Origin: Branchiostoma lanceolatum
Taxonomy: Eukaryota; Chordata; Leptocardii; Amphioxiformes; Branchiostomatidae
Assembly (NCBI RefSeq): GCF_035083965.1
Contig: NC_089724.1
Coordinates: 24,810,974 to 24,874,973, forward strand
Reading direction: 5' to 3'
Length of the DNA: 64,000 nt
Shown here in pieces: positions 1-64,000 of this stretch (positions within the stretch are counted from its first letter, which is position 1; each line of letters begins with the position of its first letter). The position numbers and the translations under genes are program-made. The notes below the pieces were generated by a model. It ran no database searches, was not told where the DNA came from, and saw only the letters and a program-made list of their open reading frames with translations.

Positions 1-3000
1 TCGACGGTAAGAAGAAACCCGTTGGTCCGATAGAAAGGGGTGTCAACTGCAACTTGTACAAAAATAAACAACGAAATGTAGCAACGATGTTGATGTAGAG
101 GGTTAACTCCCGACCTAGTCTTTCATTATGCTCCAGGCTCTGTTTGTAGTACTTCATGGCCGATGTCGGGTCCTTTTCACTCAACTTCCCGATGAAGTAG
201 AGACAGTCGGCGATGTCAGGATGGCTATGGAGTAGAAAATATACCATATGAACTAAAAACTTCATATATATATATTGATTGATAGCCATGATCCCCTTTT
301 AAATGACACAGATATAGATCAGGCGATTAACGATTTAGTACGTAAGATTCTTTTAACCCAGACTCACATCAACACAATAATTCATTGTCATCATATAAAC
401 AAAAGACAAAAGCCGTCGTAATTCTAATTGGACACAGTTACAATGTTATCTGTAGGTTCAATGTTACGAATAAACGGCGTATTTACCACCATGTACCTTT
501 CATAGATGCTTTCTAAGACTTTCTGTGCTTCTTGCACACGACTGGTTGCTTTGTCTAGACGTCCTAATGCCTCGTAGCACCGTGCGAAGTTGTATTGTAG
601 AAGTCCGTAGTTGTGTTGCTTCTGCAATGACATAATTGGTTTTAATTTAATAAGATTAACACGATTTGTGAATGATTTCCTCAGGTTGGTAAATAAATGG
701 ACATCAATGTTCCTTGGATTTGCACACAATCGGAGAATAACTACCAGCCAACATTTCGCTAGTTTGTAGGCTACCTGCCGCAGAGACCAACTGCGTCCGG
801 TCGATAGGTAGCGCTCATGTAGCCTCATTCGCAGACTTCCTCGAGCGGCGGCGTATATATTGGGGGGGGGGGGGGGGGGGGGGACACACGCAAGGGAGTT
901 ATGTAGCGGGTGACCGTCCGTCCTCGGCTACACAACTCCCTCGGCTACATAGCTCCCTTGCGTGCGTCCCCCCATCCAATATATACGCCGCCGTTCTAAT
1001 TCTAGGAAGTCTGCGCAGGAGGCTAGCGCTCATGCGAGATAACGTTTGTATCCCCCCTCGTCCCGGTTCATGACTCATTAAACAAGTAGATTTTCTGATC
1101 CAGACATCTTGCTTGAAAAATAGTCTAGCGCCTGCATCTGAATCAGAAAGGCTACTAACAGTCATGTAGCGGAACGAGGGGGATACAAACGCAGTCACGT
1201 TTGGGACCGCATTCTTGCACAGGGCAATCTAGCGGCGAGAAGAAGGTACTGTCATTATTATAGGTACTGAGGAAGATAGCAGACTTTGATATCCATCGAC
1301 GCGATTTTATTAAAAAAAGGCTGTACTAGTAGCAGCATCTGTTAAATATATGAGCCAATGCTATGGTTATATCGTTCATGTGCGTGAACCGGAACATGCA
1401 GTACCGACCTCAAGATGCATGCGTTTGACGAGTTTCTCAGCATTCTCAAAGGTCTCCAGTGCTTTGTCGAAGTACTGACGGACTTCTGCGGTTCCCTTGT
1501 AGTACCAGCCCATGTCAAGGTAAACAACGCCAATGTTCATGAGATAAGTGGCGCAGTCAAAGTGGTTGCCCTGTCCTGAAAAATTAATTTAAAAAATGAT
1601 ATGTTGCAACATTCGATGTTTCATTGGTAACAATGCTGTATATAGAGAATACAACATGGGGTATTCCGTATCAACCGAGGTTCCAGCCCGATCGCGGGTA
1701 GAATCGCCCGACGGCCGTAGTGCATCTATTCTCCTCTTTTCAATGTGATCCTCAGAGTGGGGGAAATTATGTCTCTATTGTATACAGTGGGTTTTTGACC
1801 CAAGCCATTAGACAAAGTATTGGTCTTTGTATTGGCAAATTGAAACACTCCGTAAGTTTGTATTTGTATAAAAATGTACAAGGGAGTTGGCTACATTGAG
1901 GGCGTGAGAAAATAAGTAGATGCGCATTGAATTTTTTTGTGCATTTTTAACTTGGTTAGATTCCCTGCCTGATTATAGTGAAGCTTCAGCTTTGTCAGAA
2001 AACTGTTTTCAGAGCTTACTTTTGGTATGAAACTTCATGGATATTCTTTCAACTTGAAAGTAAGAAAGTTGTGTTGTGATTTTGCAAAGGAGATATGCTT
2101 TGTGCACTCATTGGAATGATGTCCATTTGGAGTAGGCATACATTGATTAGCCCGGGTGCCATCCTATTTCTACCGGGGCTCCTACACTCGCTAGGGTAGC
2201 GAGTGTAGGAGCCCCGGTAGAAATAGGATGGCACCCAGGCTATACATTGACATCATGTGATTATATAGTTGTGACGCACACATTTTATGTTTGTTCCATG
2301 TACACTTCTCTATATTATAGTAGATCTAAATGCAAATATTTGGTGTTGTACATAACAAGTATTTGTATTAGAAGTAGCTCACACTGTAAGGTTTGTTTGT
2401 AAATCAAAATCTTATATGATCAAAGGCGATAGAGAATAAATAAAGATTAACACACAACACTGGTTTTGATATTATCTGTCTTTTGTTGCATCGTCAGATT
2501 GATGGTATCAAAAGTAGAGGTTTGTCTTCAGTACTACAGAAAGCTTCAAGAGGCCCATAATAGGATTTGTACTTCGTTTTGCCAACACCTCAGAAAGGAA
2601 GAAAAACGAATGAGAGAAAGGCTTGCGGATGTGAAATAATCAATACATGGTGTATAAAAACCTTACCGACAGCTTTGGTTATGATATCGTGTGCCTCCTG
2701 ATGCCTCTCCAGGCTGTTCTGAAGCATCGCGAAGTATGCCTGGCCCCTCCTCCACATGTTCTTGGCATGATTATGATGAGCGAATCCCAGGGAATTCACC
2801 ACCCGGGCATGCAGAACGTGATTTCCAGCAATCTTCACCTGAACAAAGGGAAGCCCAGACAATCAGAGATTGCAGACTTTGCCCATACTGCCTTGCCATC
2901 ATTCCAATCCCAAAGGTATATTGCTGAGGAGTACTGCAATACTACCTTATTATATACATTGCGAATCACTGGCTGATTAGTGCACACATTCGTAAAAGAG

Positions 3001-6000
3001 AGAAAGGAGATATACACAGACAAGTAAGCGAAAAACAGTACTACTAGTTCACTCCCTTTGGGAGATGTAATGGGTCCTACACTATAACAGACTCAAATGT
3101 CACTGAAGATGAGAATGCAAAACAGACGGTCCAAATTTGCGTCTCACTTTTAGTAGCATTTACATTGTACTTACCTTCGACATGATCTCGAGAGCCTGTT
3201 CAAGGTGGCGGACATTCCGTTTGTAATCGTCGCGAAGACTGAAGTAAATACCTGCAAGGGGACAAAAACAACATGCAGTTTCAACATGTATATATATATA
3301 TAAATTCTCCGACCAGGTAATAACAAAAACTTTTAGAAAGGGGGGCATACTGCTTCTGTGCTTAGAACTAAGCAATGATGAGAGTATGGCAGTTCAACAC
3401 ACAGTGCTACTAAGTGAATAGCCCCCTGCATGCTGTAGTATTATCTGTGATTGCACAGTTGTGTGGCCGAAGGACTAGGGATAGTAGATTGCCGCAGCCC
3501 TATATACATTTCGGTATGGGAAGTATTCAAACATAATGCCACCATCAAGTATACATGTTGACACTGGACTCTTCGGCATCAAGGTTATACATATACTAAT
3601 ATGGCTACCTGATACGTAGTGGTATCTTGCAAAGCTCAGTTGGACAGATTCATCTCCCCTGTCTGGCCTGGCCTCCAGTGCCTTCCTTGCCTCCTCCAGT
3701 CCATCCCAGGCCTCCTCTTGCGTGTTCACTTGGAGCAATGCTTCTGCCAGCCAACACAGCATCTCGGCGTAGATCTGCTTGTTCTGGTAAATATGCCGTT
3801 TATTACGTCAATGTACTGATCATAGTTGACATAATTGACTAGGCATGTCAGCAACGTACAAAGTTACTGATCTGTATCAAGAAATTGGTTGAACAGGAAG
3901 ATACTCAAGTTTGCTTGCTACTGTTGCATCGTCATAAGAATTAAGGCTTGGAGTGAAAGTTAATCTGATTTGGTGATACGTTGATGAAGGTTAGACATCC
4001 AGGTAGTAAGATACGCCAAAAATACTTACTCAGGTGAAACAGTCAGACGTTTCAGACAGTATCCGCTGTCTTTCGTCAGTCACTTGGTGATAATTATGGA
4101 AAAGCTTTTCTGAACACGTGAGAATGGATCTTAACGAATCGCGATCTTCGTCGGCGTAACGGGGGCCGATACCGACTTGTACCCACCTTTGACCCTTTTC
4201 TCGCGTCACAAGTTCCGTAAGGTCACATGCTCTGAGCAATCGGGCCACTAGTACTCCTGGCGAACACTGGGTGAGTCCATTATCTTGCGTTATCAAAATT
4301 TAAAAAAAAACTAATAAGTTTTAAAAAATCTTTTGTCCCATAAGAATCAAATTTAAACGTATATATGGGAAACAGTCGTCCTTACCTGCTTTTCTAGTTG
4401 TTTTGTTTGACCTGTGTAAAAAGCAATCCTGTCCTTCACTACCATCATTTGTTCGAGCAAAATGTGGACAACGCTCCTGTCAGCAACCTCCTCGGCTTTA
4501 ATGTCCATTAACCAGGTATGACTGTCATCCCTCTCCTTTCGCCTCCTGTATCAAACACACAAACAAGTATGATTTTACCCCAATTCCCTATCATAAAATC
4601 GAACAAAATGCACAGAGAAGACAAGTGCGACGTTGTCTACCGCATTCAGTGCCAGGGAACTACAAAGCCAAGGGACCTGCGAAAAATTCTACATCGGTGA
4701 TACATTCTACATCCACATTGAATCACGTTTCACTAGACAAAGCAGAACACTGCACACCGGACAGGACTACTTTACGAGAGGTATAAAGGAGGCCATATAT
4801 ATCAGGGCACTCCAGCAATCACTCAACAGAAACAGTGGGCGTTATAAACTTCCTGGCACGTTTGACCAATTGCTGACGTCACGTATGCGCAAAGGCACGC
4901 GTCAATACTTGAAGTTCACGTGTCTGTAACTCTCATGTTTACGTTCGGAAGTGTTTGGTCATTATTAATCTTGAAGAAGGTGATCCTGTATATTCCTCAG
5001 TATTGGAAAAAAGTTTAGCATTGTATTATATAACCCCTTACCACTCATAGTCGTCATGGGTCTCACATTGTACCAGGGTTAGGAAGTGATTGAAGTTGCC
5101 GACATCGTTGTTGTATGTAGCAAGGGCCTGTTGTATGTTGCTCTGCAAGTTCTGTGCAACTGTAGTCAGTCTTTCTTCGTACAGCTTAAAAAAAATAAAG
5201 GACAAGATAATCCCAACAATCTAATGATACATGTATAGCCAAGCTGCAGGTAATGTGTGATTCTTGTTTCAGTAGTCGATGTAATTAAATTTTGTGAGTA
5301 ACGGAGACATCACTTGAGATGTACATGTAATTTATATGAAGTGTATCACATGCACACAATCAGTCAAGAAAATAATAACGCGATTCTAGTTTAATTGAAA
5401 GACAAATTGACATCCAAATATCTTGGTCATTTCAGAAATAAGACATCAGTTCCTGCTGGAACGTATAAAAGTGGGAGTGTTCCGTTTGTGTGTTTACGGT
5501 TGTGTCAACGGACCGCCGATGTGCAAAATGAGGGCTTAAGGACATGAAGTCCCGACCCATTGATGTTACAGACAGCAACGTTGGACTACCAAACCAACAA
5601 AACGACCATGTACCTTTTTGAACCTGTACTTAGCTGCAGCCATCTCCTGCACAGTAACGGCGTCGGTGTTGAAGGTGGACACGAATGTCCGCACCACGTC
5701 GTGTGTGTCATATCTAGGCTCTCCATCATTGCTGCGACTGGAAGACACAAAAGTATGCACTCCGCTATAGCTATATCCTTTCTCTTTGCCATTTTCGATC
5801 TGTGGCAACAACTTAGGAATTTTCAATAGTGCAAAACTTACACCGACGTTAACCGCTAGCTGTACTGTTACAGTTATAAACAATGTTTGTTTAAAGGTGA
5901 CTGATAATCATGAGTGAAACACGTGTCCAGGGCACAGTACTCCGAAGAACGTTGGATTCAACAAAACAGCCAAGCGTAGCATAATCATTACGCATCCTAG

Positions 6001-9000
6001 GATTTATTTGGGGTAAGGATATGTCCATCTTGTCAATGGTCACTTCCTAAATGTAGACCATATAATGCGAACTCTGTAGTGCTAATGTACTCGGCGCTAA
6101 ATGTAAGACGTTTTCTGTATTTACTAGCTAGTGGATTTGTTCAACTTGGGGAATTATGTTAGCGAGCTGCAGCAAACATTTTCGATACAAATTTCGCGAT
6201 GCATGCCCTTTTGAAATTATTGTTTACCAAGCAAGCTTATACTTCGGCTATGCATAAGGTGTTCCTGTAGCAAAAAAGGATCATTCTCATTTTCGTCCAC
6301 CTACCTTCCCGCTTTGATGAGACTGCGGGTCCTCAGCTCCCTGAGATGGCCCCATACTTGGAGCAGCTGTTCACGCTGTCCAATGATAATACAGGCAGAT
6401 TCCACAGTGAACGGCCCGGCAAAAACAGACATCAACTTCAACGTGGCCAGCAGATCCCTACTCAACGTGCTGACTACTTCGGTTAGGAAACCACGAATGT
6501 CGCCCATCTCCTGAGAATGTATAATGTACGAGGGTGATTAAAAAACAAACGCAATTTTCATCATAGCAGGTTCATTTTTGTATGAAATGTGTTGAAATTT
6601 GGCACACATGTAAAGGAACATCTCTTCTTGAGACTGACGTAGGTCACTGTATTTTTCACATTTTACCAGGGACTGAGTGGACTTCATTGCATTACTGTGT
6701 GATTTCAGTTCCCTAAAGTATCAATGGAATGTGATCAAATAAACGTGCTCGTCCTCAGCCTGAGGTAACCCAATAGCTTGCCAAAGAAAATTGACCAAAG
6801 ATTGCCCAAAACAACCAAATACGCCTAAATTATAATGACAATCATAAATAAGATTTACCGTCAGATTCCCCAGACGTTTAATCATCTCTGACGGTTGCAG
6901 ACGGTCCTTCCGAATGACTCCACATGCTATCCTGATGGCGAGTGGCCAGCCATTGCACCTATGTGGCAAGATGATATTGATACAAGAGATTAGTATTTGC
7001 AGAGCAATCGTAATTTAACTCCATAGACTCTGCAGCCCAGCTACGGTTTACCCTTGTTGTGTATTACGTCTTGTATTACGTCATCCAAATTCTGGTATCA
7101 ATTTTGTTGCTGGCCTCTCGCAAAATAGCTAAAAGATGTACTAAAATATCACTAGATCACTACCAACATTGCTAGAAACGTACGTGCTTGTGCTGCTGTC
7201 CTTGAGACTTTGAAATAATGATAGTCCAAGTACGTCAGAATGTATAGAGTCATTTTTTGTCCCCTCTTTTTCGACTTGTGCCCAAGCCATCTCCCATCTA
7301 CCCACCTTTTACAGACTTCACGGGCGTCCTCCTTTGTGATGTTTCCCTTCCCTACAAGTCTCTGCACCAAGTCTGTCCCATCGGAGTCCGCCAGCATCTC
7401 CAAATCGACTGTGGTCGCTTTCATTGATGGGACGTCACCCAGGCCTGGTCCACTTACAATGGACAATCGTGACGTAACAATGACATGAACCTACACATGA
7501 TTACAAAAATAGACTTGATTATTTATCACATTTATCTCGTTCTGATAAGAAAACCGTGATAACTAGAAGAACTGGTGATAACTCATTTTGGTACAAATAT
7601 ATACTTTTAGTGAGCTAGCGACCCTCTGTATATAGTGAATTCATGAAATAGGGGTCGCTATCTCATTAATTCACTAGAATGAAAATCCTAAATCTCTATC
7701 TAGTCAGTTAATGAGATAGAGGGTCGCTATATAGCTATCTCATTTATTCACTAGAAGGAGAATTCACGAACCTATTTAGTGAATTGATTAGATAAAGGGT
7801 CGCTATCTCATTGATTTACTAAAAAGAGAATCCTGGATCTGATTCTGTCAACGTCTACGTAAATAATGTGATACGTTTGTGACAATTATAATTAACCATT
7901 TATCACGTCTGAATGTACATATAGTTATCACAGTTTTTCATTTAAGTACAAAAAAAGATAAATGTCTGTTCTCTCACTGAATCTAAAAAAAGACACAATA
8001 TATCAAATGTGATAACTTTATAACCGGAGATTTCTATGAAAGGAACTGAGACGGCAGTTTCCGAAACAAGACAGGAGAATTTTTTGCAACAACTGCAACT
8101 ACTATCCCAAGAATGCTATTTCTGAGTTTGCGATCGTACGACGATCGTGCGACGAATGTGACCAGGCCCCCAAACAAAAGATTTTGATAGTGTGACGTCT
8201 GTTGTTCGTTTTTTTTTAGAACAGACAAGACCAGACAGTCTTGTGATATAAACAGATACAAGAATAGACGAGTTGGCTATGAGACAAGACTTGGTCACTT
8301 GTACCTTTGAATTTTGCTTGTCCCGAACTTTTGCCAAAAAGCTGACGAATTTACGTCGAGACTCATCCACCTCCAACAGACCATCTGCATCATCCAGAAC
8401 GAGACAGCAGTCTGCAGAGGTGTACATGGCAAAGAGTAAATCTCATACAGTGATAAGTTCCTAATGACATGAAAACTTAGAAGAACTTTCCATATGCGTA
8501 CATCTGAAATTGGACATACCTTCACCGCCATACGTCCCTATGAGATGCGCCGCCATTGCTTCTACTTCCGTGTTGCCATCCCCGTTGATCTCAGTGAATC
8601 CAAATTCTCGCATAATCAAGGGAAGCATGTTGTCTACACTTGATACCTAGGAAACATAGAATTTTAAAAAAATCCTTTTTTTGTAATCGGTTGATGGATT
8701 GATTGATTGATGGTCGGAATCAGTTGTTAGTATAACAATGTCTATTTGGAAATTATGTGCAAAAATAACATTTTTACCTTTGCTAAGCTGATGAAAATCT
8801 CCCTCCTCCCTTGCTCCAAACAAAGTTGGTGAGCAAATGTGGTCTTTCCAACTCCAGCTAGTCCGTTTAAACCTATGATCTGTGACACAACGCAGTGTGA
8901 AACTAGTTTCAGAAAAACAACGGGTAAGTACTTGTGGTGTTGAAATGTAACTGAAATAGTCTGTAACATGCCAGCAGCAAAATTCATTGCAACAGTTGCT

Positions 9001-12000
9001 GCCTGTGTGATGTACAATAGACACTATTTATAGAGGCCTGGCAACTCTAGATCGCCGCTGAAAAATGTTTGTGTGTTCTTGCACGGTCAAAAACAAGTAA
9101 TACTAAAAGTAATACAGTGTATTTTAAATGTTTAATTTTTAGTACAAATGACGTTGCCAACAACGAATGATCAATGAGGCTATGAAGCTATTACGAGCAA
9201 GGATTTATGATTGAAACTCAACGAAAAAACAACCCCAACTTTTGTCATGAATTCAGAATATATCTATAAATGAATAAATAAATAAATAAATAAATAAAAA
9301 GAGAATAGAAACAAGCTGGTCCATTTTGTCACTGACAATATATAGCTTGAAAGTTATGTGGATAACTTGATGAGGGTTAGACATCTAGGTAGAAAATTAC
9401 GTAATACAAGATAAATTAAGCAACTGGATACATTCTCTGAAGAGTTAGATCTTTCAGATAGCATCAAATATCTTTTATTTATGACTCAGACTCTGTAATT
9501 TATTCAGTTAATGATGATAATTCATTACTTTTGTATTATTGTGCTGATACCTAGTTATGTGTACGCCTCTTGTAACTCAGCTACTTTTGCTGTTATATGA
9601 ATTAAAACTATGAAAAACGTTGATTTAATGCCTTACTTTTACATGTGTGTCGCCCCCATCAGTGCTGATTCTGTTGATCACGCTCTTCATTTCCTTCTCC
9701 CTGCCGACGAAATCAATGTTTTCTCCTGCGTTCTCAATATCCAGCTGCAGCAACGACAGTTTAACGGCGGTGTGCAAACAAATACGAATCAAGGACAACT
9801 TGGCAAAAATAAACGCGCGCCAAGGAGGCTTACGAATTGTGAAGCTGATGCTGCATTTCTTTTGGTATGTATGCCGCTCATCTACAAGCATATAGCGAAT
9901 GATAAATTTCGTGCAAAGAAATTTGACCACTTTATACAGGAATACGTCAGCTAGTTACCTACTGTTGATTAAGAGACTTTTCATACTTTGAGCTGTTGTA
10001 TCATTTTAGTATTTAACTGCACAGGAAACAAATGCGCGTTTTTGGTACTTAAAGGAGTCCTAAAGTTCAGAGGGGGGAGTTATTTTCCAATGGATGGTAA
10101 TTTTAGGAAGTAGAAATGACTATTTTTTACATTATACGATAAAGTACCCACTATCCCGTGCGCATCCAAAAGTATTCAGTATTCTATCAAATTCCCCAGG
10201 TGACCCTCAGCCTATGTGATTTTTACAATGTGCCTGACAATGCCTTACAAAAGTTAGATTACAAAAAGAATGTCAGGGTGGTTAAGAAAGATCTTCTTGC
10301 TATGTGCTCTTGTATATCTTATCAACAATTGGCCTTCTTATTGTGCTTAACCACCCTCATTTACGCCTAAAATATCCACGTTTAAAAATGTATGTTTACG
10401 CATAGGGAATGCACTGGTAGGGTCTGCAGGGGTTTAGTGAGTATCATATTGTTTTAAAAAACACACCTTGTGTAATTCACCACAAGCGGAATCATGTACA
10501 AAGTCGGCTGATTATGTATTGATTGATACATAATCTAGTGGAAAATAACACCGCCTTCTGGCGTTTAGGACTCCTTTAAGTAATAGTAATAGTCTTTACA
10601 TCATCAGAATATCCGTTGTTATAAAAGCAATAAAGAAAGAAATTACCTCAAAATGGCGTCTGTCGAAATTCTCCACGCCTTCAAACAGCTTCAATGTATT
10701 GGTGACCTTATCTTCATCAGACCCAAGAAGATCATCTGGGACCACAAGGAACATTAAGAATGGCTTTTAGTTTAAAACTCCTTCTTGCACAACCGAAAGA
10801 AAATCAACTGACAACATTTCGGGAGCGGTCCTGCTATCTTTCTCAATGCAATAATGACATGAGCTTTTTAGCTAGGTTTTATAATTTTGGTTGTGTAAAA
10901 AAAGGACTCTAAAACCCATTGATTTACCGACCAGATGAAACTATTCTCGGATTGAGAAGGACGACCACCATTAAGACGATGTAATCCAAAGATATCCTTT
11001 TACTTTATAATCTATAAAAATGACTTCCAGGCTTTGATAATATGCACGAAATTCGTATTGATAATTTTGATAGGATTTCCTTACCTGCTTCCAGTTGCTT
11101 GATGATGTCCGTCAGATCTATGAGGTTCTCGTACGGAGCCATTTTCTCTTCACCATGATCGAGGCGGATTTTGTCTTTTACGGTCTAAAGTTGGGGTAGA
11201 TATGTTTTATTCATGTATATCTAGCAATTTATTTCAATTTCAGCTAATAAAATAAGATAATGTTAAAGAAGTAACTATACAAATGTATCAACAAGTCCAG
11301 GTACTAACTGCACAGAACTATTCAAGCGAATATGAATAATTTGAAAAAAAGATATGTTCTATATATAGATCACAGTGGTCGAAAGAAAACGAGAGTGCAT
11401 GTGTCTGTACGAAAGGAGTATGTTTCAATGTAAGATAGACATATCATGACTCGCTTTTAACACCCAAGAGAACTATGTTTAATATCATTAATTCATCACA
11501 AACCTGAACATCTTCGTCAGTTATAATTAGCTCCTGAGATATCTTGAAGACCAGCCTGTGAAGAGGGGTAGTGGCTGTTCGCAGTGTGTGTCCGGGCACA
11601 GAGGAACGGGTGTCTGCTTTCTGAGCATCAACAGCTTTCTCTGCGTGAGAGCAGAAATAAACACACAGAACTGTAATTAGTATGCTTTTGTGTTTTCTTT
11701 GATAATTATAGAATCATGATCAACCCCCAAGTCTAAAAAACGAAGGCATCATATCTATTGTTGAATAGGTATTCTGCAAAATTGTGCATTTTTGTCCTAT
11801 GATACTTTCGTTCGCAGCTATCGATACGCAATTATAGTAAATACGATGATTTTGACAAAGCAGATATACGGTATATATATCATATATATCAGTATATCAA
11901 TACATGGGGATTAACTACCGTTTAAACTACAGTTTCTAAGATCTAAACATTCTCTACAAATGTAGTCATCAATGTGCACACTGTAATGCATAATTGTCAT

Positions 12001-15000
12001 TTTCTACCTTTATTCTCCAGGTATCTCTCCCATCGCCTATAGTCTCTCTTCAGGATTATGACCCTCACGAACACGTCCTGGCCGACGACTGCCCTCATCT
12101 CGTCGGTGACGAGTGCCCCGGTCAGTTCACCACTGAGCGCGCCGCTCGTGTAATCTTCCCAAAACTCGTACAAGTAACTGATCAAGTCGAATGTCAAGTA
12201 TAACAGCACACAGCCATCCTCGACTCTTTCTATGCGAGCATATTTTCTCTCATAACGACGAATGTACTTCTTACATTTTCTTTGAACATCCTTCTTTGAC
12301 ATCAACCCATGGTCTTTTACTTTTCGTAACATTTTGAGATGGGCCTCTGTACGTTTTTTCAATCGTTTAATCTTTTGGTCCTTCAGCTCATTTTCAGACG
12401 ATCCAAAGTCAGCACACGCACTAGCAGCAGAAGTTGACGGTGATGGTGGTTGGTCATTATCGCCTGGTGCGTCAGTGTCCACGTATAGAAGCACCGGTAG
12501 TGCTGAGGAAAGTAGATTATGTCATTCTTTACGTTTCTTCTTCAGAAGAAAGTATAATCTCTTCAGTGTGATGTCACCACAAGAGTCTTGTAACGGGACG
12601 ACATAAATGGACGTAATTTCATAGTCATCGGTCATCCCATCCTAAAAATCACATCTTTTGCAGTGCATGTATATTAACAATATTTTTTTTGGTAAAAACG
12701 TTTTTCAGAATACATGTAGATATATGTATCTATACAGAAAGGAGATATTCAAGACATCGATTAAGTGAGGACAGATACTCCTTGCTGTGGCCGTGGAACG
12801 ATCTTTATTAAAACCCTTAAGCTGCCAGGTTTTTTAGCCAAGTAAAAATCAAAAATGTTTGACCCCTGACCTCCCTCACGAAACCCGCGAAACACCCGGC
12901 GGCGCTAACTCCCCTAACTTCCCGGATTCGCGCGCTACACGCACGCAAAGCTGTTTTGTTCTGGAGAATACCCTATCCCGGTTATAACCGGGTCCAGCAC
13001 ACAAGGCATATTTCTGTATCCCTAGTTAAGTCGGGACTGGCAGCTTAAGGGTTAAACGCTCGCATGCTCTCCCCCCTATTAGTATCGTCCACCTGCCTTG
13101 TGTTACCTATTGTGTGTCCCTTTTTGTCTGTTCTGGACTGATGACTCATTGTCAAATACAGCATATTCACCAGGTTCTTCCTTAGGTTAATCAATTATGT
13201 TGCAGTTTTCAAATATGATGCGGTAGGTTTGTTGAGACGAAAAATACGCGCGATCCTCTGTCGATTGTAAGACAGGGTGACCTTCTGTGCGAAAGAAACT
13301 AGTCGACTGTGTGACAGGGTCTTAACGCTTTAATTCCAGAAAGGAAATACCATGAGCAAGATTACCTGACTCTTGATGTTCAGCTTCCCACTCTGCTCTA
13401 CTCTGTGTGATGTCTACCTGTTCAGGGGCGGTACCTGAACTAACTTCCTCCACGGGTGCAGCAGCAGCAGCAAACCGTAGCCGACTCTCAGGTGTCTCTG
13501 ATATGTCCTGGTTCAGAACTGTTAACGTAGAGTCGACAAAGAACACAATCGCTTTTACACCGCTATGTAATGAACACAAACATAGGGGAACCCGAAACCT
13601 GTTTTAGAGTAATGTTGATGCCGGGTGTTAATGATGCTTTTGAGTTGGACGTCACATAGGCGTATTGTTAGAGTAGCCGCCAAATCTAGCTGCTTGTTAA
13701 TGTCATTTATTTTCGAAGATTAGATTCGATGAAAATCATTCGTTTGGGAGTTATGAAGCCGTTCAGAAATAGTATGAGTAGAATTCCTAGTTATCATACC
13801 AACAACAATGATCTCGTGAAAATTACCTTCTGACTCTCGGCGTTCATACTCCCGTTGAGCTTCAAGCTGCTGAACAATTTCCTCTTCTTTGTTGGAAAAA
13901 ATAAAAACAACCACGTTATGTTTTATAAACTGATATACATAACATTGTAGTATAATATCCACGTTTCATTTTAAGAAGGAGGGAATCAATAGACGTGTTT
14001 GTCTTGCCATCTTCTCTGATGGTCAAGAAATTACATTTTTACATATAGTAAGCTATATGATTACATCGTTGCATGTAATAACATACTCAAGATAACAGTT
14101 ACACAAGCAACTAAAAGATCCAGTTGCTTGAGTAACCGTCTTGTGTAATGTATATAATCATTAGTTTTTCTGTACATGTGTTTCCATAATACTCACCTTC
14201 CAACAAATCCACGATGTCTCTCCGCTCTAGCTCTGTGAAGGCATGTTTGAGGACATCAACAGTTGCGTCCTTCCCGTACATCTGCCGCCACTTGTCCAGC
14301 ACCTTTCTACATCCTTCGGTCGTGTCTCCCCTCTCCTCCTGGTCTATCGCCGAGATGTCTGTTTCACTCAGACCAAGCCTGCGGCCGATTTCTTTCCATC
14401 TATCTCTGGCATTTTCCACGATGATATGGAAGTAGTTATCCACCTGTTTAAATGTGATAAGTCTGGTTGGTCACAGCATAGGGCCCTTTAAACACACTCT
14501 TACATACGCTTTACCAGAAAAGCCGTTGCTTGAGAAATCTTTTGCTTGACATTTTGTAAATAATACATTCTTTGTCAATGAATTGCTATTGAAAGTCTTT
14601 GTTACTTCTAATTTTCTGTTTGTTTTCTGTACATGGCTGAAACGGCGGTTTATATCATGTTACCAACTATCAACTACTGATATTTGCGTTCATGAGAGAA
14701 TGCCATTTTGTCAGTATTTCATTAACGTTCCCAGTGCACTAGACATCATTTTTCGATACTCACTGTAGTAGGAGTCACAGAGGGCTGCTCAAGTGAAGTT
14801 GCATGTGCCATTGTTGAACTGGGAAGTTTCCGGACCATCATGTCTGTAATTCAAATATAAGAAAGGTGACATTGCGACAGTGCCAATATATTTTGTTTAT
14901 GTTTTCATCTTTAAATTCTGTACATGTTTTCCTGATGTAATGGGCATGCGTTTCACAAAAATAAACGCCGAGTGTGTCACAATTTTTTAAAATTCTTACA

Positions 15001-16171
15001 AGTCGTTTCTTACATACGCGTCTGTATACATCACCCATCGCAGCTCAATGGATATAGCTGGCTGAAGCAAAGCTGCAATTGCACTACTAGCTACTTGCAA
15101 AAGCATCATTCTTTAAGACAAAAGGAGAATCTGTTAACAAACCTGCCGACTGAGTCACGCTACGTCCATGTCTCGTTGTAGAGAGCCGCTGTACGATCTC
15201 AGCAGCGATGTTTGGCAGCTCATTAGAAACATCGTTTCTCTGTACACGTTTTGCACGGGTCTGTTTTAATGTGGGTGAGTACCTTCCGACAGACTCACTG
15301 AATGCATTGAAGTTGTCTTCGTTGGCATCAAGCCAAATGGGGAATTTATCTTTGTTGCTTTTCAGACATGTTTCAAACTCCAGTTTAGGCCAGTAGGGCT
15401 TGTTTAGGAATGATGTGCTAACGACAATGACAACAAGCTCTAAGCATGCACTTGATAAGGTCCCAATTATCCTGTCCCTGATGACGTCACCAGGTCTGAT
15501 AGAAACGTCATCATAAAAGATGTCTCTTTCGGCCAAACCCTGTTCTTGTAAGTTGTCGACCAACGGACGAACAAATGAGTCTTTGTCTTCCCCTGCGTGA
15601 ATGACAAATACACGAGGTTCTGGAAAGAAAGAAGGTAAACAAAATCACTTTTGCTGAGCGTTAAAGACGAATTATTATAACAGAAATGTATTTAAGTTTG
15701 AGCTCTGGAGGAGGTATTCACCAACATTTTTTTTTCATCATGAGGCCATACTGATTTGATTGTATGGGGCACATCCTCTGGGCACCCCAAAATGAGAGCG
15801 TGTGTAAAAAAATTAAAAATGGGCAAGACAAAAGTTGCGGATGTCATCCGTATAATCGAGGTTGACCTTAATTAACTATACTGATCATGTTCTAGTTTGC
15901 AAAACTTAGGTCTTATAATATGCACTTCTATAATAACTTCCATATGTCCAAGGATCTGTCAGAACAATACACTTTTCATCATCTACCACTAAGTCTAAGG
16001 TATCATAGCTTTTGCTAATATTATTCATACAAAGAAAAAGTCAGACATAATCTCAGATTTCTACCGCATAACTGCCTACACATTACTTAAGATATGATAT
16101 GGTAATCAATTCAACAATCTAGGCTTTCAAAAAAATTGTATACTATTACCTTGTCGTTCACTCTCTGCCAT
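1..16171 (-). CDS. TIR-Death-TRADD-N-like-DED-NB-ARC-TPR innate immune receptor (5' complete, 3' runs off the window)
   Basis: Predicted cytosolic NB-ARC (STAND ATPase) receptor. Coding exons in transcript order: 16171-16150, 15619-15143, 14843-14764, 14443-14197, 13886-13827, 13497-13366, 12502-12008, 11640-11504, 11184-11085, 10735-10647, 9744-9637, 8879-8778, 8646-8520, 8411-8305, 7490-7306, 6958-6859, 6510-6305, 5737-5614, 5184-5042, 4545-4386, 3783-3609, 3251-3175, 2838-2667, 1575-1409, 621-497, 224-(1). All phases join without a stop for more than 1,305 residues. The start MAESERQ follows a leader exon splice and is the first ATG in frame with the TIR. By analogy with NLR/APAF1 proteins, the TPR tail senses, NB-ARC switches, and the N-terminal domains signal. 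Donors at 1409 and 5614 were chosen over nearby alternatives because only they keep the frame. The last exon is open to the window edge, so the C-terminus is unknown. Architecture is well supported; ligand and pathway are not visible. Confidence 0.85.
820..1025. mobile_element. TAGCC-end MITE with exact 9-bp target duplication
   Basis: Terminal inverted repeats start TAGCCT and contain GCAGACTTCC near each end. The element is flanked by GCGCTCATG at 811-819 and again at 1026-1034. The interior is GC-rich with a poly-G run (about 860-883). It has no coding capacity and sits in a receptor intron. A second copy of this family lies at 36960-37141. Confidence 0.85.
1040..1200. repeat. Foldback element adjoining the first MITE
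   Basis: GTTTGTATCCCCC near 1045 is repeated inverted as GGGGGATACAAAC near 1178, giving a hairpin of about 150 bp. It directly follows the MITE target duplication. No coding frame of note. Confidence 0.55.
1638..1725. repeat. Half copy of the ATACAACA-GGGTATTCCG repeat
   Basis: This resembles one arm of the palindromic repeat at 47289-47418, sharing GGGTATTCCGTATCA and CCAGCCC. It lies in a receptor intron. Confidence 0.5.
2148..2242. mobile_element. Near-perfect palindromic TAGCC-end element
   Basis: Two arms of about 45 bp pair almost completely around a tiny loop (CTCGCTAGGGTAGCGAG). Flanks TACATTGAT (2139-2147) and TACATTGAC (2243-2251) match at 8 of 9 positions, which looks like an aged 9-bp target duplication. 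A diverged relative is at 19329-19440. Confidence 0.8.
3975..4310. repeat. Dispersed repeat carrying GTTAGACATCCAGG and GACAGTATCCGCTGTC
   Basis: The segment shares GATGAAGGTTAGACATCCAGG-like sequence and a following GTCAGACGTTTCAGAC block with 42705-42830 and, more weakly, with 9365-9500. An open frame on the minus strand here (residues ending ERQRILSETSDCF) is repeat sequence, not a receptor exon, because the exons on either side splice across it in frame. Possibly terminal sequence of the Penelope-like element at 4560-4990. Confidence 0.5.
4560..4990 (+). pseudogene. Penelope-like retroelement fragment (GIY-YIG endonuclease end)
   Basis: In two plus frames the translation shows CDVVYRIQCQGT, then CEKFYIGDTF, then FTRGIKEAIYIRALQQSLN and GRYKLPGTFDQLLTSRM. 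Spaced Cys residues, a YIG core, and KEA-x-YIR-x-LQ-x-x-LN-x-x-x-GRY-x-LP are the C-terminal GIY-YIG hallmarks of Penelope-like elements. It is frameshifted and 5'-truncated, and inserted antisense in a receptor intron. Confidence 0.7.
7606..7835. repeat. AT-rich minisatellite with GGGTCGCTATCTCATT units
   Basis: About four imperfect units of 60-70 bp alternate GGGTCGCTAT with TCATTnATTCACTA and a short AGAATCC stretch. Located in a receptor intron between the sensor-1 exon and the Walker B exon. Confidence 0.6.
9262..9300. repeat. (AAAT)n microsatellite
   Basis: About eight tetranucleotide AAAT units in a receptor intron. Immediately right of the 9365-9500 diverged repeat region. Confidence 0.8.
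10052..10580. mobile_element. Tc1/mariner-type MITE with CTTAAAGGAGTCCTAAA ends
   Basis: CTTAAAGGAGTCCTAAA at the left and its inverse TTTAGGACTCCTTTAAG at the right flank about 530 bp. Flanking TA on both sides fits a TA target duplication. A short plus ORF inside shows no recognisable domain. Confidence 0.65.
10647..11640 (-). other. Death effector domain (DED)-like region over three exons (residues about 526-613)
   Basis: Exons 11640-11504, 11184-11085 and 10735-10647 encode a six-helix death-fold. Helix 1 is LHRLVFKISQEL, helix 2 TDEDVQTVKDKI, a mid-helix YENLIDLTDIIKQLEADDLL, and a last helix DKVTNTLKLFEGVENFD. The order and the D-x-[LI]-x-x-L-E-x-x-x-L-L element resemble DEDs of caspase-8/FADD. 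It would recruit DED partners. A divergent CARD or second Death domain is possible but less likely. Confidence 0.65.
12008..12502 (-). other. TRADD-N-like domain exon with basic coiled segment (residues about 340-504)
   Basis: The first half is acidic/proline-rich then strongly basic and probably helical (ELKDQKIKRLKKRTEAHLK). The second half reads EDGCVLLYLTFDLISYLYEF, then WEDYTSGALSG, then DEMRAVVGQDVFVRVIILKRDY. The order hydrophobic strand, helix with W-x-x-Y-x-S-G-x-L, strand, then DYxxWxxYL matches the TRADD-like N-terminal domain described in animal NB-ARC/NACHT-TPR proteins. Assignment is from remembered family pattern. The exon is symmetric (phase 1-1). Confidence 0.7.
12816..13056. 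mobile_element. MITE with CCCTTAAGCTGCCAG ends, possibly piggyBac-derived
   Basis: CCCTTAAGCTGCCAG at the left is repeated inverted as CTGGCAGCTTAAGGG at the right. The right end is followed by TTAA, as for piggyBac; the left TTAA is displaced by two A's. No coding frame. It lies in the intron before the TRADD-N-like exon. Confidence 0.55.
14197..14443 (-). other. Death domain exon (residues about 194-275)
   Basis: The translation has the six-helix Death-domain pattern: RWKEIGRRLGLSETDISAI, then CRKVLDKWRQMYGKDATVDVL, then a final helix ERRDIVDLLEG. The W-x-x-[IL]-G-x-x-L-G-L core and the KWR...L-x-x-A segment are the family signature. It would assemble homotypically with other Death domains. 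The preceding 80-nt exon (14764-14843) plus this one form a unit with phase-1 introns at both outer ends. Confidence 0.85.
15143..15619 (-). other. TIR domain exon (residues about 8-166)
   Basis: One symmetric phase 1-1 exon encodes a whole TIR domain. Visible features are the first strand RVFVIHAGEDKDSFV, a BB-loop-like DVSIRPGD, hydrophobic strand LELVVIVVSTSF, and the alpha-C motif YWPKLEFE. In catalytic TIRs (SARM1, plant TIRs) the NAD-cleaving glutamate lies four residues after a conserved tryptophan. Here Trp84 is followed by Glu88 in that position. The domain therefore has the residue expected for NADase activity, although it could equally be a scaffold TIR. Confidence 0.85.
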
Positions 16172-16254
16172 GTTGATCCTAATTTTTCAGCATTCTTGAT
16201 AGATGCGGATAGCTGTGCTTCAATGCCTCTCAAAGAAACGCGAAAGCGTGTGGT

Positions 16255-17466
16255 CCTGTGGTAAATAGACAAAGGTAAATAGCCTTTTTTAAAGCCGCAC
16301 GGTGTTTTCCACTGTGTCTAGGTTACGATATTGGAAGGCGGGGCCCAACCCTCTCCTTCCACCACCTTTTACCTCCCCAACCGAAGTCAGGTTCCCATTT
16401 TTATACCTGGGTGGAGTGATGAAAGTGTTGTGCCGGCATAATTTGGTATGAAATCAATTAATGTGATACCTCATGCACGTTCAAAATCTAAAGTTTCAAA
16501 TTTTTTAAGGGTTTCTCAATGCACAATTACACACGCACGCACTCAAACACGCAATATTGCACCAAGCGTACGCGCAGGCGAAACGCACAAGTATATGACT
16601 TGTAATGTTCCCTGAAACCGGCAGGAGGCCCTGTGTATTCGTGACAGACGGATATTACTGTCTACCTGTGGACTAAACTAGACAATACCCTTCCCGAACT
16701 AACGGTACATTTGGAATTCCACCACCTCAGATTAGGGGTATCACCACAATCCCCGGAACGCCAAATCCAGTGGACACGGTGCGGTTGAAAACTCATACAT
16801 GCATGCCAACCGATATGTAGGGTGCAGTATTTCCGGCAACAATTACCCCGCCTTAACTGGCATTAACATACACCTGAAGGTGATCTGTCAAGCGGTGCCA
16901 CAAAACAAAGACAGCCGTCGGCTTTACAGTAATTAAAGTAGTTTTGAGACCGTCTGAAGCAGGAGCTATGGTCATAATCTACACAAACTTAGGTCTCAAA
17001 CTGGTTCCAAGGACAAGTTGGCTTCATTTTCCCATGCTCTGAAGCTAAATCCTTTGTTAGTTTATCGCTGTTGTTATTTTTGGCTGTGTTCCAAGTTTCG
17101 GTCGTAACCGACAGGACGTAATAGGGGGTCGTAATATGCGCCGTTCAAAGTACATTTCGTTACCTTTACGAGCTCATCAATGTATCTAGATAGCTGGTGA
17201 CCACATCAAGCTTGGAAAGACAGTTGGTATACACGGGCATTGCGTTGTGGGACAAAGGTCTTCCCGGATCTTGCAAATGTTTATATTTAAGGTTCACATT
17301 AGTGTTTACAGGTTATAGGGGCTGACAAAGGCTACAGCACGTAGCACTGTGTTGTCTTGAAAATCAGTCACATTTCCTCAGTTTAGAGCCTGATGCCTAA
17401 CGTAAGGGTAACGCTCTAGTAAAAGTGAAAGGCGCACTGAAGGAGCCCATTCAACCGCCACTTACC
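16255..17466 (-). promoter_or_regulatory. Leader intron and 5' UTR exon of the receptor gene
   Basis: A strong minus-strand donor (GACAAG then GTAAGT) ends at 17466, and a matching acceptor (TTTACCACAG) opens the first coding exon at 16255. This implies a non-coding leader exon just right of 17466. The spliced leader has a five-codon upstream ORF (ATG CTG AAA AAT TAG) shortly before the MAESERQ start. The intron holds a SINE fragment at about 16300-16440. The exact transcription start cannot be seen. Confidence 0.5.
16290..16445. repeat. SINE fragment (GTCAGGTTCCC...CCTGGGTGGAGTGA family)
   Basis: Shares the block GAAGTCAGGTTCCCATTTTTATACCTGGGTGGAGTGATGAAAG-like (about 40 nt, imperfect) with the better preserved copy at 40245-40440. 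Lies in the receptor leader intron. Confidence 0.5.
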
Positions 17467-17469
17467 TTG

Positions 17470-18920
17470 TCACACCTCCTTTCTATTGTGACGCCGTCTG
17501 AACAGTAGCCAATGACAGGTGAGTGTGACTAATTACTTTGGACGTTTTAGGTCAGCTTCGGTGCAAAATTTGAAACACCTCCAACAATATGAATGGTGGG
17601 CGTCCATGGCACACCGGACATGCCAGCCAAGACCTTCTGGCAACCTGTAAGGTTTGACCCAAAGCCCCCCCAAGGTCTGGGCACAGACTGAAGGACGACG
17701 GGAATGTTTATTGGGCGACGTCGGACTACAAGGTCAACATTTTTGGCGACGCCTCATGCATTGGGCCCTTATGTGTAGTTATACGGCTGGCGCCCAGTTG
17801 GAAGTGCTTATAAGCTGATTTTAATACAATGGAGGATTAAAATACATGTACTCAGACTTAGACCTCACAGCACAAGTACTTTCATACTGAATCCAATGAG
17901 GTATTATGTATGTCAATTAGCAACAACAGAAAGTCAGTTTATTATGTTTATCTATACCCTACCAGTCCATGTAAGAGCTACCTTTCCCTTTCTTATTTTT
18001 GGCCACATTTTATGGTTTATGAAAATTATGTCAATGTCCTCTACCGTAATACATCTTCATCTAATACTTATACAGAGCTTTTGGCATGTTTTGGAAAGGT
18101 CTACTTGAATCATGAGTCACCTAATTTTCTTAACCTTCTCCCTGCTGCCCAACATATCTGGCCATTACAATTCCCTCAATTACCATAAATAACAATAGCT
18201 TCATTCCTGTGATATGCATAATAAATACAGGGGAAGAAGGAAAAAATACACAACTCAAGATGAGTGTGAATACCATAGCAAAGTCCTATTATTATATCAA
18301 CAATGTCATTAACCAACATATCAGTCCATATCTGTGTTTATTCCAGATATCCCTGATGTTTTTGTGTGTCACATGTTATAACAATACACATTATGCATTT
18401 TATATCATGTATAATACAGACTTATATACATGTAGTGTTTATGAATATGCCTTCAATGTATCTATACCACCATGAAAAGTTGGCAACCTTTTTCATAGTT
18501 TTCTCCCCATGCAAAGTCTTTACATATATGTTACAGTATACTTAAATAACTATCTGCAATGCAATGCAATGTAACGTTATCCTAACTTCAGTAGTTTAAC
18601 CCAAAATATGTTCGAAATGTTACAGACAGCTTTGTCCTATACAGTATTCTCCAAGCAGATGCAAGGTTCTAGTTCAGTCTTTTACATGTACATGTTTTTT
18701 TTTGAGACATTAAGTCCACACACATCTGTCTAGTCGTGCACCTTTTAAACTCTTCAGCCGGTGAAGAGTTGTTCAACTACTAGGGCAATGTACTAAATGT
18801 CACAAAAACTTCATAAACGCTGAGACTGAGTTTGGTGATCCTTACATCTGTTTGGAGATTACTGCGTGCAGGTCTGTTCAAAGTACATGTAGTGTTGAAA
18901 AAAAAAAGCGTAGCACATAG
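17470..18920. other. Spacer between the receptor leader and SNAP47
   Basis: No gene seen. The right half (about 18300-18920) is probably SNAP47 3' UTR, with a minus-strand AATAAA at 18337-18342, about 580 nt past the stop. Short plus-strand open frames near 17900-18470 are AT-rich and lack domain or splice support. Confidence 0.45.
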
Positions 18921-18923
18921 TAA

Positions 18924-20673
18924 TTACATTAACTTCTTCATTCTTTTCGAATCTTTGTTCACCCTACCAGTGGTTTTGTCCACTTCATCACCAAGAGACT
19001 CTATCTTCTCCCTCTGTAAGTCTATCTGAGTCTGTGTTTCCATGGCCAGAAGTTTAAGACTGGACAGTACATTGGTGATCTCTTTGGCTTCAGCCTCAGA
19101 AACCACACTCTCCTCTGATTGGACAGTTCTCTGGTCCTGGCTCTCTGTGATTGGTCTAGATATAGTCACATGTTCCTTCTCTAGAATGCTGGAGAGGGGA
19201 AGGTCATCTGTGTTTGTGACTGAAAGAAAAGAAGCACCAGACTGTCAGATCTCAGTTTGTTATTGCCGAGACATCTTCAATCATTTCATTCTGGAAATAA
19301 CTTTTTTACCATTTTCATAACTGTAATGTAGCCTGGGTGCCATCCTATTACTACCGGGGCTCCTACACTCGCTACCGTAAAAAAATAGGGTAGTGAGTGT
19401 AGGAGCCCAGGTAGTAATATTTAGGATGGCACCCATGCTAGATATGATAGAAATGAAAGTCACAAGGTGGCTTTGAACTTGCTACCCACTTCCAAATACA
19501 CTGTTAACTCTCAATCCCAAGGCAATAGGATAACATTTTATGGTTATAACACTTACAGTTTAAAGTTATGATATTTGTCACCCTTTAGGACGATTTTACA
19601 GCACCATGCATTTCTGTAGACCAAATGTATAGTAAAATGGCTTATAAAAGAACTCCATTGGAAAATTTGTACGTCTAGTCATGTTACATGTGTTGTTTAC
19701 CTGTTGCTGTAGGTGTCCGTGCAGCAGCTTTGTGTGTCCCTTCCCACGTGACAAGCTCATCTGGCTCTTCATACTCAATCTTTGGACCAATCACGTGATC
19801 CAAGGCTTGCAGGATGAGGGGCATTTTAGCAGACGAGAGGTGAAACACCACGTCTGGTTGGCCGATCATGTTTTTTCTAACGGTTGCCCTCCAGGGCGAT
19901 GATGCGACAATGGAAGAAATTTCTCTTAAACTATAAGACTGAAGAAGCTTCATCTTAGAGTCTTTTATGTCCAGAGTTTCTTTTGACACAGTTAGGGAGC
20001 CCGGCATGTAGTGATCTTTCTCCTTCTTTGCATACAGAACGTTATACTCAACAAAAGTAGCTTTCCATTCGAACTCCGTGTCTTGGGCAAACTTCCGCAA
20101 CTTTCTCCCGGGCGCCTTCCATCGTCCCATCCAGGACTCCAGTCCGCTGATGACCGTTTCTGCTACGTCAAGGTCCTGATTGATGTCGCCCACGGTCCGG
20201 TAGACGTCGTCAAGCTGCTCGCCTTGGAGCAGAAGCTCGTCCGCCGCCGCGCCCAGAGTGTCGTAAGAGTCGTACATGAGACTGAGCATCTCCTGCCCGA
20301 GTTTGGACGTCACTTCGCCACTCTGTGCGATTTCCTTACTGTGCGATCTCTTGATCGGGATGAGCCTCTCTCTCCAGAAGTGCTCGAGGGTTTTGTAGAC
20401 GGACATTGGATTCGCGAGGGAGGAGAACCAGTGTATTTCATCTGGTGTTGTTATGGTGACGGCGCTGAAGACGAGCATTGACGTACGCCGCTTTACCGCG
20501 GTGATGTCCTCGAAATGGATGGTGACGACAGTGTTTGAGGTGTCGTCATGGAAAACGATAGCCTCGGCGGTGACTGTTAACGTTCCGTTATAGACCCACT
20601 TCCGCAAGGAGTCCTGGTAGTAGGACGCCTTCCAGTCGTAGATGGGGTAAGGGCGGAAGACTACAGACGCCAT
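18924..20673 (-). CDS. SNAP47: SNAP47-like SNARE protein (synaptosomal-associated protein 47)
   Basis: Two coding exons, 20673-19701 and 19219-18924, join at phase 1 to give 422 residues (human SNAP47 is somewhat longer). The N-terminal part is a PH-like fold (TLTVTAEAIVFHDDTSNTV, HFEDITAVKRRTSMLVFSAV). A first Qb-type SNARE heptad region follows (LMYDSYDTLGAAADELLLQ ... LDDVYRTVGDINQDLDVAE). A second PH-like segment then ends at DELVTWEG. The C-terminal exon holds the Qc SNARE helix (ITNVLSSLKLLAMETQTQID ... IESLGDEVDKTTGRVNKDSK). Like its family it has no Cys palmitoylation linker and no membrane segment. The start ATG follows CAAAAGCC and is the only one that fits the family N-terminus. 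Role by homology: membrane fusion in secretory and autophagic traffic. Confidence 0.9.
19329..19440. mobile_element. TAGCC-end foldback element in the SNAP47 intron
   Basis: Arms share TAGCCTGGGTGCCATCCTAT and the ACTCGCTA core with the palindrome at 2148-2242. The right arm has small indels and ends CCCATGCTA. No intact target duplication is seen, so it is an older copy. Confidence 0.75.
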
Positions 20674-21549
20674 GGCTTTTGTTGAACTCCCTGGAACAAA
20701 AGGTTAGTTGATAATAGCATCTGGTGACGTGGGAAAAACTTAGTTTATGTTTACCTAACGTTATCCTGTACGATATCAAATTTCAAAATCCATATAACAC
20801 TATATCAATGCTAAATTATACAAATTTGACTCAAAAGGGACTTTTGTCTACTTTCGATTATGATGTCGAAAAGAGGGGTTTAACTGAAATCTCTGACAAG
20901 GAAGCATATAAGAGGGTCTGCATGCCCTTTTTCGTGAAGCGTTACGAGCGATTTTAATTCACCGTTAATCGTTACCGGCCGCCCTGAATTTACCGTTAAG
21001 CGTTATCGGTATATTCATCGTGAAGCGTTATTTGTCATCCTGAATTCAACGTTAAGCGTTATTGAGTAATTCCTCGTTACGCAGGAAAAAGCATTTCAGT
21101 GGGTCAAGATTTCAAAATTTTCTCCAGGGAGCTCACGGCTCTAGCGAAAATATTTCGGTAGGGCGCCCCCAGCCCCCCCCCCCCCCCCCCCACAAAATTT
21201 CAAGCTGAAACACTTCTATTTTTCCCTCTACCAGCAAAGTTTTCTACTCAAAATTCAGGAAATTAAGCGTTTCGTGGTTCAAGATTTTAAAATTTTCCCC
21301 GGGTGCATGCCGGGCCTTCGTCGAAAAATATTCTCAGGAGGGCATCGACCCCCAAAACTCAAGCTGAAACTCATCAGTATTTTTTCACAAACAGAGATAT
21401 CATTAATCTTAACTTACATTACCAGTAATATTTGCCCATCGAAATGCAAGAAATAGCGTTTCAGGGTATCAAGAATTTTCCTCGGGAGCATGTCGCAGCT
21501 CCGGCGAGGTCTGGAGGGCGTGACGCCCCTCAAAAATCAAGCTGAAACT

Positions 21550-21622
21550 TAGCCTGGATGCCAGACCCCCAAACTAAAATATCTATCGTGTGGGTTTTTT
21601 TTGGGGTCTGGCATCCAGGCTA
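21550..21622. mobile_element. TAGCC-end foldback with exact 9-bp target duplication
   Basis: TAGCCTGGATGCCAGACCCC is mirrored by GGGGTCTGGCATCCAGGCTA. GCTGAAACT flanks it at 21541-21549 and 21623-21631. It is inserted inside a satellite unit. A second, left-truncated copy sits at about 21771-21838. Confidence 0.9.
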
Positions 21623-21770
21623 GCTGAAACTCTTCTGTATTTTTTTTTTTCAAGTAGACATGTCATAAAACTTAGCTTACTCTTCAGCAAACTCCCCCCT
21701 CAGAATGCAGGAAATAGCGTTTCAGAGGGTCAAGATTTCAAAATTTTCGTCGCGGCTTCGGCGCTCGCCA

Positions 21771-21838
21771 GACCCCCAAACTAAAATATCTATCGTGTGG
21801 GGTAGATATTTTAGTTTGGGGGTCTGGCATCCAGGCTA
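21771..21838. mobile_element. Left-truncated copy of the same foldback
   Basis: GCCAGACCCCCAAACTAAAA and its inverse pair around a loop, and the right end CATCCAGGCTA is intact. The left terminal ten bases are missing. It is inserted in the next satellite unit. Confidence 0.75.
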
Positions 21839-22088
21839 GCTGATTAACTCTTCTGTATTTTTTTTCAAATAGAGATGTCATAAAACTTAGCTTACTCTTC
21901 AGCAACCCCCCCCCCCCCACAGAATACAGGAAATAGCGTTTCAGAGGGTCAAGATTTCAAAATTTTCGTCACGCCTTCGGCGCTCGTCATCTGGATCATG
22001 AACATTTCGTCCCACCAATACGAAATTTCCTGTCGCCGCTAGATTTAAAGGGTTCGGAGCAGGCGTGCGAGAATGGCATAGCGTAATA

Positions 22089-22215
22089 TAGCCGTGGCGA
22101 CTCTTTAATCGGGTATATTTTGCTGTATGTCTAAAGACTCTTTTACATTACCGTAATGTAAAAGAGTCTTTAGACATACAGCAAAATATACCCGATTAAA
22201 GAGTCGCCACGGCTA
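22089..22215. mobile_element. Near-perfect 127-bp palindrome with 9-bp target duplication
   Basis: Starts TAGCCGTGGCGACTC and ends with the inverse GAGTCGCCACGGCTA; the arms pair over their whole length around ATTACCGTAAT. AGCGTAATA flanks it at 22080-22088 and 22216-22224. Arm identity implies very recent insertion or repeated gene conversion. Confidence 0.9.
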
Positions 22216-22923
22216 AGCGTAATAGGTCTCTTGCCACAAGATCAGGACGACTAGTGGCAAAAAAACGTCGTCTTCAGGGGTATCTCATGCTCTAAAAATG
22301 CTGAATTTACCGTTAAGCGTTATCGGCCGGCCTGAATTTACCGTTAAGCGTTATCGGCTGGCCTGAATTTACCGTTAAGCGTTGCCCGGACCCCCCCATG
22401 CAGACCCTCATATAACGTTACAACATTATAACACGATGTGCTTCATAAGAATCACACGACAAAGAAAGAACAACTTTGAAACTCTAAGAAGTTGGAAAAG
22501 GGGAAACGATTCTACAACGAACCCGTGTATGTACAAGGGAAAACAGCTTATCAAGATGCTGTCCGAGATCTTTTAACGAGAATAGACGAGGAGAGAAACT
22601 GCCAAAGGAAAATACATACCATACACACACCAACAAACGAACCCACGAACTCACCACAACACAGCTGAGCAGTGATGACGTAATTATGATAACATCCAAG
22701 CGATGAATATATAATAGAATAAAACAGTTTTAGCCTAGTGATGGAGAGTTAGGGCACAATTACTGCTGAATTATAATATGTTAAGAATAGGTTTGATTGT
22801 ATCAGACTAATTATTAAGTGTAACTTCAAGTAAAAGTGCCAAATTATTCATATTTTCGCAACCTCTACTTCTCGTTATGATGCGGCTATTTTAACCTTTA
22901 ACCTTAATGAAATTAAAGAAAAG

Positions 22924-22959
22924 TGCGCTTGCGCAATACGCCGTTACATCACTCACGTG
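22924..22959 (+). promoter_or_regulatory. NRF-1-like site and E-box upstream of HSPA9
   Basis: TGCGCTTGCGCA at 22924-22935 is one base from the NRF-1 palindrome, a common regulator of nuclear genes for mitochondrial proteins. CACGTG at 22954-22959 is a canonical E-box. Both lie about 80-120 bp before the HSPA9 start codon. Function is inferred from position and motif only. Confidence 0.4.
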
Positions 22960-23040
22960 GAAGACATTTTGTGCGCAGTGCGAATAGGTCTCTAGACTTT
23001 TCTAGATTTTCTCCGGAGAAAAGAAGGACAGTAAACCAAC

Positions 23041-36240
<13,200 letters not shown>

Positions 36241-38300
36241 AAGCCAAAACTTAAGTTTATAAGTCGTTAAGGTTATACATTTATTGAAACTGATCATGTC
36301 TAAAGTTTATGTGGAAAGACGTATGCAGGCAGTACTATACAAAATGTATTACCCTTGAAAAAATAAGTTACCACACTGTATATGGCTATAATGGGGAGGG
36401 GGGTATTTTGTTAGCTACAATGTGATGTACATGTAGTGGTGGTAAATGTGAGCTGTATATGTCTGACTAACTTGAGAATGGTGATGTAGTTCGAAATTCA
36501 AAGCCACAAGTAACACTGAAGCATCAGCTTCAAAATCACCTGTCTTGTCTCTTAAAGTAGCTCGCATCTAATTACTTTTACGTGCGAAATCTGAGAAAAA
36601 GATCTGTAGACAAATGTTTGGTCAATGTTCAACCCAATTTTAGAATTGGTTTTGAAACCTGAAACATTTCGCTGTCCATTGGAAGATACAATTTAGGTCT
36701 CGTGTGCTGTCTTTTTAGTACGGGGAAAAGGAGGACTTTCTTGTACAAACTCGGCTAGTATGTAGCTCACATACATGTATTCCTAACATCGATAGTAGTT
36801 CCAAGTAATTGTACTGTATGTGTTACAGTCTCCGCTAGTCAGTTCCTTGACTGTGTGACATAACTGCTGCAGTTGGAGATTTGGAGGAATATCGCATGTA
36901 CAAAAAAGATGACTTTGTACAGCTTGTGATTCTGGTATGCAGATAAGGTAGATGTGACTTAGCCTACTTCGCAGACTTCCTAGAACGGCGGCATATATAT
37001 TTGGGGGAGAAAGGCGGTCATCCCTCGGCAGCGAAACTCCCTTGCCGGCATTAGAAAACCTTGGCCCGAGTAAGAAATCGTGTCACTCCCCCTCCCCCAA
37101 ATATATACGCCGCCGTTCTCGGAAGTCTGCGAAGGAGGCTAGATGTGACTGTGCTTTACTTATTGCTAAGTTACCAGTATACCAGAACCTACCATGTATT
37201 AGGTACTGTACTTCATAATTATCTTCATAAGGAGTATAAGTTGGTCCTACTCTTGTGAACTTGTTACCAAATTATTACTCCAAAAAGAAATGTTGAGATT
37301 TCCTGTGAAGCTGGGATATCTACATTGATACGTAGCCATGATGAAGACGAATAAGAAATACTAGTAGGACTGAATTGTGTTGACAGCGTCACAATAGAGG
37401 GGAGTTACTCTGAATGTTTTTGGCTGAAAAGAGCACTGTACTGACACTTGTAGAATGTTGCTCTAGTGTATGCTTGAGTTTTTACATTGGAAATTTACCA
37501 TTCCAAGTACATGGATGTTGTATGTCCTCCATCTAGTGTTAATCTCATCTGTACAGATATGTAGGAGATACATGTACATGTTTTTGTTGATTTTGGGTTA
37601 TTTGTATTTTGGAGTCTTTTTGGTAGTAAATCAATCCTTTGAAACCCCTCATTTGTGTCATTTTTTTATTTGTACTCCTTTCGGTTTGTTTGTCCAAGTG
37701 TGTGTGCAATATTGTTCCAAGATAGGCTAGGGTTTCAGGAAATGGTGTAACTGGAGACTCAGGGGACGGAAGGCTGGTGTGGGCCGTTGAAAGTTGTTGC
37801 CGTTGGCTTGGCCCGGGTGCAAAGTCCCCCAGGAAATTACACAGTCACAAAACTCTCTTAAATATTTCGCAGAGGTATGAGAGCTTTGACTTCTTGTCAC
37901 CTCTGTAGAACTACTAGTACAGAGGTTTTATTTCCGAGGTATGCATGCATGTATATATATACACAAAGTTCCTCAAGAATTTTATGGTGGAAGTCCATGG
38001 AAAATGCCTCTTAGAAATGTTTTGGGAGAAGTCATTAATTTATTTTTCTGTTAGCTCTCTCTACTATCAACACCACAACTGTACAAAGGCAATTAGCGGT
38101 GGCAGACTTTACCCCTTTCATTTTAGTTACCCATACTGCTTTGTGACCACCCTTCCAGTCCCACAGACAAAAATAGCACTGAGGGTGTATGGCAATGTTG
38201 CATGCAGGGGCCAAAAACAGCTCTCTTATGGGTGAAGTAAGAATAGTAGAGTCTTCATTAATTGAAAGGAAAACAGGACAACTTTTTCTATCAACATAAG
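36241..38300. other. HSPA9 3' flank
   Basis: Two kilobases after the HSPA9 stop hold the MITE at 36960-37141 and otherwise unremarkable AT-rich sequence. No canonical plus-strand AATAAA was seen close to the stop, so the HSPA9 3' UTR end is undefined. Short open frames at 37061-38235 have no support. Confidence 0.5.
36960..37141. mobile_element. TAGCC-end MITE with exact 9-bp target duplication (second copy)
   Basis: TAGCCTACTTCGCAGACTTC is mirrored by GAAGTCTGCGAAGGAGGCTA. GATGTGACT flanks it at 36951-36959 and 37142-37150. Same family as 820-1025, sharing the GAACGGCGGC and ATATATA blocks. Likely within the HSPA9 3' UTR. Confidence 0.9.
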
Positions 38301-38307
38301 GTGTATT

Positions 38308-38313
38308 TTTATT
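38308..38313 (-). terminator. Candidate polyadenylation signal of the mutase gene
   Basis: Minus-strand AATAAA about 830 nt downstream of the mutase stop codon. No closer canonical signal was noticed. Confidence 0.35.
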
Positions 38314-38912
38314 GTCTCTGCAAAATTAACACTCCAATAGTACTAGGTACTACTAGTACTACACAGCAATGGTTACAAACCTTAGTCGATGTTAAGGTAT
38401 TCATCAATACTCTTCAATAAAAGTATACCTTCTTTGTACAACTTCTGCTCTTAGATGTCAAAACATGACCTTTAATTTACTATATGTCAATGTAACACTT
38501 TGCTCAAACATATACACAATCGTAGCGAATTGTTTATCATTCTTGTTGTATTTCATACAAACATGTAAAGCATTGGAAATCTAGTCACTCTAAAGTGCCA
38601 GCACAAATTTTACAGTTCCTCTCACTATTACATGGGGTGAAGCACCATGCCTTTTGACAACCGATGATTCATTACAGTTTAACAATCATTCACCAAGATT
38701 CTAAAGCCTATAGCTTTCAATTGATATAAAGCTCTCTCTCTCTTATGGTCTGATATCCTTGTAAAACAACAGTTTTACGTTTATGAAGACTAGACATTCA
38801 GGTAAACAGTATTCAAAGACAAAATTCTCAACAATTGGATAAGATATACGGATATTACTTCTGGACTTCGTGTGACATCCATCACTCTTTTTTAGCATAA
38901 CTAGCATGGACT

Positions 38913-39003
38913 TAGCCTGAGTGTCATCCTGTTTCAGTTCTAGGCTCTGAAACAGAAGTTTGGTGAAGGCAGAGCCTGGAACTGAGATAGGATGACACTC
39001 AGA
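38913..39003. mobile_element. Degraded TAGCC-end foldback
   Basis: TAGCCTGAGTGTCATCCTGT pairs imperfectly with AGATAGGATGACACTCAG, and CAGTTCTAGGCTCTG with CAGAGCCTGGAACTG. The right terminus is altered and no target duplication is seen. In the mutase 3' UTR. Confidence 0.6.
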
Positions 39004-39139
39004 ACGAGCCAATGCTTGTACATGAGATGTAACTGAAAAAACATTTGAGCATGTATAGTAATCTCTGTACCTTATCAAGTTGAATTTGATTGTCTTAAAA
39101 TGTGAGTTGCGTTCCTAAAGACATGATTCCCTGTCTGAG

Positions 39140-42100
39140 TTACTTCTTGAGTAGTGATTGGCCGGTCATCTCGGCCGGGATGTCCAGTCCCATCAGATCC
39201 AGCACGGTCGGCGCCACGTCACATATCGCCGCGTTGTGCTCCGGCTTCTTAAACACGGCCGAGCCGCCCGACATCACAAACGGCACTGGAACAGGAGGAA
39301 CAAAACATTTAGTTTGGTATCCAGGAATGAATGATATGTTTTAATTAAATGTATACAACTGAACAAAAGTTTTCAAGTAAGTTCCCAATATAGCTGATGG
39401 ACATTAACTTGGAATCATATACAAATGTTTGCAAATAGCATAACAAAGCTGAGAATCAGTGCACATTGCACCAGCCACTCAGAGATTGTGTCCCACATGT
39501 AATGGAAGTGTTGAAGATGAATTCCACTTTGTGATGAATTGTCCAACTTATAGCAAAGAGAGAGAAATGCTTTTACAGACTATTACTACTAAGACAAACT
39601 TCACCCTATCTGGTACACAGAGCGATATTTTCTATGTACTGTTGTCATGTCCGACTCCTATATCTATGTACATAGGTCAATTTCTCCATAAATCATTCGA
39701 AAAGCGAGACAGAATTACCCATACATGACTATATATTGTAACAAATACACTGGTTTCGAAAATATTTTGTACTTAGAATTGTAGGATAGATTAGCCTTGT
39801 AGAACAGATTGTTGATTTCATGCCATACATTGTACCATGTACGATTGTTGAGCAATAAAGTTCACTTCACTTCACTTAAAGTTCACTTCACTTCACTTCA
39901 CTTGTAACTATACATGTAGAGTTAAAACCAGTTTTGAAGCTCAGTTTGTACTGACCTCTATTGCAGGTGTGTGCAGTAAACGGTTTCTTGTTCTCATCGT
40001 ACATCTGTTCCGCGTTTCCGTGGTCCGCCGTGACCAGCATGACGTAGCCGTGCTCCTGGCACGCTTTGTCGATGCGTCCAATGGCTACGTCTGTAGTGAT
40101 AATAACAATCATGGTTTATTGGTCAGAAATTACTCGTGCAATGGCAGCCTTTCTAGTGCTGAATTGGTGCAGGGTTTACAATCACATAATACACATGGGC
40201 AACAGATACATATTTGCTCCACACTTGCACTTTGTGAAACTGTCGCAAGGGTCTGGGCGGCTGCCATTTGGCACTACCAGGTAACCTCGGTACGACCTTC
40301 CCTAACTTAAGTCAGGTACCCATTCACACCTGGGTGGAGTGAGGAAAGTCGAAAGTGCCTTTCCCAAGGGCACAATATTGGGGCATATCAGTGGTTTCGA
40401 AACTCGGGACCTCTCGTTTCTGGGTGCCATCCTCTAAAGTTACCTAATAGAGCTCTCCCTTTTCGCTCGCTTACCCATACACCTGGTTAGCAAGCAAAAA
40501 TGGAGAGCCAGTGGTAACTACAGATTTAATTCATTCATTTTCCAAGGGAGAAATCACAGATCAGGCCTGAGGCCTATTTTTAAGGTGTCCCTGGGCACAT
40601 ACAATACTCATTAACAAGAACATACACAGTCACAGTAAAAAAAAAATTATATAGAAGTAGCACAGGTATATACCGGTAGACATAAGAAAAAAATCTGCAA
40701 AACTCTAATTTCGCTTGCACTCCATCATAACCTGCCTCCGCAGGTGGTATTTTCAGCCCTACTTACCTGTGGCTGCGCAGGCTTTAACAGCCGGCTCGTA
40801 CTGCCCAGTGTGTCCCACCATGTCAGGGGGAGCAAAGTTACACATCATGAACGGGTACTTTCCACCTTCGATGGTCTCTATCATCTGCAAAAGACGATAG
40901 AGAAGCTTTTATACAGTCTCTACAATCAACAAGCAAAAATCAGTACTGTTCAGTAAGTTACACTGATAGTTTTTTTAATGTGCAAGTTTAGGTATCAGAC
41001 TGATACCTAAACTTGCACATTAAAAAAACCCTTCTCAAGAATGGATATCCGGAAGTGTGAATACTGATGCTGCATTAGTAGATCCCTTTAAATATAACTT
41101 TGTAGGCTAACAAGAGTTGACCCAATATGTAGAAGAGGAACATACACAAAAATGGAAGACAAGTTCTAAAATCACCAAGAAGACCACTTGCCTTGTCTGC
41201 TACCCCAGCGCAACTCATCTCAGGTTGAAGGTCATAGGTTGCGACCCTGGGGGAGGGCACTAGGCATCGCTCCTCCTTGTCAAACTGGACCTCCTGTCCA
41301 CCGTTGAAGAAGAAGGTGACATGGGCATACTTCTCTGTTTCTACAGGGGGAGGATTCAAGACTGATGTGAAATATCAGACATCTTTTTTTTTCTTTGAGT
41401 TTGCAGTTGAAACAATAGTAGCAACAGAATGGACATGGTGGAGAAGTGACAGCAAAAATTGAAGACATCATCAAAATGACTATAATTCTAAATTTAAGAT
41501 TAACATTATCTACATCCATGACTGGCATTGCAGCATCCATATTCTTTGCTACTTTCACGGAAATAACAAGCAATTGTGAGGTTCAGATCTAAGAGTAGGA
41601 TTCCACAGAAGCAAGACCGTTTAGCATGCACAAATGTTGACACATCTAAATGTGGCTACTTGCTAATCTCTCAATGGCCTTTCAGTGAGTTCCCAATGAT
41701 TGCCAAGGTCTCCCAATTATCTCTCAATCAACTTTTGATGATCTCAATGATTTTGGGTTGCTCAATGGGAGCCCTGTCAGGGCTCGAAATAGTGGGTGCA
41801 TGTGCACCCAGTGCACCCAAAATTGGAGCTGTGCACCTAAATTTTGACTGTGGGTGCACTGGTGCACCTAGATATTTTTGTAGCCTATAGGGTTAAGGTA
41901 CTATTGTACACCAGTATACAGAATATTCTTGAAATGTAAGTATAAAAAACAGCATGATAACTTTTTGCTGTACTTTATTTAATGTATTATTTGTTTGAAA
42001 TTTTGAGGTTAGCTATAGAATTACAGATTGAAGTTCTTAAGAAAGGCAGCAGCGTTAAACTTTGTAATTATGTTCTGAAGAATATTCAACTTTATTTTAT

Positions 42101-45100
42101 CTGGTGCACCCAAAATTCTTTCTGTGCACCCAATTTTTTTAGTTGGGTGCACCAGTGCACCTATTCCCAAAGATGAATTTCGAGCCATGCCTGTTGAAAT
42201 GTCTCTCTCTCTCTCTCCAATTTTACGTCTTTTATTCCCCATCATATGGGGGTTGGACGTGCTTGCACATGGATGGGGGAGCCCCAGAACTCCTTATCAA
42301 GTGCAAGTCTTTTTTGTAGCAAGAGTTTTTACGGCTGGATGCCCTTCCTAACGCCAACCCAAACCCTACTGCTGGGCTTAGGACATGGGAAATATGTGTT
42401 AAGTGCCTTTCCCAAGGGCACAACGTCTGGGTGCATGTCCAGACATGTCTGGGTGCTCCACTGGCGATTGAACCTGGGTCTCATTGGTTCATAGCCGGAT
42501 GCGCTGCCACTATGCCACATAATGTATCATGTTGTAAATGTCCACTTGACCAGTCACAAACCTGCGCAGTGGTACTGTGGGACGTTCTTCTTGGCCAGCC
42601 ACTCAGCTAGCACGTTGTCCATCCGTTGTGGGGGGAACAACACTGGGAAGGGAAACTCCTCCTTGTACTGGGTTAAACTATAGACTCCCTGTTGGAGGCA
42701 GAACAGATGAAGGTTAGACATCCAGGTTATAAGATACGCCAAAAAAACAGTTACTGACAAGCTACTGGATAAAATGTTGAAATAGTCAGACGTTTCAGAC
42801 GGCATCCGCTGTCTTTCATCCATGGCTTATGGAGAACTAAAGAACCAGGTTTTATGATTTAGAAAAGAGAGATGTTTTTCATGAAGTCTAGGTTATTGTA
42901 AGTTTACCTTTCTCCTATAAGATTGCTGTATGAAATATGCCAGCATATTTAATCAGGCTTGAAAGACTTCTTTTTTAAATCCCGTAAAATCTCTATTTAC
43001 GTACGCACTTTTTAAATTTTTCAAGTCGCAAGCAGGTGGTCCAGGCTGACGCCAAAGTCGGGGTGCGTACGTTAGGAGGGGTTCTTCCTCGGAAAAATCG
43101 CATATCAAATCTCAAATCTTTATTTGTATGAATCAACATCACAGAAGTAACATATACAGGTACATGCACATCTGAATAGCGCTGATCTTACATATAATAT
43201 ACCTATGTACACAAATATGAAATAACAACGGACTACGACGCAGACTGCAATTGACTGTTGTACAAACGGATGGAGTAGTGGAGGAAAGAATTGTACAGTC
43301 TGTTCGTCCTGGCTAAGGGGACACTTATTCGGCCAGAGTTCCTTAGAGACCTTCCAGTGCCCACCGATCTAACGTCTGGAACCAGATCATGCAACGGGTG
43401 GTCTGATTTGAGCATGCACTTAAACAGTTTGAGAGCAGCAAGCTCACGTCTCTCCTTCAAAGTTGGAAGGGTTGGAAGACTCCTCCTTCCACCAAAAGAT
43501 ATGATCCTTAAGGCTCTTCTCTGAACCCTCTCCATTGCCAGTTCTTGTTGTCTGCTGCAGCCGACCAGGAGTACATGCCCATACTCAAGCACAGGCCTGA
43601 CCAAGGCTGTATACACTTGAAGAAGGTCAGACACGCTCATGCCTTGTTTGGTGAGGAGTCTAAGGTAATGAAGTCTCCGCGAGGCCTTGGTTACCATTGA
43701 ATTCACCTGCTCATTAAAAGTGAGACCTTTATCCAGAATGAAGCCAAGTCCCTTAGCCGAGTCCACAACAGGGACTGGTTGTCCCCCAAGGGTCAATGCA
43801 GGTGGCACAGGAACACGCTTGCAAAAACATATTTGGAGCAGCTGGCTCTTCATGCCGTTCAGTAACATCCTCTGTTCGCTAGCCCAAGAGTCAAGGTGGG
43901 ACGACTCCTCAGCGACTGACCTGTCCTCGTCCGTGCTAAAAGTGTCCTGGACAAGGTCACATCGTCGGCGTAGCCGATGTTCAACGTGTCGGTGTAAACT
44001 GTTGTCCGGGTGCTCATGAACAGTAAAAACAAGTATGGAGAGATGACTCCACCTTGCGGGACGCCAGATGTTAGTGTGCACCAGGAACTCATCTCACCAT
44101 TTGCAACTACTCTCTGCTGTCTGTCGGTCAGGTAGTTGTGAATCCATGCCACCATTCTTGAGCTAAGTTCAAGATCAATCACAGTCTGGAGGAGCAAAGC
44201 ATGATCAACACGATCAAATGCTTTGCTCATGTCAGCAAAAACTGCTCGAATAAGGGTTGGCTTTCTGGAGTCCAGAGCAGTCAGCCAGGTGTGAACCATG
44301 CGCACCAGGGCGATGGTCGTTGACGATCCCCGCAGGTACGCGTACTGGTCCCTGATAACTGCACGCAGTGAAGGGAGCAGTCTTTTCAGGACACACTTTT
44401 CAGGACACACTTTTCTAACGTACGCACCCCCTCTCCAGCATTTCGGTGGATAGTTAGAGGTTGACATGATCATCCTTCCGATGATGTTTACCGACTTAAA
44501 GCGTTACTGAGAAAAAGCTTGAGAGTACGGTACATCTTCATGCAAATGAAGTGTGGAATGCTACCACACAATCAATTAGTAATAAAGGATAGATAATAAA
44601 TATATTTAAATTGTTTGACATTTTCTCAGTAACGCTTTAAGTCGGTAAACATCATCGGAAGGATGATCATGTCAACCTCTAACTATCCACCGAAATGCTG
44701 GAGAGGGGGTGCGTACGTTAGGAGGGTTTTTCCCCTGAACGTTTCAACTCACTGAGTCAGGCCCGCAATCGTCCCCAAATCGGGGGTGCGTACGTTAGGA
44801 GGGGTGCGTACGTAAATAGGGATTTTACGGTATTGCAAGTTGTCAGATTTTAGTAGCAAACTTTATGCATATATCAACATTACCTTCTAACTTTACTTTT
44901 AACATAACAGCAACTATGATTCTCATTCGTTCAGACCCTTGTAGTGCCTAGCCTAATGTTGATAACTATCATGAAAAAAGGCAATGCCCTTCATATGCAT
45001 GTACTACATATTATGTGTATATGTGAAGTTCTTACTATATCCTTGGGGATGACAGACACGTCAAACGGTGGCTTGACGCCGAAGGTCTCCGCAATCTGCC

Positions 45101-48100
45101 TCATGCGATCAGCGCGGAAGTCAATGAACACAAGAGTGTCCTTATCTGTGATTAAATACAGGAATAGAAAACATTTCTTTTAATATATACAATGTAGCAT
45201 TTTCATCTGACATCATAGTTACACTAACAGGTCTTAGCATTGCAGTGAATTGTAGCTCAAGCGTCATCTGACATTAGAGGTCTTCTGACCCCTTTCAAAT
45301 AAGGTAAATCTTGTCATAAGTGTGTATAGTTCAAAGTAGAGAAAACACACAAAATATGTGAATAAAAAATCTAAAACACTGTATGCTTGAGCTAGGGTCC
45401 ATTGAAATGCAAATCAGGGACACTGCACAGCACCTGCCTGCTTCATCAGGGCTCGAAATAGTGGGTGCATGTGCACCTGTGTGCACCCAAAATTGGAGCT
45501 GTGCACCTAATTTTTCACTGTGGGTGCACCAGTGCACCTAGATATTTTTGTACTCTATAGGGTAACAGTTCTCTTGTACAGTAGCAATAGTGGCATACAG
45601 AATGTTCTTGAAATGTAAGTATCAGAAAAAGCAATTTAACCTTTTTTTGTACTTTATTTGTATTGCTTGGTTGAAATTTGAAATCTTGATAGAATTACAG
45701 ATTGAAGTTCTTGTGAGAGGCAGTAGCGTCAAACTTATGTTTTGCTGATATTTACTTTATCTTATGTGGTGCACCCAAACTTTTTTCCGTGCACCTAATT
45801 TTTTGGGTTGGGTGCACCAGTGCACCTATTTCCAAAAAAGAATTTCGAGCCCTGTTCATTGATATGGAAAATGAGTTAAAAAAAGCTCTGTAGAAATTAT
45901 CTTATTGTAAGCTATCTTTCTGTGTTAACCTCTACTTCTGCTAACAGGAATAATCAATTTAGTTCTCCACAAATGATTACAACCTCTGTAAACTGGTTAA
46001 CACAACACACATACCTTGGACACGGGAGTCGTCACCTAGAACAATAGGCTTCAGAAACTCGTCAGTTTCCCCAGCCTCATAACGGGCCTTCACCACCTGA
46101 AGGATAAAAAGGGGTACTGAGTTTTTGCTTCAAATCAAGAAAGTAGAAACAAGGGTAACACTTAGTTCTATCTCAGTCTATATATATCAAACAGCTAAGG
46201 CCACACCATTTTAATTTCTTGGTTAACGGATAGAAAAAAAAAATGCTAGATTGGAAAATCAACAGGAAAACAGAATCTCAGAGGAAAGTTCGTACTTTGG
46301 TGCACACAATTTCAGGGATTGAACAGGGTCAGGTGCAAGTTTTCACCCTAGCCTTCTGTTTCCATGATCTTTTTTTTGTGCTAAAATTTAAAAAAAATCT
46401 GTTAAACCAAGAAATTGAATTGGTGTGGCCTAAACCTGTCTACAGTGACAACTAGTAAAGGGACTTGAAGTAAATCGTAACACTTAACAGGTGGCCACTT
46501 TTTTTAAAGACAGGATTCTTAAAGCTTGGGTCAATCAATGGGAAAAATTATCTTAGGGATCAACATGACAAGTGGTCACATTGGCAGGAGATCCTTATGT
46601 GGAAGTGGTAAATGAAATTACTGAGTACTTACACCTTTGTTTGATACAAAAGAATAAAAAAAAGCTATAATATGGTAAATTTACAAATAAGTTTCAAGTC
46701 ACTTCAGACTTTTCTCTCAACAAAATTGGCTTGATTATAGTTTATATAACAAATTCCTATCTGAGGGTTTAATCTTACAGATAAGGACTTTGATTTGAGT
46801 ACCAATAAGGTGACATGAATAAATCTGAGGATTTTACAACAAATACATAATTAAGGACAGATTACTTATTTATTAATTGGTTTGGCTGTTCAGCACGCAC
46901 AGCCAGGGCTGCCCAACTACTAGCAGCCTGTAACAGGCTAGCCCTGCTGACAAAGACAAGACATTACAATGGATTTTTGACATGGACAGCATAACAAGCT
47001 TTATGTCATGCCTGGGCCCGATACGGGTGTTCCGGACCGTGTGATAACTATCTGGATCACATAGGGTTCGGAAGTGTTATCACACAGGCTTCCATAGAAT
47101 ATTTTGAACGCATTTCGAGCGCGCCGGTTGTGCGGCCGTCGGAAATTCGAATACCGGATTCGGAGATTGGAATCAATGTTGCTACAGTTTCTTGTTCGAG
47201 GACACAAAACTCCCTCAACTTCTGGCGCATTCCGCATTGAAATGTATGTTTTCTCGGGTGGGTATGACCAAGGTATGACATAGATAAAATACAACACGTT
47301 GTATTCCGCATCACCCTCGGTCCCAGCCCTCCCGCGGGTTGGACTCTACGGCCGTCGGGCGATCCTACCCACGGTCGGGCTGGTACCTCAGGTGATACGG
47401 AATACCCCGTGTTGTATTCTATATATAACAGATTCTGATGAAGACTTTTGAATAAAAGGTCGAAACCGGTAAATCGTTGTGTCTCAGCCGTCATCCTTCT
47501 GACGCCCAATCGACTAAGCTATAATAGAAGACTTACATCCAGGACTGTATCCTTGGTGGCTTTCTCCCCGATGCCCTGTACCAGACCTTCGTGTGCCAGC
47601 TGGATGCGTTCCCAGCGCTTGTCCCTGTCCATGGCGTAGTACCGACCCACCACGGTAGCCAGCTGCCCATACTTCAACTCCTCCAGCTTATCCAGAACCT
47701 GCTTCAAATACCTAACTGGAGGGGAATGAAGTTGGTGTTAGAATAAAAAAGCACTCTTTCAACAGTTGCTCATCAATTTTCAGCCTTAAGAACTGCATTT
47801 CTCTCCTTGCTTTGAGCCAAAAATTGACCTTGATCTTCAGCAATTATCCCATCATGCATCACATCCGATGGGTCTGTATAAAGGGGTACTACATGGATGG
47901 TTCAATTATTTGTTACAAATTTGCTTTAATTCGTATTGAATTTCAATATAAATGTGGTCTTTTAGAAGAAGAAAAAATTGCTTCTGCTGTTGTATGTCTG
48001 GTTGAAATTTTGCAAGTTGGCTAAATATAATTTGGGTTCATTGCAATTTTTCAAATCAAAAGGTTTTCCCAACAAACAACTTGATAATTATTCTATGTTG

Positions 48101-51100
48101 TGCACCTAGTTTTTTCTGTGCACCCAAATCATTAGGTTAGGTGCAACGATGCACCTACATGTATTCCCAAAATGAATTTCCAGCTCTGGATTTACACAGA
48201 AACCTTTCTAAAATTTCTAAAATTGTTTACTTGTCAAATTACGATGGCTTACCTCCACTTGTTGGACTGGTGTCCCTGCCATCACTGAAGAACTGGACGT
48301 AAGAGTTGGGCACCTTGTGCTCCTTGGCTGCCTCCAGCAGACTGAACAGGTGGTTAATGTGGGCGTGGACACCTCCATCACTTACCTGTGGGGGAGGGGG
48401 GCAGAGTCATAGCATATCAAAGTAAAAAAGGGGTAAAGCAGGCATCCTCAATTGAGGTGAAGCATAATGCTTTTTCAAGTAGCTAGTGGTAGTGCAATGC
48501 GGCTTCGCCACGGCTCGCGCTTTTTGACCAAGCACACCGGGTCACCCCTACTCTTCTCGATAAGTGTGTAGGGTTCTTTTACGTGCAGAGGTTTGACGCC
48601 CTAATTAAAGCTCCCTCATACACGGGGCCGTCGTCTTTACGTCCCCATCGGATAGGATGATGCACATCTTTTCCAGTCATGTCCAGGCCCAGGCGCGAAC
48701 TCGGGCCGCTGGCTCCACGGAATTTGAACCAGATGTGGTGAGAGGCAGAGTGCGTAGACCTCTACACCATGCGGACACGACCAAAGTAAAGCTGGATATG
48801 ATTCATTTCTGTTTTCTAAAACACATGATTTGCAATAGCAAGACTGTATCTATCTATTTACCTTTCCAAATTGTAACTTGTTAATATTTTTCTCTTCAAA
48901 AACTGTGCTTTGTTTGAAAGAGCTTTGATGTATCATCTCAGAACTTCTAAAAACAAGTAGCTTGTACCTGGCACAAGAAAAAAACAACAGTATCATGACA
49001 GTACGCTACATACAACATGTATCATTGAGCTAACGTAAAATACTGTAGTATCAACTAACTCACCAGTCCAAGAAAGTGTAGCCTGCCGTTGCCTGCTTTC
49101 GCTCTCTCGAACGCTTTAACAAGAGTCTCGTTCTGATATACTTCCTTGGTCTCCATCGCCAAGTTAATTCGGACGATGTCCTGAAAGAGCAGCATAGAAA
49201 TAGTTCTACCTTTTTTCATGTTCACCATTATGACAAGTTAGTAATATATTTAAATTTTCATTCCTGCATTCAGTTATTTGCTGTTGTACTGTGGGTAGTC
49301 CAGTGGATCAAGAGGCTGGGAGTTCGAATCCCGGCTGTTGTCACTCACCCAACATACATGCTACTGGACAGGGTTGCAATACTTAGGACAGGACTTTAAG
49401 AAGTGGTCCACTGTTCATTGAATTTGTAAAAATTCAACCTACCATTGGGAGAATTTCCCTGTAAATACTGTACATAAATACTTGTCTGTCTTTCTGTCAC
49501 GACCAGTTGAAGATTAGCTCTTCCGCGAGCCTAAAATGTGAATGTATCAACTGCCTTGAACACTTTCGAATGAGAAATTGTATTGTACAGGATACATCTG
49601 TAGATGCATCCAACAGTTGAGATTTTTTCAAAGGACGTTTTACAGGCTACAGGTGTACCCCTGGCCAGAATGTACCCTGGCCTGTTACACCTGTACACAC
49701 GGAATAGCAAGATTGTTATATGATATAATCATATGAGAAAAGAAAGGGTGTCCAACCTGATACACCACCCTGCCTGCTCCAATGTTCAGATGGCCGACCT
49801 CACTGTTCCCCATGAGTCCATCAGGCAGCCCAACACTCAAACCATGGGCAGCCAGGGTCAGGTACTTCCCCTTGTCCTCGTCCTTGGCAAACCCGTCCAT
49901 GACTGGAGTGTCCGCATTGTGGATGGCATTTCCTGTTTATGATAAGAATGACAGACAAAAAAGATTTAGTGTAACTGTAAGCATAAACAGGTGCACACTG
50001 GAGTCGTTTCTCATTCACCAGTGCTTGTATGAGATTACGATGAGGTCAATGGTTGATTGCATGTATCTACATGTATTCAAAGCAAATGAACTTTGGGACA
50101 ACTGAAATTTAATACCGGTAACATCTCTTCCAGTTCCACAGACGAAAATAACAGCACTGAGCTGATATATGGCACAGTTGGCACTGCTGCATTGTGTAAA
50201 GTCAACTCTTCTACTAGTAGTTACGCAGAGTACCTTAAGATTGCCACATTAAAAAAAACAACACAGTTATATCAAGGGTGTCTCAAAAATGTCTTGAACA
50301 TCTGACTGAGGTGTGCTTCAAATACCTTGGAGATAACTGATGCTGCTTTAGTAAATGTCTTTTTCAAGTTTTAGTTGAATTTTCTTTAGTGTGACATGGT
50401 CTTGACTCTAATGGTACATGGAAGAATTATGACAGTTGATGTTATGTTGGGCTATAACTTGGGAACTGTTAAAACAGACACCCATACTGTGGCATACATG
50501 TCAAAACACTACTAGTAATTCTTCACTCCCTCGATGTGAAGTACAAAAGTATTAATCTCCAAGCAGATCCACACCGGACGCGAAAATCGTATATGCTAGC
50601 CAGAGAAGGTCCAGTCAGCCAGAGAGGGTCCAATCAGCCCCGTTGATTGGACCCTCTCTGGCTGACTGGACCTTCTCTGGCTAGCATATATGAATTTTGT
50701 GCCCGGTGTGGATCTGCTTAGAGTTAGAGATTACAAAAGTATCATGAATACCGTTTTAGCACAGAGAACACGTATGCCACGCCTACTTTTGGCAAGGTCT
50801 TTCCCCTGCCTATGTAGTAGTGAGAACAGGGTGACCCTCTGACTACGTGCTACTCAGCATGGCTGGGGTATTTATAGCTCCGACAAACAGAGGTCGTTGA
50901 ACCTGAGAGGGTCACTGTTCTTGGACTTGCATGTCATTCAAAGGAAGACCTCTGCTAAATGTTACTCGATAAGAAATATGTTGGTTCTACATTATTACTT
51001 TCACTTCAAGGTTAAAGGTAGTTGTCAAAATAAGTAGATTTATAAAAGTTTGATTGTTAAAAAAACAGTGGTCTACATAAAGTACCATGCAACGATCATT

Positions 51101-52953
51101 AAGTGTTTTATCAATCTAACTTTTGCAGTAGAGTTCTGAATAGAATATATTTTACCTTGCTGTACATTATAGTTGTATAAAAAGTATTTTTAGGGCTGCT
51201 CAAACACGCCCTCCTCTGAAATCGCCACGATGCAGAATAATTTGAAGATAACGAAAAAGCACGATAACTTCAATCAAGGACATTATATAGGAAGGACTGA
51301 GCACAGAGTCAGTCCCCCGCTGCGCGCTATTGTACAGACCCGCCAAACCCCGCGGCGATCTATTGTTTCCGCCCTCCGGCGGCGCTCCTTTGTGCTCCCC
51401 CGTTCAATTCATGTCTTCCCGCCAAAACACTGCAAATGAGCCCGATCATGACGTCACGCGCTCCGATGCTGGCCGAACACGGCCCGAACCTACCCGAACT
51501 ACGGGCGAGATGCCTGTAGTTTCCGCGGATTTCCTTATTTGGGAAGCAAACGTGACGTGTGCAAACGGCAGCAGCTTCTGGGGAAGACGCCGGCGGCCAT
51601 TTTGATATGTGTTCGGGCGCTGTAGGGTAAAGATTGGTGAGTTTACAGGCTTTTTCGTGGAAATCTCATAAAGTTTTTGTCTGTAAAACATGTAAGAACA
51701 TTCAAAGATTTATGCTGCTAAAACATAGTTACATCATTATTTGTGTATAAGTAAACGCTTTTTTAAAAAACTTCGAACGCTTTTGTTTACATTATTGTAC
51801 AGTTTACTACAGATCGCTAGCGATTTTTTGGTGATCGTTGAGCAAGAACATTCCTCAATTTTTTACAAATTCCGTAGATGGCCTTGCGGTCCCAGCCTTG
51901 CACGGTGAGCCAACAAAGTGGACATGTCCGTATTTCGGGGGTTGTTTGCAAAGCCAAGCCGTTTGTTATGCCAGCACTTGCACGGGGAACATGTCCTGAC
52001 ATCCATATCTTTGTTAGGTTCCCAATCTTATCGACTCCCGATCTTTGTGTTTTTTTGCAGATTGCAAACTTCCATGGAAATGGCATGACCACCAGAGCGA
52101 CGTCCCACGATACAGCGCTACCGAAAATACAACGTAGAAGATAAATAAAGATTTACGCATCAAATTATTTGTTGGAACCAACCTCCAAAATTCTGTTTTT
52201 AGTAAAATGTAACACTACCTGTAAATATTGAATAAATACATGGATTTCTTGAATTCATTAATCTCTAGTGTGATAATTTCTTCTTCAATTTTCTAGTCGG
52301 TATTCTAGCTTGACGCAAGTGTTTTTGCCTGACGGTAGCGATGAATGCAGATCCCCCCTCCCCGTGACAGTTCGGTTGCGCCAGACTATTGTTGCAGCAA
52401 TTATAAACGGATATTGGAGGCACGATTTTTAAAAATATGTGACTCAGAAATACAGATCGTTTAGAAAACTAACTTATAAATACACTACACAAGGACATTA
52501 TCATTATGCTGTGTTGCTTGATCTTGCTCTTGGTGAAGACGGCTCTCTTATGAACTTGTTTAAATCACACAACATGCAAGTGAAAGTGGTAGCTTTGTCG
52601 AAATTTTTGTGTGGTTTTTGGGACTTCCAGCTTCCCCGTTTTTTGACGATCGTCTCGAAAATCACTCAAAAACAAAGTCACCTTCGCCTGGTCCGGCCAT
52701 TCTGAATTTGTGTTACAATAGTGGACCGCTTGGAATCCATGCAAATCTGGGGGTGATTCGTATGTAGGTGTTAATTATTTTTACAACCATGAACCGAAGG
52801 TTCTTGAATAGGGACTGATTGTGTGCTCAGTCCTTCCTATATAATGTCCTTGCTTCAATCCAGAGAACACAGAATCAATTTGGAAGGGACAATACCTTCA
52901 GTGTTGTCTACAATCCCCCATCCATCGATGACAATCAGGCAGACCTTAGCCAT
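39140..52953 (-). CDS. 2,3-bisphosphoglycerate-independent phosphoglycerate mutase
   Basis: Interconverts 3- and 2-phosphoglycerate in glycolysis without the bisphosphoglycerate cofactor, using two Mn ions. Twelve exons: 52953-52896, 49932-49757, 49180-49064, 48385-48253, 47715-47537, 46096-46015, 45145-45036, 42688-42562, 41340-41192, 40884-40767, 40090-39956, 39285-39140. They give 509 residues, the usual length. Visible motifs are LIVIDGWG (Asp10), [14 protein letters not shown] with the phospho-acceptor Ser63, [41 protein letters not shown] and [10 protein letters not shown]. All catalytic and metal residues expected for the alkaline-phosphatase superfamily are present. The start ATG has a GGAACCATGG context. 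The intron after 41192 has a GC donor (AAG then GCAAGT). Not related in sequence to the vertebrate dPGM enzyme. Confidence 0.95.
39425..39905 (+). pseudogene. 5'-truncated non-LTR retrotransposon 3' end
   Basis: The plus frame reads [20 protein letters not shown] then [11 protein letters not shown], the CxxC...EDE-x-HF-x-x-x-C-x-x-Y-x-x-x-R finger found at the C-terminus of many non-LTR polymerases. A 3' UTR follows, ending AATAAAG and a short tandem TTCAC tail, typical of CR1/L2-like insertions. Antisense in the last mutase intron. Confidence 0.75.
40245..40445 (-). repeat. tRNA-derived SINE, family 3
   Basis: Read on the minus strand, GTCCCGAGTTTCGAAACCAC resembles a Pol III B-box region, followed by the conserved TTGTGCCCTTGGGAAAGGCA block shared with the copy at 42250-42525. 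In a mutase intron. Confidence 0.6.
40971..41028. repeat. Perfect 58-bp palindrome
   Basis: TTTTTTAATGTGCAAGTTTA then GGTATCAG is followed by its exact inverse. It would form a 27-28 bp hairpin in the mutase pre-mRNA intron. It does not have the TAGCC ends of the other foldbacks. Confidence 0.85.
41775..42190. repeat. GTGCACC-rich dispersed repeat, copy 1
   Basis: Begins GGGCTCGAAATAGTGGGTGC and ends CAAAGATGAATTTCGAGCCA. Clusters of GGTGCACC and GTGCACCCAA near both ends form mutually inverted blocks. A near-complete second copy is at 45447-45857. No open frame of interest. Confidence 0.75.
42250..42525 (-). repeat. tRNA-derived SINE, family 3, fuller copy
   Basis: On the minus strand GCATAGTGGCAGCGCATCCG (A-box-like) is followed by CCAGGTTCAATCGCC (B box) about 30 nt later. 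Then come the TTGTGCCCTTGGGAAAGGCA core and a longer unique body. In a mutase intron. Confidence 0.75.
42705..42830. repeat. Second copy of the GTTAGACATCCAGG repeat
   Basis: GATGAAGGTTAGACATCCAG, AAGATACGCCAAAAA, GTCAGACGTTTCAGAC and GCATCCGCTGTCTTTC match 3985-4080. Adjacent to mutase exon 8. Confidence 0.65.
43130..44412 (-). pseudogene. Non-LTR retrotransposon reverse transcriptase, frameshifted
   Basis: Two minus frames overlap near 43860-44080 and together cover the RT palm and thumb. Visible blocks are [54 protein letters not shown] and the catalytic YADD. In the other frame [38 protein letters not shown] and a stop at 43233 follow. The 5' half (endonuclease) is missing and the reading frame is broken after YADD, so it is inactive. 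Jockey/CR1-type clade; exact family unknown. Confidence 0.85.
44417..44722. repeat. Long hairpin with about 100-bp arms
   Basis: Left arm from ACGTACGCACCCCCTCTCC through CAGCATTTCGGTGG to CGCTTTAAGT-type sequence; right arm is its inverse, nearly identical over about 98 bp, separated by about 107 bp. The arms sit just 5' of the truncated reverse transcriptase. Confidence 0.8.
45447..45857. repeat. GTGCACC-rich dispersed repeat, copy 2
   Basis: Same ends and layout as 41775-42190 (GGGCTCGAAATAGTGGGTGC to AAAAAGAATTTCGAGCCC), about 80-90 percent alike by eye. The two copies are in the same direction. In a mutase intron. Confidence 0.75.
47289..47418. repeat. Palindromic ATACAACA repeat
   Basis: ATACAACACGTTGTATTCCG at the left pairs with CGGAATACCCCGTGTTGTAT at the right; inner CCCAGCCC pairs with GGGCTGG. 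A half copy is at 1638-1725. In a mutase intron, next to exon 5. Confidence 0.65.
47816..48190. repeat. Partial, diverged GTGCACC repeat
   Basis: The right part (GTGCACCTAGTTTTTTCTGT, then ATTCCCAAAATGAATTTCCA) matches the end of the other copies. The left part is AT-rich and only weakly similar. Confidence 0.5.
48430..48782 (-). repeat. tRNA-derived SINE, family 1, minus copy
   Basis: On the minus strand it starts GTCCGCATGGTGTAGAGGTC and GGTTCAAATTCCGTG (better preserved B box than the 26561 copy). It continues through GGACATGACTGGAAAAGATG to a tail with GCATTGCACTACCACTAGC. In a mutase intron. Confidence 0.8.
49291..49570 (+). repeat. tRNA-derived SINE, family 2
   Basis: GTGGGTAGTCCAGTGGATCA (A-box-like) and GGGAGTTCGAATCCCGG (canonical B box) head a body with GTGGTCCACTGTTCATTG and TCACGACCAGTTGAAGATTA. 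A related copy is at 56215-56490. In a mutase intron. Confidence 0.8.
50570..50725. repeat. Long palindrome in mutase intron 1
   Basis: AAGCAGATCCACACCGG and GGTCCAGTCAGCCAGAGAGG are mirrored by CCTCTCTGGCTGACTGGACC and CCGGTGTGGATCTGCTT. Nearly complete self-pairing over about 140 bp. Different termini from the TAGCC family. Confidence 0.8.
51275..52852. mobile_element. 1.58-kb TIR element in mutase intron 1, with target duplication
   Basis: CAAGGACATTATATAGGAAG then GACTGAGCACA begins the element and its inverse ends it (about 40 bp inverted repeats). CTTCAAT flanks it at 51268-51274 and 52853-52859. The left 350 bp is CpG-rich, ending GGCGGCCATTTTGA, which resembles a promoter. Open frames at 51330-51605 (+) and 51817-52092 (-) are unrecognised. 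The right end is 43 bp from the donor of mutase exon 1. Confidence 0.75.
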
Positions 52954-53606
52954 GGTTCCAGCAGTAGTGTTGTTCAGCGGGGTAGTGGCACTACAATCCG
53001 AAATAACCGGCAAAATGAAGGAGAAAAGGTCACAGGAAGAACGTTAGCCTCCTTTACAGGCCAGTGGGTGGAGCTACTATTATTTTTTAGGGGGAGCGCT
53101 GTTTCGTGATTTTCAACTTATCGGGACCAGGTTCTTTTGCTGGCGATACCGTATCTGCCGGGTGACCGTATCTGCCGCCTACGTGAAAATCGCGAATCAG
53201 CTGCGCTCCCCAAAATAACCCGGGAGGCCTGGAAAGGAGGCTAAAACACCTAAGCACGTACTACTGACAATTTGCGGTGACGTCGTAAAATCCAGTAAAA
53301 TAATAATTTCGTACAATTATGAGCACATATAGAAATATTTACCCATTCAACATTTGAAAAGTAAAATTTAAGAAAGAAAAGCTAAGTTACATATTGATGA
53401 GTTTCATAGTAATTGTGAATTTTTGATACGGAATAATCCATGTTTTGCGACAGTGCGAGTTTGCGGCACAATATCACTTCCGGGTTACACGGCGTTCGAG
53501 TCTGCGGTGATGGAAAAATGAAGTTTCAGAATTTTCGAGGAAGGCGAAAGGAGATTTTTGAGTTTTCTTTGGTTTTCTTTTGCATTTTGGTTACCCTGTT
53601 GCACAG
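52954..53606. promoter_or_regulatory. Bidirectional promoter interval, mutase (-) and PAAT homologue (+)
   Basis: Only 653 bp separate the two start codons, which point away from each other. The interval contains an element with TAGCCTCCTTTACAGGCC at 53045 and its near inverse ending AGGAGGCTA at 53243, without a clear target duplication. The other half of the interval contains a CACTTCCGGG Ets-like box near 53476. No TATA box was seen in a convincing position. Confidence 0.45.
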
Positions 53607-56600
53607 ATGGCTCACTGCACGTGCACAGCTTCGTGGAACGTCGCTGGAGGCTCCGTAGATTTGAGCAGCGTCCTGAGCTACGCGTGGAAAGAGAGCGACG
53701 AATCAGAAAGGTGAGATTTATCCCTAATAAATATACAATCACAATGCATCTTCTTAGATAAATTTGATAACAATTTTTGTATACCTAGTGATGTATTTAG
53801 CAAGAAAATATCTTAGACTAAGTCTCCTGTATCATTTGAGGCTATTGACAGGAAGCTCCTCAACCAGCAGTGGAAAAATTTGCACTGCTGACAGGATGAT
53901 CCTGTCAGCAATACAATTTTTTCTACTGCTGACAGGATCATTTTGTCAATAGCTACTTCCTTTGATAATTTTGCAAAATAATTACTTTTTCATGTTACGA
54001 ATTTTGCCCCAAAAATGATGACCTACATGGATGCCAGTTTAATTTCTTATCCATCTTTTCTATCTGTTCAAGACAACACATGGTGATGGTCAATGTTTTT
54101 TCACCAATTTACAGTAGCGAGGACTGCAGCAAAGATGAAGACCTTGATGGCACCAGTCCGCCCCAGCCACTTATTTTACAACCACCTGACTTGGACACGC
54201 CCACTTCCTGTGAAATACACATTGGTAAAAAATCTATTGGACTACTTTAGTATTATATATGATATGTAGTTATATGATATGTAGTCCTTACTAGTAGTAA
54301 CTAGATAGATATCATTATTGTGATATGGTAGAACTGCAAAAATGTTTTTTTTGAAGCCCAGCTATTGACAGGATGATCCTGTCAACAGTAGAAAAATTTG
54401 CACTGTTGACAGGATGATCCTCCCAGCAGTAGAAAATTTTGCACTGTTGATAGAGCGATCCTGACAACAGCTAGTGCAAATTTTTTTACTGTTGACTGTT
54501 GACAGTTGACTGTTAATCAACTCTACACAAATAATTAACAGACTGTTTTATTGTGTGTATTACTGAAATAATGTTTAAGCGGCCAGTGACGGCATAATGA
54601 TCTTTACTCCCTCGTTTTCTCTGTTGTAAAGCATGTAGAGAACACACCGCTACAGAGATTGTAGGTTTGGCAGTCGTCAGTAGTGCTCATCATATAGAGA
54701 TATTCACCAAGGATGGTTACCAAGCAACAGGCAGAGGGGAGGTGGTCTGTAAACCAGGGAATGGAAGGTAAGATGGACAAAGAATTCTCCTACGCAGAGC
54801 CTTGCCCATGGCCTATACAACCTTGGGGATGCTCTGCTAATAAACCGGGCTGAGGTTTCCACTTTTGTGGGCGTATCCTCTGACCTGAGCTGTAAGCCAA
54901 TCAGATCATTGGCTTTACGTAAAGAAAACATTTAGGTAATTCTCTGACAGCTGGTTAGAGGCCACGCCCACAAAACTGGAAACCTCGGCCTGGTTAAACA
55001 GAGCCTCCCCATGGTACATGTATATTGCACCGGCCGCGCTCTGCATAGAACAATGGGACAGAAAAGCATATTAGCTTAAAACAGTTATCTAGCAATTTGA
55101 ATAGGCTGACAGTCTAAAGTAGTATCAGACACATGAATTGTGATATCATGTCATGAAATCAAATATGATACAAAGTCTTGTGGTGTGAAATTCTAACTGC
55201 ATGAGCATTTGTCCTACTACAAGATTCTTCTTCTTGAGAATGTTATTCTTTAGCAACAGGCTTCCTATAGTGCACTGTTCAAAGTCCTTTTGCTGTACAC
55301 TGTGATTGTTGAATGTGTAAGTTGCACTTGGTATTTAATATTCTGCATAGGAAGTAACATCTATCATCATCATCATCATCATCTTCGCCGCTAACTTTCA
55401 GTTCTCACTGATCGAGGCAGGCATGATGATTTAGATTAGCAGAACTGCAGCAAACTGACTTTCTTGTTATCTGTTTCAGTTCTTGCCAACAAACCATGTA
55501 CCATGCTGACCTTGACCTTACTTATCCTGTGACAGATCTGTCCATCAGGGTGAGTGAGTGGATGTCGTTCATAATCTTTTCATTGTTTCATTTGTACAGA
55601 AAACAGATCTGAAGATTCTTTATTTGATTTTGGACCTGTAGGTTTGTGAAGTTCATACAGGACTGCTCATTTAGCTATTACTAATAAAGGGCTAGACAAT
55701 ACAGAACATGTATTAAGATTTGAGCATGAAACAGTTACATAACACAAAACTACCCATGGTGTCTATTAGTATAATATTTTCAGTAAGACTAGAATAGTAG
55801 CTATTGTATAGTAGTGATATTTGAAAGAGTATGCTTTTCTGTGCATATATATTTTCGACTGTGGTGACTTTTTTTCTGTACAGAAGCCCCAGTGAGTGTT
55901 CATGTAGAAAAAAAACACTTATTGGAGATAAAAAGGTTCTAGACAGTGCATTCCAAGTTTAGTGACTGTTTAGAATTATATAGAATCATGTCTTCAATCT
56001 TGTTCGTTTCTTCGCAGTTTGTGACGTTGGCGGACAGATCGTGCTTGGTTGTCTACATCATCGAGGTTGTGCTGTCCCCATGTAAGCTGTCCGTGCCAGG
56101 GCGGGTGGACCACAGGAAGGTCCATCATATGTTAGGGGAGTCGGGGGTGGAGCTGTCGGATGGAGCAAAGAACCTCATGAGACTGCTGGAGTCACAGCAA
56201 CAGGTAAGTTGGCTGAAACTACCTCTGGACCAAGTTGTTGTGAGTTTGAATCCCGGCTGTTGTCATTCACCTGACATGCATGCACACTACTAGAAAGGGT
56301 CGCAGTCCTTAGGATGGGACACTACATGTAAATCGTGGTCCACTGTCCATTGTACTTGTTCTATAAAAGAGCTAGGAGAATTTTTCACTTACAATGAATA
56401 TTGCACGTAGTGTCTGTTTTTCCTGTCATGACTAGTGGAAAATTAGCTCTGTGAGGTAAACTCTCTCAAGATCACGTTCACTCAGTCAGACCCATTTTGC
56501 CTCTTCCAGAATCAAGGAAATGCGATGGGTCAACAGACGTCCAACATGGCCGCCATCCTACCACTTCTAGGGATGTTCACTGGTGCCATGGGTGGACAAC

Positions 56601-57567
56601 CTTCTCCATCACCTCCCAAACATCCCGCACAGACTACTTCCCAAGTTCCTCCAGCCAGCAGCTCTAGAACTCCCGTCTCCTCAAACGCAGACATACAGGG
56701 CGGCAACTTTTCAAACATGTTGCAGAAGCTGACGTTGTCGGACCAAGCAGGGGCCTCAGGCCTGAACGGTGATCTGATGTTATCCATGTTACAAAATGTT
56801 TGTAAAGAAGTCGGCCAAAACAGACAGACTTCCACTGGTGCAGAGGGCAGACAAGTTTTAACTCAGGAGAAGGAAAGTTCTAGTGTTGATGACATGGATA
56901 TGAGAGACAGAGAAACCAGCTGTAAAGATGAACAAGGAAAAGGTCAAGTTGAAGAGGAAATTGATGATAATCCAAGGTTAGTTCTGGTAGCCCAAATCAG
57001 AAACATGTCTTTACATACTGTTGATTTGAGATTTGGTTTGTGGTTGCACAATCTTGCAAAATTGCTGCATAATGGTCATCATTGTGATTATGATGATTGT
57101 GTTATCTTAATTCAGAGCTCGAAATCCTGGGTGCATGTTCACTTTTGTGCACCAAGAATTGAGTGTGAGTACCATCTTCCGTAGTGACCACTGGCTCAAA
57201 AATATTGTCTGTGGTTAGCAAGCGATTTTTTTTTAGCCAGCGGTCACTACGGAGGATGGTACTCATGATACCAAGAATTGGAGGTGTGCACCTAATTTAT
57301 CACTCAGGGGATGCACCAGTGCACCTTGATATTTGTGTCAGAAAAGACAAACAAACCTTTGTTGTACTACTTTCTTTGTCTTTTTCCAGGTTTGTTACAG
57401 ACGATGAGATGTCCGACATGGAGAACAGAATTATGGGTAATCTGTCCTCCATGGAGGAGAGGATCATGGGAAGGGTGGATGACCAGTTACAAGGCATGCA
57501 GAGCCGTATCGAGTCCAAGTTAGATGCTGTGTTAAATGCCGTGCTCAGCAAAAAAGATGATAGCTAA
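53607..57567 (+). CDS. PAAT-like protein (C10orf88 homologue)
   Basis: Seven exons: 53607-53710, 54115-54224, 54632-54767, 55480-55549, 56018-56203, 56510-56976, 57390-57567. They give 416 residues; human PAAT/C10orf88 is about 445. Blocks that match the family in order are TATEIVGLAVVSSAHHIEIF, then GRGEVV, then GRVDHRKVHHMLGESG through ELSDGAKNLMRLLESQQQ, then LMLSMLQNVCKEVGQ, and a C-terminal amphipathic helix DMENRIMGNLSSMEERIMGR. The middle (about residues 205-345) is Ser/Pro-rich and poorly conserved. PAAT is reported to bind mitochondrial ABC transporters and to have ATPase activity; I see no Walker motif here. The ATG follows the mutase promoter and is the first that keeps the frame. 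Identification is from recalled family motifs. Confidence 0.8.
53860..53960. repeat. GACAGGATGATCCTGTC repeats, PAAT intron 1
   Basis: Self-complementary GCTGACAGGATGATCCTGTC units joined by A/T-rich AAAATTTGCACT linkers. The same unit recurs in intron 2 at 54360-54500. Confidence 0.65.
54360..54520. repeat. GACAGGATGATCCTGTC repeats, PAAT intron 2
   Basis: Three to four diverged units (TTGACAGGATGATCC, CAACAGTAGAAAAATTTGCA) followed by TGTTGACTGTTGACAGTTGA. Same motif as in intron 1. Confidence 0.65.
55362..55385. repeat. (ATC)n microsatellite
   Basis: About seven ATC/CAT triplets in PAAT intron 3. Confidence 0.8.
56215..56490 (+). repeat. tRNA-derived SINE, family 2, second copy
   Basis: GTGAGTTTGAATCCCGGCTG (B box), AGGATGGGACACTACATG, GTGGTCCACTGTCCATTG and TCATGACTAGTGGAAAATTA parallel the copy at 49291-49570. 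Begins directly after the donor of PAAT exon 5, so the original head is truncated. Confidence 0.75.
57110..57330. repeat. GTGCACC repeat piece with a nested foldback
   Basis: Starts GAGCTCGAAATCCTGGGTGC and resumes GGAGGTGTGCACCTAATTTA. It is split at about 57168-57266 by a hairpin with TGAGTACCATC ends and CCGTAGTGACC arms. ACCAAGAATT flanks the hairpin on both sides, a 10-bp target duplication. In PAAT intron 6. Confidence 0.7.
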
Positions 57568-57666
57568 TTACTACTGGATGATTCTCTGTAACAGTGCTTT
57601 AATTAGATGGTTGATATGAACATTCTAACGTTTTAATGAAAAGTTGGTCATCTATCTGTACATGAA

Positions 57667-57672
57667 ATTAAA
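57667..57672 (+). terminator. Candidate polyadenylation signal of the PAAT homologue
   Basis: ATTAAA 100 nt after the stop codon. The nearby transposon-like element at 57849 begins downstream, consistent with a short 3' UTR. Confidence 0.4.
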
Positions 57673-57846
57673 AACAGTTATAAGCTTGTGACTCAAAATG
57701 ATAATGGTGTTTGTGCTGCATAGCAATCTGAAATGTTCTTGTTGAACTGAGTTCATTGCTGTTTTGTAGATTCTGAATTTGTGCCAATGATGTGAAAATA
57801 TGTGCTGTTATGTACAAGATGCCTTGTGAAAGTTGTAAGACTAGAA

Positions 57847-58626
57847 GAATAGACCGATCCCAAAGCCACGCCCCCTGTTCGATTTCGAACACCTCCGTCA
57901 AAAACAGGGTTTGACGGACCAAACATGGCTACCGCGGCTAGGTTGAAAATAATGCCACTGACTTCGGTTTAGCTTTTGTGGCACTGAAACCCTTTCAGAG
58001 CGGCCCAAATAAAGATGCTACGTCTTCTTTGTTGAAGGCAGTATCCACCGGGTAGAGTTGTTTAAGGAGGGGGTAGGTGTAGTTGCGGTGAGAGCGTAAT
58101 GTTTTTGGTCAATGTTAAAGCGGTATGCGCCGCATAGCTTTCCGTTGTCGGTGGGCATCAGCGCCCAGTTTTTGACAAGCAGCCGATGCACCTGTAAAAC
58201 AGGGTTCATATATCTGTGACAGGGTTCCCACTGTATTGACTGCATGCATAACAGCTGCATGGCATTTAGTAACTAAGAATTAAAATGCATCATTTTACTT
58301 CTCTGTTGGCTTTCAAGTTAACCAGTTTCACAAACCAGTAACTGAAGATACGAAACTCTTCGCTAGCGGCCTTTGTAGTAGTCAGCATGTGGTACAAGCT
58401 TCCTCTCCTTGAGTGCCCGATCTATTTTCTTTTTTAATTCGTTTTTGTTCTGAGCATGCATTCAACCTATACAGTGGAAAACCTGTCCCAGATATACGTA
58501 CCCTACTTTACACGTGTCATTTCTGCCCTGCCAACGCTGTTTTTGACGGAGGTGGGCTGAATAGAACAGGGGGGTTCTATGGGTCTTCTATTCGTTCGAT
58601 ATGGTGTTCGACAGGATCGGTCTATT
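57847..58626. mobile_element. 0.78-kb inverted-repeat element with GACCGATCC ends
   Basis: AATAGACCGATCC at the left is mirrored by GGATCGGTCTATT at the right, with subterminal CACCTCCGTCAAAAACAG and its inverse CTGTTTTTGACGGAGGTG. Flanking TA on both sides is possible. A minus-strand frame (about 58018-58200, residues ALMPTDNGKLCGAYRFNIDQ) might derive from a host or transposase gene but was not recognised. Confidence 0.65.
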
Positions 58627-60015
58627 GACAGTATTATCTTTATTATCTGTTTGGAGTTATTGCTTTGAAAAAAAAGGTTGCCAATGCTGCCTTTTAATGT
58701 AATAAACATTAATTGTGGTGAAATCCAGGGTTGGTATTCAGACAAAGGTTGGTAATACTTGCTAGTAAAATACATAGGGTATTCTGATTTGTAGTTGTGA
58801 AATTGTAAAATGTTCATGAGATACTTGAAACTCAAGCATTGATATATTGACAGTAACTCCATTAACATTAATCCACCGGGTTACAAAAATCCACCACTTT
58901 GAAAAATGGCGGGTTTGAGAGATCTCTTGTGCAGCACCCCACAAGTATGCACATTTTTAATATACAAGAGTGCATTATGCTTGAGGACATTGGATTGGAG
59001 ATCTGTGCGGACTTTTCAGGGTGGCGGAATTATGTACCCTGGTGGAATCATGTTTAACTTAGTAAAATAATGTTATATTTAAAACTCATGCCTGTCTGGC
59101 TCGCTGTATTACGTACTGATTCAGAAGTAGTAAAATATTGTCACTGTGATTACAAACAAGAATGCATTGCAGTTCATGAACCAACTTTGTAACAAACAGT
59201 AACATTTTAATATATTTCCTCACTTCTTTAGGTTATTTTTTGGATAATGTGAATAATGATCTCATCTCTGTCAATGTAATAATATATTTTTGGCAACACC
59301 ACAGTGATGGAACATTTATCATTTCTATGCGAGGATTTTCATCTTGATCTGTTGTGTTATATGTATTCAGTATTTTGACGAATGTAATTGTTCCACCTAT
59401 GGGATGACTTTTATTTTTGTATACATGACGTATTCAGGTTATGATTTGAATGCAGGCCAGTACAAATGGATGGATTTCTTTACTTATTATTCATCGTGCT
59501 GAGGAAAGGTCTTGTATAGGATTATCATTTTGTTATATTGTTTACATGGAGCACAGAACACTTTCTTAACTTGCTTTGTAACTCAATCTTAAACCAGAGG
59601 TATGATGCAGGTACTATGTACTTGACTTCAGTATTCTTCATTTCAATCAATAAATGTGGACAAGTTGGTTACCAAAGACTACACTTTTTAGTTGCCTCTA
59701 TCCAGTATTATGATTGCATGCAATCCCATACATCATCAGCTTTTGCATGTGCTGTGTGTGTAGGTGAATTTTCTTAACTGAAAATGTCCCTTGTATCATT
59801 AACACTTCTTCCTGAAACCAAAAGCTACATTGTGTATCTGCCATCGAAAAATCATAGAAAGATAAGATTTCTGAAATTCTGCTGCAGTACCATACAAAGA
59901 CACCTGGGGTCTATAACATTATAGAGCTTGTCCACTCACCAACTATCACTCCACCTTCTTGAGTTCTCCTGTTAACAAGTTAACTCAACCTTCTTAAGTG
60001 CTAGTGAGTTTCTTC
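58627..60015. other. Non-genic stretch
   Basis: AT-rich sequence without a spliceable open frame, conserved motif or long repeat that I could recognise. Confidence 0.5.
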
Positions 60016-60192
60016 TAGCCTCCGATGCAGACTCCTCCCGGCTGTTTTCTTTTTCAAGTTATGGTTTTATACTATTACATTTTTTTTCTTATTGCTGGCC
60101 GGCTCCCGGCAAGCAATAAGAAGAAAAATATAATAGTATAAAACCGTAACTTGGAAAAGAAAACAGCCGGGAGGAGTCTGCATCGGAGGCTA
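60016..60192. mobile_element. TAGCC-end foldback with exact 9-bp target duplication
   Basis: TAGCCTCCGATGCAGACTCC is mirrored by GGAGTCTGCATCGGAGGCTA, and pairing continues for about 75 bp per arm around GGCCGGCTCCCGGC. AGTTTCTTC flanks it at 60007-60015 and 60193-60201. Confidence 0.92.
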
Positions 60193-61688
60193 AGTTTCTT
60201 CCACTTCCCCAACAAATAGTGAGAATTACAAGTACATGTACATGGGCTTTGCGGGGCAAAGGAACTTTGGAGTAGACAGCAGTTATTATCTTAAGTATTG
60301 AAAGGAAAGATAACAGTTACTGTAAATTCATTTATTTTAATGGAGACTTAAAAAAACACACTGGGCTAGCAGCAGTCTCCTGGCTCCCGGGAATCCAATC
60401 CGGGCCGCCAGCTCACAAACCCAACTGTTTTGGACGGTGTGTTATGTGTGGGGTTAAAACAGTAATACATTTGGAGGTGCATATTTGGGGTGTCTGATGA
60501 ATTTAAGATTAAGAGGCCACTACTAAATGAAACCACTGTGAACATTTGAAGACTTACAGTATTGTAATGTTTTCTGGCTGCCCCAAGTACATGTATAGGT
60601 TTCTGATCACACGAACCTCAGTCTGAGACTAGGGAACACTGGAGCAGGATCAAGTGCCCTGGGCTATCTGTCTCCAGCTTTAAATTCTATTCCATCCCAC
60701 TCCTTGTTTGGGAGTCCATTTTGTTAATTTTTGCTGTTAAATCTGTTCTTTTATGCTTCCCAAAATACATTTTCATGTGATGAACATGATTTTTCGGATG
60801 GATGGGATGAAATTTTTGTCTGTCCCGACAAGCAAATTTCTATCCAGGGACGGAGACAGCCCTATTTCTGACACACTACCCTCTGAGATTAGGCCACAGT
60901 ATCAAGTGCCACATACTGCAGAGCGATCTTATCATCGATGAAAGGCCATACTTAAGATAAGGAAACAGCAGATAGAGGGGTGGCAGTGTGCCAGTTGTAC
61001 AGATGGGGCATCAGAGTCACCAACCACTTTCTCCAAACGCTTTCACCACTTTATCTTGATGCTGAAGGATAGAGTACTGTAACTTGATCTAAATTTCGAA
61101 GCATGATGAACATTAAGATTCAGGTCACTGTTGAAACTAATTGTATAGCAGCAAGACAATGACAATTTCTTTTTATGGAAGAGTTGATAATGACAACAAT
61201 AAAATCAAAATACAACAAACATTTATAGTTTATATTTACATGTAGTTTTAATTTGGCTTCGAGTACTAGCCTAATCAATGGGTAAATCAACCCGACATTT
61301 TCTACCATCATAGCAATGACACTCTACTGTTTACATTGAAACTTAAAGGCTGCAATTTTGAATAAACATATTAACATAAATAAAATCTACATGACTTTGA
61401 AATTTAGTGTTCTGATAAAAATTCATATAAGAAATCAAGACAGGCAATATCAAATGTATGTTCTCAACAAGTTTATTAACAAAATGAGTACTTATTACAG
61501 AGCATATAATATCATAAGCTGTACCTCTAAGAGTCTACTAAATACTGCCAGACACAGATAAGGTTTTACATGACTTGGCAGGGAGCACATTAAGAAGTTG
61601 GTTTTGAACAGGAGAATAACATGTGCAGGGAAGGGTAGCCACAGCCAATAAGGTAGTTCATGGTTCCAACTGCTCATGCATAGTAGAA
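60193..61688. other. Non-genic stretch
   Basis: No gene recognised. A plus open frame at 60753-60941 has no domain. A minus-strand AATAAA (TTTATT at about 61470) could end the 3' UTR of a minus-strand gene lying beyond the right edge. Confidence 0.4.
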
Positions 61689-61820
61689 TGCATTATGGGT
61701 AACATGTCAAAGGTGAAGGCCCGAGACATAAACAAAACGTGTCTGGACATGCATATAGCATGGTCTAGACAAGAACTGTGCTAGCGATCTTCACCTTTGA
61801 CATATTACCCACAATGCATT
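61689..61820. mobile_element. Foldback element with TGCATTATGGGTAA ends
   Basis: TGCATTATGGGTAACATGTC then AAAGGTGAAG at the left is mirrored by CTTCACCTTTGACATATTAC then CCACAATGCA at the right, around a 70-bp loop. A short non-coding DNA element, not of the TAGCC type. Confidence 0.75.
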
Positions 61821-64000
61821 TGGCTGAGCATGTGCAGTTGAAACTGTGAACCACCTTATTCTACGCACAAGGAGCCGACCACTGGAAACCCTGTGTTCTA
61901 CTATAGCAGGGATGAATCCCTTATGTCTGTACAAGGGTAAATATAGTATGTTACAAACTGGCACAACATAATTAACACCTAATCCAAACATCACAACATC
62001 TCTTGTTTTCACACCAGTGGTCAGCCTCCCTTTGGTTTTTGAACTTCATCAAGTTTTAAGAAAAGCATCCCTTTTTTTTTTGAAAGTTGCAAACATGCAT
62101 TGACACATACGTTGGTCCTGTGCACACAAAATGGTATAAAAGCGTAGGTTCAATCAAAATACTTTCTAGCAATCAATACTGACAAACTCTGGAATGGAAA
62201 TTCATGTAGCAAAGTCCACCCATAAGTGCCAAGATAATGCATTTCCATTACTTATAATTTTGGACATACTGTACTTGTTTGGAGTAAGTGGGGGGGTTAC
62301 GTTGATATTGCTAATTACGTCTCAAAACCGGCATATTATAAAGAAAACTTGAGCTATAATCACAATTGGCTTCACACATACATGCACCCAAAATGTACTC
62401 TAACAACTTTTGTAACAAATTTCTTACACTTATTAAAGTATCAGGGCAGTTAGCTGTGATTCTCAGGTTGAATACCTGGTCGAGAGTGACCTAGAAGTGC
62501 GCATGTCTTCATATAATAAAAACAGGACTATTTTACAATTCTGTCCAAAATCAAAAGAGATCCCGTTTACAATATTAATCTGAACTATAGAATTCAGAGC
62601 AGTGATAGATGGAATCAGTTCTGCAATAATTTTGTTGCTTCTGTGTGCGTCAACAAAATCTGTTCTAGAAAAATTACTAGTAGCTGCATTGTTCTTCAGA
62701 ACAGTGTGGCACATCAAGTCTTAAAACATGGTTGATAGTACAGAGGTAGATGGCATGGAGCAGCTAATACAATTATAACAGCATGGCATATCGGTGCATT
62801 TTTTTAATACATTTGTAAACGAAGGGGGTAGAATACATGATACATGAGGAATCGCATATAAAATCAATAACCACAGGCAGCTCAAAACTAAACAACAAAA
62901 GATTAGGTAATAATTTACTGCAGCTTTGTGACAAGGAAATGATGCAGGTTGCGGGACAAATCAACATTGTTTAGTGACAAATTTTATCAACATATTCAGA
63001 TGTTTGTGCCCTTGACTTTGGGCGACACCTCAGGGGCGAGCCATATATCATTAGGGTATTTGACAGGACGATGCCCCTTAAGAGAATTTCTTCACACGGG
63101 TATATATAATATTGGCCATGAGTAGAACAGCTGTTCTGTATGAATTTACTTGTGCTGTGTAAGATTATGATAGTTACAATGTTTACTTATCATAACTTTG
63201 TGTCACGATAAAGATCATGTCACCAAATATCTGTTAGGATGAAATAATAGCTGACAACACACAAAGCCTTTACTAAAAGCTGATTATCGGGAATAACTTG
63301 CAGAAGAGGGCATTGTTCTTCATTGTATGACATTACATGTTACAAAACCTCTAGCACAGCTTTTGTCTTTTCTATAAGTGATATACTCAAACACACATTG
63401 TATCAGCTGCTCTGTCCTCATGTGTTGGTACTTTAAGTCCTTTGTTGTACAAGATGAACTTGGTGAACTTGAGATAGTTGGTATGTTTTATTCACACACA
63501 GAGAGTTTCTGGTGGAAACTCCCGTTGTCAAGGTCCATTCTTCCCCTGAGAGATGCACGTACACAGGCATGAACCTCACAAACAGAAGTCTGGTTTGGAC
63601 TTTTTGGCCTAGCTTTTCCTACCATTTCTATATCACATTTACACTTACCATAATTGAAATCTCTACATATGCTCCTTTACAGTTGCAAGTATGTGTAAAC
63701 CGCAGCTTGCTTTTTTTTCCTCTCTGACAAAGGTAAGTGACATCAGTCCAACAGTAACGTGACTCTAAGAAAGTTAGTACAGTCTTCATTCTTACATATT
63801 TAAGTGTTTGGTTCCCCCTTAATATAAAACAAGGTCAATATACACATCGATTCAATCAAGAACGCAATGAAGTTGATGCTAGTTATCTCAAACTCAAGGA
63901 GTGAGTCCTTACTTGTTGAAGACTGTATCGGAAATGTTACTACAAAAGAAAACATCTTATTTTTGCACCTACATGAGATTAATCATGAAATAAAGACTTC
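61821..64000. other. Right-end non-genic stretch
   Basis: No gene supported on either strand. AT-rich with short open frames only. A plus AATAAA occurs within the last 20 bp of the window; its transcript is unknown. Confidence 0.4.

Follow-up and report, generated by a model that had tools for sequence, protein, structure and literature searches.

The window, the whole stretch of DNA analysed here, comprises 64,000 nt of Branchiostoma lanceolatum (GCF_035083965.1, contig NC_089724.1, 24,810,974-24,874,973), and all positions below are window positions. A gene on the minus strand (14443-115) contained 22 exons encoding 1,136 residues identical to P0001, a public B. lanceolatum model of the same gene annotated as an uncharacterized protein. 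Residues 5-1140 of P0001 corresponded to the window translation from the Death exon onward with 0 mismatches in 1,136, indicating that this is a real and intact gene and not a chance string of frames. The domain order was Death, TRADD-N-like, DED-like, NB-ARC, winged helix and TPR, and the gene extends past the window edge, with 79 more residues in P0001. The exons were as follows:

14443-14197, minus strand: Death exon (Pfam Death 2.8e-16), identical in P0001
13886-13827, minus strand: small exon, phase 1-1, absent from P0001 (skipped)
13518-13366, minus strand: linker exon, phase 1-1, identical in P0001
12502-12008, minus strand: TRADD-N-like domain on a single exon of 495 nt, phase 1-1, called from the TRADD-like_N profile and relatives
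11640-11504, minus strand: DED-like domain, exon a; orthologous segments match Pfam DED
11184-11085, minus strand: DED-like domain, exon b; orthologous segments match Pfam DED
10735-10647, minus strand: DED-like domain, exon c; orthologous segments match Pfam DED, and helices are predicted in P0003
9744-9637, minus strand: start of NB-ARC (FVGREKE), Pfam NB-ARC
8879-8778, minus strand: NB-ARC exon with Walker A (GLAGVGKTT), Pfam NB-ARC
8646-8520, minus strand: NB-ARC exon, Pfam NB-ARC, matching P0001
8411-8305, minus strand: NB-ARC exon with Walker B (CLVLDDAD), Pfam NB-ARC
7490-7306, minus strand: NB-ARC exon with HVIVTSR, Pfam NB-ARC
6958-6859, minus strand: NB-ARC exon with GWPLA, Pfam NB-ARC
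6510-6305, minus strand: winged-helix exon 1, identical in P0001, probable label assigned by position
5737-5614, minus strand: winged-helix exon 2 with the MHD-like THD, exon start fixed by P0001
5184-5042, minus strand: helical exon matching P0001
4545-4386, minus strand: helical exon matching P0001
3783-3609, 3251-3175, 2838-2667, 1575-1409, 621-497 and 224-115, minus strand: six TPR exons (TPR_12; P0001)

A pseudogene reading was rejected, as the phase clash at 6305/5799 in an early exon model was resolved by the P0001 acceptor at 5737. An exon at 4266-4030 was discarded as false and is absent from P0001. Upstream on the same strand, the receptor gene has as its neighbour a long exon that is open and encodes a GRAM domain (19687-20703, minus strand, 1.1e-6), and it looks SNAP47-like. 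The window also contained a reverse transcriptase fragment (43862-44503, minus strand, RVT_1 2.6e-17) and an HSP70 exon (32200-32583, plus strand, 8.2e-33); an NAD-GH match antisense to the latter (32068-32601, minus strand) is probably spurious. Near-perfect inverted repeats with common sequence (92-96%) were found in an intron (2141-2249) and upstream of the gene (19329-19419), and resemble a small mobile element.

The Death domain scored 59.9 bits in Pfam, above the cut-off of 22.6, and its nearest solved structures by sequence were the death domains of ANK3, RIPK1 and FADD. NB-ARC and the start of the winged helix spanned 9744-6305 on the minus strand. In the joined 931-residue protein, NB-ARC (1.3e-12, residues 636-858) and TPR_12 (6.4e-16) were also above the Pfam cut-off. 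The NB-ARC motifs GLAGVGKTT, LVLDD, GWPLA and YDTHD were intact, and we take them to be Walker A, Walker B, GxP and the MHD-like motif, respectively. By its NB-ARC profile and motifs, the protein is of the APAF1/CED-4 type (STAND). The N-terminal CARD of APAF1 was represented only by a degraded piece at 16286-16167, and TPRs occupied the place of the C-terminal WD40.

The original prediction had also called TIR, TRADD-N and DED domains and proposed a check against domain profiles. TIR, Death, NB-ARC and TPR exceeded the Pfam cut-off, but TRADD-N and DED fell below it in the window protein. TRADD-like_N reached 0.016 (15.4 bits, cut-off 23.7) on the window protein and matched 8/9 aligned domain segments including relatives (best 4.5e-6). 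The TRADD-N superfamily has a motif, termed uS, in which a conserved tiny residue and Ser (sometimes Cys) lie between strands 2 and 3 (PMC8195603). The window carries G-C at this site, and G-S or G-C was present in eight of the nine aligned TRADD-N rows (G in 8, Ser in 2, Cys in 7). In the AlphaFold model of the B. floridae relative P0003, which is poor (mean pLDDT 55.8) and does not decide on the RRM-like fold expected of TRADD-N, the TRADD-N region had a pLDDT of about 41-57 and two strands only. Pfam DED gave no match in the window's own protein, but matched two of three orthologous segments (best 7.8e-5), the sole miss being the window's own. A three-row DED profile matched no DED among solved structures, and six helices were predicted at residues 495-587 of P0003 (block pLDDT about 37-81). 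The TRADD-N and DED calls, although below cut-off in the window protein, are supported by the profile matches of relatives. As predicted, P0001 combines the Death, TRADD-N-like and DED-like domains in one chain, ahead of NB-ARC and the TPRs.

Upstream of the Death exon, the following features were found:

16286-16167, minus strand: degraded second half of a CARD exon with two in-frame stops in 40 codons (tblastn)
16171-16150, minus strand: putative leader exon (MAESERQ), absent from P0001; it overlaps the CARD relic and is read in a different frame
15619-15143, minus strand: TIR exon of 477 nt, phase 1-1, open, matching Pfam TIR_2 and solved bacterial TIRs
14843-14764, minus strand: putative linker exon running from phase 1 to phase 0, a homologue of the post-TRADD-N linker in P0008 and P0012
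14749-14738, minus strand: start of P0001 (MMSS), followed by GC in place of GT (donor score -8.2)

TIR_2 was above cut-off in the window (5.4e-9); it reached 3.5e-9 when the TIR exon was taken alone and 1e-8 when leader, TIR, linker and Death were joined into a piece of 275 residues, and was missing from the Pfam table of the joined 931-residue protein. Among solved structures, the window TIR matched bacterial-named TIRs only (best 6.5e-12), and by sequence it is nearest to bacterial NAD-hydrolysing TIRs. The TLR-type signalling proposed in the original prediction is not favoured by these matches. A candidate for the catalytic Glu of NAD-hydrolysing TIRs was present in WPKLE (W-x-x-x-E), conserved as E in 22/22 relatives and aligned with the E of AbTIR. 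TLRs can also carry Glu at that position. The window TIR was 87% identical to that of P0010 and grouped with it in the tree (support 90/81). AU tests did not reject a pairing of the window TIR with that of P0003 (p 0.18) or of the P0002 and P0003 TIRs (p 0.138), but rejected a pairing of the window TIR with that of P0002 (p 0.0009). The window TIR may or may not be orthologous to its B. floridae counterpart: the tree favours P0010, and the AU test permits P0003.

The original prediction had placed TIR, Death, TRADD-N, DED, NB-ARC and TPR in one chain. The domains do lie in that order on the minus strand with fitting phases, but the membership of TIR in the chain was not confirmed, as P0001 omits it. 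A regular isoform running from leader, TIR and linker through Death, TRADD-N, DED, NB-ARC and TPR, in which TIR would act on NAD+ upon ring assembly, is a reading to which we give a real but clearly minor chance. In its favour, the leader, TIR and linker exons are phase-compatible with the Death exon at both new joints; in the TIR-containing chain, introns are GT-AG throughout and phases agree across 26 exons and 1,349 codons without a stop. Ranked among 958 AGs, the TIR acceptor reaches the 99.9th percentile and the linker acceptor 95.0; among 941 GTs the donors of leader, TIR and linker lie at 98.4, 95.2 and 87.2, respectively, the last being the weakest of the three upstream. The start context of the leader exon is strong (A at -3, G at +4), and neither AATAAA nor ATTAAA occurs within 15143-14443, between TIR and Death. 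TIR also appears to have been kept, since it is intact and 87% identical to its P0010 counterpart next to a CARD piece that is degraded. The order TIR then Death is not impossible, as it was seen in the CARD-bearing relatives P0015, P0023, P0024 and P0025 (CARD-TIR-Death). On the other hand, P0001 lacks the TIR, leader and linker exons and begins with MMSS at 14749, and P0003 starts at Death. The codon score of the linker exon was not best in its own frame, and a TGA (14748-14746) lies just past its putative donor. The full order was found in none of the 24 proteins (candidates of ~512-1629 aa) retrieved with residues 1-276; other permutations occurred in P0003 and P0002. The omission by P0001 is itself weak evidence against TIR, because its 5' end is doubtful, with a first-exon GC donor scoring -8.2. 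Overall, we regard regular inclusion of TIR as doubtful.

That the TIR exon never enters the receptor is a serious possibility that we place a little short of an even chance; it would then belong to a short gene of its own or be what is left of a CARD-TIR-TRADD-N gene in decay. The CARD relic, with its two stops, aligned with residues 54-93 of P0009 (21/40 identical, E 5e-9) and with P0006 (20/40 identical, E 3e-8) in tblastn, and its tail end forms the leader exon. CARD loss seems recurrent, because P0008, P0010 and P0016 begin inside the corresponding CARD tail. The linker exon was a homologue of the one that P0008 (2e-16) and P0012 (1e-16) carry behind TRADD-N, and a tblastn scan gave no TRADD-N match between the TIR and linker exons; it looks as though a TRADD-N exon once preceded the linker and was lost. 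Left unspliced at 14764, the TIR-linker frame reads VSIEK and then stops at the TGA. Against a separate gene or relic stand the open and well-conserved TIR frame and the absence of AATAAA or ATTAAA in 15143-14443. The search for relatives covered models of about 512-1629 aa, longer than a short TIR-only model would be. The TGA at 14748-14746 overlaps the P0001 start codon at 14749 (ATGA; region 14751-14738, minus strand), and a two-cistron message across this overlap is conceivable. It is quite improbable, in our estimate, that two products arise from the locus, one an adaptor with Death-TIR/TRADD-N-DED and the other an NB-ARC-TPR protein. The model of P0003 stops after 630 residues, and those of P0005 and P0028 start inside DED, but in P0001 and P0002 a single chain extends from the adaptors across the TPRs, and P0003 may be partial. 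The feared split between TIR-Death and DED-NB-ARC was not suggested by the data; the doubtful joint is that between TIR and Death.

To place the gene among its relatives, 28 proteins were collected and their domain orders obtained from an iterated profile scan. P0003 (B. floridae LOC118408456) showed the order Death-TIR-TRADD-N-DED-start of NB-ARC in a model that begins at Death and ends just inside NB-ARC, on a contig of 188,785 bases. A stack of all four adaptors, as originally predicted, is thus annotated in one model of this species, but not in the order claimed. P0003 resembled P0001 in Death (69/81 identical), TRADD-N (113/163) and DED (79/107), and their TRADD-Ns formed one clade (support 100/100). 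It differed from the window in having TIR between Death and TRADD-N, a TIR 48% identical to that of the window (tblastn), at a position that is a phase-1 intron in the window. P0002 (B. belcheri LOC109478460), a model flagged as low quality, showed TIR-TRADD-N-DED-NB-ARC-TPR; its DED-NB-ARC-TPR core was 70.6% identical to that of P0001 over 834 aligned positions, but it has TIR first, no Death, and a TRADD-N of another kind. Identity between P0001 and P0002 was low in the TRADD-N stretch (47/129) and held in DED (71/107), which places a break at the TRADD-N/DED intron. P0004 had Death-NB-ARC. Many lancelet relatives had CARD-TIR-TRADD-N with other tails; those such as P0006, P0007 and P0009 resembled the window in TIR (72-78% identical) and a homologous TRADD-N, but ended in LRRs or other regions without DED-NB-ARC-TPR. 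In B. floridae, P0020 and P0016 carried related TIR-TRADD-N modules before a RIG-I-like helicase or a zinc-finger protein. The exons of TIR and TRADD-N, as well as two small linker exons, have phase 1-1, and TIR and TRADD-N could move because each sits on such an exon. These orders are most simply explained by exon shuffling, with adaptors placed in front of a core that is conserved.

We consider it probable that the locus is a single cytosolic APAF1-type STAND receptor gene with swappable, exon-borne adaptors at the front end and a conserved DED-NB-ARC-TPR core. The upstream TIR exon would derive from a CARD-TIR-TRADD-N type gene and would not be fixed in the main product; it may serve now and then as another front end, or be a mere left-over. 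Anatomy, phases and homology are observed, and each functional step is inferred. The TPRs would keep hold of a trigger or sense it, ring assembly would be driven by nucleotide exchange in NB-ARC, and the cluster of adaptors would bring in partners that carry Death or DED, for instance FADD-, RIPK- or caspase-8-like proteins; the TRADD-N-like domain would bind a further partner.

Amphioxus APAF1-like NB-ARC receptors with exchanged N-terminal adaptors (TIR, Death) are described in the available parts of PMC2246300 and PMC2575513; TPR sometimes replaces WD40 in such proteins (PMC2246300), TIR-NB-ARC-WD40 is named in amphioxus (PMC2575513), and 'shortcut' receptors of amphioxus are already in print (PMC2575513, PMC2246300). 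The amphioxus APAF1-like proteins as printed in these parts have no TRADD-N and no multi-adaptor stack, in which the window receptor differs. Metazoan TRADD-N proteins, expanded in Branchiostoma, are reported with constant regions of DED and TRADD-N and with STAND partners; the amphioxus set in that paper is mostly DED-TRADD-N-WD40, unlike the NB-ARC-TPR chain of the window (PMC8195603). The present adaptor stack was not found described in the main text of the open-licence papers searched. The receptor is an APAF1-like receptor with shuffled adaptors, a variant of the kinds in print.

A stronger proposal, which we hold to be unlikely, is that a regular isoform joins an NADase-type TIR to Death-TRADD-N-DED-NB-ARC-TPR, the genus re-dealing phase-1 adaptor exons on one core with a new order per species. 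If the TIR-joined isoform were true, one ring would use up NAD+ and at the same time seed assemblies of Death and of DED, and if TIR were both enzymatic and joined, NAD+ loss would be coupled to caspase-type signalling in one animal receptor. Gain, loss and permutation of adaptors at phase-1 introns are seen here within one genus and on one orthologous receptor core. Because adaptors are permuted on a single orthologous core, the idea of amphioxus 'shortcut' immune proteins, which has been under discussion for long, becomes testable gene by gene.
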